A stretch of DNA of 44,017 nucleotides from an uncultured Oscillibacter sp. (GTDB lineage: Bacteria; Bacillota; Clostridia; Oscillospirales; Oscillospiraceae), in NCBI GenBank assembly GCA_949959305.1, contig CATLJA010000009.1, positions 1 to 44,017 of the forward strand, written 5' to 3'. How positions within the stretch are numbered: position 1 is the first letter of the stretch; each line of letters opens with the position of its first letter. Below, piece by piece: positions 1 to 44,017 of this stretch. The notes beneath the pieces are model-generated. The model saw only the letters and a program-made list of their open reading frames with translations. It had not been told where the DNA came from and did not search any database. The translations under genes were made by a program, and so were the position numbers.

Positions 1-23
1 GCAAACGTGTGCCCTTATGGCAT

Positions 24-85
24 AATAAGGACAAATCGGAAAACCCTTGCGTTGCAACGGGTTGGCGGTTTGTCCTTATTCTTTT
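24..85 (+). terminator. Nested hairpin with T-run, probable terminator
   Basis: A 12-bp inverted repeat (24-35 and 69-80, AATAAGGACAAA with TTTGTCCTTATT) encloses a smaller one (AACCC at 42-46, GGGTT at 59-63) and is followed by CTTTTT. This reads as a terminator for a gene ending left of the window. The AGGACAAA of the left arm recurs near 150-160, so it might instead be a repeat of the mobile element. Confidence 0.5.
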
Positions 86-186
86 TCCACAAAAAAACGG
101 CCCTAAAATGGGGTCTGCGGGAGGGGGTGATAAACGAAGGCTGCACTTAAAGGACAAATTTTTTTCAGGCGGAGAAGGAGGTTAAA

Positions 187-690
187 ATGGGAGCCTGGGG
201 CATCACCGTAAGGCAAAGTGACGATGGCTTAGACCTGCTGGACACTATCGTAGCGGAACAACTGAGGAAGGTAGATTTTGCTGCTTTCAACGTGTCGGAG
301 GCTATTACACTTCTGAACCAAACCATTCAAGAGGAAATCGAACAATACAAGCAGAAGCCACCATCGAAGGCCACGGATTTCTATATCAGCGAAACGCTTA
401 TGCACGACTTTACCAACGCGGCGCTCCTGATCGCAGAGTGCCTTTATGACTACTATCAGACCGGGGAATTTGTTGTCTATGATTATGTTGGTGAGAACTA
501 CGATCCGGTTGAGTACCACATCAAAAACTTTATTGTCACAGGAAATGATTTGCCGCCCCTTCTGGCAGAGCTGGAAAGCGTTCAGTCTCCAGAGCATTGG
601 AAGTATCAGGGGTGGGCCAGCGAGAAAATTCTTCGGCAGTGGTTAAAGCATATCCAATCCGTCCAACAGAGCTTAGAGAAAAATTTATAG
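187..690 (+). CDS. Small accessory protein, DUF4259-like N-terminus
   Basis: A 167-residue soluble acidic protein with no signal peptide or membrane segment. It opens with MGAWGITVRQSDDGLDLL, which resembles the MGAWG...ND.ALD opening of DUF4259 proteins; I see no other recognisable motif. The start is supported by GGAGAAGGAGG just upstream. It sits beside another small gene (708-1055) and degenerate recombinase genes, so it is probably cargo of the mobile element. Function unknown. DUF4259-like proteins often occur as single small genes in accessory DNA, which is not enough to assign a role. Confidence 0.6.
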   Translation: MGAWGITVRQSDDGLDLLDTIVAEQLRKVDFAAFNVSEAITLLNQTIQEEIEQYKQKPPSKATDFYISETLMHDFTNAALLIAECLYDYYQTGEFVVYDYVGENYDPVEYHIKNFIVTGNDLPPLLAELESVQSPEHWKYQGWASEKILRQWLKHIQSVQQSLEKNL

Positions 691-707
691 CAAGGGGGGA
701 TGGTATA

Positions 708-1055
708 ATGGCTGTTACAGTTGTAAATGTCCCCATAGATGATCTGCCAGGAATTGAGCGGCAGTACGGAGACGGGCTTATCATCCAGGACTGCGATCTG
801 ACCCCCTATGAAGCGGCGAATTTGGTTAATCAGACGTTCACCCATGGCGGCATCCTGTTAGAGAAAACGGAATTTCAGAAGGTAATGGTTTTTCAGAACG
901 ATGGCCGAACCAATCTGTTGTTCCCTTTCTTCCAAGTCAAATTGGAAATGGGCAAACTCGTCATGTGGCAGCTTTCCACCTATAAGGTTTGTCACAGTGT
1001 ATTCCTGAGAGATTACAACCGAGGCAAGCGGAGTATCCTGGGTGAAAAGTGGTAA
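708..1055 (+). CDS. Hypothetical protein, 115 aa
   Basis: I do not recognise this family. The start at 708 is chosen because AAGGGGGGA lies 8-16 bases upstream and because an earlier in-frame opening would overlap the preceding gene by about 90 bases. The product is a small mixed-charge soluble protein that starts MAVTVVNVPIDDLPG and ends NRGKRSILGEKW. It lies 17 bases after the preceding stop and is followed directly by a strong terminator, so the two form a short transcription unit inside the element. Confidence 0.55.
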   Translation: MAVTVVNVPIDDLPGIERQYGDGLIIQDCDLTPYEAANLVNQTFTHGGILLEKTEFQKVMVFQNDGRTNLLFPFFQVKLEMGKLVMWQLSTYKVCHSVFLRDYNRGKRSILGEKW

Positions 1056-1069
1056 CGATATTCCGAGGC

Positions 1070-1110
1070 CCGCCCTCAACTGACTAACAATCAGTTGAGG
1101 GCGGTTTTTT
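1070..1110 (+). terminator. Rho-independent terminator
   Basis: A 14-bp perfect stem (CCGCCCTCAACTGA at 1070-1083, TCAGTTGAGGGCGG at 1091-1104) with a 7-nt loop, followed by TTTTTT. It closes the two-gene unit 187-1055. Confidence 0.93.
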
Positions 1111-1139
1111 GCGTTTACGGGAAAAAATAGGAGGACGCA

Positions 1140-1781
1140 ATGAACAAGAGGATCAGGAAAAAACAGCTCAAGAGGGCGCTGCACGAATTGATTGCCGCCT
1201 ATGACGAGTATGAGGCGGCGCGTGAGCGTGTTTTTCGTAAGGCGCTGCAAGATGTGACAGACGTTGTCTCTCTAGACGAGTTGCTGGACAGCATCAGCGA
1301 GGAACAAATCAACCAGGAGGAAATCGCCAGATTTAAGGCGCAGATTGCGGATAACGAGGTCAAGCTGGAAGAAGCCCGGCAGTTCAAGGCCACGCTGTAT
1401 GAGAATTTTATCGCAAATCTTATCAGTAAAAAGGACTATCAGGACTTGAAAGACCTCTACACAGAGCGGGCGGAGCAGGCGCAGGAGGCCATTGACCGTC
1501 TGCGGGACGAAATGGAGCTGGTGACGAACAACAGCAGTTCCCGTCTGCGGTGGACCCAGCACTTCAAAGAGTTCTCCGCCATGACCACGCTGGACCGGCG
1601 GGCGGTGATCGCCATGGTACAGTCCATTCGGGTGAATGGCAAAAATGATTTGGTTATTACCTTCCGTTACCTGATTGAATACGTCAAGGTGCTGAAACGA
1701 CTGGACCGACTGGGGAAACTCACACCTGACCTGCGGGAAATTCTGAACACGCTGACGGCGGAAGAAAAGGAGGCGGCATAA
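1140..1781 (+). pseudogene. Large serine recombinase, C-terminal coiled-coil part only
   Basis: The 213 residues match the C-terminal helical/coiled-coil tail of clostridial large serine recombinases: the stretch from AQIADNEVKLEEARQF through LYENFIANLISKKDY and RLRWTQHFKEF to DRRAVIAMVQSIRV is typical of that tail. The catalytic resolvase domain, recombinase domain and zinc ribbon (about 300 residues) are absent. The fragment nevertheless has a good site (AGGAGG near 1130) and an ATG right after a terminator, so it could be translated alone. Its stop is directly followed by the ATG of the next recombinase fragment. I read it as the surviving tail of the first of two tandem recombinase genes. 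Confidence 0.7.
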
Positions 1782-2261
1782 ATGGCACGGAAAAGCAGAA
1801 AAGACGCTGCGGCTCAGGCGAAGCCGAAAAAAGCGGGAATGAAAATCTGGCGGGCGGCGCTCTATATCCGGCTGTCGGTGGAGTTCAACGGCAAGAAGGG
1901 TGATTCATTGGAGACACAGCGGCAGATCATGGAGGCATATATCGCCCTGTGCCCGGACATTGAGATTGTGGAGGTCTACACCGACAACGGCACCACGGGC
2001 CGGACCTTTGAGCGGGAAGCCTTTCAGCGGATGCTGGCCGATGTGGACGCCGGGAAGATCAACTGCATTGTGGTCAAGGACCTCTCCCGTCTGGGTCGGA
2101 ACACCATTGACACCGGCTACTATATCGAAAAGTATTTTCCGCTCCATGGGGTGCGCTTTATCGCCGTCAACGACCAATTTGACAGCGAGGATTCCGAAAA
2201 CAGCGGCAATCACCTGATTGTGCCCTTGAAAAATATGATAAACGAGGCTTGCTGTCAATAG
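1782..2261 (+). pseudogene. Large serine recombinase, N-terminal catalytic part, truncated
   Basis: The 159 residues are the start of a large serine recombinase. RAALYIRLSVE carries the region of the catalytic serine, QRQIMEAYI and VYTDNGTTGRTFERE follow, and KDLSRLGRNTIDTGYYIEKYFP is the classic resolvase motif. Homology stops after PLKNMINEA (about 2249), where intact family members continue into the recombinase domain; only CCQ and a stop follow. The remainder (about 350 residues) is lost. At this point the sequence switches to the antisense of a tyrosine integrase gene, so the truncation is a recombination or deletion junction. The ATG abuts the stop of the preceding fragment, as in tandem recombinase operons. 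Confidence 0.85.
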
Positions 2262-2445
2262 CGGCGATTGCCTGGGCCAGCCGCTGGCGTACTTCCTTTT
2301 GAGTTTGCGCATACACGGATTTTCGGATGGGCTTGCCCGTTCCGGGATCGTGGCCAACAATATAGCGGGCCTCCCATGTGCCGTCTGGCCGCTGGCGGAT
2401 ACTTCCAGCCCCCGCCGCTGCCCGGGTGTTGCTTTTTCTTGGCAT
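2252..2445 (-). pseudogene. Tyrosine integrase, N-terminal arm-binding part, truncated
   Basis: On the minus strand an ATG at 2443-2445, preceded by GGAGG, begins MPRKSNTRAAAGAGSIRQR. DGTWEARYIVGHDPGTGKPIRKSVYAQTQKEV then shows the three-stranded arm-type DNA-binding domain of Tn916-like integrases. Homology ends at LAQAIAAIDS, where the core-binding domain should begin; the frame then runs on into the antisense of the serine recombinase. The catalytic domain (R..H.R..Y) is gone. The gene cannot act as a recombinase. Confidence 0.82.
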
Positions 2446-2552
2446 TGATTTTTCCTCCTTCGTTTGGTATGATAGGAGGGCAGTTAGGCCGTTGCTAGTC
2501 TGCTGCCCTATAGCCGTCCCCTAGTGTGTCAGCGCCGGGGGGCGGTTTATAA

Positions 2553-3083
2553 TTACTTGTTCTCTTTGAGCCAAGTATTAAATCCAGCAAGATCATCATT
2601 AGCTTTAAATTCCTTCATCTTTTCTTTTGCTGTTTCCCTCCATTGTGCTATTACAACATCACGATATTCCTTATCTGTTGCCCGTCTTCTAGCCCTCGCA
2701 AACACAGTCTTGTAGGCAGTCCTATAGGCTGTATAAAAAGGGTCCTCTTTAGACTTTATTTCAAAAGCCACTTCTGCACAAGTGCGGCCATCTTTATACT
2801 CATTACGGCAGTATATTTCATCGGAGCGTGAAACAGGGAAAAAATATTTATTGCACATTTTGCATTTTTGGGGGCGTATTTTGAGTTCTTGCATTTTGAG
2901 TAAATGAAAGCCAATTATAACCTGTGCAGAATTTGTCGAATATTCAAGATTCATTTTTCCGGATTCGCCAATTTTAATATATCCATCTATTTTTAATCCA
3001 TCTTTTGAAGCCGGTCTAATCCGTTCTCCAGAAATATAATGTTGGCATAGTTTAACTGCCTCACCGAAAGAGTCAATAAACAT
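2553..3083 (-). CDS. DUF6076-like protein with zinc-binding cysteines, probably truncated at the N-terminus
   Basis: The 176-residue product contains CKMCNKYF and then YCRNEYKDGRTCAEVAF: four cysteines in the arrangement typical of DUF6076-type proteins of clostridial phages and islands. They are followed by a basic helical tail (KTVFARARRRATDKEYRDVV) and AQWRETAKEKMKEF. I recall the family as longer at the N-terminus, and the 5' end here abuts an integrase tail on the other strand (3085-3135), so the true start was probably removed by rearrangement. No clear ribosome site precedes the ATG. The function of the family is unknown; nucleic acid binding by the Cys4 unit is a guess. Confidence 0.55.
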   Translation of the reverse strand: MFIDSFGEAVKLCQHYISGERIRPASKDGLKIDGYIKIGESGKMNLEYSTNSAQVIIGFHLLKMQELKIRPQKCKMCNKYFFPVSRSDEIYCRNEYKDGRTCAEVAFEIKSKEDPFYTAYRTAYKTVFARARRRATDKEYRDVVIAQWRETAKEKMKEFKANDDLAGFNTWLKENK

Positions 3084-3084
3084 C

Positions 3085-3135
3085 TATGTTCACACAGATA
3101 TCGAGGAGCTTGTGAAAGCTGTGGAGGGAGCATGA
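3085..3135 (+). pseudogene. Remnant C-terminus of a tyrosine integrase
   Basis: In this frame the strand reads YVHTDIEELVKAVEGA and a stop. This resembles the end of tyrosine integrases just after the catalytic tyrosine (Y.H...). About 190 bp later comes a tRNA 3'-end copy, where an integrase gene tail normally lies in tRNA-targeted elements. It is only 16 residues, so identity rests largely on context. Confidence 0.4.
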
Positions 3136-3323
3136 TTCAGCAACACAAATTGGCAGACATAGAAGGCCGGGGGAGTGTTCCCCTGGCCCCTGATTTCTAC
3201 CCCTTCGTTTACCCCTTACAGCTTTTACAACCATTTACAGCCTTTTTCAAGAAATGGCTGTAACCATTGCAATTACTGGATTCTATTAACTGTATTTTAC
3301 ATCAATTTACACACAATCAGCAA

Positions 3324-3346
3324 TTCGAATCCTTCACCCGCTGCCA
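3324..3346 (+). other. Copy of a tRNA 3' end, candidate attachment site
   Basis: TTCGAAT CCTTC ACCCGCT GCCA has the form T-loop, T-stem 3' strand, acceptor 3' strand, then CCA. The sequence 5' of TTCGAAT cannot form the other half of the T stem (AGCAA instead of GAAGG), so only the last 23 bases of a tRNA are present. Such partial copies are left when a tyrosine integrase inserts an element at a tRNA gene. Nearby TTTACAGCC (3234-3242) and GGCTGTAA (3256-3263) are inverted and could be integrase-arm or excisionase sites. The intact tRNA should lie at the other end, outside the window. The tRNA's amino acid is not certain. Confidence 0.6.
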
Positions 3347-3350
3347 TCTG

Positions 3351-3395
3351 AAAAACCGCTGAGGCCGTTGAGATTCAACGGCCTCAGCGGTTTTT
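3351..3395 (+). terminator. Strong terminator, probably the original tRNA terminator
   Basis: AAAAACCGCTGAGGCCGTTGA and its complement flank a 3-nt loop: a near-perfect 21-bp stem ending in TTTTT. It starts five bases after the tRNA CCA, as expected of a terminator of the tRNA gene that was interrupted by the element. Confidence 0.9.
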
Positions 3396-3565
3396 CGTGC
3401 CTGAAGCGTTTTCCGCACCGGAGAAAAGCAGGGTAAATCAAGGTGCCGGCGGCTCATAAACGCCCGCCGCCTGCCGGGTTTTTCCCTGCGGAATCCCCCG
3501 GGGTATGAGGAAAAACGGCAACGCCTAATCAGCTTGTACCATAACGGCCGGAGATTGATAACTCC

Positions 3566-3594
3566 TTGACAAAACTCCCAAAAAATGTTATGGT
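3566..3594 (+). promoter_or_regulatory. Sigma-A promoter of the cysteine desulfidase gene
   Basis: TTGACA (3566-3571), 17 bp, TATGGT (3589-3594). The leader then carries a GC-rich hairpin (about 3624-3655, GGGGCCTCC with GGGGGCCC arms) and the site GGAGGAGGAGAAGC before the start at 3678. The region 3396-3565 shows no gene. Confidence 0.75.
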
Positions 3595-3677
3595 CATATT
3601 AGCTTTTATGGCAAAAGAGCAGGGGCCTCCACCCGATCTTCGGGCGGGGGCCCAAAAGCGAAAGGAGGAGGAGAAGC

Positions 3678-4982
3678 ATGAATCAATCCGATCAGCGCTA
3701 CCACCACTTTGTCCAGATTCTGAGAGAGGAGCTGGTGCCCGCCATGGGCTGCACCGAGCCCATCGCCATCGCCTACGGCGCGGCCAAGGCCCGGGAGGTT
3801 CTGGGCCGCCTGCCGGACAAAATCCTGGTGGAAGCCAGCGGGAACATCATCAAGAACGTCAAAAGCGTCGTGGTTCCCAACACCGGCGGGCTGAAGGGCA
3901 TCGAGGCTTCCGCCGCCGCCGGCGCGGTGGCGGGCAACGCGGGGAAAATCCTGGAGGTCATCTCCCAGGTGACGGACACCCAGAAGGAGGAAATCAAGGC
4001 CTATCTGGACAGCCACGAGGTCCGGGTGGCTCCCGCGCCGGGGGACGTGGTCTTTGACATCATCATCACCCTCACCGCCGGGGAGGACGCCGTCCGGCTC
4101 CGCATCGCGGACTACCACACCAACATCGTCCTGATTGAGAAGAACGGCGAGACCCTTCTGGAGGCCGGAACCGTGGTGTCCCAGGATGCCGCCGCCGGCC
4201 TCACGGACCGCAGCTGCATGTCCGTGGAGGCCATCGTGGACTTCGTGAACACCTGCGACGTGGAGGATGTGCGGGAAATCGTCCAGCGGCAGATTGACTA
4301 CAACTACGCCATCGCCCAGGAGGGCATGGCCCATCCCTGGGGAGCCAACATCGGCAAGGTCCTCCGGGAGCACTACGGCGACGACATCAAGATCCGCGCC
4401 CGGGCCATGGCCGCCGCCGGCTCCGACGCCCGGATGAGCGGCTGCGAGATGCCGGTGATCATTGTCTCCGGCAGCGGCAACCAGGGCATCACCGCCTCGG
4501 TCCCCGTCATCGAGTACGCCAGGCACCTGGGGGCGGACGCGGAGAAAACCCTCCGGGCCGTCACCCTCAGCGACCTTTTGACCATCCACATGAAAACCGG
4601 CATCGGGCGGCTCAGCGCATACTGCGGCGCGGTCAGCGCCGGATGCGGCGCCGGAGCCGCCATCGCCTGGCTTAACGGCGGCGGCTTTGAGGAGATCGCC
4701 CACACCCTGGTCAACGCCCTGGCCACCATTTCCGGCATGATCTGCGACGGGGCCAAGCCCTCCTGCGCCGCCAAAATCGCCGCCGCCGTGGACGCGGGGC
4801 TGCTGGGATACAACATGTACCGCAGCCAGCAGCAGTTCTACGGCGGAGAGGGCATCGTGTCCAAGGGCGTGGAGAACACCATCGCCAACATCGGCCGCCT
4901 GGGCCGCCTGGGCATGCGGGAGACGGACCGGGAGATCATCCGCATCATGACCGGCCAGCCCCCCCAGCCCCCCAAGCCGTAA
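3678..4982 (+). CDS. L-cysteine desulfidase / UPF0597 family (serine dehydratase alpha-like)
   Basis: A 434-residue cytosolic protein of the UPF0597/CyuA family. Members are oxygen-sensitive iron-sulfur lyases that convert L-cysteine to pyruvate, sulfide and ammonia. The N-terminal motif LVPAMGCTEPIAIAY (about residues 18-32) holds the conserved cysteine; further family features are GNIIKNVKSVVVPNTGG, GSGNQGITASVPVIEYA (about 265-280) and the Cys-rich CGAVSAGCGAGAA and ICDGAKPSCAAK in the C-terminal half, which supply cluster ligands. Length is normal for the family. It has its own promoter and is followed by a DAACS-type transporter, matching the E. coli pairing of cyuA with a transporter. 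Serine as an alternative substrate cannot be excluded. Confidence 0.88.
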   Translation: MNQSDQRYHHFVQILREELVPAMGCTEPIAIAYGAAKAREVLGRLPDKILVEASGNIIKNVKSVVVPNTGGLKGIEASAAAGAVAGNAGKILEVISQVTDTQKEEIKAYLDSHEVRVAPAPGDVVFDIIITLTAGEDAVRLRIADYHTNIVLIEKNGETLLEAGTVVSQDAAAGLTDRSCMSVEAIVDFVNTCDVEDVREIVQRQIDYNYAIAQEGMAHPWGANIGKVLREHYGDDIKIRARAMAAAGSDARMSGCEMPVIIVSGSGNQGITASVPVIEYARHLGADAEKTLRAVTLSDLLTIHMKTGIGRLSAYCGAVSAGCGAGAAIAWLNGGGFEEIAHTLVNALATISGMICDGAKPSCAAKIAAAVDAGLLGYNMYRSQQQFYGGEGIVSKGVENTIANIGRLGRLGMRETDREIIRIMTGQPPQPPKP

Positions 4983-5099
4983 GAACCCGCTTCCACCCGG
5001 CATGCGCATGCGCAGGCTCCGCCGCGCGTATGCTGGAATAAGACCCTGACTGCGGAGCGAAATTTATGTGTGTTTCAACACAGAAAGAGAGGAATCTTT

Positions 5100-6299
5100 A
5101 TGGCCACCGAGAAAAAGGGCATGAGCCTTCCCCTGAAGCTGTTGATCGGCATCGCCGTGGGCATCGTCCTCGGCCTGTTCCTGCCTGAGAAGGTCATGAC
5201 CATTGTGGTGACGCTGAAGTACGTGCTGAACCAGCTCATCATGTTCTGCGTGCCCCTGATCGTTATCGGCTTCATCGCCCCTTCCATCACCAAGATGGGC
5301 TCCAACGCCACCCGGATGCTGATGGTCGCCATCATCGTCGCCTACGTCAGCACCGTGCTGGCCACCCTGATGTCCATGGTAGCGGGCTACGTTCTGGTGC
5401 CCTTCCTCCCCATCGCCTCCAGCATGGAGGGGCTGAAGGAGCTGCCGGGCGTCGCCTTCCAGCTGGATATTCCCCAGATCATGCCCGTGATGAGCGCCCT
5501 GGTCTTTTCCGTCCTCATCGGCCTGGCCGCCGTGTGGACCAAGGCCGGGACCATCACCGCCGTCCTCCAGGAGTTCCAGAACATCGTCCTGAGCGTTGTC
5601 AAGAAGGTGGTCATTCCCATCCTGCCCTTCTTCATTGCCCTGACCTTCTGCGGCCTCAGCTATGACGGCACCATCACCAAGCAGTTCCCCGCCTTCCTGC
5701 TTGCCATCGTCATCGTCATGGCGGGCCACTACATCTGGATGGCCGTGCTGTACGGCTTCGCCGGCGTGTACTCCGGCCGCAGCGCCATCGAGGTTGTGAA
5801 GTACTACGGCCCCGCCTACCTCACCGCCGTGGGCACCATGTCCTCCGCCGCCACCCTGGCCGTGGCCCTGGACTGCGCCCGGAAGAGCAAAAGCCTCCGC
5901 TCCGACATGGTGGAGTTCGGCGTCCCCCTGTTCGCCAACATCCACCTCTGCGGCTCCGCCCTCACCGAGACCTTCTTCATCATGATCGTCTCCAAGGTGC
6001 TGTACGGCCAGCTGCCCAGCGTGGGCAACATGATCCTCTTCATCCTGCTGCTGGGCATCTTCGCCATCGGCGCCCCCGGCGTCCCCGGCGGCACGGTCAT
6101 GGCCTCCCTGGGCCTGATTACCGGCGTGCTGGGCTTCGACGGCGACGGCACCGCCCTGATGCTGGCCATCTTCGCCCTCCAGGACAGCTTCGGCACCGCC
6201 TGCAACGTCACCGGCGACGGCGCGCTGACCCTGATCCTCACCGGCTACGCCGAGAAGCACGGCATCAAGGAGCAGGCCATCAAGGCCGTGGACCTCTGA
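5100..6299 (+). CDS. Dicarboxylate/amino acid:cation symporter (DAACS family)
   Basis: A 399-residue integral membrane protein with about eight membrane segments and re-entrant hairpins. The start at 5100 is preceded by AGAGAGGA. DAACS features seen: the N-terminal LKLLIGIAVGIVLGLFLP helix, FCVPLIVIGFIAPSI, the serine-rich hairpin TAVGTMSSAATLAVAL (about 250-265), and the C-terminal GAPGVPGGTVMASLG plus DSFGTACNVTGDGAL, which form the cation/substrate site. It lies 117 bp after the desulfidase gene and ends at a strong terminator, so the two probably form one operon. I infer import of cysteine, cystine-related amino acids or serine; the family also includes glutamate and serine/threonine carriers. 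Confidence 0.88.
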   Translation: MATEKKGMSLPLKLLIGIAVGIVLGLFLPEKVMTIVVTLKYVLNQLIMFCVPLIVIGFIAPSITKMGSNATRMLMVAIIVAYVSTVLATLMSMVAGYVLVPFLPIASSMEGLKELPGVAFQLDIPQIMPVMSALVFSVLIGLAAVWTKAGTITAVLQEFQNIVLSVVKKVVIPILPFFIALTFCGLSYDGTITKQFPAFLLAIVIVMAGHYIWMAVLYGFAGVYSGRSAIEVVKYYGPAYLTAVGTMSSAATLAVALDCARKSKSLRSDMVEFGVPLFANIHLCGSALTETFFIMIVSKVLYGQLPSVGNMILFILLLGIFAIGAPGVPGGTVMASLGLITGVLGFDGDGTALMLAIFALQDSFGTACNVTGDGALTLILTGYAEKHGIKEQAIKAVDL

Positions 6300-6326
6300 G
6301 CCGTCCCCTCACAAACATGCGAAAGG

Positions 6327-6363
6327 CCCCGTCCTCCGGGTATCCGGAGGACGGGGTCTTTTT
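6327..6363 (+). terminator. Rho-independent terminator
   Basis: A 13-bp stem (CCCCGTCCTCCGG, 6327-6339; CCGGAGGACGGGG, 6344-6356) with loop GTAT, followed by TCTTTTT. It ends the desulfidase-transporter unit. Confidence 0.95.
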
Positions 6364-6433
6364 CAGGAAGCTTTCAGCCTTCCATGGTATGCTCATCCGG
6401 CAAGCGGAACCTGGGCCAGGACGGGAGGGCGCT

Positions 6434-6619
6434 ATGGAAAACAGCCAATTCAAAAGCCGGAGCGTTACGCTGAACACCCTGCGGGAGGAGCAGCGGGCCC
6501 TGAACATGCGGCTGCTGCTGGCGCTCCGGCTCCGGGATTCGGAGGTCCAGCGGTCCCTGGAGCGGGAGCTGGAGGAAATCGCCGTTCAAATTGAGGACCT
6601 TTTGTCCGGGCGGCGTTGA
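6434..6619 (+). CDS. Small helical hypothetical protein, 61 aa
   Basis: Starts MENSQFKSRSVTLNTLREEQ and is almost entirely charged helix (LREEQRALNMRLLLALRLRDSEVQRSLERELEEIAVQIEDLL), so a short coiled coil is likely. GGGAGGG precedes the ATG at 6434. An earlier in-frame ATG at 6389 would add 15 residues but has no ribosome site. I do not recognise the family. Confidence 0.5.
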   Translation: MENSQFKSRSVTLNTLREEQRALNMRLLLALRLRDSEVQRSLERELEEIAVQIEDLLSGRR

Positions 6620-6639
6620 GCGGCTGTGAATGCAGGAGC

Positions 6640-7305
6640 TCAGCCTCTGCCGCAGTACCGGCGGAGGCCGCAGTTGTACAGCGCCGCCATCCGGGGCTCC
6701 TGGACGGGCTCCTCCCGCTCCAGCCCCTCGTGCTGGATGTACCACGTCTCCCCATCGGTGTTCAGAAGCGGCTCCAGCTCCTTCAGCGGGTAAACGGGCA
6801 GCACGACGCTGCCCCGGCTCCACACCCGCAGGACGTTGGGGATGTCCACGTCCGCCGGGGAGTCGATCACCGCCAGCCGGAACTCCGGGAAATAGGCCCC
6901 GCCGAAGGGCTCCTCCACGTCCAGCCCGGCAAAGCCGCTGTCATACAGGGATTCCAGTGCGGCCTCCAGCGCGCCGTTGTTCCACACCGGGGCGATGAGT
7001 CCGCACTCGTTGAGCTTCACCCGCTTTTCCCCCGCCGGGGGCAGGCCGGAAATGGGAATCAGGTCGTCCAGGACGAAGGGTCCCGTCTTCGTTTTGGGCA
7101 GAAAGACCCGGGAGGCGCTGTCGGAGGTGAGGCTCATGGTCAGGGCGTGGATGCTCCAGTCCAGGAACAAGTCGAAGTTCCGCCCGGAGACCTTGCACCG
7201 CTGGGCCCCCTGGTTCAAAAACTTGCTCATGGACTCGTAGTCCGTCAGCGCCATGGGCGGCAGGGGCCCGGCGTAAAGATTTTTCAATCGTGTGGTGGGC
7301 AGCAT
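6640..7305 (-). CDS. Hypothetical cytosolic protein, 221 aa
   Basis: The start (MLPTTRLKNLYAGPLPPMALTDYESM) is fixed by GGGGAGGTCCTT just before the ATG; an upstream in-frame extension lacks a site and would overlap the promoter. No signal peptide, membrane segment or known catalytic motif is visible. The middle (GPFVLDDLIPISGLPPAGEKRVKLNECGLIAPV) and end (NTDGETWYIQHEGLEREEP) suggest a globular beta-rich protein. It is monocistronic, with its own promoter at 7350-7378. Confidence 0.6.
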   Translation of the reverse strand: MLPTTRLKNLYAGPLPPMALTDYESMSKFLNQGAQRCKVSGRNFDLFLDWSIHALTMSLTSDSASRVFLPKTKTGPFVLDDLIPISGLPPAGEKRVKLNECGLIAPVWNNGALEAALESLYDSGFAGLDVEEPFGGAYFPEFRLAVIDSPADVDIPNVLRVWSRGSVVLPVYPLKELEPLLNTDGETWYIQHEGLEREEPVQEPRMAALYNCGLRRYCGRG

Positions 7306-7349
7306 AAGGACCTCCCCGCGCCCTCCGGCGCGTTTGTCAGAATACGCCC

Positions 7350-7378
7350 ATTTTAGCACGCGCGCCGGCAAAACACAA
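7350..7378 (-). promoter_or_regulatory. Promoter of the 6640-7305 gene
   Basis: Minus strand: TTGTGT (7373-7378), 17 bp, TAAAAT (7350-7355), about 45 bp before the start codon. Confidence 0.6.
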
Positions 7379-7443
7379 GCGGAAAAGCGAACAACCGTTC
7401 CCGGCTTCCCCGCCGGGAAGTTCGGGCATTTTCACAGAAGCGG

Positions 7444-7472
7444 GCCCCGCCGGAAGGCGGGGCTGTTTTTTT
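7444..7472 (+). terminator. Terminator with no gene upstream on its strand
   Basis: GCCCCGCC (7444-7451), loop GGAA, GGCGGGGC (7456-7463), then TGTTTTTTT. The nearest plus-strand gene upstream ends at 6619, with an opposite-strand gene between. The hairpin would terminate readthrough toward yetF, or a short RNA started in 7379-7443. Confidence 0.8.
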
Positions 7473-7548
7473 GAAAAGCCTCCCGGGAATATCCGGACCC
7501 CCGGCGGCAGATACTTCTAAAATACCATCCCCATAGGAGGAACCGCCT

Positions 7549-8232
7549 ATGATGACCGCCTTTTCCCGCACCGTCATCCTCTATTTCCTTATTATGACCG
7601 GCCTCCGCCTCATGGGCAAGCGGCAGATTGGCGAGCTGGAGCCCGGCGAGCTGGTGCTGACCATGATGATTTCGGACCTGGCCACCGTGCCCATGCAGGA
7701 CTTCGGCATCCCCCTGCTGGCGGGCGTCATCCCCATTTTGACCCTGCTGGCCCTGTCCATGCTCTTGAGCCAGCTGTCCCTGTCCAGCCTCCGCTTCCGC
7801 CGCCTGGCCTGCGGCACGCCCTCCGTCCTCATCCGGGAGGGCGTTCTTCAGCAGGAGTCCATGCGGAAAAACCGCTATACCCTGGACGAGCTGCTGGAGG
7901 AGCTCCGGGGCCAGGGCATCACCGGGGTGGAGGAGGTCAAGTACGCCGTGCTGGAAAACTCCGGGCGCCTCTCCGTCCTTCCCTGGGCCCGGTGCCAGCC
8001 CCCCACGGCGGAGGAGCTTGGGACCGAGGTGAAGGAGGACGTGACTTTGCCGGTGATTCTGGTAAACGACGGCCGCCTCCTCCGGCGGAACCTGCGGGCC
8101 CGGGGGCTGGACGAGCCCTGGCTCCGGGAGGCCCTCCGGAGGGAGGGCCTGACCTCCTATCGGGAGGCGTTTTTGCTGGCCGTGGACGAGGCGGGACGGG
8201 TAACCTGCATAAAAAAGGAGGGCGCGTCATGA
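7549..8232 (+). CDS. DUF421 (YetF family) membrane protein
   Basis: A 227-residue protein with three N-terminal membrane helices (about residues 4-22, 38-50 and 55-75) and a soluble C-terminal domain. Family hallmarks are GLRLMGKRQIGELEPGELVLTMMISDLATVPM, then VLIREGVLQQESMRKNRYTLDELLEELRGQGI and VEEVKYAVLENSGRLSVLP. The biochemical role of YetF proteins is unsettled; paralogues occur in spore formers, some expressed in the forespore. The start follows AGGAGGAACCGCCT. It overlaps the next gene by four bases (ATGA), so the pair is co-translated. Confidence 0.9.
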   Translation: MMTAFSRTVILYFLIMTGLRLMGKRQIGELEPGELVLTMMISDLATVPMQDFGIPLLAGVIPILTLLALSMLLSQLSLSSLRFRRLACGTPSVLIREGVLQQESMRKNRYTLDELLEELRGQGITGVEEVKYAVLENSGRLSVLPWARCQPPTAEELGTEVKEDVTLPVILVNDGRLLRRNLRARGLDEPWLREALRREGLTSYREAFLLAVDEAGRVTCIKKEGAS

Positions 8233-8612
8233 AAAAGGGGCTGCTGATTCCCGCCGCCCTGCTGGCGGCGATTCTGTCCTTCTGCCTTTGGAACAGCGCC
8301 GCCATGGCTTCCCACACCGCCCGCTGGCGGGAGCAGCTGGAGCGGGCGGACCGCCTGGCCCAGGCGGGGGACTGGGACGGAGCCTCCGCCGCCATACGGG
8401 AGGGCTATGCCGCCTGGTCGGCCCGGCAGGCATACCTCCATATTGTCACGAACCACGGGGCCGTGGACAGCGCGGAGGCCATGTACCGCCGCGCCCTGGC
8501 CTTCGCGGAAAGCCGGGAGGACAGCGAGCTCCGGGCGGAGCTGGCGGAGCTCCGGGAGCAGCTGCGGCTGCTGGCGGAGATGGAGGAGTTCAGCGTCAGG
8601 AACGTGCTGTAG
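8229..8612 (+). CDS. DUF4363 family protein, membrane-anchored
   Basis: 127 residues: an N-terminal membrane anchor (KKGLLIPAALLAAILSFCLW) followed by an outside helical domain rich in Arg, Glu and Ala (HTARWREQLERADRLAQAGDWDGASAAIREGYAAW, then SREDSELRAELAELREQLRLLAEME). This matches DUF4363, which commonly follows a DUF421 gene in Clostridia. Its ATG overlaps the DUF421 stop. Function unknown; the fixed pairing suggests a two-protein membrane unit. Confidence 0.8.
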   Translation: MKKGLLIPAALLAAILSFCLWNSAAMASHTARWREQLERADRLAQAGDWDGASAAIREGYAAWSARQAYLHIVTNHGAVDSAEAMYRRALAFAESREDSELRAELAELREQLRLLAEMEEFSVRNVL

Positions 8613-8632
8613 CCCGGGTCCCCGCCAAAGCA

Positions 8633-8665
8633 AAAAGGCCGGAGTGACATTCACCCCGGCCTTTT
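8633..8665. terminator. Bidirectional terminator between DUF4363 gene and ackA
   Basis: AAAAGGCCGG (8633-8642) pairs with CCGGCCTTTT (8656-8665), with an inner GTG/CAC pairing. The A-run on one side and T-run on the other let it serve both converging genes. Confidence 0.88.
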
Positions 8666-8673
8666 CGCGCCTC

Positions 8674-9870
8674 TTACTTCTTCACGATCTCCGCCGTGTC
8701 CATGGCGATCATGAGCTCCTCGTTGGTGGGAATCAGCAGCACCTTCACCTTGGAGCCGGGGGCGGAGATGACGGTCTCCCTGCCCCGGGCCTTGTTGGCC
8801 TCCTCGTCCAGCTTCACGCCCATGAATTCCAGGTCCTCGCAGACCATGGACCGGATGACGTGGTCGTTCTCGCCCACGCCGGCGGTGAAGATGACCGCGT
8901 CCACTCCGCCCATGGCGGCGGCGTAAGCGCCTACGTACTTTTTCACCTCATAGGCAAACTTCCTCTGGGCAAGGGCCGCCTTCTGGTCGCCCTTCCCGGC
9001 GGCGTTCTCCAAATCCCGGAAGTCGGAGCTGACGCAGCTCAGCCCCTCCACGCCGGACTTTTTGTTCAGGGCGTCCAGCATCTCGTCGATGCTCATCCCC
9101 CGCTTGTTCATCTCGTACTGGAGAATGCCCGCGTCCAAGTCGCCGGACCGGGTGCCCATGGGCACGCCCGCCAAAGGCGTGAAGCCCATGGAGGTGTCCA
9201 CGCTTTTGCCGCCGTCCACCGCGGCGATGGAGGAGCCGTTGCCCAGGTGGCAGGAAACCAGCTTGACCTCCTCCGGCTTTTTGCCCAGCATGGCGGCGGC
9301 GCGGCCCGCCACGTACTTGTGGCTGGTGCCGTGGAAGCCGTAGCGCCGGACCTTGTCCTCCTCATACCAGGCGTAGGGCAGGGCGTACATGTACGCCCGG
9401 GGGGGCATGGTCTGGTGGAAGGCGGTGTCGAACACGGCCACCATGGGCACCCCGGGCATGACCTTCCGGCAGGCCCGGATACCCGTCAGGTTGGCGGGGT
9501 TGTGGAGGGGGGCCAGGGGGATGCAGTCCTCAATGGCCTTGAGCACCGCCTCGTCAATCAGCACGGACTTGTTGAACGCCTCGCCGCCGTGGACCACCCG
9601 GTGTCCCACCGCGCCGATTTCGCTCATGGAGGAAATCACGCCGTTGTCCTTGTCCGCCACCGCGTCCAGCACGGCCTGAATGGCCTCGGAATGGGTGGGC
9701 ATGGGAACGTCCACGGCGTCCAGGGTCTTTTTCCCCTCGGCCTTGTAGGTGAATTTTCCGTCGATGCCGATGCGCTCGCACAGGCCCTTGGCCAGCACAG
9801 CGCCGCTCTCCGGGTCCAGAAGCTGATACTTCAAGGAAGAACTTCCCGCGTTGATGACCAGAATGTTCAT
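8674..9870 (-). CDS. ackA: Acetate kinase
   Basis: 398 residues, full length. The enzyme interconverts acetyl phosphate + ADP and acetate + ATP, the last step of acetate fermentation. MNILVINAGSSSLKYQL is the N-terminal signature of the family. HRVVHGG, PLAPLHNPANL, VFDTAFHQTMPP, RRYGFHGTSHKYV and SCHLGNGSSIAAVDGGKSVDTSMGFTPL follow in order, including the catalytic and nucleotide-binding residues. FTAGVGEN is the C-terminal signature. GAGGAGACGG precedes the start. Phosphotransacetylase is not in the window. The gene is transcribed divergently from tmcAL, whose product also consumes acetate. Confidence 0.98.
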   Translation of the reverse strand: MNILVINAGSSSLKYQLLDPESGAVLAKGLCERIGIDGKFTYKAEGKKTLDAVDVPMPTHSEAIQAVLDAVADKDNGVISSMSEIGAVGHRVVHGGEAFNKSVLIDEAVLKAIEDCIPLAPLHNPANLTGIRACRKVMPGVPMVAVFDTAFHQTMPPRAYMYALPYAWYEEDKVRRYGFHGTSHKYVAGRAAAMLGKKPEEVKLVSCHLGNGSSIAAVDGGKSVDTSMGFTPLAGVPMGTRSGDLDAGILQYEMNKRGMSIDEMLDALNKKSGVEGLSCVSSDFRDLENAAGKGDQKAALAQRKFAYEVKKYVGAYAAAMGGVDAVIFTAGVGENDHVIRSMVCEDLEFMGVKLDEEANKARGRETVISAPGSKVKVLLIPTNEELMIAMDTAEIVKK

Positions 9871-9980
9871 GATGACCGTCTCCTCTTTTGGGGGGAAGCC
9901 CTTGCGGGATTCCCGAATTTCATATAATATAGAGCGGCAGGGAAGGGCGGGAAGCCCCGCTTTCCCTGTCCTCCACCTCC

Positions 9981-10008
9981 ATTATACCAGACTTTTCGGG
10001 AGTTACAA
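9981..10008 (-). promoter_or_regulatory. Promoter of ackA
   Basis: Minus strand: TTGTAA (10003-10008), 16 bp, TATAAT (9981-9986). The 110-nt leader contains a GC-rich inverted repeat (AAGCGGGGCTTCCCGC region). A second AT-rich stretch nearer the gene (TATATTATATG, about 9920-9935) could be an extra start. Confidence 0.7.
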
Positions 10009-10061
10009 CCGCTTTTTTACCAAACTGTCACTTTTTTGTCACCACTTCAAGGGGGAATTTT

Positions 10062-11270
10062 ATGGCCGCCGCTGGTATCATTACAGAATACAATCCCCTC
10101 CATATGGGCCACGTCCACCTGATGGCGGAGGCCCGCCGCCTCCTGGGGCCGGACACGGGGATTATCTGCGTTATGAGCGGGTACTATGTCCAGCGGGGGG
10201 ACTTTGCCATAGCCGGCAAGTTCGCCCGGGCCGCCGCCGCCGTGGAGAGCGGGGCGGATTTGGTGCTGGAGCTGCCCGTTCCCTGGGCCCTTTCCTCGGC
10301 GGAGGGCTTCGCCGCCGGGGCCGCGGAGCTTTTGAAAGCCTCCGGGATGGCCACCCATCTCGTCTTCGGCAGCGAGAGCGGCTCCGCCGCGCCCCTGCTC
10401 CGCTGCGCGGAGGCCCTGTGCTCCGAAGACTTCCCCGGCGCGCTCCGCCGGGAGCTGAAAAAAGGCGACAGCTTTCCCGCCGCCCGCCAGCGGGCCGTGG
10501 AGTCCCTGCTCCCCGGGGGGGACGCCCAGGCCCTGGCCCGGCCCAACGACACGCTGGGCGTGGAGTACTGCAAGGCCCTCCGGGGCAGCGGCGTCCGCCC
10601 CCTCGCCGTCCCCCGCCGGGGGGCGGGGCATGACAGCGAAACCGCCGGGAGCGGCTTCGTTTCCTCCTCCGCCATCCGGGCCCTGCTCCGGCGGGGAGAG
10701 GAGGAGCGGGCCCTCTCCCTCATGGCCCCCGCCATGGCGGCGGCGTACCGGGAGGAGCGGGCCGCGGGCCGGGCCCCCGCCGGGCTCTGGAACTGCGAGC
10801 GGGCGGTGCTGGCCCGGCTCCGCTTTCTGGAGGAGGCGGACTGGGCCGCCCTGGATTTGGGAAACGAGGGCCTGTACCGCCGCTTTGCCCGGGCCGCCGG
10901 CTCCGCCGCGTCCCTGGCGGAGCTGCTGGAAGCCGTGAAAACGAAACGCTACCCCCTGGCCCGGCTCCGCCGGACGGCGCTCCGGGCCTATCTGGGACTG
11001 CCCCCCGCTCCGCCGGAGCGCCCCGCCTATCTGCGGGTCCTGGCGGCCAACCAACGGGGGACGGCCCTGCTGGCCGGGATGCGGAAAACCGCCGCCCTGC
11101 CGGTTCTGAGCAAGCCCGCCGCCGTGCGCCGCCTGCCGGAGGCCGCCCGCCGCCTTTTTGAGCTGGAGGCCCGGGCAAGCCGCCTCTACGCCCTGGCCTG
11201 CCCCGAGCCCGCCGCCGTCCCGGACGAGTGGCGGACGGGTCCGGTGATTTTCCGGGAGGAGGCGGGCTAA
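10062..11270 (+). CDS. tmcAL: tRNA(Met) cytidine acetate ligase (YlbM family)
   Basis: 402 residues. The family activates acetate with ATP and transfers it to C34 of elongator tRNA-Met, making N4-acetylcytidine in the cytosol. The nucleotidyltransferase core is clear: GIITEYNPLHMGHVHLM carries the HxGH-type motif (HMGH, about residues 14-17). Then come ICVMSGYYVQRGDFAI, LVLELPVPWALSSAEGFA, HLVFGSES and RPNDTLGVEYCKAL, and SSSAIRALLRRG is the second nucleotide-binding motif. AAGGGGGAA precedes the ATG. The lipoprotein gene follows after 17 bases. Confidence 0.93.
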   Translation: MAAAGIITEYNPLHMGHVHLMAEARRLLGPDTGIICVMSGYYVQRGDFAIAGKFARAAAAVESGADLVLELPVPWALSSAEGFAAGAAELLKASGMATHLVFGSESGSAAPLLRCAEALCSEDFPGALRRELKKGDSFPAARQRAVESLLPGGDAQALARPNDTLGVEYCKALRGSGVRPLAVPRRGAGHDSETAGSGFVSSSAIRALLRRGEEERALSLMAPAMAAAYREERAAGRAPAGLWNCERAVLARLRFLEEADWAALDLGNEGLYRRFARAAGSAASLAELLEAVKTKRYPLARLRRTALRAYLGLPPAPPERPAYLRVLAANQRGTALLAGMRKTAALPVLSKPAAVRRLPEAARRLFELEARASRLYALACPEPAAVPDEWRTGPVIFREEAG

Positions 11271-11287
11271 ACGAAGGAGGAACCCCT

Positions 11288-12139
11288 ATGAGCACCATGA
11301 TTGCGCTGCTTCTGGTCCTGTCCGCCCTGACGGGCTGCGCCGGGGAGTCGCTGGCGAATGTGAAAAACGCCCTGCCGGCCAAGCCCTCTGAGGAGCTTTC
11401 CTGGCAGCTGGACTACAGCACCTATGACGAAGCCTTCATCGACGAGGACGGAAACACCCTGGCCTACTGCCATTACACCGTCCCGGAGCTTCAGGCCGTG
11501 GGGAAGGACGGCGCTGTGGTAACGGAGGCCGCGACCCCGGAGGCGGAGCAAGCGCTGGAGCTGGCGGACGCCTTTAACCGCCGCTTCGCGGACTGGCGGG
11601 CGGACGCGCCCCACATTCGGGAGATTCTGGCCCAGGCTCCGGCGGCCAGCGGCCAGCCCATTGTGGAACAGCTGTCCTGCACGGCCTACCGGACGGGGCG
11701 GCTGGTCAGCGTGTCGGGGGAATACTACAACTATACCGGCGGGGCGCATCCCAACACCATGCTTTTAAGCTGGAACTTTGACCTGGACAGCGGGACCTTC
11801 TTCGAGGCGGAGCTCCTGGAGGAGGACGGCCGGCTGAAGGAGTATGTAACGGGGGAGCTTGTGCGGCAGGCGGAGGAGGAGGCCCTGAAAAACGACCTGC
11901 CTCCCGGCGACTATTTCTGGGAGGACTACGAGGACATTCTGGCGGACTGGTGCAGCTACGCCGTCAGCTTTGACGGGGAGGGCATGACCGTGGGCTTCTC
12001 CCCCTACGAGCTGGCCTGTTACGCCGCCGGGGCGCAGGTGTTCCGCCTGAGCTACGACCAGCTTCGGCCCTACCTGGGCCAGCAGGGGAGGCTGCTGCTG
12101 GGCCTGGAGGAGGAAAGCGGCGGGCAGGCGGCAGACTGA
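11288..12139 (+). CDS. Lipoprotein with DUF3298/RsiV-like domain
   Basis: 283 residues. A short lipoprotein signal (MSTMIALLLVLSALTGCAG, lipid-modified Cys17) is followed by an extracytoplasmic domain. The pattern LSCTAYRTGRLVSVSGEYYNYTGGAHPNTM, then NFDLDSGTFFEAELL and PYELACYAAG, matches DUF4163/DUF3298 proteins: a peptidoglycan-binding-like fold seen in the outside part of anti-sigma factor RsiV. There is no cytoplasmic anti-sigma part here. AAGGAGG lies at the correct distance. Probably co-transcribed with tmcAL and ended by the terminator at 12158-12194. Confidence 0.78.
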   Translation: MSTMIALLLVLSALTGCAGESLANVKNALPAKPSEELSWQLDYSTYDEAFIDEDGNTLAYCHYTVPELQAVGKDGAVVTEAATPEAEQALELADAFNRRFADWRADAPHIREILAQAPAASGQPIVEQLSCTAYRTGRLVSVSGEYYNYTGGAHPNTMLLSWNFDLDSGTFFEAELLEEDGRLKEYVTGELVRQAEEEALKNDLPPGDYFWEDYEDILADWCSYAVSFDGEGMTVGFSPYELACYAAGAQVFRLSYDQLRPYLGQQGRLLLGLEEESGGQAAD

Positions 12140-12157
12140 ATTTCAGAACCACCGGCT

Positions 12158-12194
12158 GAGCCGCCGCCCCGGAGAGGGGCGGCGGCTCTTTTTT
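12158..12194 (+). terminator. Rho-independent terminator
   Basis: GAGCCGCCGCCCC (12158-12170), loop GGAGA, GGGGCGGCGGCTC (12176-12188), then TTTTTT. The following 100 bp up to the opposite gene hold nothing recognisable. Confidence 0.95.
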
Positions 12195-12292
12195 AACGTC
12201 CCTTTTACTTTTTATGTTGCTGGAAGCCGATTTCTGGAATCCTCGTCAAAATAGTCAAACAGCAATTACCCGATGAAGGTAAAATGGAGTTT

Positions 12293-12742
12293 TTAATACC
12301 GCTTTTCCAGCAGCTTGTAAACCACGATTCCGGCGAAAACCTGGAACAGCACGTAGCCCGCCAGAAACAGGATTAGCAGGCGGATGGCGGCTTCCTCCAT
12401 AACGCCCAGCTTCCCCAGGATGGAAAAGACCACTATGGCGGCGCAGGCCAGCAGCATCCCCAGGACATAGGCGATGTGCCCGGACTTGTTCCGCAGCATC
12501 TCCTTCCGTTCGTCACGGAGGTCGATTTGCTCCTCCTCCACGTGCCGCCGCCAGGAGTCCACGGTCTCCAGCTTGGTCCATTTGACGTATTTGCAGATCT
12601 GCACGATGCCCGGCCCGAAAAAGGCGCCGCTGAAGCCGCAGAGCAGACTGTCCAGCGGCGTGTCCCAGAAAATGGCCGCGGCCACGAGGCCGAGGCCCAG
12701 GACAATCATGCCCAGTCCGGTCCAAAGATAGCTCTTTTTCAT
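12293..12742 (-). CDS. Four-helix membrane protein paired with an XRE regulator
   Basis: 149 residues with two helices near the N-terminus (LWTGLGMIVLGLGLVAAAIFW and a GFSGAFFGPGIVQI segment), a charged cytosolic stretch (RRHVEEEQIDLRDERKEMLRNKSG) and two C-terminal helices (IAYVLGMLLACAAIVVFSIL; LLILFLAGYVLFQVFAGIVVY). I do not recognise a named family with certainty. Small membrane proteins in an overlapping operon with a 68-residue XRE regulator are common in Firmicutes. Its ATG overlaps the regulator's stop by four bases, so expression is coupled. Confidence 0.75.
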   Translation of the reverse strand: MKKSYLWTGLGMIVLGLGLVAAAIFWDTPLDSLLCGFSGAFFGPGIVQICKYVKWTKLETVDSWRRHVEEEQIDLRDERKEMLRNKSGHIAYVLGMLLACAAIVVFSILGKLGVMEEAAIRLLILFLAGYVLFQVFAGIVVYKLLEKRY

Positions 12743-12945
12743 TGCTCACCGCCCCTTTCATGAATAAAAATTTCCTCAATAGAGAGTCCGAAAAAGTCCG
12801 AAATGGCAAAGGCCAATTCCAAAGACGGGCTGTAGCGCCCGTTCTCGATGGAGCTGACGGTCTGCCGGGACACCCGGATAGCCCGGGCGAAATCCTCCTG
12901 CTTGAGGCCCCGGCTTTTCCGAAGCTCTTCCACGCGGTTCTTCAT
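12739..12945 (-). CDS. XRE-family transcriptional regulator, 68 aa
   Basis: A single helix-turn-helix domain: NRVEELRKSRGLKQEDFARAIRVSRQTVSSIENGRYSPSLELAFAISDFFGLSIEEIF fills the five-helix Cro/C1-type fold. There is no effector domain, as in the small YozG/YgzD type of regulators. The start has AAAGGAGGCGGCT upstream. Repeated AAGGTTCCTTTACG boxes overlap its promoter, so autoregulation is likely. Confidence 0.92.
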   Translation of the reverse strand: MKNRVEELRKSRGLKQEDFARAIRVSRQTVSSIENGRYSPSLELAFAISDFFGLSIEEIFIHERGGEQ

Positions 12946-12963
12946 AGCCGCCTCCTTTCGTGG

Positions 12964-13064
12964 AAAGGTTCTTTTACGCCCGGAAGCGGCCGCCCCCCCG
13001 CGCGTAAAGGTTCCTTTACCTATACGGTATCACAGCCCGGGCATTTTGTCAAGGTTCCTTTACG
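12964..13064 (-). promoter_or_regulatory. Promoter and repeated operator of the XRE/membrane-protein operon
   Basis: Minus-strand promoter TTGACA (13047-13052), 17 bp, TACCGT (13024-13029). Three copies of one box surround it: AAAGGTTCTTTTACG (from 12964), GTAAAGGTTCCTTTAC (13004-13019, a 7-bp dyad with 2-nt centre just downstream of the -10) and AAGGTTCCTTTACG (from 13051, at the -35). This is the expected layout for an autorepressor. Confidence 0.65.
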
Positions 13065-13215
13065 TATAATTGCGAAAATACGCGGCGGGCCCCTCCCGCG
13101 CGGTTCCGGCGGAGCGGAGCGCCCCTGCAATTTAAAATAGGGCGAGAGCATTTTAGAGATATCGAGAGAAATCATTCGAAATTAAGAGCATTTCCGCCTC
13201 TGTTTAAAAATTCTG

Positions 13216-13244
13216 TTGACATTGCCGGAAAGGCATGGTATAAA
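13216..13244 (+). promoter_or_regulatory. Promoter of rplM-rpsI
   Basis: TTGACA (13216-13221), 17 bp, TATAAA (13239-13244): a near-consensus strong promoter. The AT-rich stretch before it (13140-13215) could act as an UP element. The space between the XRE promoter and this one holds no gene. Confidence 0.88.
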
Positions 13245-13249
13245 TAAGC

Positions 13250-13301
13250 TTGCTCCGCAAGGAGTTCTTACTTTGTTCAACCAATTGGAAACTATATTGA
13301 T
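13250..13301 (+). ncRNA. Candidate L13 leader RNA
   Basis: The transcribed leader contains a small hairpin GCTCC-GCAA-GGAGT (13252-13265) followed by a pyrimidine-rich stretch. Firmicutes rplM-rpsI operons often carry an autoregulatory L13 leader at this position. I assign it from position and one hairpin only. Confidence 0.35.
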
Positions 13302-13313
13302 GGAGGAAAGACC

Positions 13314-13745
13314 ATGTCCACTTTTATGGCAAACAAGGCCAACATTGAGCGCAAGTGGTACATTCTGGACGCCGCCGGAAAGCCCCTGGGCAAGACCGCC
13401 GTCCGGGCCGCCGATCTGCTGCGCGGCAAGAACAAGACCACCTTCACTCCCCATGCCGACTGCGGCGACAACGTGATCATCATCAACGCCGGCAAAGCCG
13501 TCCTTACGGGCAAGAAGGGCGAGCAGAAGATTTACCGCACCCACTCCGGCTGGGTGGGCGGCCTCAAGGAGACCCCCTACCGCATCCTGATGCAGGAGAA
13601 GCCCGAGGTCGCCATGCGGGTGGCCGTCCGGGGCATGATGCCCAAAAACACTGTGGCCAAGGATTCCCTGAAGCGCCTGCACATCTATGCCGGCGCGGAG
13701 CATAAGCAGCAGGCCCAGAAGCCCATCGCCCTGGACGCTGAATAA
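13314..13745 (+). CDS. rplM: 50S ribosomal protein L13
   Basis: 143 residues, normal length. L13 is an early-assembling protein of the large subunit. The sequence has the expected order [28 protein letters not shown], then [30 protein letters not shown] and [38 protein letters not shown] precedes the start. rpsI follows after 14 bases in the standard L13-S9 operon. Confidence 0.98.
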
Positions 13746-13759
13746 GGAGGAGGAAGCGT

Positions 13760-14164
13760 ATGTATCAGTCTAAAAAGCCCTATCTGTACGGCACCGGCCG
13801 CCGGAAGTCCTCCGTCGCCCGCGTCCACCTGTTCCCCGGCGGCACCGGGAGCATCACCATCAACGGCCGCGACATTGACGATTACTTCGGCCTGGAAACC
13901 TTGAAGATGGTCGTCCGCCAGCCCCTGGAGGCCACCGGCAACACCGGCAAGATGGACATTGTGGCCACCGTCTCCGGCGGCGGCGTCACCGGCCAGGCCG
14001 GCGCCCTGCGCCACGGCATCGCCCGGGCCCTGCTGCTGGCCAGCGAGGACAACCGCCCCATCCTGAAGAAGGCCGGGTTTCTCACCCGCGATCCCCGCAT
14101 GAAGGAACGCAAGAAGTACGGCCTCAAGGCCGCCCGCCGCGCGCCCCAGTTCTCCAAGCGCTGA
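13760..14164 (+). CDS. rpsI: 30S ribosomal protein S9
   Basis: 134 residues. The family pattern is complete: [30 protein letters not shown], then [49 protein letters not shown]. The conserved C-terminal SKR tail reaches the P site of the ribosome. AAGGAGGAGGAAGCG precedes the ATG. It ends the L13-S9 operon at the terminator 14193-14226. Confidence 0.98.
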
Positions 14165-14192
14165 GTTTTCAGGCTTACAGCCTATACCGTTC

Positions 14193-14226
14193 AACAGCGG
14201 GACCTCGTCGGAGGTCCCGCTGTTTT
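14193..14226 (+). terminator. Terminator of rplM-rpsI
   Basis: ACAGCGGGACCTC (14194-14206), loop GTCG, GAGGTCCCGCTGT (14211-14223), then TTT. The A side could also serve the converging minus-strand gene. Confidence 0.92.
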
Positions 14227-14231
14227 CCTGC

Positions 14232-14888
14232 TCAGCAAAAGCCCTTGGAGCTGTTCCCCTGGAGAAGGTGTTCGCAGAGTTCCCGCTGCCTGGTGTCATA
14301 GAATTCCATATATTTCAGGGCGTAGATATCGCAGAGGATATAGCGCTGGCGGCCCGTCTGGTAAATGATGAAGTAATCGTTGCCCACCTCGTGGAGAATT
14401 CCCTCCCACACCATGGTGCCCTGGGTGCCGATGAGCAGGGTGGCCGCCACAAAGTTCCCCCGGTTCCGCAGGAGCATGGCCTTCAGAGAGCCCACGAAAG
14501 CCTCGCCGGTGCTGGTTGGGGCCTCGATAATCTCGGCGGGCTGGTGATGCTGGAGGTTCAGCTCCCCGGTGCTTCCGGCGAACTCGTTGTGGGCGGGATG
14601 CCGGTTGGCCGGGCGGACCGCCGGAACGGAGGAGGGCGGATTCTCCGGTGCGGCGGGGCCGGTGGGGGAGGCCGTTCCGGCGGGAAGGGCGGACGCGCCG
14701 CCGGAGGCTTCCGCCGTCCCAGCGTCAGGAGGGAACTGAAAAGCCGGGGGCGCGTCGGCGGGCATGGGCGCGGGAGGATACTGGAACGCCCCGGCCGCTC
14801 CGGCGGCGGCGGAAGCGGCGGACTGCGGGGCGCTGATTTCGGTGGACCAGTCTACCATAGGCTGGGACATACGCTGTGTGTTGGGCAT
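14232..14888 (-). CDS. GerQ-like spore coat protein
   Basis: 218 residues. The N-terminal 130 residues are low-complexity, rich in Pro, Ala and Ser (for example AAGAAGAFQYPPAPMPADAPP). The C-terminal 80 residues (FVGSLKAMLLRNRGNFVAATLLI, WEGILHEVGNDYFIIYQTGRQRYILCDIYALKYMEFYD) have the shape of GerQ, a coat protein cross-linked in Bacillus spores and needed for localising the lytic enzyme CwlJ. GerQ has a similar proline-rich head. I take the ATG at 14888, correctly spaced from AGAGG, rather than a GTG three codons earlier that would sit on the ribosome site. This is the clearest sporulation gene in the window. Confidence 0.72.
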   Translation of the reverse strand: MPNTQRMSQPMVDWSTEISAPQSAASAAAGAAGAFQYPPAPMPADAPPAFQFPPDAGTAEASGGASALPAGTASPTGPAAPENPPSSVPAVRPANRHPAHNEFAGSTGELNLQHHQPAEIIEAPTSTGEAFVGSLKAMLLRNRGNFVAATLLIGTQGTMVWEGILHEVGNDYFIIYQTGRQRYILCDIYALKYMEFYDTRQRELCEHLLQGNSSKGFC

Positions 14889-15025
14889 AATGGACACCTC
14901 TCAAGTTTTATAGTACGCGTCGGTAGGACTGTATAAATTATGTAATCGCTTTTTACCAAAAACGCAGCGGATTGGCGTGCTTGTTCATCAGGAAAACGGA
15001 GCCTCCCCGAAGTACGGCAGATACG

Positions 15026-15065
15026 AAAAAGAAACAGCCGCATGACGCTCTTGCATCATGCGGCT
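15026..15065 (-). terminator. Terminator of the LacI-type regulator gene
   Basis: CAGCCGCATGA (15035-15045) pairs with TCATGCGGCTG (15055-15065). Read on the minus strand it is followed by TTTCTTTTT. The rest of 14889-15151 holds no other gene. Confidence 0.82.
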
Positions 15066-15151
15066 GCCTTCCGCCGGGAAATCTTCTTTATCAGGGTCCC
15101 CTCTGTGCATCCCGCTTTTTCCCTTCCGCCCCTTGCAGGCGGAAATAATCA

Positions 15152-16186
15152 TTAGAACACGCTGTTCTGCCGGATAAAAATGTCATTCAGCATCAGGATG
15201 CGGCGGTTTTCGGGCGCCTGGCCGCTGGTGAAATAATCCAGAAGGATAGAAAACGGAAGATATCCCTGCTGTTCGGCGCGGTGGCCGATAATCGCGCTGA
15301 GGGAGCCGTCCAGAATATAAGGCCGGGTGGCGTCCGTCATGCCGAAGCCGATATGAATCACGTTTCCGGTGCGGCGCGTATCCTGAATCGCCCTGCCGAC
15401 AGACGCCGCGCTGTCCGGCACCGTATAAACAGACGTGATTTCAGGATGGTTTTCCAAGAGGCGCCGGGCCTGATGGTATGCGTATTCGGGGTCGCTGGTG
15501 ATATCCCCGCTTTCAATAAGCTCAAAAGGAGCGTCATACGCGGCCAGCTCGTCCAAAAAGCCATTGCGGCGGAGGTAATTGCTGGACAAATACTGGCTTC
15601 CGTTCAGCAGCAGAATCTTATCGGGGTGTCCCTTGGTGAAATTATACAGGAGCCCGGCGGCCGTCCTGCCGCCGACGTAATAGTCGCTCCCTATATAGCA
15701 GAAGGGCTCAAAGCCCGTGACCTCGGATTGCAGGAGCACAACCAGCACGCCGCTCTCGGACAGTTCCCGCAGGCGGCGGCAGATAAGCGCGTCGTCCAGC
15801 GGCACAATCACCAAAGCGGAAATCTCCAGAGAAGCCAGTTCATTAATCATCTCCAGCTGGGCGCCGGGTGACAGGTAATCAAAATACCGTTTCTCCACCG
15901 TGATGCCGTAGGCGGAAAGCTCCCGCTCCGCCCGGTCGGCATTCCGGATTACAATCGACCAAAAGCCGTTCTGGTCAATGCGCGAGAGGAAGCCTATGCG
16001 AATTTTCTGCTTGCGCATGGAAAGCTGCTGAGCCGCGCGGCTGGGCTGGTAGTTGCACTCATGCACAATCGCCTTAATCCGCTGTTCAACTTCAGGATCC
16101 ACCCGCCCGCGGTTATGCAGGACCCGGTCCACGGTGCCGCGGGAGACGCCGGCCAGCTTTGCGATATCTCGAATGGTAAGGGCCAT
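15152..16186 (-). CDS. LacI-family transcriptional regulator, likely repressor of the sulfatase locus
   Basis: 344 residues. The N-terminal helix-turn-helix and hinge are standard: LTIRDIAKLAGVSRGTVDRVLHNRGRVDPEVEQRI, then YQPSRAAQQLSMRK. The rest is a periplasmic-binding-protein-like sensor (IRIGFLSRIDQNGFWSIVI, ISALVIVPLDD, CYIGSDYYVGGRTAAGLL, ITSVYTVPDSAASVGRAI, IHIGFGMTDATRPYILDGSLSAII). The VDR rather than VSR recognition helix and the sensor are like the group that senses sugars through a type-I binding fold. It is divergent from the sulfatase/ABC operon, and dyads with TGCGTG half-sites occur in both promoters, so local autoregulated control is likely. The ligand is unknown; a breakdown product of the imported glycan is the natural guess. 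Confidence 0.9.
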   Translation of the reverse strand: MALTIRDIAKLAGVSRGTVDRVLHNRGRVDPEVEQRIKAIVHECNYQPSRAAQQLSMRKQKIRIGFLSRIDQNGFWSIVIRNADRAERELSAYGITVEKRYFDYLSPGAQLEMINELASLEISALVIVPLDDALICRRLRELSESGVLVVLLQSEVTGFEPFCYIGSDYYVGGRTAAGLLYNFTKGHPDKILLLNGSQYLSSNYLRRNGFLDELAAYDAPFELIESGDITSDPEYAYHQARRLLENHPEITSVYTVPDSAASVGRAIQDTRRTGNVIHIGFGMTDATRPYILDGSLSAIIGHRAEQQGYLPFSILLDYFTSGQAPENRRILMLNDIFIRQNSVF

Positions 16187-16210
16187 AGTATTGCACTCCC
16201 TTCATATATG

Positions 16211-16256
16211 TGCCTGTGCACGCATCCATAATACGGCATTTCACAGCAAAAGTCAA
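16211..16256 (-). promoter_or_regulatory. Promoter and operator of the LacI-type regulator gene
   Basis: Minus strand: TTGACT (16251-16256), 17 bp, TATTAT (16228-16233). Overlapping the predicted start of transcription is TGCGTGCACAGGCA (on the plus strand 16211-16224), an imperfect dyad sharing the TGCGTG half-site with 16382-16399. Confidence 0.7.
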
Positions 16257-16328
16257 GTGATTTGTACTAAAAACCCAAAAGAAATTTTAGCACTTTGTTA
16301 GAAATTGTGTGGTTCTTATAAGTTTTCC

Positions 16329-16357
16329 TTTACAAAGCGGCGATGGCTTGCTAGAAT
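16329..16357 (+). promoter_or_regulatory. Promoter of the sulfatase/ABC operon
   Basis: TTTACA (16329-16334), 17 bp, TAGAAT (16352-16357). Transcription would begin near 16364, leaving a leader of about 118 nt that contains the operator-like dyad. Confidence 0.7.
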
Positions 16358-16381
16358 TAAGTCAGTAATTTTTTTAAACAC

Positions 16382-16399
16382 TGCGTGCTCGGACACGCA
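16382..16399 (+). promoter_or_regulatory. Candidate LacI-type operator
   Basis: TGCGTGCTCGGACACGCA: 6-bp arms TGCGTG/CACGCA around a 6-nt centre (TGCGTGC..ACACGCA nearly symmetric). It lies about 20 bp downstream of the predicted start, a roadblock position. Confidence 0.5.
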
Positions 16400-16481
16400 C
16401 AGAGGCGGGCAAAGGAACTTACCAGCCGAAAAACGGGCGCGGGCAAAGAAGCGGCCGCGCCAGCGAGGAGGATGATCTGAA

Positions 16482-17825
16482 ATGGGCCGCAGACCAAATT
16501 TTATTATAATCATGACCGATGATCAGGGATATGGGGATTTATCCTGTATGGGAAATTCCGATTTTTTGACGCCCCACATTGACAGCCTGGCGCAGTGCGG
16601 CGCCCGGTTTACCAATTGGTATTCCAACAGCCCGGTGTGTTCCCCGTCCCGCGCCTCCCTGCTGACCGGGCGGTATCCGGGGAACGCGGGCGTGCGGGCG
16701 ATTCTGGCGGGGCACCGGAAGGCCACCGGCCTTGTGCCGGAAACGCCCACCATTGCCTCCGCCGTCCGAAAGCTTGGCTACCATACCGCCATGGTGGGCA
16801 AGTGGCACCTGGGGCTCCAGGAGCAGAGCCGCCCAAACCAAAACGGCTTTGATTATTTTTACGGCTTCATGGCCGGCTGCATTGACTACTATTCCCACAT
16901 TTTCTACTGGTCCATGGCGGACGGGCAGACCAACCCTTCCCATGACTTGTGGGAGAACGGGAGGGAATTTTACGACAACGGCAAGTACTTCACGGAGATG
17001 ATTTCGGACAGGGCCGTTGAAAAAATCCGCGAAATGAGCGAATCGGAGCATCCGTTTTTGATGTACGTGGCCTACAACGCGCCCCACTATCCCATGCACG
17101 CCCCCCGGAAATACCTGGACCGCTTCCCCCACCTGCCCTCCGACCGGCGCATCATGGCCGCGATGCTCAGCGCGGTGGACGACGGTGTCGGCCAAATCAC
17201 GGACGAGCTGAAGCGGCTGGGCATTTTTGACAACACCGTCATTTTCTTCCAGAGCGACAACGGCCCCTCGCGGGAGTCCCGCAACTGGATGGACGGCCGC
17301 GCCGACCCCTACTACGGCGGCCTGCCCGGAAGTCTCAAGGGGCACAAGTTCAGCCTGTTCGAGGGGGGGATCCGGGTCCCGGGCATCTTCTGCTGGCCGG
17401 ACGGGATTCCCGCCGGACAGGTTATCGGCGAGCCCTGCGCGGCGATGGACGTGTTCCCCACCCTTTTGAAGCTGGCCGGCGGCAAGCCCGAAGAATACGA
17501 GCTGGACGGAAAAGACATTCTCCCCGTCCTGACAGGCGGCGCTCCCACTCCCCACGGCGAATTATACTGGGAAATGGAGCGGCAGACCGCCGTCAGGCAG
17601 GGGGACTACAAGCTGGTGCTGGACGGCCAGCTGGTAGAGGGCGAGCCGCCCCAGGCGCCCGTGTTCCTGTCGGATTTGTCTGTTGACCCGGGCGAAACCA
17701 CCAATCTGGCGGAACAGATGCCGGAGCTGGCGGCGGCGATGCGGGAAAAGGCCCTGGCATGGCGCGCCGGAATCGAGGAAAACTGGAACAGGAAATTTGC
17801 GGACGCATATAAGAGCACCACTTGA
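16482..17825 (+). CDS. Sulfatase (type I, formylglycine-dependent)
   Basis: 447 residues, cytosolic (no signal peptide). It hydrolyses a sulfate ester. The N-terminal FIIIMTDDQGYGD supplies metal-binding Asp13 and Asp14. CSPSRASLLTGRYP (Cys53) is the C-x-P-x-R motif whose cysteine must be oxidised to formylglycine by a maturase such as anSME, not present here. MVGKWHLG, YNAPHYPMHAP, FFQSDNGPSRESRNW and PYYGGLPGSLKGHKFSLFEGGIRVPG complete the active site and the family fold. The first gene of the operon, it has AGGAGGATGATCTGA before its ATG. A cytosolic sulfatase beside an importer implies intact sulfated sugars are imported first. The true sulfate ester is unknown. Confidence 0.93.
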   Translation: MGRRPNFIIIMTDDQGYGDLSCMGNSDFLTPHIDSLAQCGARFTNWYSNSPVCSPSRASLLTGRYPGNAGVRAILAGHRKATGLVPETPTIASAVRKLGYHTAMVGKWHLGLQEQSRPNQNGFDYFYGFMAGCIDYYSHIFYWSMADGQTNPSHDLWENGREFYDNGKYFTEMISDRAVEKIREMSESEHPFLMYVAYNAPHYPMHAPRKYLDRFPHLPSDRRIMAAMLSAVDDGVGQITDELKRLGIFDNTVIFFQSDNGPSRESRNWMDGRADPYYGGLPGSLKGHKFSLFEGGIRVPGIFCWPDGIPAGQVIGEPCAAMDVFPTLLKLAGGKPEEYELDGKDILPVLTGGAPTPHGELYWEMERQTAVRQGDYKLVLDGQLVEGEPPQAPVFLSDLSVDPGETTNLAEQMPELAAAMREKALAWRAGIEENWNRKFADAYKSTT

Positions 17826-17916
17826 CAGCGGAGCCCGGCGTCCCGGAGCAGATCTGCCGCATGCCAGTATCCGGCGGACAGCCGGATATCAGAATAAATT
17901 ATTGGAGGATATGGCA

Positions 17917-19980
17917 ATGAAACTGAAAAAACTGCTGGCGCTCTCCCTCGCACTCATTATGATAACCGGAACACTGGCCGGCTGCGCCAAGGACCAGTCT
18001 TCCACCGCCCCTCCCGCGGAAGGAGCCGCAGGCGGAACGGGCGGAGAGATTATCAAGGAATCTCCCATGCTGGCCGCGCTGGTCGCAGACGGCAAGCTGC
18101 CGGAGCTCAGCCAGCGTCTGCCCGTGGAGGGCGACGTCATGGTGGAGAGCGATAAAACGCCGGAGGCCCCCCAGTACGGCGGAACCCTGCGGCGCAGCCA
18201 CACGGGAGAGTGGGATTACGGTCCCTTCTGCGAGGAACCGCTGTTCCGCCTGACGGAGGACGGCGGCGTCGCCCCCAATGTCGCCAAGGGCTACGACGTC
18301 AGCGAAGACGGCCTGACCTATACCATTTACCTGCGCGAAGGTATGAAATGGTCCGACGGCGAGCCCTTCACCGCGAACGACTGCGCATACTACTACAATT
18401 ACATGCTGGTTTCCGATGTGGACGAAACCGGCAAGGTCACCAAGTCCTACAACGGCAATTACTACAACTGGTACAAAACCACGGACCCCGCCGACGGCCT
18501 GTCCAAGCCCGCCATCGTGACGGTTCTGGACGACTGCACCTTCCAGATCAAGCTGTACAGCCCGAAGCCCCTGATTCTTCAAAACATCGCCATTGACAAC
18601 AAGTGGATGTTCGCGCCCAAGCATTGGTATCAGGATATCGTCGCCCACGATACCTCCAAGGCGCACTGGAGCGGCCTGGATGCCTCCGTCCTGGGCGGCG
18701 AGGGCCTGACGGATATCACCGAGGAGCAGGCGGTTGCCAACGCGGCCGCCCGGAACGCCCGCTTTGCCTTTGACGGCTATACGCAGCTTGGCAGCCAGCT
18801 GGGCTATATGTACTGGAACTACAAGGACCGCCCCACCCTGCGCGCCTGGAACATGGATTCCGAAAAGACCGACCAGTCTTACGTTTTCACCCGCAACCCC
18901 TATTTCTGGAAGACGGACGCGGAAGGCCGCCAGCTGCCCTATATCGACAAGGTTGAGATGGTCACCATGGACACCGGGCTGTATGCCCAGGAGATGATGG
19001 CGGGGAACCTGGATATGGCCGGATTCAACGTGAGCCTCTTTCCCACGTACAAGGCCGGCGAAACCACGGGCGGCTATACCATTTACACCAGCCTCCAGCC
19101 CAACTGGACGGTATGCTCCCTGGAGCTGAACCAAACCTATAAGGACCCCCAGTACGCGGAGCTGTTCTCCATGCCGGATTTCCGCCGCGCCATGTCCATC
19201 GCGGTCAACCGCAGTGAGATGAACGAAATTCTTTACGCCGGCCTGGCCGAGCCCGCCCAGGCCGCCGCGCCCGAGGGAACCGCCCAGTATATCGACGGGG
19301 CCCGCAGCAAGTGGACCGAGTACGACCCCGGCGCGGCAAACGCCCTGCTGGACGGAATCGGGATGATCTCCAGCACCCGCAACGCCGACGGCTACCGCAC
19401 CTTCACCTCCGGCCAGAACGCCGGCAAGGGGATTCTGATTACCATTGAGGGCCACGAGGGAAGCGACTCCGCCGAGGCGGTGGCGCTGCTGGCCCAGTAT
19501 TACAAGGAGATTGGCATCCAGGTGGTGGAGGGCTCCAACACCTCCCGGCCCAAGCGCCAGGAAAAGGTCGTCAACGGCGACGAGGTTATGGCCCTCTACG
19601 AGGAAAAGCTGAACATCTTCAATCCCGCCATCCGTCCCGACCGGGTCGGCGCCAACCGAAACATCAGCACCTGGATTGGCAAGTACAGCCTGGAGCACCA
19701 GGACGCCTGGACGCCGGCGGAGGGCTCTCCCATCGCCGAGATTGTGGAGCTGACCAAGAAGCTGCAAAGCGCCACCACGGTGGAGGAGACGGAGGCCATC
19801 GGCCAGGCGCTGCTGGAAAACCACGTGGAGAACACCTGGATCATCGGATATCTGAGCGTGCTGTACCAGTACACCGCCATGTCCAACAAGGTAAAGAACT
19901 TTGACCCCGGCTTTATCTCCTGCGATGAGCTGCGCTTTTACGGCAACGCCAAGCCCTATACCTGGTATATGGAGCAGTAA
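17917..19980 (+). CDS. ABC transporter substrate-binding lipoprotein, family 5
   Basis: 687 residues; typical family-5 binding proteins have about 530. The lipoprotein signal MKLKKLLALSLALIMITGTLAGC ends at Cys23. APQYGGTLRRSHTGEWDYGPFCEEPLF starts the mature domain; DVSEDGLTYTIYLREGMKWSDGEPFTANDCAYYYNYML is the family hallmark. FRRAMSIAVNRSEMNEILYAGLAEPA and a long C-terminal lobe follow. I take the second of two in-frame ATGs because GGAGG lies too close to the first. Family-5 proteins bind peptides, but long ones also serve oligosaccharides; neighbours favour a sulfated glycan or glycoconjugate here. A hairpin follows the gene and could lift its expression over the permeases. Confidence 0.92.
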   Translation: MKLKKLLALSLALIMITGTLAGCAKDQSSTAPPAEGAAGGTGGEIIKESPMLAALVADGKLPELSQRLPVEGDVMVESDKTPEAPQYGGTLRRSHTGEWDYGPFCEEPLFRLTEDGGVAPNVAKGYDVSEDGLTYTIYLREGMKWSDGEPFTANDCAYYYNYMLVSDVDETGKVTKSYNGNYYNWYKTTDPADGLSKPAIVTVLDDCTFQIKLYSPKPLILQNIAIDNKWMFAPKHWYQDIVAHDTSKAHWSGLDASVLGGEGLTDITEEQAVANAAARNARFAFDGYTQLGSQLGYMYWNYKDRPTLRAWNMDSEKTDQSYVFTRNPYFWKTDAEGRQLPYIDKVEMVTMDTGLYAQEMMAGNLDMAGFNVSLFPTYKAGETTGGYTIYTSLQPNWTVCSLELNQTYKDPQYAELFSMPDFRRAMSIAVNRSEMNEILYAGLAEPAQAAAPEGTAQYIDGARSKWTEYDPGAANALLDGIGMISSTRNADGYRTFTSGQNAGKGILITIEGHEGSDSAEAVALLAQYYKEIGIQVVEGSNTSRPKRQEKVVNGDEVMALYEEKLNIFNPAIRPDRVGANRNISTWIGKYSLEHQDAWTPAEGSPIAEIVELTKKLQSATTVEETEAIGQALLENHVENTWIIGYLSVLYQYTAMSNKVKNFDPGFISCDELRFYGNAKPYTWYMEQ

Positions 19981-20007
19981 GGGAGCTCAAACCCGGATTT
20001 GCTTTGT

Positions 20008-20051
20008 GCGCCAGCCAACAGCCAATGCGGTAGTTGGCTGCCGGCTGGCGC
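20008..20051 (+). promoter_or_regulatory. Intra-operon hairpin after the binding-protein gene
   Basis: GCGCCAGCC (20008-20016) pairs with GGCTGGCGC (20043-20051); inside, GCCAA (20021-20025) pairs with TTGGC (20034-20038). Only CGCTTTT follows, so it is a weak terminator or 3' stabiliser, common after binding-protein genes that must be made in excess. The rest of the 171-bp gap is non-coding. Confidence 0.65.
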
Positions 20052-20151
20052 CGCTTTTCCGCAGGGGCGCGCCGCTCCCGGCAGGACGCCCTTGCGCGGA
20101 ACGCCGCGCGCCGGACTTCCGGCAGGGAAATAATAGGCATGGAGAAGCGAT

Positions 20152-21162
20152 ATGAACAAAAAATTTCTGAGATTCGCCCTGCGCAAGCTTGGCGTCATGA
20201 TATTGACCGTATTCCTGATTTCCTTCTTTGTCTTCTTTATCATCACCCTTCCGCCGGGCGATTTTCTGACCAACTATATCGGACGGATGTCCGCGGCGGG
20301 CGAGACGGTCTCCCCGGAGCTTGTTTCGCAGCTGAAGGCGAATTACGGCCTGGACCAGCCTTTTATCGTACAGTACTGGAAATGGATATCCAATATCGTC
20401 TTTCACGGCGACTTCGGCTATTCCTTCGCGTTATCCATGCCTGTAAGCGCGGTAATCAAGGCATATATCGTTCCCACGATGGTGCTCTCCCTGGTCACAA
20501 TGGTGTTTACCTACCTGGTCGCAATTCCCATCGGGATTTACAGCGCGGTGCACCAGTATTCCGCGGGGGACTACCTGTTCACCTCCATCGGCTTTATCGG
20601 CATGGCCGTCCCCAATTTCCTGATGGGCATTATCCTGATGTTCATCTCCTTCAAGCTGACGGGAAACACCATGCTGGGGCTGTACTCTCCCGGCATGGAG
20701 AACGCCCCCTGGTCCATGGCCAAGCTGGTGGATTTGCTGCAGCACAGCGTCATCCCCGTGCTGGTCATCGGCCTGATGAACACCTGCAGCCTGATGCGCA
20801 CCATGCGCGGCCAAATGCTGGACGAGCTGGGGAAAAACTACGTGATGACCGCCCGGGCCAAGGGCATGAAGGCGAGGGCCATTCGCTACAAGTACTGCGT
20901 GCGCGCCGCCATCAACCCGATTGCCTCCTCCATCGGCTGGTCCCTGGTGAACATCTTCACGGGCACCACCATTGTGGCCATTGTGCTGAACCTCCCTTCC
21001 ATGGGCCGCGTGATGCATAACGCACTTTTGGATCAGGACATGTACCTGGCCGGCAGCTGGCTGTTCCTGATGGCGATCATGACCGTCATCGGAACGTTCA
21101 TCTCCGACCTGCTTCTGGCGTGGCTTGATCCAAGGGCACGGGCGGAGTATCTTAAGGGGTGA
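20152..21162 (+). CDS. ABC transporter permease, DppB/OppB type
   Basis: 336 residues with six membrane helices. The N-terminal helix (LGVMILTVFLISFFVFFIITLPPGDF) and the extracytoplasmic loop with LKANYGLDQPFIVQYWKWI are typical of OppB-like permeases. The coupling (EAA) loop reads NYVMTARAKGMKARAIRYKYCVRAAINP (about residues 230-257) and contacts the ATPases. GGAGAAGCG precedes the start. Four bases separate it from the second permease gene. Confidence 0.93.
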   Translation: MNKKFLRFALRKLGVMILTVFLISFFVFFIITLPPGDFLTNYIGRMSAAGETVSPELVSQLKANYGLDQPFIVQYWKWISNIVFHGDFGYSFALSMPVSAVIKAYIVPTMVLSLVTMVFTYLVAIPIGIYSAVHQYSAGDYLFTSIGFIGMAVPNFLMGIILMFISFKLTGNTMLGLYSPGMENAPWSMAKLVDLLQHSVIPVLVIGLMNTCSLMRTMRGQMLDELGKNYVMTARAKGMKARAIRYKYCVRAAINPIASSIGWSLVNIFTGTTIVAIVLNLPSMGRVMHNALLDQDMYLAGSWLFLMAIMTVIGTFISDLLLAWLDPRARAEYLKG

Positions 21163-21166
21163 TCGT

Positions 21167-22285
21167 ATGTCCTTATTGAAAAAGAAAGCCGGGCGGGACG
21201 ACCGGTACTATTACGCCTCCCAGTGGCAGCTTATGTATCAGAAGTTCCGCAAGCACAAGCTGGCCATGGCCAGCGCCGTCCTGCTGATGATCTTCTACCT
21301 CTGCGCGCTGCTGGGCAACTTTATCGCCCCGCAGGGCACGGAGCAGTTCTCCGGCGAGTATGTGAACTGCGGCCCCACTCCGGTCCACCTTTTCCACGAG
21401 GGGAAATGGGAGGGCCCCTTTGTCTACGGCCTGAAACGGGAGCGGGACCCGGAGACCTATATGAACATATTCACGGAGGACACCGAAGCCATCTATCACA
21501 TTCGGTTTTTTGCCCAGGGCGAAAAAGGCGGGGAGTACAAGATTCTGGGCCTCATCCCCTGCAACCTCCACCTTTTCCAGGCGGAGGGGGACGGGCAGGT
21601 CTTTCTTTTCGGGACGGATTCCATGGGCCGGGACCTGTTCTCCCGCGTGCTTCTGGGCGCCCAGATCTCCCTGTTCATCCCCGTCGTCGGCATGCTGATG
21701 ACGGTGGCCCTGGGACTTTTGATCGGCTCTCTGGCGGGGTACTTCGGCGGCTGGGTGGATATGGTGATCCAGCGCGCCATTGAGGTGGTCCGCTCCTTCC
21801 CCAACGTCCCCCTGTGGATGGCCCTGTCCGCCGCCCTGCCGCCGACGCTGAAGCCCGCCCAGGTATTCATGCTGATGACCGTTATCCTGTCGCTGATCTC
21901 CTGGCCCAACCTGGCCCGCACGGTGCGCAGCCAGTTCTTCGCCATCAAGCAGGAGGACTTCATTATGGCGGCCCGCATCTCCGGCGCGCCCGCCTCCGCC
22001 ATTGTGATCCGCCACATGATCCCCAGTTTTCTCAGCTATATCATCATCAACATGACGCTCACGATTCCGCAGCTGATCGTGGGCGAGACCACCCTGAGCT
22101 TCCTGGGGCTGGGCCTGCGCTCCCCCGCCACCAGCTGGGGCGTGCTGCTGCAGGAGACCAACCAGCTGGAGACCATCATGTTTTACGGCTGGAAGCTGAT
22201 CCCGATGCTGTTTGTATTCCTGGCGGTCCTGGCCTTCAACTTCCTGGGCGATGGCCTGCGGGACGCGGCCGACCCCTACAAGTGA
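21167..22285 (+). CDS. ABC transporter permease, DppC/OppC type
   Basis: 372 residues. The start at 21167 follows AAGGGGTGAT and lies five bases after the stop of the first permease. After the first helix there is an extra outside domain of about 90 residues (APQGTEQFSGEYVNCGPTPVHLFHEGKWEG to GDGQVFLFGTDSMGRDLFSRVL), longer than in E. coli DppC. FGTDSMGRDLFSR is the OppC hallmark. The EAA loop is EDFIMAARISGAPASAIVIRHMIPS, and the C-terminal signature is FLGLGLRSPATSWGVLL. It forms the channel with the preceding protein. Confidence 0.93.
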   Translation: MSLLKKKAGRDDRYYYASQWQLMYQKFRKHKLAMASAVLLMIFYLCALLGNFIAPQGTEQFSGEYVNCGPTPVHLFHEGKWEGPFVYGLKRERDPETYMNIFTEDTEAIYHIRFFAQGEKGGEYKILGLIPCNLHLFQAEGDGQVFLFGTDSMGRDLFSRVLLGAQISLFIPVVGMLMTVALGLLIGSLAGYFGGWVDMVIQRAIEVVRSFPNVPLWMALSAALPPTLKPAQVFMLMTVILSLISWPNLARTVRSQFFAIKQEDFIMAARISGAPASAIVIRHMIPSFLSYIIINMTLTIPQLIVGETTLSFLGLGLRSPATSWGVLLQETNQLETIMFYGWKLIPMLFVFLAVLAFNFLGDGLRDAADPYK

Positions 22286-22297
22286 GGAGGGCACAAG

Positions 22298-23347
22298 ATG
22301 TTTGGGAAACCCAAGAAAAGAGAACCGGCCTGCCAGGCGGAACTGTCCGGCGATTACCTGCTGGAGGTGCGCGGCCTCAACGTGAACATCCGGGTGGAGG
22401 AGGACACCCTCCACCCGGTGCGCGGCGTCAGCTTTGTGCTGGGCAGGGGGGAGACCCTGGGCCTGGTGGGGGAATCCGGCTGCGGGAAAAGCGTTACCAG
22501 CAAAGAGATCATGGGCATCAACCCGAAAAACTGCTCCTCCTCCGGCGAGGTGCTGTTCCGCACGAAGGCGGGCCGGACCCTGAACCTGCTGGACCTGGAG
22601 AAGGACGGCGACACCTACCGCGCCCTCCGGGGCTCCGAGATTGCGATGATTTTCCAGGAGCCCATGACCGCGTTTTCCCCCCTTTACACCGTGGGAAACC
22701 AGATGGCCGAGCTGGTCTTGCTGCACAGCCCCGGCACGGGCAGGCAGCAGGCCCGCGCCCGGGTGCTGGAGATGCTGAAAAAGGTCGGCATCGCCAACCC
22801 GGAGCGGCGCATCGACCAGTATCCCCACGAGTTTTCCGGAGGAATGCTGCAGCGCGCCCTGATTGCCATGATGCTCTGCTGCAACCCCACGATGCTGATC
22901 GCCGACGAGCCGACGACGGCGCTGGACGTGACCATCCAGGCGCAGATTCTGGAGCTGATGAAAGCGCTGCAAAAGGAATTCGGCATGTCGATTCTGTTTA
23001 TCACCCACGACCTCGGCACCGTGGCCGGCATGTGCGACCGCGTGGCGGTGATGTACCTGGGTGAAATCGTCGAGACGGGCACCGTCCGCCAGATCTTCCA
23101 CAACGCGCGCCATCCCTATACCCGCGGGCTGCTGCGCTCCCTCCCCAAGATGGACCAGAACCGGGACGAGCGCCTGTACGCCATCCGGGGCGTCGTCCCC
23201 CTGCCCGTGAATCTGAAGCCTTCCTGCGGTTTTCATGAGCGCTGCGAGCAGTGCGTGCCCGGCAGATGCGACAGCGCGGAGGTTCAGCCGGTGGAAGTGG
23301 AGCCCGGGCATTTTGTCCGCTGCAAGCTGGTCGAAAAAGGTGGGTGA
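22298..23347 (+). CDS. ABC transporter ATP-binding protein, OppD type
   Basis: 349 residues. Walker A GESGCGKS, Q-loop MIFQEPMTAFSP, signature FSGGMLQRALIAM, Walker B TMLIADEPTTALDVT and H-loop ILFITHDLG are all present. The C-terminal HERCEQCVPGRCDS region with four cysteines is the OppD/DppD extension, which can bind an iron-sulfur cluster. It powers import together with the next ATPase. GGAGGGCACAAG lies before the start. Confidence 0.94.
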   Translation: MFGKPKKREPACQAELSGDYLLEVRGLNVNIRVEEDTLHPVRGVSFVLGRGETLGLVGESGCGKSVTSKEIMGINPKNCSSSGEVLFRTKAGRTLNLLDLEKDGDTYRALRGSEIAMIFQEPMTAFSPLYTVGNQMAELVLLHSPGTGRQQARARVLEMLKKVGIANPERRIDQYPHEFSGGMLQRALIAMMLCCNPTMLIADEPTTALDVTIQAQILELMKALQKEFGMSILFITHDLGTVAGMCDRVAVMYLGEIVETGTVRQIFHNARHPYTRGLLRSLPKMDQNRDERLYAIRGVVPLPVNLKPSCGFHERCEQCVPGRCDSAEVQPVEVEPGHFVRCKLVEKGG

Positions 23348-23351
23348 GCGA

Positions 23352-24341
23352 ATGGATAACAGAAACGTCATTCTTGAGGTAAAGAACCTGAGCAAGGTCT
23401 ACACGGCGAAAAAGGCGGAAGTAAAGGCCCTGAGCGGCGTCTCCTTTACGGCCTATGAGGGCGAAACCATCGGCATCGTGGGGGAGTCCGGCTGCGGGAA
23501 GACGACGCTGGGCCGCTCCATCGTCCGGGGAATCGAGGCCACCGGCGGCGAGGTCCTCCTCCACACGGAGGACGGCGTCATCAACTTCCTGAAAGCGACC
23601 CGCGAGCAGATGAAAAAATACCGCCGGAGCATTCAGATGATCTTTCAGGACCCGTACGCCAGCCTGGACCCCCGCATGACGGTGTTCGATATCATCAGCG
23701 AGCCCCTGCGCTATAACGGCGGCATGAGCAAGGGGGAAATCGAGGAGGCCGTCAATCAGATTGCCGGACAGGTGGGACTGAACAAGGCGCTGCTGCGGCG
23801 GTATCCCCACGCCTTCTCCGGCGGCCAGCGCCAGCGGATCGGCATCGCCCGCTCCTTGATCCTGCAGCCGAAGATCATCGTCTGCGACGAGGCGGTCTCG
23901 GCCCTGGACGTCTCCATACAGGCGCAGATCATCAACCTGCTGGAGGACCTCCAGCGCGAATTCAAGCTGACCTACCTGTTCATCTCCCACGCCTTGTCGG
24001 TGGTGCGGCACATTTCCGACCGGGTGATGGTGATGTACCTGGGCCGGGCGGTGGAGTTCGCCGATACGGAAGACCTGTTTTCCGCCCCGCTGCATCCATA
24101 CACCAGGGCCCTGCTCAGCGCCGCGCCCCACCCCGACCCGGACGTAAAGGTCACGCGCATCATGCTGGAGGGCGAGGTGCCCAATCCGGCCGATCCCCCC
24201 TCCGGCTGCCATTTCCATCCCAGGTGCCCCTGCAAAACCGCCCGATGCGAGCGGGAATACCCTCCCTTTGCGGAGCACGGGAAGGGGCACTTCGCGGCCT
24301 GCTGGAACCCGGTCCCGGGCGGAGGGGAGCGCGGTGAATAG
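23352..24341 (+). CDS. ABC transporter ATP-binding protein, OppF type
   Basis: 329 residues. Walker [11 protein letters not shown]-loop [16 protein letters not shown], signature [15 protein letters not shown], Walker [15 protein letters not shown] and H-loop LFISHALS. The C-terminal extension [17 protein letters not shown] again resembles the OppF cysteine motif. The start at 23352 is four bases after the previous stop and follows AAGGTGGGTGAGCGA. This completes a full five-gene importer. Confidence 0.94.
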
Positions 24342-24389
24342 CGCGGCGCCCCCGGCGGAGCGGCCGCCCGGATATCCGGGGGTGCGCCT

Positions 24390-25673
24390 ATGAAACCCTC
24401 ACAGATTGCCTTCCGCGAGGATATCCCCAAGGAGGCGGAGGGCTCCTATTATGAGCGGGCGTTTTCCGTGCCGGAAAACGTCTGCCGCCTGGACATTCAT
24501 TACGAATACCGGCGGTACCGGGAGACGGAGGGCTCCCCGGGCGTCCGGCTGCGGGCGGAGGAGAGCGTCGTCGACCTGGCGCTGCGCGACGGGCGGGGAA
24601 ATTACCTCGGCGCGTCCGGGGCCGGGCGGAGGGATATCCACCTCTCCGCCTGGGACAGCTCCCCCGGATACGCGCGGACGGAAACCGGGCCCGGCGAGTG
24701 GGCCGTCATCATCGGGGCTTACAAGGTGCCGGAAGGAGGCGTATCCGTTCTCTACACCATAACCTGCACCTACCGGGAGCGGATGCTGCTGAAGGGGGAC
24801 GTCCACGTCCATACCACCGCCTCGGACGGAGCGCTGGCGGCCGGGGACGCGGCCCTTATGGCGAAAGCCGCGGGGCTGGATTTTCTGTTTCTCACGGACC
24901 ACAACGGCTACGCCCACAATCAGGCGCTGCCTCAGTTGGATGGGCTGACCGTCCTGCCCGGCTCGGAGTGGACCCATTACCGGGGCCACGCCGGCATGCT
25001 GGGTGCGCCGCGCCCCCTCCGCAGCGCCTTTTGCGTCAACTCCCGGGAGGAGGCGTGGGGCAAGCTGGCCGAGGCCCGGGAAAACGGGGCGCTTGTAGTG
25101 CTGAACCACCCCTTCTGCCCCAGCTGCGGCTGGCGCTTCGGCATCCGGGACGGAGAATTTGATTTGATTGAAGCCGTCAACGGCGGAACCGCCCCGCAGG
25201 CCAACGAGGAATGCCTCCGCTGGTGGCACGGGCAGCTGTGCCGGGGGAAGCGCCTCCCCATTGTGGGCGGCAGCGACTTCCACCGGGTGGAGCCGGGCCG
25301 GCAGCCGGGACAGCCGTCCACGGCGGTGTTCGCCATGTCGCGCTCTCCGGCGGACATTCTGTCGGCGCTGAAACGGGGCAGCAGCTTTATCATGGCGTGG
25401 CCCGGAGCCCCGTCCCTCTGGGCGGAGGCGGAGGGCGCGATTCTCGGCGAAGCCGCCGGACGCGGCGCGGAGACGCTGATCCGGCTGGAGGGGCTGCGGG
25501 GCGGGGACCGGCTGCGCCTGGTAACGGACCTTCAAAGCGAGGAGATTCCCTGCAGGCCGGACACGTTCCGCCTGGAGCTGAGCCGCCGTTTCCCCGGGGC
25601 GCGGTTCGTGCGGTTTGAGGTGCTGCGCCAGAACAGCCTGGTCCTGCTTTCCAACCCCATCTATTTTTCCTGA
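24390..25673 (+). CDS. PHP-domain metallohydrolase, CehA/McbA family
   Basis: 427 residues. The first 130 form a beta-rich domain (GEWAVIIGAYKVPEGGVSVLYTI). The PHP domain follows: DVHVHTTASDG with the HxH pair (about 138-140), FLFLTDHNGYAH, PGSEWTHYRGHAGMLG, VVLNHPF and VGGSDFH give the metal ligands of the trinuclear site. Relatives hydrolyse esters or phosphoester bonds (CehA acts on carbaryl; others on nucleotides or sugars). With no signal peptide it should act inside the cell, on the imported compound. The start has a weak site (CGGGGGTGCG). The next gene starts 13 bases after its stop. Confidence 0.85.
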   Translation: MKPSQIAFREDIPKEAEGSYYERAFSVPENVCRLDIHYEYRRYRETEGSPGVRLRAEESVVDLALRDGRGNYLGASGAGRRDIHLSAWDSSPGYARTETGPGEWAVIIGAYKVPEGGVSVLYTITCTYRERMLLKGDVHVHTTASDGALAAGDAALMAKAAGLDFLFLTDHNGYAHNQALPQLDGLTVLPGSEWTHYRGHAGMLGAPRPLRSAFCVNSREEAWGKLAEARENGALVVLNHPFCPSCGWRFGIRDGEFDLIEAVNGGTAPQANEECLRWWHGQLCRGKRLPIVGGSDFHRVEPGRQPGQPSTAVFAMSRSPADILSALKRGSSFIMAWPGAPSLWAEAEGAILGEAAGRGAETLIRLEGLRGGDRLRLVTDLQSEEIPCRPDTFRLELSRRFPGARFVRFEVLRQNSLVLLSNPIYFS

Positions 25674-25686
25674 GCGGGTGAATGTC

Positions 25687-28089
25687 ATGAAAATTATCCT
25701 GGTATTTAAGACCCACTTTGATATCGGCTTTACGCAGCTGGCGGAGGAGGTAATCCGCCAATATTCCGGGCAGATGCTCTCGGAGGTAATCGAGACCTGC
25801 GAGGCCACCGCCGATATGGGCGCTCTCCGGTATGTCTGGACCATGCCCGCCTGGCCCCTGACGGTCATGCGGCAAAACGGGGAAAAGCGGGAAACCCTGG
25901 ACCGCCTGGTAAAAGAGGGCCGGATTGCCTTCCACGCGATGCCCTATACCCTGCACACGGATTTCTGCGGCATGGCGGACATTATCGAGGGCCTGCGCTG
26001 CGGCGCCAGCCTTGCCGAAGCGTACGGCGTTCCCCTGCCCCTCAGCGCCAAGATGACGGACGTTCCCGGACACGGCCGGGCGCTGCCGGCGCTGCTGGCA
26101 AACGCAGGCGTCAAATTCCTGCACCTGGGCTGCAACTCCTTTGCCACGCCGCCGGACGTTCCGCCCCTGTTTTTCTGGCAGGGCTGCGACGGAAGCCGGG
26201 TGCTGACCATGTACTCCAAGGGCGGGTACGGCTCCGCCATGACCCCGCCGGAGGGCTGGCCCTTCCCCGTTTGGATGGCCCTGATGCACACCCACGACAA
26301 CTGCGGCCCCCAGAGCGCGGAACACATCCGCGCCCTGACGGCGCAGGCGAGGGAGGCGTGCCCCGGCACGGAAATCGTCTGCGGCACCATGGACGACTTT
26401 TACCGTGAGCTGTCGCTCTGCGACCTCTCCGGCCTGCCCGTGGTGGATCAGGATTTGGCGGACAGCTGGATACACGGGACCGGCAGCTATCCGGCGGAGG
26501 TCCGCTCGGTGCGCCGCTCCCGGAGGGATGTAGCGACGGCCGCCGCCGCCCTGTTCTCGGCGGGCGGGGATATCCGGCGGTTTTCCCAGGCGCACCAGCG
26601 GGCCTGCGGCGCCCTGTCCCTGTTCGGCGAGCACACCTGGGGGCTGGACGTGAAAACCTGGATGAAGCCCGGCCGGGTCTACGCCAAGAAGGACTTCCGG
26701 GCCGCCAAAAGCTCCGGCGAATACCGCCGCATGGAGGCGTCCTGGCAGGAGCAGCGGGATCGCGCAAAAACCGCCGCCGCCGCCGCGAAGGAGGCTTTCG
26801 ACTGCGTAAACAAGGGCCCCGGCGCGGTCTTCAACCCCAACGGCGGGGCCTTCAGCGGCTGGGTGGAGGCGGAGGGCGTTCCCGGCTCCGTCCCAATTTC
26901 CGGGCGGAGCATGATCTACGTGCGGGACGTGCCCCCCTTGGGGGCGTCGCCCCTGGGCGGCGGGAGCCGCCCCGTCCCGGGAAACGTCCTGGAAAACCAC
27001 CGCTACCGCCTGACGTTCGACCAGGACCGGGGAATTATCACCGGGCTGTACGACAAGGCTTTAAACCGGATGCTGGCCCGGGAGCGCTCCGGCGCGGGAG
27101 TATTCTCCTACCAGTACGATGTTTACGGCATAGAGGATATGACGGAATACCTGCGCGCTTACGCCTACCGCTTCTCCGACTGGGGCATCCGGGACAACGG
27201 CAGGGACAACTATCCGGAAATCCCCAGCCGGACCTTCCGCCCCAGGCTGTCCCGGTACACAGCGGACGGCTGCACGCTGACCCTGCATTATCAATCCGGC
27301 GCCGCCGATTCCTACGGCGACGGCCGGGAAATCCGGGTTTTGGTGTCCCTCCCGCCGGAGGGCGGGGAGCTGTTTCTCCGGGTGGAGGCGGACGGGAAGG
27401 AGGAAACGCCCTTTGTGGAGTCCGGCTCCCTCTGCCTGCCCCTTGCGGCGGACGCGCCCAGGTATCTCTTTAACAAGAACGGTGATTTAATCGACCCCGC
27501 CCGGGATATTGCGGCCGGAGCCAATCATGCCATGTACTGCCTGGAGTCCTTCGCCTGCGCGGAAAGCAGGGGGGCGGGGCTGTGCGTGCTCAGCCGCGAC
27601 GCGCCCCTGTGCGCCATCGGGGAAACCGGCGTCTACCGTTTCCGCCGGGAGTACCAGCCCCGGGAGGCCGTTTTGTACTTCAACCTGTTCAACAACATGT
27701 GGGGCACGAATTTCCCCCAGTGGATCGGCGGGGACCTGCGGTGGGACTTCATCCTGTTCGGCTATGAGGGGAGCTGCGGCGGCCAGGTCATGGACCGGGC
27801 CCTGGCGCTGGACCGGGGCGCATATTATCTTCCCCTGGAGCCCTTCGGGCCGAAGCTGTTTCTCCCGGAGGGAACGCAGATTCTGGAGCTGAAGCCCTGC
27901 GGCGGGAACGAATGGCATCTGACGCTGCGGGACACGGGGCTGACGGAGCGGAGGGGCTGCCTGCGAATCCCCGGCTGGAACATCACTCCGTCGGACCTGC
28001 GGGGGCGGGCGCTCCGGGATTCCGCCAAAGACGCATGCGAATTCTCCATCCGCCCCTTCGGCGTCTATGGATTCAACCTCAAGAGGTGA
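25687..28089 (+). CDS. DUF5054 / GH38-like glycosidase-type protein
   Basis: 800 residues, no signal peptide. The opening MKIILVFKTHFDIGFT is the DUF5054 version of the GH38 N-terminal strand (HxDxG/HFDIGFT), where His and Asp bind the metal in alpha-mannosidases. Further N-terminal features are YVWTMPAWPLTVM, GRIAFHAMPYTLHTDFCGM, SAKMTDVPGHGRALPALLA, HLGCNSFATPPDVPPLF and MHTHDNCGP. An all-beta C-terminal region (NHRYRLTFDQDRGIITGLYDKAL onward) follows, as in GH38 enzymes. DUF5054 proteins are little characterised; hydrolysis of an alpha-mannoside-type linkage is my inference. GGTGAATGTC precedes the start weakly. Confidence 0.8.
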   Translation: MKIILVFKTHFDIGFTQLAEEVIRQYSGQMLSEVIETCEATADMGALRYVWTMPAWPLTVMRQNGEKRETLDRLVKEGRIAFHAMPYTLHTDFCGMADIIEGLRCGASLAEAYGVPLPLSAKMTDVPGHGRALPALLANAGVKFLHLGCNSFATPPDVPPLFFWQGCDGSRVLTMYSKGGYGSAMTPPEGWPFPVWMALMHTHDNCGPQSAEHIRALTAQAREACPGTEIVCGTMDDFYRELSLCDLSGLPVVDQDLADSWIHGTGSYPAEVRSVRRSRRDVATAAAALFSAGGDIRRFSQAHQRACGALSLFGEHTWGLDVKTWMKPGRVYAKKDFRAAKSSGEYRRMEASWQEQRDRAKTAAAAAKEAFDCVNKGPGAVFNPNGGAFSGWVEAEGVPGSVPISGRSMIYVRDVPPLGASPLGGGSRPVPGNVLENHRYRLTFDQDRGIITGLYDKALNRMLARERSGAGVFSYQYDVYGIEDMTEYLRAYAYRFSDWGIRDNGRDNYPEIPSRTFRPRLSRYTADGCTLTLHYQSGAADSYGDGREIRVLVSLPPEGGELFLRVEADGKEETPFVESGSLCLPLAADAPRYLFNKNGDLIDPARDIAAGANHAMYCLESFACAESRGAGLCVLSRDAPLCAIGETGVYRFRREYQPREAVLYFNLFNNMWGTNFPQWIGGDLRWDFILFGYEGSCGGQVMDRALALDRGAYYLPLEPFGPKLFLPEGTQILELKPCGGNEWHLTLRDTGLTERRGCLRIPGWNITPSDLRGRALRDSAKDACEFSIRPFGVYGFNLKR

Positions 28090-28120
28090 AGAAAATCTTT
28101 CTTATCGGGAGGGCTGTTTT

Positions 28121-28807
28121 ATGAAACGCAGTGAAATCAACGCCGCGCTGAAAGAGATGGAGGCCATGATCCGGGAATACCGCTTCGCGCTGCCTCCCTT
28201 CTGCGGATTCACCCCTGAGGAATGGCGGAAAAAGGGGCACGACTACGACGAAATACGGGAGAACATGCTGGGCTGGGACATCACCGACTACGGCCTGGGC
28301 AATTTTGAAAAGGTCGGCTTTTCGCTGATCACCCTCCGGAACGGCAACTTGAAGCTGGCGGAAAAATACGCCAAGAGCTACGCGGAAAAGCTGCTGTACA
28401 TTAAGGAAGGGCAGTATTCTCCCATGCACTTCCACTGGTTTAAAATGGAGGATATCATCAACCGCGGCGGGGGGAATGTGCTGATCCGGGTATACAACTC
28501 CCTGCCCGGCGAGGGGCTTGACACGTCCGGCAGCGTCCACGTCCATGTGGACGGCCGTGAAATCGTGGTGCCCGCCGGCGCCCAGGTGCGCCTGACCCCC
28601 GGGGAGAGCATCTCCATCCACCCCCTCATGTACCACGACTTCGAGGTGGAGGCCGGGAGCGGCCCCGTGCTTTTGGGCGAGGTCAGCCAGTGCAACGATG
28701 ACAACACGGACAACCGCTTCCTGGAACCGGCGGGGCGCTTCCCCGCCATTGAGGAGGACGAGGCCCCCTACCGCCTGCTGTGCAACGAATATCCGGAGGC
28801 GGAGTGA
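28121..28807 (+). CDS. D-lyxose/D-mannose family sugar isomerase (cupin)
   Basis: 228 residues. The family (D-lyxose isomerase, also active on D-mannose/D-fructose) has a manganese site in a cupin barrel. MHFHWFKMEDIINRGGG gives the first two His and the Glu; SISIHPLMYHDFEVE gives the third His. FEKVGFSLITLRNG and NDDNTDNRFLEPAGRFPAIEEDEAPYRLLCNEYP are also family features. The ATG at 28121 is preceded by GGGAGGGCTG. It fits a pathway freeing mannose or lyxose inside the cell. The next (broken) sulfatase begins two bases after its stop. Confidence 0.87.
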   Translation: MKRSEINAALKEMEAMIREYRFALPPFCGFTPEEWRKKGHDYDEIRENMLGWDITDYGLGNFEKVGFSLITLRNGNLKLAEKYAKSYAEKLLYIKEGQYSPMHFHWFKMEDIINRGGGNVLIRVYNSLPGEGLDTSGSVHVHVDGREIVVPAGAQVRLTPGESISIHPLMYHDFEVEAGSGPVLLGEVSQCNDDNTDNRFLEPAGRFPAIEEDEAPYRLLCNEYPEAE

Positions 28808-28809
28808 CC

Positions 28810-29205
28810 ATGGCGCGGCTCAGGCCCAACATCCTGTTCTTCTTCTCGGACCAGCACCGGGGGGACTGGATGCCCTATGCCCGGCACGGTTCTGGAGGAG
28901 CTGAAGCGCCTGAAACAGAGCCGGGAGACGGCCGTCATATACTCCGCCGACCACGGCGAGATCCCCGGAGACAGGAACCGCTTTTTCAAGTCCCTGCCTC
29001 CGTGCACATTCCCCTGCTTATCAGCGGGCCGGACATCCCTCAAAACCATGTCTGCGCCTCGCTGGTGCAGCTGTACGACCTGCTGCTGGACGCAGACGAG
29101 GCGCACAATATCGCGGAGGAGGCCCCCGCGCTGCTGCGGAAATTTCAAACGCTCCTTGCCGGACACTTTCCGGCCAATTCATCCATGGAAGAACGTAAGA
29201 GGTGA
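28810..29205 (+). pseudogene. Sulfatase remnant with large internal deletion and frame changes
   Basis: It starts like an intact sulfatase (MARLRPNILFFFSDQHRGDW, with metal-binding Asp) but loses about 300 residues at around 28875. The following segment is readable only in another frame (TVLEELKRLKQSRETAVIYSADHGEIPGD, 28883-28980 region, containing the conserved DHGE). Near 28995 the reading frame returns (ASVHIPLLISGPDIP, LYDLLLDADEAHNIAEEAP). The catalytic C-x-P-x-R motif is missing. An open frame of 131 residues remains from ATG to stop, but its middle is out of frame, so the product cannot be a sulfatase. It lies between two intact genes of the operon and does not break the operon. Confidence 0.85.
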
Positions 29206-29212
29206 CGCCGCT

Positions 29213-30805
29213 ATGGAGCATAACGTAATCTTAATCATGACGGACCAGCACCGGCTGGACACCATGCGCTACGCGAATCCGGACGCCCCGTGCCATACGC
29301 CCGCGCTGGACGCCCTCGCATCGGAAAGCCTCTGCTTTTCCAACGCCTACACCAACGCCCCGGTCTGCACCCCCGCCCGCTCGGCGCTGTATACGGGGCT
29401 CTACCCCTCCGTCACCGGCATGTGCACAAACATCTATCAGCATGGCTGCAGCACCCACGAGCTGGCGGACGCCCCGTACCTGCTGAGCCGGAGGCTGAGC
29501 GCCGCTGGATTTCACTGCGGCTACACCGGAAAATGGCACCTTGGCATCGGGACGGACAAATCCGCCTCCCCGGAGGGACGGGAGCTGCTGGAGCGCAGGA
29601 AGGCCGGGTACATGGGCGCGGAAGCCTACCTGAATTACGGCACGCTGCCCTCGGACGTCGGTTTCATCGGGGACGACTTTCCCGGCCACGGAAACGGCGG
29701 GCACGGAACGGCTCTGTTTCAGAAGTACCTGCGGGACAACGGGCTGACGCAGGTACTGAGCGGCGTATACCGCGGCTCCCGCCCGGGCGACCACTCCAAA
29801 GGCGGCGTTATCACGTCGGGCGAGGAGACGACCCCGGAGTACTTCGTCTCCCTGCGGGCCCGGCAAATTACGGACCAGCTGCGGGAGCTGGGAGGGCCGT
29901 TTTTCCTGTCGGTGAACTTCTGGGGGCCCCACGAGCCGTATTATGTGGCGGAGGAGGACTACGCGCTTTACCGCAAAATGAGCATTCCGCCCTGGCCCAG
30001 CTTTACCGGCGGGGACGGCGTGGAAAACAAGCTGCACCGCCTGGTACAGCGCCCGGAGCAGGACTGGAGCTTTTTTGAAAACAACCTCCGGCACTACTAC
30101 GCCGCCATCACCGGCATTGACCGGCAGATTGGCCGGCTGATCCGGCACTTGAAAGAGTCCGGCGTTTATGACGGCAGCTACGTCATCTTCTGCGCCGACC
30201 ACGGGGACTCCCAGGGCTGCCACAACGGCATGGAAAACAAATCCGGCCATATGTACAACGAGACGACGAAAATCCCCCTGATGATTAAGCCCCCCCGGGG
30301 ACTCCGCCCCACGGTCACGAAGCAGCTGGCCTCCACGGTGGACATCTACGCCACCGTGCTGGATATCGCCGGCTATGGGGCGGAGGACTGGCAGGCCGGA
30401 CACTCGCTGCTGCCGCTGCTGGAAAATCCCGGCGCGGCCGTGCGGGATTACGCGGTCTGCGAAAGCGTCGGGGCCTTTCCGCTGATCGCCATGCAGCGCA
30501 TGTACCGGAGCGGACCGATGAAATACATCTTTAACTGCGGGGGCGCGGACGAGCTGTACGACCTGGACGCGGACCCCTGGGAGCTGCGGAACCTTGTGGA
30601 GGACCCGGCTTACAGGGCCCGCCTTGACGATCTGAAAAACGGCCTCGCGGCGGCCATGTACCGCCATCATGACGACTCCGCGCCCTGGTTCTGCAAGATG
30701 AACCGGCTTGGCGGCTGGCGGCTTGGGGAACGCCCGGCCCTTCAGGCGCGGGAGCCCTCTGCGGACGGGCCATGCGGCCCGTTTTCGGGGAGGGAGCCCT
30801 TATGA
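29213..30805 (+). CDS. Sulfatase (type I, formylglycine-dependent), second copy
   Basis: 530 residues, cytosolic. VILIMTDQHRLDTMRY gives the first metal site; CTPARSALYTGLYPS (Cys52) is the catalytic C-x-P-x-R motif requiring formylglycine maturation. CGYTGKWHLGIG, NFWGPHEPYYV, YVIFCADHGDSQGCH and MYNETTKIPLMIKPP follow in order. The C-terminus (ELYDLDADPWELRNLVEDP) is the usual end subdomain. It is clearly different from the first sulfatase (16482-17825), so the two probably remove sulfates at different positions. The start at 29213 follows AGAGGTGACG. Its stop overlaps the start of the next gene (ATGA). Confidence 0.93.
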   Translation: MEHNVILIMTDQHRLDTMRYANPDAPCHTPALDALASESLCFSNAYTNAPVCTPARSALYTGLYPSVTGMCTNIYQHGCSTHELADAPYLLSRRLSAAGFHCGYTGKWHLGIGTDKSASPEGRELLERRKAGYMGAEAYLNYGTLPSDVGFIGDDFPGHGNGGHGTALFQKYLRDNGLTQVLSGVYRGSRPGDHSKGGVITSGEETTPEYFVSLRARQITDQLRELGGPFFLSVNFWGPHEPYYVAEEDYALYRKMSIPPWPSFTGGDGVENKLHRLVQRPEQDWSFFENNLRHYYAAITGIDRQIGRLIRHLKESGVYDGSYVIFCADHGDSQGCHNGMENKSGHMYNETTKIPLMIKPPRGLRPTVTKQLASTVDIYATVLDIAGYGAEDWQAGHSLLPLLENPGAAVRDYAVCESVGAFPLIAMQRMYRSGPMKYIFNCGGADELYDLDADPWELRNLVEDPAYRARLDDLKNGLAAAMYRHHDDSAPWFCKMNRLGGWRLGERPALQAREPSADGPCGPFSGREPL

Positions 30806-31788
30806 AGCTCTCCATAGCCACCGGAATATACCAGCGGCGGGGAGATTCCCCCGTTCACCGGGATCTCTGCGAGGCGCTTACAGTCCTGCGCAGCGTTGGG
30901 TATGACACGTTCGATCTTTCCCTGGCCGCGCTGGACCAGCCGAATTTCATTCTGCTGGGCGACCATTGGGAGCGCAGGGTGGACGAGGTGGGCAGCACTG
31001 CCGCGAAATTGGGCGTCACCTTTGCCCAGTCCCACCTGCCTTTCGTTCCCGGATGCAGCATGCGGACCTGTTCGGACTTTCGGGATGCGGAATACGCCGC
31101 GTTTTTCTTCGAGTGCACCCGCAGGGCCTATCTTGCCAGCCGGATGCTGGGCATACCGTGGGCGGTGCTCCATCCCCTGACGTTTCCGGAGCATAACTAC
31201 GAGGCCAAGGCGTCCCTTGACGGCAATCACGCCTGCTACGGCCAATATGTCAGCCTGGGCCTCCGCCTCGGCGTGGGAACCGCCATCGAGAACATGCCCC
31301 CCAGCATGGACCGGAGGCTGGGCACGGTCTACTGCCAGCATTACGACCAGCTGATAGAGCTGGCGGACAGCTTTGCCGATTCGCTGGTGGGGATCTGCTG
31401 GGACACGGGACACGGAAACCTCATGGGGTTCAAGCAGTCCCGCGCCCTGCGCGCCATTGGGGGCCGGCTGAAGGTCCTGCACGTCAACGACAACCACGCC
31501 GGACTCCGGGACGAGCACGTGCTTCCCTATATGGGCGGCGTCGATTGGGACGACTTTGCCCAGGGGCTGGCGGACGTTGGGTACGGCGGGGCCCTGAACT
31601 ATGAGACCGGAAACGTATCCGCCAACGCTTACGGCACGCTCCAGCTGGAATACGTGAAAATGGCCTATCAGAACGGGCTGTTCCTGCTGGAAAAGTGCAT
31701 GGAGAAAAAGCGCGGCAGACTGAATTCCGGCGGAGGGGAGCCTTCATCTCCCTCCGCGGAAGCCCCTCTCCGCAAAGAGGCGGATTGA
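30802..31788 (+). CDS. Sugar phosphate isomerase/epimerase-like TIM barrel protein
   Basis: 328 residues of the xylose isomerase-like TIM barrel (AP endonuclease 2) superfamily: MKLSIATGIYQRRG, RSVGYDTFDLSL, GVTFAQSHLPFVPG, IPWAVLHPLTFPEHN, GTAIENMPPSM, VGICWDTGHGNLMG, LKVLHVNDNHAGLRDEHVLPYMGGVDWDDF and NYETG. The conserved Glu (IEN), Asp-His (DTGHGN), His (HVNDN) and Glu (NYETG) fit a divalent metal site. Members isomerise or epimerise sugars or act on keto acids; the substrate cannot be read from the sequence. It closes the operon, overlapping the sulfatase by four bases, ahead of a bidirectional terminator. Confidence 0.85.
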   Translation: MKLSIATGIYQRRGDSPVHRDLCEALTVLRSVGYDTFDLSLAALDQPNFILLGDHWERRVDEVGSTAAKLGVTFAQSHLPFVPGCSMRTCSDFRDAEYAAFFFECTRRAYLASRMLGIPWAVLHPLTFPEHNYEAKASLDGNHACYGQYVSLGLRLGVGTAIENMPPSMDRRLGTVYCQHYDQLIELADSFADSLVGICWDTGHGNLMGFKQSRALRAIGGRLKVLHVNDNHAGLRDEHVLPYMGGVDWDDFAQGLADVGYGGALNYETGNVSANAYGTLQLEYVKMAYQNGLFLLEKCMEKKRGRLNSGGGEPSSPSAEAPLRKEAD

Positions 31789-31816
31789 TTCCAGTCCTTG
31801 ATTCCCCGTTTCAAAA

Positions 31817-31853
31817 AAAGGCCCTGTAACCATACGGTTACAGGGCCTTTCCC
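31817..31853. terminator. Bidirectional terminator ending the sulfatase locus
   Basis: AAAGGCCCTGTAACC (31817-31831), loop ATAC, GGTTACAGGGCCTTT (31836-31850), with an A-run before and T-run after. It serves the plus-strand operon and the converging xpaC-like operon. Confidence 0.92.
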
Positions 31854-31908
31854 TCTCCGCGCCGCCTGGGGCGCACCTCCGGGCGCGCCCGGCCTTCTGC
31901 CCCGGGCT

Positions 31909-33123
31909 TCACTCCTCCTCCGCCTGAACGGCGCCGCCCTCCAGGCCGAAGTCCTTCTCCGCGCTGCCGGTGTCCCGGCGGAGCATGTGCTCCATCACCC
32001 GGATGTCCGAGTCCACGTCCAGGGCGTCCGCCTGGTAGAGCTCGTCCAGCTGGTGCTCAAAGCCCTTGACGATGGAGTCCATGGTGGTCTCAATCCGCCG
32101 CTTCGCCTGGCGGAGGTTTTCCCCCTCCACCCCGGCGGACTCAAACTGGGCGTAGGAGTCCAGCAGCTTTTGGGTGGTGGGCAGGTAGTAGTTCAGGAAG
32201 GTGCCGATGCGCTCCTTCTTCCTGGGGTCCTCCTCCACGGCCTTGAAGATTTTCGCCGTAATCTCCTCCAGCCGGTCAATTTTCGCCGAGAGGACGGGGT
32301 CCGCGATGCGGTCGTTGGCCCGGCGGATGCTCCGCAGGATGCCGGAACAGCCCTCCTCCGCCTCTTTGGGGGGCGCTTCCGGCTCCTCCGCCGCCTCCCG
32401 GGCCTCCTGGAACCGCTGGCGGAAGTCCGCCTCCGCGCCGCCGCCCCGGAACAGGTAGCCCAGCTCCATGTTGAGATACGCCTTTCCGCCGAAGTACCCC
32501 TTGTCGATCATCTTCTCCAGGTCCTTTTCCACCCGCCGCTCGGAATAACCCAGGGTCCGGGCCAGCTCGTCGATGGGCATGGCCTCCCGGTCTCCCATGA
32601 CCAGGAGGTACTTGGAAAAGCGCTTGATCTGGCGGTCCATGGAAAAACCGCTATACAGCATGGCCCCGCCCCCGGCGGTCAGGGCCAGCCCGCTCAGCAT
32701 ATCTCCGATCCAGCCCGCGTAGGTGAGCCAGCCAAGCACCAGCGCACTTTCCGCCGCGTCCCCCATCCCGTTCAGGCCGAAGAACAGCAGCGCCAGACCG
32801 CCGATTTTCAGCCACCAGGCGTTGGACTTCTTCATCTTCGGGGACTTGGTGACCTTCTTCACCGCCTTGGCGGCTTTCGTCTGCCGGTGCGGCATGGTGG
32901 AGGCGGTCCCGGTCCTGGAGCCCCCGGCGGCGGCCCGCCCCGGGGATACGGTCCCCTGGAGGGGCGGGGCCTTCTGGCCGGGCTTCTTCTCATCGTCGGC
33001 AAAAAGCTTGCCGAATAACAGCAGCAGTCCCAGCGGCCACAGGAACCCGGAGCAGAAACAGAGAATAACCAGGACCCAGCCCCAGTCCCCGCCGCCGGAC
33101 GATTTTTTCTGATTTTCCGCCAT
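31909..33123 (-). CDS. XpaC-like protein (5-bromo-4-chloroindolyl phosphate hydrolysis family)
   Basis: 404 residues. Two N-terminal segments are membrane helices (WVLVILCFCSGFLWPLGLLLLF; IGGLALLFFGLNG with LVLGWLTYAGWIGDMLSGLALTAGGGAMLY). A basic linker precedes the second pair. A winged-helix-like stretch (MPIDELARTLGYSERRVEKDLEKMIDKGYFG) is followed by a helical XpaC domain (IADPVLSAKIDRLEEITAKIFKAVEEDPRK, TFLNYYLPTTQKLLDSYAQFE). XpaC family members are often next to TelA-type toxic-anion resistance genes; none is seen here. The function is unknown despite the phosphatase-based name. Confidence 0.82.
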   Translation of the reverse strand: MAENQKKSSGGGDWGWVLVILCFCSGFLWPLGLLLLFGKLFADDEKKPGQKAPPLQGTVSPGRAAAGGSRTGTASTMPHRQTKAAKAVKKVTKSPKMKKSNAWWLKIGGLALLFFGLNGMGDAAESALVLGWLTYAGWIGDMLSGLALTAGGGAMLYSGFSMDRQIKRFSKYLLVMGDREAMPIDELARTLGYSERRVEKDLEKMIDKGYFGGKAYLNMELGYLFRGGGAEADFRQRFQEAREAAEEPEAPPKEAEEGCSGILRSIRRANDRIADPVLSAKIDRLEEITAKIFKAVEEDPRKKERIGTFLNYYLPTTQKLLDSYAQFESAGVEGENLRQAKRRIETTMDSIVKGFEHQLDELYQADALDVDSDIRVMEHMLRRDTGSAEKDFGLEGGAVQAEEE

Positions 33124-33126
33124 GGC

Positions 33127-33342
33127 TCAGCCCTCCGTCCCTTTCGCCTTCAGCTTCCGCTTGTTTCCCTGCCCGTCCACGATATAGGTATTGTCCAGCT
33201 GGCCCTTCAGGTTCCCCAGCACCGAGTCGATGTAAGCCCGGCGGAGAACGGCCTGCTCCGCCTGCTCCGCCTCCGTCAGGCCCTCCGGGGTCTTGGCCTT
33301 CCGGGCCAGCTCGTTGATGCGGCCGATCTGCTCCTTTGTCAC
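33127..33342 (-). CDS. DUF896 family protein (YnzC-like)
   Basis: 71 residues, all helical N-terminus: KEQIGRINELARKAKTPEGLTEAEQAEQAVLRRAYIDSVLGNLKGQLDNTYIVD is the complete DUF896 pattern. YnzC in Bacillus belongs to the SOS operon, but the function here is unknown. The ATG overlaps the stop of the preceding small gene (33339-33342), and the next gene starts three bases after its own stop. Confidence 0.9.
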   Translation of the reverse strand: MTKEQIGRINELARKAKTPEGLTEAEQAEQAVLRRAYIDSVLGNLKGQLDNTYIVDGQGNKRKLKAKGTEG

Positions 33343-33536
33343 GCTTGTCCCCCCTGTTCCCGTTCGAATACCAAATCAATCTCCAAAACGGAGCCGTTCA
33401 TCTGCTGGGTGGGAATCCACCCGGCCCAGCGCCAGCCCTCCGCCGTCCGCCGAAGGATGGCTTCCCGGTGGCCGCTGGTCTTTCCCACGAAAAACCCCTC
33501 GCCGGCGGCGACGGCCTCAAATTCATATTCCAGCAT
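33339..33536 (-). CDS. Small DUF4177-like protein, 65 aa
   Basis: The protein starts MLEYEFEAVAAGEGFF, after GGGAGGG. Then HREAILRRTAEGWRWAGWIPTQ and VLEIDLVFERE give the beta-alpha-beta-beta pattern of DUF4177 (YEF.V....., ..LN..GWEGW, ..L...FKR). Function unknown. An earlier in-frame ATG would add 26 residues but lacks a site. It is in the same minus-strand run as ylmH, DUF896 and xpaC genes. Confidence 0.65.
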   Translation of the reverse strand: MLEYEFEAVAAGEGFFVGKTSGHREAILRRTAEGWRWAGWIPTQQMNGSVLEIDLVFEREQGGQA

Positions 33537-33610
33537 TCCAGATCCCTCCCCTATTCCATACGGCCTTCCGGCCCGCCGTTCTTCAAATTGTAACCGGATT
33601 TCTTTCCGCC

Positions 33611-34402
33611 TCAAACGTAGACCTGCAAAACGATGGAGATTCTCCCCTTCCGGGTCAGGCCCCCCACCTCGCTGAGCTCAAATTTCCCGAAGCCCCGGGC
33701 GGACACCACGTCCCCCGCCTCCAGCAGCTTGTCCGGCTTCACGCACTCCCGCCAGTTCAGCTGCACCTTCCCGCTCTCAATCAGGGCGGCGGCTTTCCCC
33801 CTTGCCAGCCGGAACCCGGAGGCCGCCACCGCGTCCAGCCGCAGGGAGCTGACCGTGTCCCGGACCTCCTTCCGCTGAACCACGGGAATGTGGAGGTTTT
33901 CCGGTTCGATGGCGGAAACGCTGAGCCTGGTCCGCCCGGCGGAGGTCCAGCTTTGCAGAAGGAAGTCCGCCACGCTGTCCAGCACCAGCAGATCCGCGCT
34001 GCCGGGACTCACCAGGATGTCCCCGACCTTCTCCCGGGCGACGCCCATGCCCATGAGGCTTCCCAGGAAATCCCGGTGGGAGGGCTTCTCCTCCTCCCGG
34101 AAGGCCGCCCGGAGGCACCGGATGGGCGCTTCGGCGCACTCCGGCTCCAGCCAGTCCGGGAGAAACAGCAGAATCTGCCGCTCCGCCCCCTCATAGCCGC
34201 CCCGCAGCGCGCAGGCGCTTTCCGGAATCCCCGCCAGGCGCAGACAGTCCTGTGCCCAGGCCCGCTGCTGGGGGCTGAGGAAATCCGTGGAGGCCGGGAC
34301 GTTCCGGCTCTCCGCCTGCCCCGCCTTGTCCAGCACCTTTGCCAGAACCAGCCGCTCCTCCCCGGAAAGGCCCAGGCGGTCCAGCAGCGCCCCTTTATCC
34401 AT
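33611..34402 (-). CDS. YlmH family RNA-binding protein with S4 domain
   Basis: 263 residues. The N-terminal two-thirds has DFLSPQQRAWAQDCLRLAG and DFLGSLMGMGVAREKVGDILV, typical of YlmH. The C-terminal S4 domain follows: VSSLRLDAVAASGFRLARGKAAALIESGKVQLNW, then DVVSARGFGKFEL. YlmH binds stalled ribosome-nascent chain complexes as an alternative to RqcH/RqcP in quality control and usually lies in the cell-division cluster. Here it sits instead in an operon with an ABC exporter, which it overlaps by eight bases. Confidence 0.9.
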   Translation of the reverse strand: MDKGALLDRLGLSGEERLVLAKVLDKAGQAESRNVPASTDFLSPQQRAWAQDCLRLAGIPESACALRGGYEGAERQILLFLPDWLEPECAEAPIRCLRAAFREEEKPSHRDFLGSLMGMGVAREKVGDILVSPGSADLLVLDSVADFLLQSWTSAGRTRLSVSAIEPENLHIPVVQRKEVRDTVSSLRLDAVAASGFRLARGKAAALIESGKVQLNWRECVKPDKLLEAGDVVSARGFGKFELSEVGGLTRKGRISIVLQVYV

Positions 34403-36146
34403 GGCGCAGCTCCTGGGTGCGGACCAGGGCGGCGTAGGCCCCGTCCTTTGCCATCAGCTCCCCGTGGCTTCCCAGCTCCACCATGCGCCCGTCCTCAATG
34501 ACGGCAATGCGGTCCGCGTTTCGGACGGTGGAGAGGCGGTGGGCGATGATGATGGTGGTCCGCCCCTGGGACAGCTTGTCAAACGCCTCCTGGAGCTTCG
34601 CCTCCGTCACGCTGTCCAGGGCGGACGTGGCCTCGTCCAGAATCAGCACCGGAGGGTCCTTCAGGAAAATCCGGGCGATGGAAATCCGCTGCTTCTGCCC
34701 GCCGGAGAGGAGCACGCCCCGTTCCCCCACATAGGTGTTGAACCCGTCGGGCATGGCCACGATGTCGTCGTAAATCTCCGCAAGGCGGGCGGCCCGGGCC
34801 ACTTCCTCCTCCGTGGCCCCGGGGCGGCCGTAGCGGATGTTCTCCAGAATGCTGGCGGCGAAGAGGAACACATCCTGCTGGACCACGCCCACGTTCCGCC
34901 GGAGGGACTCCTGGGTCACCTGGCGCACGTCCGCGCCGTCCAGCCGGACGGCTCCCTCGGTCACGTCGTAAAATCTTGGAATCAGCTGGCAGAGGGTGGA
35001 CTTCCCCCCGCCGGAGGGCCCCACCACCGCCAGGGTCTCTCCCGGGCGGATATGGAGGTCCACGTCCCGGAGCACCGCCAAATCGTCCTGATAGGCGAAG
35101 CTGACGTGATCCACGTCGATTTTCCCTTCCACCCGGCGGAGGACCCTTGCGTCCGGCGCGTCCTTGAGGGCGGGCTCCTCCCGCATCAGCTCAATGAAGC
35201 GGCCCAGGCCCGCCGTGCCGTTGGCGAACAGCTCCGCGAAGTTGGAAAGCTTGCGCACGGGGGTGACAAACGTGGTGATGTAGAGGCTGAAGGTGGTCAG
35301 GTCGATGACGTTCAGCTCCCCCCGCATGATAAACAGCCCCCCAGCGGCGATGACGGCGGCGGAGAGGATGCAGAGGAAGAACTCCATGGTGGCGTTGAAG
35401 CGGCCCATGGCCTTGTGAAAGGCCCGCTTGGAGGTCTTGAAGGTGGCGTTGGAGCTGTCGAACTTTTGAAGCTCCGCCCCCTCGTTGGCGAAGGCCTTCG
35501 CCGTGCGGATGCCGGAGAGGCCGGACTCGATGTCGGAGTTGATGACGGCGGTCTTCTGCTTCACGGCGGCGGAGGCGGCGCTCATGGAGCGGCGGCAGGA
35601 CCAGACCACGGCGAAGAATACCGGGACGATGCAGGCGATCACCAAAGCCAGCCGCCATTGGATGGTGAACATAATGACAAGAGAGCCCAGGATAGTCACG
35701 CCGGAGATGAAGATATCCTCCGGCCCGTGGTGGGCCAGCTCCGTGATGTCAAAGAGGTCCGCCGTCAGGCGGCTCATGAGCTGTCCGGTGCGGTTCTTGT
35801 CGTAGTAGTTGAAGCTCAGCTCCTGCATGTGGCGGAAGAGGTCGTGGCGGATGTCCGCCTCCACCAGAATGCCGAAGGTGTGGCCCCAGTAGCAGATGAC
35901 GTAGGTCAGCAGGGCCCGCAGCAAAAAGGCGGCGAAGACCACCGCCATCACGGCGAAAAAGGTCTTGTAGGCGCTTTGGGGCAGCAGCTCGTACATGCAC
36001 CACCGGGAGACGGCGGGAAACGCCAAATCAATCATGGAGATCAAAAGGGCGCAGGCCAGGTCCATGACGAACAGCTTCCGGTGGGGCCGGAAGTAGGAGA
36101 GGAAAATTTGCAGGGCGGATTTTCGCTGAAAGTCCTGGGTGGTCAT
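34395..36146 (-). CDS. ABC transporter, fused permease and ATPase (exporter)
   Basis: 583 residues. The N-terminal 320 residues form six membrane helices (MDLACALLISMIDLAFPAV, FFAVMAVVFAAFLLRALLTYVIC and so on). The C-terminal nucleotide-binding domain has Walker A VVGPSGGGKST, Q-loop VVQQDVFLFAA, signature LSGGQKQRISIARIFL, Walker B PPVLILDEATSALD and H-loop TIIIAHRLST. It forms a homo- or heterodimeric exporter of the MsbA/LmrA type; only one half-transporter gene is present. Substrate unknown. GGAGGAC precedes the ATG, with a promoter at 36188-36216. Confidence 0.95.
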   Translation of the reverse strand: MTTQDFQRKSALQIFLSYFRPHRKLFVMDLACALLISMIDLAFPAVSRWCMYELLPQSAYKTFFAVMAVVFAAFLLRALLTYVICYWGHTFGILVEADIRHDLFRHMQELSFNYYDKNRTGQLMSRLTADLFDITELAHHGPEDIFISGVTILGSLVIMFTIQWRLALVIACIVPVFFAVVWSCRRSMSAASAAVKQKTAVINSDIESGLSGIRTAKAFANEGAELQKFDSSNATFKTSKRAFHKAMGRFNATMEFFLCILSAAVIAAGGLFIMRGELNVIDLTTFSLYITTFVTPVRKLSNFAELFANGTAGLGRFIELMREEPALKDAPDARVLRRVEGKIDVDHVSFAYQDDLAVLRDVDLHIRPGETLAVVGPSGGGKSTLCQLIPRFYDVTEGAVRLDGADVRQVTQESLRRNVGVVQQDVFLFAASILENIRYGRPGATEEEVARAARLAEIYDDIVAMPDGFNTYVGERGVLLSGGQKQRISIARIFLKDPPVLILDEATSALDSVTEAKLQEAFDKLSQGRTTIIIAHRLSTVRNADRIAVIEDGRMVELGSHGELMAKDGAYAALVRTQELRHG

Positions 36147-36187
36147 AAAAAGTCCTCCATTACCGGAACATAATTTTACAGTTTAGG

Positions 36188-36216
36188 ATTATAGCACAAC
36201 TTTCCCGGCCATGCAA
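36188..36216 (-). promoter_or_regulatory. Promoter of the ABC exporter/ylmH/xpaC run
   Basis: Minus strand: TTGCAT (36211-36216), 17 bp, TATAAT (36188-36193), about 40 bp before the ABC start codon. Confidence 0.8.
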
Positions 36217-36223
36217 GAAAACC

Positions 36224-36382
36224 TCATGCGCTCAGCCGCGCCACAAAAACAGGCAAACGTCTTTGCGCATGAAGTTTTGGCGCATCATTTCCGATTGCCC
36301 CGCAGGGGCGAGGAAATGGCGCATTAGATGTTTGCTATGCTTTTGCATAGCAAACATCCCCGGACGAAACCGTCCGGGGATG
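36224..36382. repeat. Cluster of four inverted repeats
   Basis: In order: TCATGCGC (36224-36231) with GCGCATGA (36265-36272); CATTTCC (36286-36292) with GGAAATG (36312-36318), enclosing GCCCC-GCA-GGGGC; GATGTTTGCTATGC (36327-36340) with its perfect complement 36345-36358 around TTTT; CATCCCCGGACG (36355-36366) with CGTCCGGGGATG (36371-36382). The last two share bases 36355-36358 and so are mutually exclusive. The last, read on the minus strand with TTTGCT after it, may terminate the gene at 36399. GCGCAT recurs several times. The block might be a palindromic repeat element or a small RNA. Confidence 0.65.
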
Positions 36383-36398
36383 CGCGTTTCTCAGGCTC

Positions 36399-37469
36399 TC
36401 AGGAGTTCGCCAGGAATTCGCCCTTCATATAGCCGGTGGTAGTCACGCCGCCCACGGCGGTGAAGGTAATCTCATACCAGCCGTCCCCGGCGCTGGAGAC
36501 AATCTGGACCGACCCGCCGTTGGGAATCGAGGCCAGGATTTCATAGCTGGTGCCGGGGCCGGAGCGGACCCGGACGCCGTTGCCGCCATTGACGACCACG
36601 GCCTTGCCCGTTTTCAGGGAGCCTCCGCCGGAGGAGGGCGCCGCAGACGTGCCGCTTCCGCCGCCGCTGTTGGAGGCAGGCGCGGAGCCGCCTGTGACCC
36701 GGACGATGCAGATGGCCCGCTTGGACCCGTCCGTGACCACCACGTTGGTGGTGCCCTTGGCCACAAGGGTCACGGTCCCGTCCCCGGCCACCGTGGCCAC
36801 GGCGGGGTTCTCGCTGATCCAGGTATAGGTCCCGGTCCCGCCGGAGACCCGGAGCTTGACGCTCCCCTTGGAAACCGACTCGGTAAAGTCCGTGATGTTG
36901 AGGGTCAGCCCCTTGGGCAGGGCCGCGGCGGAGGCGTAGCTCATGCCGCCGCCGGAGTTCCCGGAAGCGCCGGCGGCCCCGGAGCCGCCGGACGGCGTTT
37001 CGCCGCCGCCCTCGGGCATAGTTCCGGTATTCGGCTCATCCGCGCCGGGTTCGTCCGTACCCGGCGTGTCCGCGCCGGACCCGTCCGTCCCGCCGGGCTC
37101 TGTGCCGGAGGCGTCCCCCGGCGTGGTGCCGGAGACGTCCGGCTCCTTCGGCTCCGTAATGCCGGTCTTGCCGCCGTCGTCCGGCGGCGTTTTGCCGTCC
37201 TTATTGAAGAGCTTGTCCCCGTAAAGAAGGTACACCAGCAGCAACGCCATCAGCACAATCAGCACAATCAAAATGGGCGTTACAATGCTGTAGGCGCTCC
37301 TGCCGCCCCGGCCTCCCCGGCCGCCGGGGCTGCGGGCCCCTTCCCGGAGTATGGGGCGGCGGACGGGCTCCTGCTCCTCCTCCCAGTACTCCTCCTCCTC
37401 GCAGAACGGGCAGTTTTTATAGGTATCGGAAAATCTCTCCCCGCAGACGGGGCAGCGTTTCATTGCCAT
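36399..37469 (-). CDS. Zinc-ribbon membrane protein with Big2-like and SH3 domains
   Basis: 356 residues. The N-terminus is a zinc ribbon (CPVCGERFSDTYKNCPFCEEEE, two CxxC pairs). One membrane helix follows (VTPILIVLIVLMALLLVYLLYG, about 63-84), then a Gly/Pro/Asp/Thr linker of about 90 residues. Outside the membrane come a Big2-like domain (TLNITDFTESVSKGSVKLRVSGG, ENPAVATVAGDGTVTLVAKGTTNVVVTDG) and a bacterial SH3 domain (NGGNGVRVRSGPGTSYEILASIPNGGSVQIVSSAGDGWYEITF). The SH3 domain suggests binding to peptidoglycan. No catalytic domain is visible. GGGAGGACCGAT precedes the start. Confidence 0.85.
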   Translation of the reverse strand: MAMKRCPVCGERFSDTYKNCPFCEEEEYWEEEQEPVRRPILREGARSPGGRGGRGGRSAYSIVTPILIVLIVLMALLLVYLLYGDKLFNKDGKTPPDDGGKTGITEPKEPDVSGTTPGDASGTEPGGTDGSGADTPGTDEPGADEPNTGTMPEGGGETPSGGSGAAGASGNSGGGMSYASAAALPKGLTLNITDFTESVSKGSVKLRVSGGTGTYTWISENPAVATVAGDGTVTLVAKGTTNVVVTDGSKRAICIVRVTGGSAPASNSGGGSGTSAAPSSGGGSLKTGKAVVVNGGNGVRVRSGPGTSYEILASIPNGGSVQIVSSAGDGWYEITFTAVGGVTTTGYMKGEFLANS

Positions 37470-37511
37470 ATCGGTCCTCCCGCGCTTCGCTTCATTATTT
37501 TCGCATTCTCT

Positions 37512-37540
37512 ATCATATCCACTTTTCAGGCCGCCGTCAA
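37512..37540 (-). promoter_or_regulatory. Promoter of the zinc-ribbon/SH3 gene
   Basis: Minus strand: TTGACG (37535-37540), 17 bp, TATGAT (37512-37517). Confidence 0.75.
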
Positions 37541-37580
37541 GTGCGAGTTCGGCAAAATTTGTGAACTTTCCAGGTTCTCC

Positions 37581-37608
37581 TTGCTTTTTCGCCCCGAATC
37601 CATATAAT
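37581..37608 (+). promoter_or_regulatory. Promoter of udk
   Basis: TTGCTT (37581-37586), 16 bp, TATAAT (37603-37608), 44 bp before the start codon and back-to-back with the promoter at 37512-37540. Confidence 0.7.
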
Positions 37609-37651
37609 GAATATTGGAGAATCGAATCGAACCGACGGGAGGTACACGGTC

Positions 37652-38269
37652 ATGAGCGCCATCATCATCGGCATCGCCGGAGGAAGCGGCTCCGGCAAAA
37701 CCACCCTGGCCCAGCATTTGAAGGACCACTTCGGCGGCAGCGTCACCGTCATCGGCCACGACAGCTACTACAAGCGGCAGGAGGGCAAGACCTACGAGGA
37801 GCGGGCCCTCCAGAACTACGACCACCCCAGCGCCTTTGAGACGGACCTTCTGGTCCGGCACCTTCAGGAGCTGCGGGAGGGCCGTTCCATCCAGTGCCCG
37901 GTCTATTCCTACGTGGACCACAACCGGACGGACAAGACGGTGGAGATTTTCCCCACCAAGGTTTTGATTGTGGAGGGCTTTCTAATCCTGCACGAGCCCT
38001 GCCTCCGGGAGCTGTTCGACATCAAAATCTTTGTGGAGACCGACGCGGACGAGCGCATCCTCCGCCGGGCCCTCCGGGACGTGGAGGAGCGGGGCCGGAC
38101 CCTCCGCTCCGTGGTGACCCAGTACCTGACCACCGTCAAGCCCATGCACGAGCAGTACGTGGAGCCCTCCCGGAAGCACGCCGACATCATCGTCCTGGAG
38201 GGCGGCCACAACCTGGTGGCCCTGGAGATGATTATGCAGCGGATTCAAAACCACATTGATAAAGACTGA
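37652..38269 (+). CDS. udk: Uridine kinase
   Basis: 205 residues, normal length. It phosphorylates uridine and cytidine (pyrimidine salvage). MSAIIIGIAGGSGSGKTTLAQHL holds the Walker A motif GGSGSGKTT; VIGHDSYYK, NYDHPSAFETDLL, PVYSYVDHNRTDKTV, VLIVEGFLIL, DIKIFVETDADERILRRALRDVEERGRTL and PSRKHADIIV are all canonical. The start at 37652 follows GGGAGGTACACGG; a longer upstream reading lacks a site. Confidence 0.96.
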   Translation: MSAIIIGIAGGSGSGKTTLAQHLKDHFGGSVTVIGHDSYYKRQEGKTYEERALQNYDHPSAFETDLLVRHLQELREGRSIQCPVYSYVDHNRTDKTVEIFPTKVLIVEGFLILHEPCLRELFDIKIFVETDADERILRRALRDVEERGRTLRSVVTQYLTTVKPMHEQYVEPSRKHADIIVLEGGHNLVALEMIMQRIQNHIDKD

Positions 38270-38270
38270 G

Positions 38271-38301
38271 CGGGGAGCGGCCTTTCGGCCGCTCCCCGTT
38301 T
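38271..38301. terminator. Terminator between udk and the Y-family polymerase gene
   Basis: CGGGGAGCGGCC (38271-38282), loop TTTC, GGCCGCTCCCCG (38287-38298), then TTTC. The stem is very strong but the T-run is short. Confidence 0.78.
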
Positions 38302-38335
38302 CACCGCGCCGCCCCTTCCTTCCCGCGGGGCGCGC

Positions 38336-39559
38336 TCACTCCCCCCTCCGCAGGCTTCCCCCGTCCTCCGGGTCCTCCGGCGACCGCCCGCCGAAGGCGA
38401 TGGCCCCTCCGCCGTACTTCCGGCGGATGCCGTCCATGGCGGCCTCCAGGCGCTCCTGCCGCCGCCGGTCCTCTCCGGCGGCAAACAGGTCCGCCTGCTC
38501 ATAGGTCTCCTCCTCCGGCGTCAAATGGATGGCCGTCACCGTCAGGGCCCGGACGGGGGCCGGCGGCTTCCACAGCTCCCCCGCCAGCTCCAGGGCGGCG
38601 GCGGTGATATCCCGTATCAAATGGGTGGGGGCGGGCAGCTGCCGCTGGCGGGAGCGGTCGTGAAACGCCGGGTCCCGGACGGTCACGTGGACCCCTCCGG
38701 CGTAGAGCCCCGCCCGGCGGAGGCGGCTGGCCACGCTGTCCGCCAGCACGCCGATTCCCGCCGACACCTGGGCCTGGGTGGTAAGGTTCTTCGGAAACGT
38801 GGCGCCATTGCCGACAGACTTCGCCCGCTCCGGCTCATGGCGGGAGCGGACCGGCTCCCGGTCTCGGCCGCCCGCGTAATCATGAAGCTGGCCCCCCTGC
38901 TTCCCCATCAGCTCCTCCAGCATCTCCCGGGGACAGGCCGCCAGCTCCCCGATGGTCCGAACGCCATACTGCGCCAGGAGCTTCCTTGCCGCGCCCCCCA
39001 CGTAGAGCATGTCCCCCGCCGGGAGGGGCCAGACCATCTCCCGCCAGTTCTCCCGGGAAATCACCGTGGTGGCGTCGGGCTTTTTGTAATCGCTGCCCAG
39101 CTTGGCGAAGACCTTGTTAAAGGAAACGCCCACGGAGAGGGTCAGCCCCAGCTCCTTCCGCACCCTCTGCCGGAGGGCGTCCGCCAGGGCCCCCGCGTCC
39201 ATGCCGAACAGGTGAAGGGTGTTCGTCACGTCCAGCCAGCTCTCGTCAATGCCGAAGGGCTCCACCAGGTCGGTGTACTCGTCGTAAATGGCGTTGACCT
39301 TCCGGGAATACTCCCGGTAAAGCCGGTGATGGGGCGGCAGGAGAATCAGCTCCGGGCACTTCTTCCTCGCCTGCCAGATGGTCTCCGCCGTCTGCACGCC
39401 GAAGCGCTTGGCGGGCTCGTTCTTCGCCAGAATAATGCCGTGGCGGGAGGAGGGGTCCCCGCAGACGGCCACGGGGAGCTTTTTCAATTCCGGCCTGCCC
39501 AGCAGCTCCACTGAGGCGTAGAAGCTGTTCAGGTCGCAGTGGAGAATCACGCGGTCCAT
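38336..39559 (-). CDS. dinB: Y-family DNA polymerase (DNA polymerase IV type)
   Basis: 407 residues. It performs error-prone lesion bypass. VILHCDLNSFYASVELL carries the first catalytic Asp; PVAVCGDPSSRHGIILAKNEPAKRFGVQTAETIWQARKKCP is the fingers region; YTDLVEPFGIDESWLDVT has the catalytic Asp-Glu pair. LTLSVGVSFNKVFAKLGSDYKKPDATTVI follows, then the helix-hairpin-helix GVRTIGELAACP. GNGATFPKNLTT and a C-terminal little-finger domain end it. No beta-clamp motif is obvious, but LFA at about residue 370 (QADLFAAG) is a candidate. The ATG follows GAGGAGGGACCCATT. Confidence 0.93.
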   Translation of the reverse strand: MDRVILHCDLNSFYASVELLGRPELKKLPVAVCGDPSSRHGIILAKNEPAKRFGVQTAETIWQARKKCPELILLPPHHRLYREYSRKVNAIYDEYTDLVEPFGIDESWLDVTNTLHLFGMDAGALADALRQRVRKELGLTLSVGVSFNKVFAKLGSDYKKPDATTVISRENWREMVWPLPAGDMLYVGGAARKLLAQYGVRTIGELAACPREMLEELMGKQGGQLHDYAGGRDREPVRSRHEPERAKSVGNGATFPKNLTTQAQVSAGIGVLADSVASRLRRAGLYAGGVHVTVRDPAFHDRSRQRQLPAPTHLIRDITAAALELAGELWKPPAPVRALTVTAIHLTPEEETYEQADLFAAGEDRRRQERLEAAMDGIRRKYGGGAIAFGGRSPEDPEDGGSLRRGE

Positions 39560-39591
39560 AATGGGTCCCTCCTCTCAATTCCTCACCTTTT

Positions 39592-39619
39592 ATAATAGCA
39601 CATCCGTTCTGTTTTGCAA
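39592..39619 (-). promoter_or_regulatory. Promoter of the polymerase gene
   Basis: Minus strand: TTGCAA (39614-39619), 16 bp, TATTAT (39592-39597). No LexA-type box was found by eye. Confidence 0.65.
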
Positions 39620-39635
39620 AGGCAAAAATTTAGGC

Positions 39636-39664
39636 TTGCATTTTCCCGCCCGCTGCTGTATACT
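39636..39664 (+). promoter_or_regulatory. Promoter of the FMN riboswitch/ribU unit
   Basis: TTGCAT (39636-39641), 17 bp, TATACT (39659-39664). Transcription would start about 20 nt before the riboswitch. Confidence 0.75.
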
Positions 39665-39693
39665 GTCTCCAGAAAGCACAACTGAATACTTTG

Positions 39694-39820
39694 TCTTCAG
39701 GGCGGGGCGCAATTCCCCACTGGCGGTACAGTCCGCGACCGGAGGCCGTTTTCCCACGCACGGCCTTCGCCGACCCGGTGAAACTCCGGGACCAACAGTT
39801 ACAGTCTGGATGGAAGAAGA
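39694..39820 (+). ncRNA. FMN riboswitch (RFN element)
   Basis: All conserved blocks are present: TCTTCAGGGCGGGGCGCAATTCCCCACTGGCGGT split over 39694-39726, AGTCCGCGA, then GGTGAAACTCCGGGACCAACAGTTACAGTCTGGATGG and the closing GAAGA. It binds FMN and lowers expression of riboflavin genes. A possible downstream terminator pairs CACCTTGGA (39875-39883) with TCCAGGGTG (39897-39905) before TTTT, so control may be at transcription. The control target is ribU at 39935. Confidence 0.97.
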
Positions 39821-39934
39821 TGAATGCGGTTTTAGGGACCGCGCCCTTTCGGTGCGCTTCTTTGCTGCTTGGTTCACCTTGGAGAAGTCAAAGGATTCCA
39901 GGGTGTTTTCAAGTATGTAAAGGAGTGTTTTCTT

Positions 39935-40639
39935 ATGTCCAACTTCGATTCCAACGCCGGCGCCATCCCCGCCGCCCGTCCCCGGGTGACCGTCAAAACC
40001 GTCACGTCCCTGGCCATGCTGGTGGCCCTGACCTACCTGGCCATGCTGCTGAGCAACCTGCTGCCCAAGGTGGCGGGCTTCCTGCAAATGGAAATCAAGG
40101 GCACCGTCATCGCCATCGGCGGCTTCCTCTTCGGGCCCCTTTCCGCCGCCGTCATCTCCATTGTGGTGGCCTTCATCGAGATGTTCACCGTCAGCGACAC
40201 AGGAATTATCGGCTGCATCATGAACCTGCTGGCCGCCTGTGCCTTCGCCTGCCCCGCCGCCTTCATCTACCAGAAAATGCGCACCCGCAAGGGCGCGGTC
40301 ATTGGCCTGACCGTGGGCGTTCTCGCTCTGACGGCCACCATGCTCCTCTGGAACTACCTCATTACCCCCATCTACATGGGCATGGACCGGGAGGAGGTCG
40401 TCGTCCCCATGCTGACCACCGTCTTCCTCCCCTTCAATCTCGTCAAGGGCGGGCTGAACATGGCCCTGACCCTGATTCTCTACAAACCCGTGGTCACCGC
40501 CCTGCGGAAGGCCCGGCTGGTCCCCGAGCGGGAAAACGCCCAGGGCGGCGACCGCTTCGACGCGGGCTTCCTGCTGTTCTCCCTGGCTCTGCTGGCCACC
40601 TTCGCCCTGCTGGTGCTGGTGCTGGCGGGGAAAATCTGA
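39935..40639 (+). CDS. ribU: Riboflavin transporter substrate-binding subunit (ECF type)
   Basis: 234 residues, about six membrane helices: SLAMLVALTYLAMLLSNLLP, FLQMEIKGTVIAIGGFLFGPLSAAVISIVVAFIEMF, TGIIGCIMNLLAACAFACPAAFIYQ, GLTVGVLALTATMLLWNYLITPIY, FLPFNLVKGGLNMALTLILY and FLLFSLALLATFALLVLVL. The pattern EIKG....GGFLFGPLSA...SIV is typical of RibU. It works with the shared energizing module EcfAA'T encoded elsewhere. The FMN riboswitch supports riboflavin as substrate. The start at 39935 follows AAAGGAG. Confidence 0.94.
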   Translation: MSNFDSNAGAIPAARPRVTVKTVTSLAMLVALTYLAMLLSNLLPKVAGFLQMEIKGTVIAIGGFLFGPLSAAVISIVVAFIEMFTVSDTGIIGCIMNLLAACAFACPAAFIYQKMRTRKGAVIGLTVGVLALTATMLLWNYLITPIYMGMDREEVVVPMLTTVFLPFNLVKGGLNMALTLILYKPVVTALRKARLVPERENAQGGDRFDAGFLLFSLALLATFALLVLVLAGKI

Positions 40640-40671
40640 GGACTGGAGCCGCGCGCCCTTTCGAATTCCCG

Positions 40672-40699
40672 GGCGGAGCCGTCAGGCTCCGCCTTTTTT
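40672..40699 (+). terminator. Terminator of ribU
   Basis: GGCGGAGCC (40672-40680), loop GTCA, GGCTCCGCC (40685-40693), then TTTTTT. Confidence 0.95.
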
Positions 40700-40763
40700 C
40701 CCGCCGTTCCGGGAAAAAATTGAAGAAATTTCCAAAGCTGGCGCTCCCTGTGACAATCGCAAC

Positions 40764-40792
40764 TTGCATTATATGGAAAACTTTGCTATCAT
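40764..40792 (+). promoter_or_regulatory. Promoter of the DtxR/MntR-type regulator
   Basis: TTGCAT (40764-40769), 17 bp, TATCAT (40787-40792). Confidence 0.7.
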
Positions 40793-40824
40793 GGTAAAAT
40801 TAAGCAGAAGGGAGGCGCATCGTC

Positions 40825-41196
40825 TTGGTCATTCACGAATCCGCGGAAGACTACCTGGAGTCTATACTCATCATTCAGCAGCAGTCCGGCCAGGTCCGCT
40901 CCATCGATGTGGTGAACAAGCTGGGATACTCCAAGCCCAGCGTCAGCATCGCCATGAAGAAACTGCGGGAGAGCGGCTATATCACCATGGCCGGGGACGG
41001 GAACATTACCTTGACCGAAAGCGGCATGGAAATCGCCAGCCGCATCTACCACCGCCACAGAACCATCACCCGGCTTTTCGAGCTGATGGGCGTCTCCCCG
41101 GAGCAGGCCGCCATCGACGCCTGCAAGGTGGAGCACGACCTCAGCGAGGAGACCTTCGGGCGCATCTGCGCCTATGTGGAGGAGCGGCCCGTGTGA
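40825..41196 (+). CDS. Metal-dependent regulator, DtxR/MntR family
   Basis: 123 residues beginning at a TTG codon (AGAAGGGAGGCG lies upstream; no in-frame ATG is better placed). The winged helix is ESAEDYLESILIIQQQSGQVRSIDVVNKLGYSKPSVSIAMKKLRESGYITMAGDGNITLTESG. The dimerisation part is IYHRHRTITRLFELMGVSPEQAAIDACKVEHDLSEETFGRI, which contains the His (HRH) and E-H (VEHDLS) metal ligands of the MntR type. B. subtilis MntR has 142 residues, so this is slightly short but complete. There is no C-terminal SH3 domain. The metal is not certain; manganese or iron are usual. Confidence 0.85.
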   Translation: MVIHESAEDYLESILIIQQQSGQVRSIDVVNKLGYSKPSVSIAMKKLRESGYITMAGDGNITLTESGMEIASRIYHRHRTITRLFELMGVSPEQAAIDACKVEHDLSEETFGRICAYVEERPV

Positions 41197-41290
41197 CCCG
41201 CCGCCGCGCTTTCGCGGGAAGCTCCCGGGCGGGGCGGAAGTTTCCGGCGTTTTGTCTAAAAAGAGGCGGGGAAGTTTTCCGTTTGGGGGC

Positions 41291-41319
41291 TTGCATTCCC
41301 GCAGATTTTCCGGTACAAT
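41291..41319 (+). promoter_or_regulatory. Promoter of ssnA-ygfK
   Basis: TTGCAT (41291-41296), 17 bp, TACAAT (41314-41319). Transcription would start near 41326, leaving a leader of about 150 nt. Confidence 0.75.
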
Positions 41320-41340
41320 AAAATGCAATAAGCAAGGATA

Positions 41341-41443
41341 GATGGCTGCAACGGAGTGCCGCGCGCACGGGCCCGCACCTGTCTCTCCGTGCGGACCGAT
41401 AGGTGTTTCAAGTCCGGGTGGATTTGGGGCGCCTTTCTTTTTT
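41341..41443 (+). ncRNA. Candidate riboswitch/attenuator leader of ssnA, class not recognised
   Basis: Hairpin 1 is CGCACGG (41364-41370) with CCGTGCG (41387-41393). Hairpin 2 is GGAC (41393-41396) with GTCC (41412-41415). The loops are complementary over 7 nt: CACCTGT (41376-41382) with ATAGGTG (41399-41405, one wobble). Alternatively 41401-41415 pairs completely (five wobbles) with 41420-41434 around loop GGGT, followed by TTCTTTTTT (41435-41443): an intrinsic terminator. The terminator needs the AGGTG loop and the GTCC strand that the first fold uses, so the folds exclude each other. It resembles no riboswitch I can name; the conserved purine-riboswitch core is absent. Confidence 0.62.
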
Positions 41444-41476
41444 ACCCAAATTCCAATTTTAAGGAGGAGCTTCACT

Positions 41477-42820
41477 ATGATTTTACTGGCAAACGGTAGG
41501 CTCATTACCCGGGACCCCGCCGGCGCGGGCTATCTGCCCGACGGCGGCGTGGTTGCCGACGGCGGGAAAATCGTGGAGGTGGGAGCCACGGCGGACCTGA
41601 AGGCCAAGTACCCCCAGGCGGAGTTCGTGGACGCAAAAGGCGGAGTCATCATGCCCGGCCTTATCAACGCCCACACCCACATTTACTCCGCCCTGGCCCG
41701 GGGCCTCTCCATCAGCGGCTACGCCCCCACCAACTTTTACGAGGTGCTGGACGGCCAGTGGTGGTACATTGACCGCCACCTGGACCTGGCGGCCACCAGG
41801 GCCAGCGCCCAGGCCCTGGTGATCGACTCCATCAAGCAGGGCGTCACCACCATCTTCGACCACCACGCCTCCTTCTGCGAGATCCCCGGCTCCCTGGCGG
41901 AGATTGCCGGGGTGACCCGGGAGATGGGGCTCCGGGCGTGCCTCTGCTATGAGGTCAGCGACCGGGACGGGGAGGAGAAATCCCTCCAGTCCATCCAGGA
42001 GAACAAGGACTTCATCGACTACTGCGAGTCCTGCCCCAGCGATATGCTCAAGGCCATGTTCGGCGGCCACGCCCTGTTCACCATCTCCGACAAGACCTTT
42101 GAGCGGATGGCCGCCGCCAACAACGGCCGGGCGGGCTACCACATTCATGTGTCCGAGGGCATGAACGACGTGTACGACAGCCTCCAGAACTACGGCCGCC
42201 GCCCAATCCAGCGGCTCCAGGACCACGGGATTCTCGGCCCCAAGACCATCCTGGGCCACTGCATCCACGTGAATACGGCGGAAATGGATATCATCAAAGC
42301 CACGGACACCATGTGCGTCAACAACCCGGAGAGCAACATGGGCAACGCCGTGGGCTGCTCCCCGGTGCTCCAGCTCATAAAAAAGGGCGTCCTGGTGGGC
42401 CTGGGCACCGACGCCTACACCAACGACATGCTGGAGAGCATCAAGGCCGCGCTGACCATCCAGCGGCACAACGCCTGCCTCCCCGGCGTGGGCTGGTGCG
42501 AGGTGACGGACATGCTCTTTAAGAACAACGCCAAAATGGCGGCCCGGGCCGGGTTCCCGGAGCTGGGCGTTTTGAAGGCCGGAGCCGCGGCGGACGTGAT
42601 TGTCATGGACTACAAGCCCTTCACGCCGTTTTCCGACGCGAATATCGACGGCCACATGCTCTTCGGCATGACGGGCCGCCAGTGCCAGACCACCATGGTG
42701 AATGGCAAAATCCTGATGAAGGACCGCCAGCTCACCGAAATCGACGAGGAGGCCGTCAACGCGCAGATTCTGGAGGTTTCCAGGAAGCTGTGGGGCACGC
42801 TGAACCACTGCGAATACTGA
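41477..42820 (+). CDS. ssnA: Amidohydrolase SsnA (putative aminohydrolase)
   Basis: 447 residues of the amidohydrolase superfamily. MILLANGRLITRDP starts the small beta domain; MPGLINAHTHIYSALARG gives the HxH metal pair (about residues 63-65). YHIHVSEG and LGHCIHVN hold the two further histidines; LVGLGTDAYTND gives the catalytic Asp, and AARAGFPELGVLKAGAAADVIVMDYKPFTPF the C-terminal hallmark. SsnA lies in gene sets for selenium-dependent molybdenum hydroxylases and purine catabolism, next to ygfK, as here. Deamination or ring opening of a purine-like compound is inferred. AAGGAGGAGC precedes the ATG. A structured leader controls it. Confidence 0.93.
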   Translation: MILLANGRLITRDPAGAGYLPDGGVVADGGKIVEVGATADLKAKYPQAEFVDAKGGVIMPGLINAHTHIYSALARGLSISGYAPTNFYEVLDGQWWYIDRHLDLAATRASAQALVIDSIKQGVTTIFDHHASFCEIPGSLAEIAGVTREMGLRACLCYEVSDRDGEEKSLQSIQENKDFIDYCESCPSDMLKAMFGGHALFTISDKTFERMAAANNGRAGYHIHVSEGMNDVYDSLQNYGRRPIQRLQDHGILGPKTILGHCIHVNTAEMDIIKATDTMCVNNPESNMGNAVGCSPVLQLIKKGVLVGLGTDAYTNDMLESIKAALTIQRHNACLPGVGWCEVTDMLFKNNAKMAARAGFPELGVLKAGAAADVIVMDYKPFTPFSDANIDGHMLFGMTGRQCQTTMVNGKILMKDRQLTEIDEEAVNAQILEVSRKLWGTLNHCEY

Positions 42821-42848
42821 TTCTAAAACATACAGGAGGAACGAAACC

Positions 42849-44017
42849 ATGTCCGAGCTGATGACTCCCATCCCGTTCCGGGAACTGATGACCTGGATGA
42901 CCGCCGAGTACCAGAAGGAGGGCGCCGTTTTCGGCGTTCACAAGCCCTACCGGGCGGGCGTGAAGACCCTGCCCATCTTCGGCGAGAAAATCGAGACCCC
43001 CTTCGGCCCCGCCGCCGGGCCCAACACCCAGCTGGCCCAGAACATCATCGTCTCTTACTTTGCCGGGGCCCGGTTCTTTGAGCTGAAAACCGTCCAGAAG
43101 ATGGACGGCGCGGACCTGGCCGCCTGCATCAGCCGGCCCTGCATCCTGGCGGAGGACGAGTGCTACAACTGCGAATGGTCCACGGAGCTGTATGTCCAGC
43201 AGGCGTTTGAGGAATACGTGAAAGCCTGGTGCGCCTGCAAAATCATGGCGAAGGCCTACGGCCTGGGCGACCCCAACGCCTTTGTGTTCAACATGTCCGT
43301 GGGCTATGACCTGGCGGGCATCCAAGGCCCCAAGGTGGACAAATTCCTCACGGAAATGACGGACGCCTCCCGGGCCCCCATTTTCCAGGAGTGCGTGAAG
43401 GTCCTCAAGGAGTTCTTCCCCGGCGAGGCGGCGTTCATCGACTCCATCAGCCCCCGCGTCTCCGGCAGCGTCACCCTCTCCACCCTCCACGGCTGCCCGC
43501 CGGACGAAATTGAGCGCATCGCCAGCTACCTCATTGAGAAAAAGCGCCTCCACACCTTCGTCAAGTGCAACCCCACCATCCTGGGCTACGAAACCGCCCG
43601 CTCCATCCTGGACGGCATGGGCTACGGCTATATCGCCTTCGACGACCACCACTTCAAGGAGGACCTCCAGTACGAGGACGCGGTTCCCATGTTCCGCCGC
43701 CTCCAGGCCCTGGCGGACAAGTGCGGCGTGGAGTTCGGCCTGAAGCTCTCCAACACCTTCCCCGTGGACGTGAAGGCCGGGGAGCTCCCCAGCGGGGAGA
43801 TGTACATGGCGGGCAAGTCCCTCTTCCCCCTGACCACCGCCATGGCGGCCCGGATTTCCCGGGAGTTCGGCGGCCGCATGCGCATCAGCTACGCCGGCGG
43901 CGCGGACGCGCTGAACATCGGCAAGCTGTTTTCTCTCGGCATCTGGCCCATCACCATGGCCACCACCGAATTGAAGCCCGGCGGCTACCAGCGCTTCGTC
44001 CAGATCGGCGGCAAGCT
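42849..44017 (+). CDS. ygfK: Putative selenate reductase subunit YgfK, partial
   Basis: 389 residues are seen; the gene runs off the right end (full length about 1,000). MSELMTPIPFRELMTWMTAEY is the standard opening. IFGEKIETPFGPAAGPNTQLAQNIIVSYFAGARFFELKTVQ is a dihydroorotate dehydrogenase-like flavin barrel motif, and GFVKCNPT-like HTFVKCNPTILGYE and MRISYAGGADALNI follow. The iron-sulfur and FAD parts expected C-terminally are outside. YgfK is linked to selenium-dependent molybdenum hydroxylases; its reaction is not established. AGGAGGAACG lies before the ATG, 28 bp after ssnA, so the two form one operon. Confidence 0.92.
   Translation, partial: MSELMTPIPFRELMTWMTAEYQKEGAVFGVHKPYRAGVKTLPIFGEKIETPFGPAAGPNTQLAQNIIVSYFAGARFFELKTVQKMDGADLAACISRPCILAEDECYNCEWSTELYVQQAFEEYVKAWCACKIMAKAYGLGDPNAFVFNMSVGYDLAGIQGPKVDKFLTEMTDASRAPIFQECVKVLKEFFPGEAAFIDSISPRVSGSVTLSTLHGCPPDEIERIASYLIEKKRLHTFVKCNPTILGYETARSILDGMGYGYIAFDDHHFKEDLQYEDAVPMFRRLQALADKCGVEFGLKLSNTFPVDVKAGELPSGEMYMAGKSLFPLTTAMAARISREFGGRMRISYAGGADALNIGKLFSLGIWPITMATTELKPGGYQRFVQIGGK

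What the first reader, a model, noticed from the sequence alone, without database searches (positions are those of the whole stretch)
41326..41476. Leader RNA of ssnA-ygfK: kissing hairpins mutually exclusive with a terminator, a probable undescribed riboswitch
Seen directly: a promoter 150 nt upstream of ssnA; two adjacent hairpins (41364-41393 and 41393-41415); 7-nt loop-loop complementarity (41376-41382 with 41399-41405); and an alternative uninterrupted 15-bp hairpin (41401-41434) ending in TTCTTTTTT. The kissing loop and the hairpin-2 strand lie inside the 5' arm of the terminator. This fits a switch in which the folded aptamer blocks termination (ON switch). Kissing loops resemble the purine riboswitch in overall shape, but its conserved core residues and the usual P1 are not found. 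The downstream genes belong to purine/selenium-molybdenum metabolism, so a purine derivative or the molybdenum cofactor are plausible ligands (inference).
Basis: partly seen in the sequence, partly recalled or inferred. Interest (0 to 1): 0.85.

Follow-up and report, generated by a model that had tools for sequence, protein, structure and literature searches.

The report
ssnA RNA: uric-acid pathway switch
The RNA in front of this bacterium's ssnA gene belongs to a catalogued RNA family (Rfam ssnA RNA), and it likely works as a switch that would turn on genes of uric-acid breakdown when a purine of that pathway is present, which gives the RNA a short list of predicted ligands that can be tested.

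Summary
The leader is not undescribed. Rfam RF03031 (ssnA RNA, typed Cis-reg, not riboswitch) matches 41336-41383 at 44.0 bits, cut-off 37.3. The conserved core is 41344-41373.

In 186 leaders the first recognised gene is ssnA (175), nfnA-like (3), DUF6198 (2), hyuA (1) or undetermined (5). ssnA and hyuA belong to the reductive uric-acid pathway published in 2025; two nfnA-like copies lie near its ygeW gene. In 27 of 164 leaders the terminator uses bases of aptamer pairs, so the two exclude each other: an ON switch. The window is not one of these; there the ON direction is a co-transcriptional prediction, and at equilibrium the terminator wins even with the aptamer formed.

The ligand is inferred, not measured: uric acid or 2,8-dioxopurine (yanthine).

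The parts
41291..41319 (+). Plausible promoter: TTGCAT, 17-nt spacer, TACAAT; predicted start near 41326
   Evidence: Read by eye; none found by the consensus scan. TANNNT occurs upstream of the core in 130 of 163 leaders against a mean of 101 in letter-shuffled flanks: weak support.
41336..41383 (+). ssnA RNA, Rfam RF03031, full model 1-48
   Evidence: 44.0 bits, cut-off 37.3, E 6.8e-9 for the whole window; alignment.
41344..41373 (+). Conserved core (predicted aptamer): P1 41344-41347/41370-41373, internal loop 41348-41355 against G41369, P2 41356-41359/41365-41368
   Evidence: All 8 pairs standard in the window. A3, 37 distinct cores: 99.7% of 296 cells paired, covariation score 0.155 against 0.122 shuffled, 0/500; the number of pairs with changes on both sides (2) is not above shuffles (162/500).
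41336..41345 (+). P0 5' strand: pairs with 41379-41388; its inner pairs use 41344-41345, which P1 also needs
   Evidence: A1: 89.3% of 169 cells paired; pair 7-52 is UA 13, AU 2, GU 2; covariation score 0.151 against 0.096 shuffled, 0/500, but pairs changed on both sides and pair types are not above shuffles (363/500, 391/500). Present in the minimum-energy fold.
41379..41388 (+). P0 3' strand; overlaps the antiterminator 5' strand
41376..41383 (+).
   Evidence: Pairs with 41398-41405; 94.8% of 153 cells in A1, one-sided changes only.
41398..41405 (+). AT 3' strand GAUAGGUG; its last five bases are the foot of the terminator 5' arm
41401..41434 (+). Intrinsic terminator hairpin, 15 pairs, followed by TTCTTTTTTA
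   Evidence: conserved, with changes on both sides in three pairs.
41477..42820 (+). ssnA (447 aa); ribosome-binding site about 41461-41469 (read by eye)
   Evidence: NF005540 611 bits (cut-off 444), TIGR03314 543.6 (455.5).
42849..44017 (+). ygfK, 5' part, runs off the contig
   Evidence: TIGR03315 587.8 bits over profile 1-388 of 1012; below the whole-protein cut-off of 835.3 because the gene is cut.

Best explanation
The leader of ssnA-ygfK carries an ssnA RNA (Rfam RF03031) that likely acts as a transcription-terminating ON riboswitch, in which a purine of the reductive uric-acid pathway (uric acid or yanthine, predicted) would stabilise the small aptamer and thereby block the terminator. 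Shown here: the Rfam match, the conserved P1/P2 core, the terminator, the competing pairings and the gene neighbourhoods. Inferred: in the free RNA the tail CUGUCUCUCC pairs with the 5' strand GGAUAGAUGG (P0), which takes two bases away from P1, and the terminator forms (OFF). When ligand holds P1 together, P0 would be weakened, the tail would pair with GAUAGGUG (antiterminator) and the terminator foot would be blocked (ON). Untested: that a ligand binds at all, and which. I lean to yanthine over urate by a little, because the RNA mostly sits in front of the enzyme pair (SsnA and YgfK) that consumes yanthine.
For: (1) Family. (2) Direct exclusion: in 27 of 164 leaders the terminator hairpin breaks at least one aptamer pair, in 24 of them four or more of the eight. 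Several designs reach the same exclusion: capture of the 3' half of the core (L106, L076, L063, L195), of the 5' half (L129, L168), and of the internal-loop sequence CUGUAAC (L095, L108, L112). In the 24 such leaders of the script's class 'direct', forcing the aptamer lowers mean terminator probability from 0.88 to 0.09 and 23 fall by more than 0.2; this follows by construction from the shared bases. (3) Window type: P0 covaries by score; AT and terminator are conserved. Forcing P1+P2 in the window transcript from 41326 raises AT from 0.04 to 0.95 at nt 41405 and from 0.23 to 1.00 at nt 41428; before the terminator is complete AT is raised or unchanged in 17 of 17 A1 leaders, though those transcripts start 2 nt before the Rfam match. 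(4) Genes: first recognised gene ssnA in 175 of 186 leaders, nfnA-like in 3, DUF6198 in 2, hyuA in 1, undetermined in 5. Genome G748 has three copies, before ssnA, before hyuA with a MocA-like gene, and before nfnAB-like genes near ygeW and carbamate kinase. In 7 of 15 longer loci further pathway genes follow on the same strand. 102 of 110 RNA-positive genomes among 400 have SsnA over cut-off. (5) The window's genome also encodes YgeW and YgeY side by side. (6) A commentary recounts these pathway genes as uric-acid-induced in gut bacteria (PMC12990295, part 1 of 2 read).
Against: No binding or expression data. At equilibrium the full window leader keeps its terminator with the aptamer forced (0.98 to 0.96; 0.94 to 0.93 with a longer 5' flank), so the window's own switching is a kinetic prediction only. 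Without its two inner pairs P0 is compatible with P1 and the terminator, so an OFF switch is not excluded for the window type. Of 93 leaders with the terminator 3-35 nt after the core 44 lose more than 0.2 of terminator probability and 2 gain; in the 33 with a more distant terminator there is no net effect (0.79 to 0.77; 6 fall, 4 rise). In 4 leaders the terminator starts right after the core without conflict (L073, L077, L081, L179), and none of these responds. AT has no compensatory change in A1 and one in A2; P0 in A2 is nearly invariant and gives no covariation. The script found no terminator in 10 of 164 leaders. xdhD follows the RNA on the same strand in only 2 of 15 loci and no further copies turned up in 40 genomes. 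25 of 127 SsnA-positive genomes have no RNA hit.
Confidence: 0.5

Rival explanations
1. Same RNA, but the regulator is an RNA-binding protein (an attenuator or antiterminator protein) that grips the conserved hairpin, not a small molecule.
For: The core is small (about 30 nt) with strongly conserved loop letters, a size also fit for a protein site; nothing here tests binding.
Against: The core is kept while the platform around it varies widely, as in aptamers; part of the invariance is built in by the strict-core filter. No candidate protein was looked for.
Confidence: 0.17
2. Same RNA and ON logic, but the ligand is molybdenum cofactor, molybdate or a selenium species.
For: SsnA and YgfK were tied to selenium-dependent molybdenum hydroxylases (PMC2276186, passages); in L089 a MocA-like gene (TIGR03310, below cut-off) follows hyuA.
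Against: The first genes behind the RNA (ssnA, hyuA, nfnA-like, DUF6198) are not molybdenum enzymes by their families. No molybdenum-cofactor riboswitch match at E<=10 on 41200-41550.
Confidence: 0.08
3. OFF switch in the window type: P0 without its inner pairs is part of the ligand-bound fold, so ligand frees the terminator.
For: P0 outer pairs, P1 and the terminator can coexist; P0 covaries by score.
Against: ssnA also stands behind leaders whose terminator is built from the aptamer itself, which would have to be ON; the two bases that pair only with the P1-breaking part of P0 are invariant in 45 of 45 A2 leaders.
Confidence: 0.12
4. The first reader's kissing-hairpin aptamer, a new class.
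For: The pairings can be drawn in the window.
Against: Both hairpins fail in most of the 16 relatives; hairpin 1 uses the 3' half of the Rfam core.
Confidence: 0.02

Closest known systems
Rfam RF03031, ssnA RNA
   Same: Score above the gathering cut-off, same P1/P2, same downstream gene.
   Different: Rfam types it only as Cis-reg; its 48 positions end before the AT 3' strand and the terminator. Its first description (Weinberg et al. 2017) is recalled; that paper is not held, so I cannot say what it states about function.
Xanthine riboswitch (NMT1 motif)
   Same: Also a hairpin with a conserved internal bulge, binding xanthine and uric acid, near purine-oxidation genes (PMC7373994, abstract and passages).
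   Different: No match of 41200-41550 to it at E<=10 (that the family is in this Rfam copy is recalled). NMT1 is an OFF switch, likely acting on translation, found in Proteobacteria.
Purine riboswitch, pbuE-type ON switch (recalled)
   Same: Works alike in one respect: the terminator takes bases of the aptamer, seen in 27 of 164 relatives, not in the window.

Membership tests
RF03031 ssnA RNA | Covariance-model score at or above the gathering cut-off | tested here: met
   44.0 against 37.3 bits
RF03031 ssnA RNA | P1 and P2 with conserved internal loop | tested here: met
   All 8 pairs standard in the window; A3 99.7% of 296 cells. The outermost Rfam pair (positions 8-39) is not a standard pair in the window.
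RF03031 ssnA RNA | Upstream of ssnA | tested here: met
   The ssnA start codon at 41477 lies 94 nt beyond the end of the match
Metabolite riboswitch (functional kind) | Specific ligand binding | not testable with these tools
   No binding data
Metabolite riboswitch (functional kind) | Aptamer fold exclusive with an expression platform | tested here: inconclusive
   Clear in 27 of 164 relatives; in the window only as a kinetic prediction
Xanthine riboswitch (NMT1) | Match to the family model | tested here: not met
   No hit at E<=10 on 41200-41550
Purine riboswitch | Match to the family model | tested here: not met
   No hit at E<=10 on 41200-41550
Purine riboswitch | Kissing loops between two conserved hairpins | tested here: not met

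The most novel reading that the evidence does not exclude
The ssnA RNA is a natural riboswitch for yanthine (2,8-dioxopurine), the intermediate of anaerobic uric-acid breakdown described in 2025: Oscillospiraceae read this metabolite directly with a 30-nt aptamer and evolved several unrelated terminator designs around it to turn on uric-acid degradation.
Probability: 0.28. Interest if true: 0.87.

Novelty: new member of a known kind. Interest (0 to 1): 0.6.

Why it matters
Rfam lists the family without a riboswitch label, and the enzymes behind it were given a pathway only recently. Joining the two gives a short list of ligands for the RNA, named cultured hosts in which to test it (for example Flavonifractor plautii ATCC 29863, L166), and a possible RNA-level control of uric-acid removal by gut bacteria, which bears on gout. 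If the ligand is yanthine, the RNA would be a sensor for a metabolite of which PMC12507026 says that it is unclear whether it has any biological activity.

Tried and rejected
Rejected: an undescribed class; the kissing-hairpin aptamer; purine, NMT1 and molybdenum-cofactor families (no hit at E<=10).

Searches that added nothing: a model of my own (R1) in 40 genomes gave back the 44 copies already known; in 295 genomes of the order 9 match, all of the window's family. In a phylum sample 4 of 398 match, 2 over cut-off; the two weak ones (L003, L004) lack the strict core and show no ssnA in the 1.5 kb held and were dropped.

Rows dropped or late: three weak family hits (G463, G582, G617; 23-24 bits) were left out of all counts. 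Fetched at the end, G463 is a real copy (L305, ssnA 259 nt on), the other two show no pathway gene. L208 (a Phycisphaerae contig) matched the pattern, has no pathway gene and was dropped as chance. The 186 leaders are 113 + 51 + 22 places with 183 distinct 80-to-90-nt stretches; the terminator analysis covers 164 of them and leaves out the 22. 'First recognised gene' means the first tblastn hit of a set of pathway proteins; an unlisted gene between is possible where the gap is long (L035, L056).

Errors of mine: one search used a wrong reading frame for SsnA, so its SsnA results are void and were replaced. One search failed through a script slip and was redone. In one search the transcripts begin 2 nt before the Rfam match, which drops a P0 extension of the window; one search repeats the window with the predicted start and is the one to trust.

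Papers: PMC12507026, PMC7373994, PMC7266159 and PMC2276186 as passages; PMC12990295 part 1 of 2; PMC11109978 only a term search (no ssnA); others as search listings. Searches for this RNA in print: in an open-access library, with listings capped at 40 of 1,125 papers and 15 of 85; none of the listed papers is about this RNA by title or term count.

Full report
What is there. The window ends in ssnA (41477-42820) and the 5' part of ygfK (42849 to the contig end), both identified by NCBIfam models. Before ssnA lies an RNA that Rfam already knows: RF03031, ssnA RNA, positions 41336-41383, 44.0 bits against a gathering score of 37.3. Rfam types it Cis-reg, whereas the FMN riboswitch of the same window is typed riboswitch.

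The terminator 41401-41434 is real and conserved, three pairs with changes on both sides. The 7-nt complementarity is at the stated coordinates and extends to 8 bp. The two hairpins are not conserved: on an alignment of the window and 16 near relatives (A1) hairpin 1 is paired in 65.6% of the cells with letters and hairpin 2 in 51.5%. Hairpin 2 does beat most shuffles on covariation (6 of 500 reach its score), but slid controls score nearly as high, and only the window forms all four of its pairs. I therefore read the "kissing" segment as a helix of its own, the antiterminator.

The core. Of 115 Infernal hits analysed, 113 carry a strict core. In the window the conserved part is 41344-41373: P1 of 4 pairs, an 8-against-1 internal loop, P2 of 4 pairs. 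In 37 dissimilar cores 99.7% of 296 cells pair and the covariation score is 0.155 against 0.122 in shuffles (0 of 500); two pairs change on both sides, which is not above shuffles (162 of 500). In 133 unique cores the outer P1 pair is standard in 132 (AU 85, GU 38, GC 9). The core letters were also the search filter, so the invariance of the loop is partly built in.

Platforms. By script, 164 leaders fall into 93 with the terminator 3-35 nt after the core, 33 with a more distant one, 28 where it begins within 2 nt of the core or inside it, and 10 with none found. A recount by pairs shows that in 27 of the 164 the terminator hairpin breaks at least one aptamer pair, and in 24 four or more of the eight; this includes L195, L129 and L168, whose hairpins I set by hand. 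In L129 and L168 the terminator captures the 5' half of the core (-43.4 and -37.8 kcal/mol); in L106, L076 and L063 it contains the 3' half. L042 also has a shorter hairpin of the relay kind, so its place is uncertain. L111, L113 and L115 have a comparable hairpin, but the U run is several bases away. Leaders of the exclusive kind cannot hold aptamer and terminator at once, so whatever stabilises the aptamer should favour read-through. Forcing the aptamer lowers mean terminator probability from 0.88 to 0.09 in the 24 script-found exclusive leaders (23 fall by more than 0.2; the exception, L104, shares one base), which follows by construction; the 4 that only touch the core do not respond. For the whole class of 28 the figures are 0.90 to 0.22, and 0.41 with P2 alone forced.

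The window type. Three pairings compete: P0 (41336-41345 with 41379-41388), the antiterminator AT (41376-41383 with 41398-41405) and the terminator. P0 covaries by score: pair 7-52 of A1 is UA in 13, AU in 2 (the window and L194) and GU in 2; 0.151 against 0.096, 0 of 500, while the counts of doubly changed pairs and of pair types are not above shuffles. P1's outer pair changes from AU to GC in the same two sequences. The inner pairs of P0 use the same bases as P1. In 45 sister leaders (A2) P0 pairs in 99.6% of cells but is too invariant to show covariation, and AT pairs in 100% with one compensatory pair. Folding the window transcript from the predicted start, AT at nt 41405 rises from 0.04 to 0.95 when P1 and P2 are forced, at nt 41420 it is high either way (0.94 and 1.00), at nt 41428 it rises from 0.23 to 1.00; once the terminator is complete it wins in both cases (0.98 free, 0.96 forced). 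The ON direction of the window is thus a kinetic prediction, joined to the logic of the exclusive leaders. Among the 93 leaders of the near class 44 lose more than 0.2 of terminator probability and 2 gain; in the distant class there is no net effect.

Genes. Of 186 leaders (113 + 51 + 22 places) the first recognised gene is ssnA in 175, nfnA-like in 3 (L095, L108, L112), hyuA in 1 (L089) and a DUF6198 membrane protein in 2 (L203, L225) (Pfam was run on L225 only, L203 was assigned by its matching start); 5 have too little sequence held (L032, L113, L163, L173, L216). Genome G748 has three RNAs: before ssnA; before hyuA with a MocA-like gene; and before nfnA-nfnB-like genes, with ygeW and carbamate kinase close by on the other strand. 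G683 has two, with ygeW and a carbamate kinase near the second; G774 has two, the second on a contig of 4.4 kb. The DUF6198 cases sit beside a xanQ-like permease gene on the opposite strand, followed in L203 by ssnA and ygfK. In 7 of 15 longer loci further pathway genes (xdhD, hyuA, ygeX, ygeY, ygeW or yqeA) follow on the same strand. Across 400 genomes, RNA hits occur in 110 and SsnA over cut-off in 127, together in 102; of the 8 RNA-only genomes, 2 (G582, G617) are sub-cut-off hits without pathway genes and 6 have the RNA near a contig end or only a fragment of SsnA. The genomes are related, so the Fisher value is not a probability. The window's genome has YgeW (770.9 bits) and YgeY (593.2 bits) next to each other on contig C4; 24 and 25 of 41 genomes of the genus have them over cut-off.

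Ligand. PMC12507026 (passages) reports that XdhD reduces uric acid to 2,8-dioxopurine (yanthine), that YgfK and SsnA together open the ring, and that HyuA, YgeW, YgeY and YgeX carry on to pyruvate and ammonia; the word riboswitch does not occur in its main text. [quoted passage not shown] The common denominator of the genes behind the RNA is this pathway, so uric acid and yanthine are the first candidates; a molybdenum or selenium ligand fits less well because the first genes behind the RNA are not molybdenum enzymes by family. All of this is inference from gene neighbourhoods.

Verdict. What is added is the place of the core, the competing pairings, a terminator logic seen in several designs, a regulon view and a testable ligand list. 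None of the papers listed in my searches (capped listings of an open-access library) is about this RNA; the paper recalled as its first description is not held.

Noticed in passing
window 39689-39825: FMN riboswitch RF00050 (106.4 bits) upstream of an ECF transporter substrate component (about 39938-40639, Pfam PF12822), likely riboflavin uptake.
   Followed up: partly
window 40825-41196: Small MntR/DtxR-like regulator (below NCBIfam cut-offs) between the ECF gene and the ssnA leader.
   Followed up: no
L203 about 1752-1779 (-) and L225 2855-2882 (+): ssnA RNAs before a membrane gene (DUF6198 by Pfam on L225; YczE-like below cut-off), facing away from a xanQ-like permease gene; a candidate purine transporter of the pathway.
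   Followed up: partly
L095, L108, L112: ssnA RNAs before nfnAB-like genes; the terminator pairs the conserved CUGUAAC of the core with GUUACGG.
   Followed up: partly
L124, L156, L170, L190: ssnA RNAs close to the ribosome-binding site with no terminator found; possibly translational control. L221 looks alike.
   Followed up: no
25 genomes (such as G405, G569, G572): SsnA over cut-off but no ssnA RNA hit; how they are regulated was not looked at.
   Followed up: no
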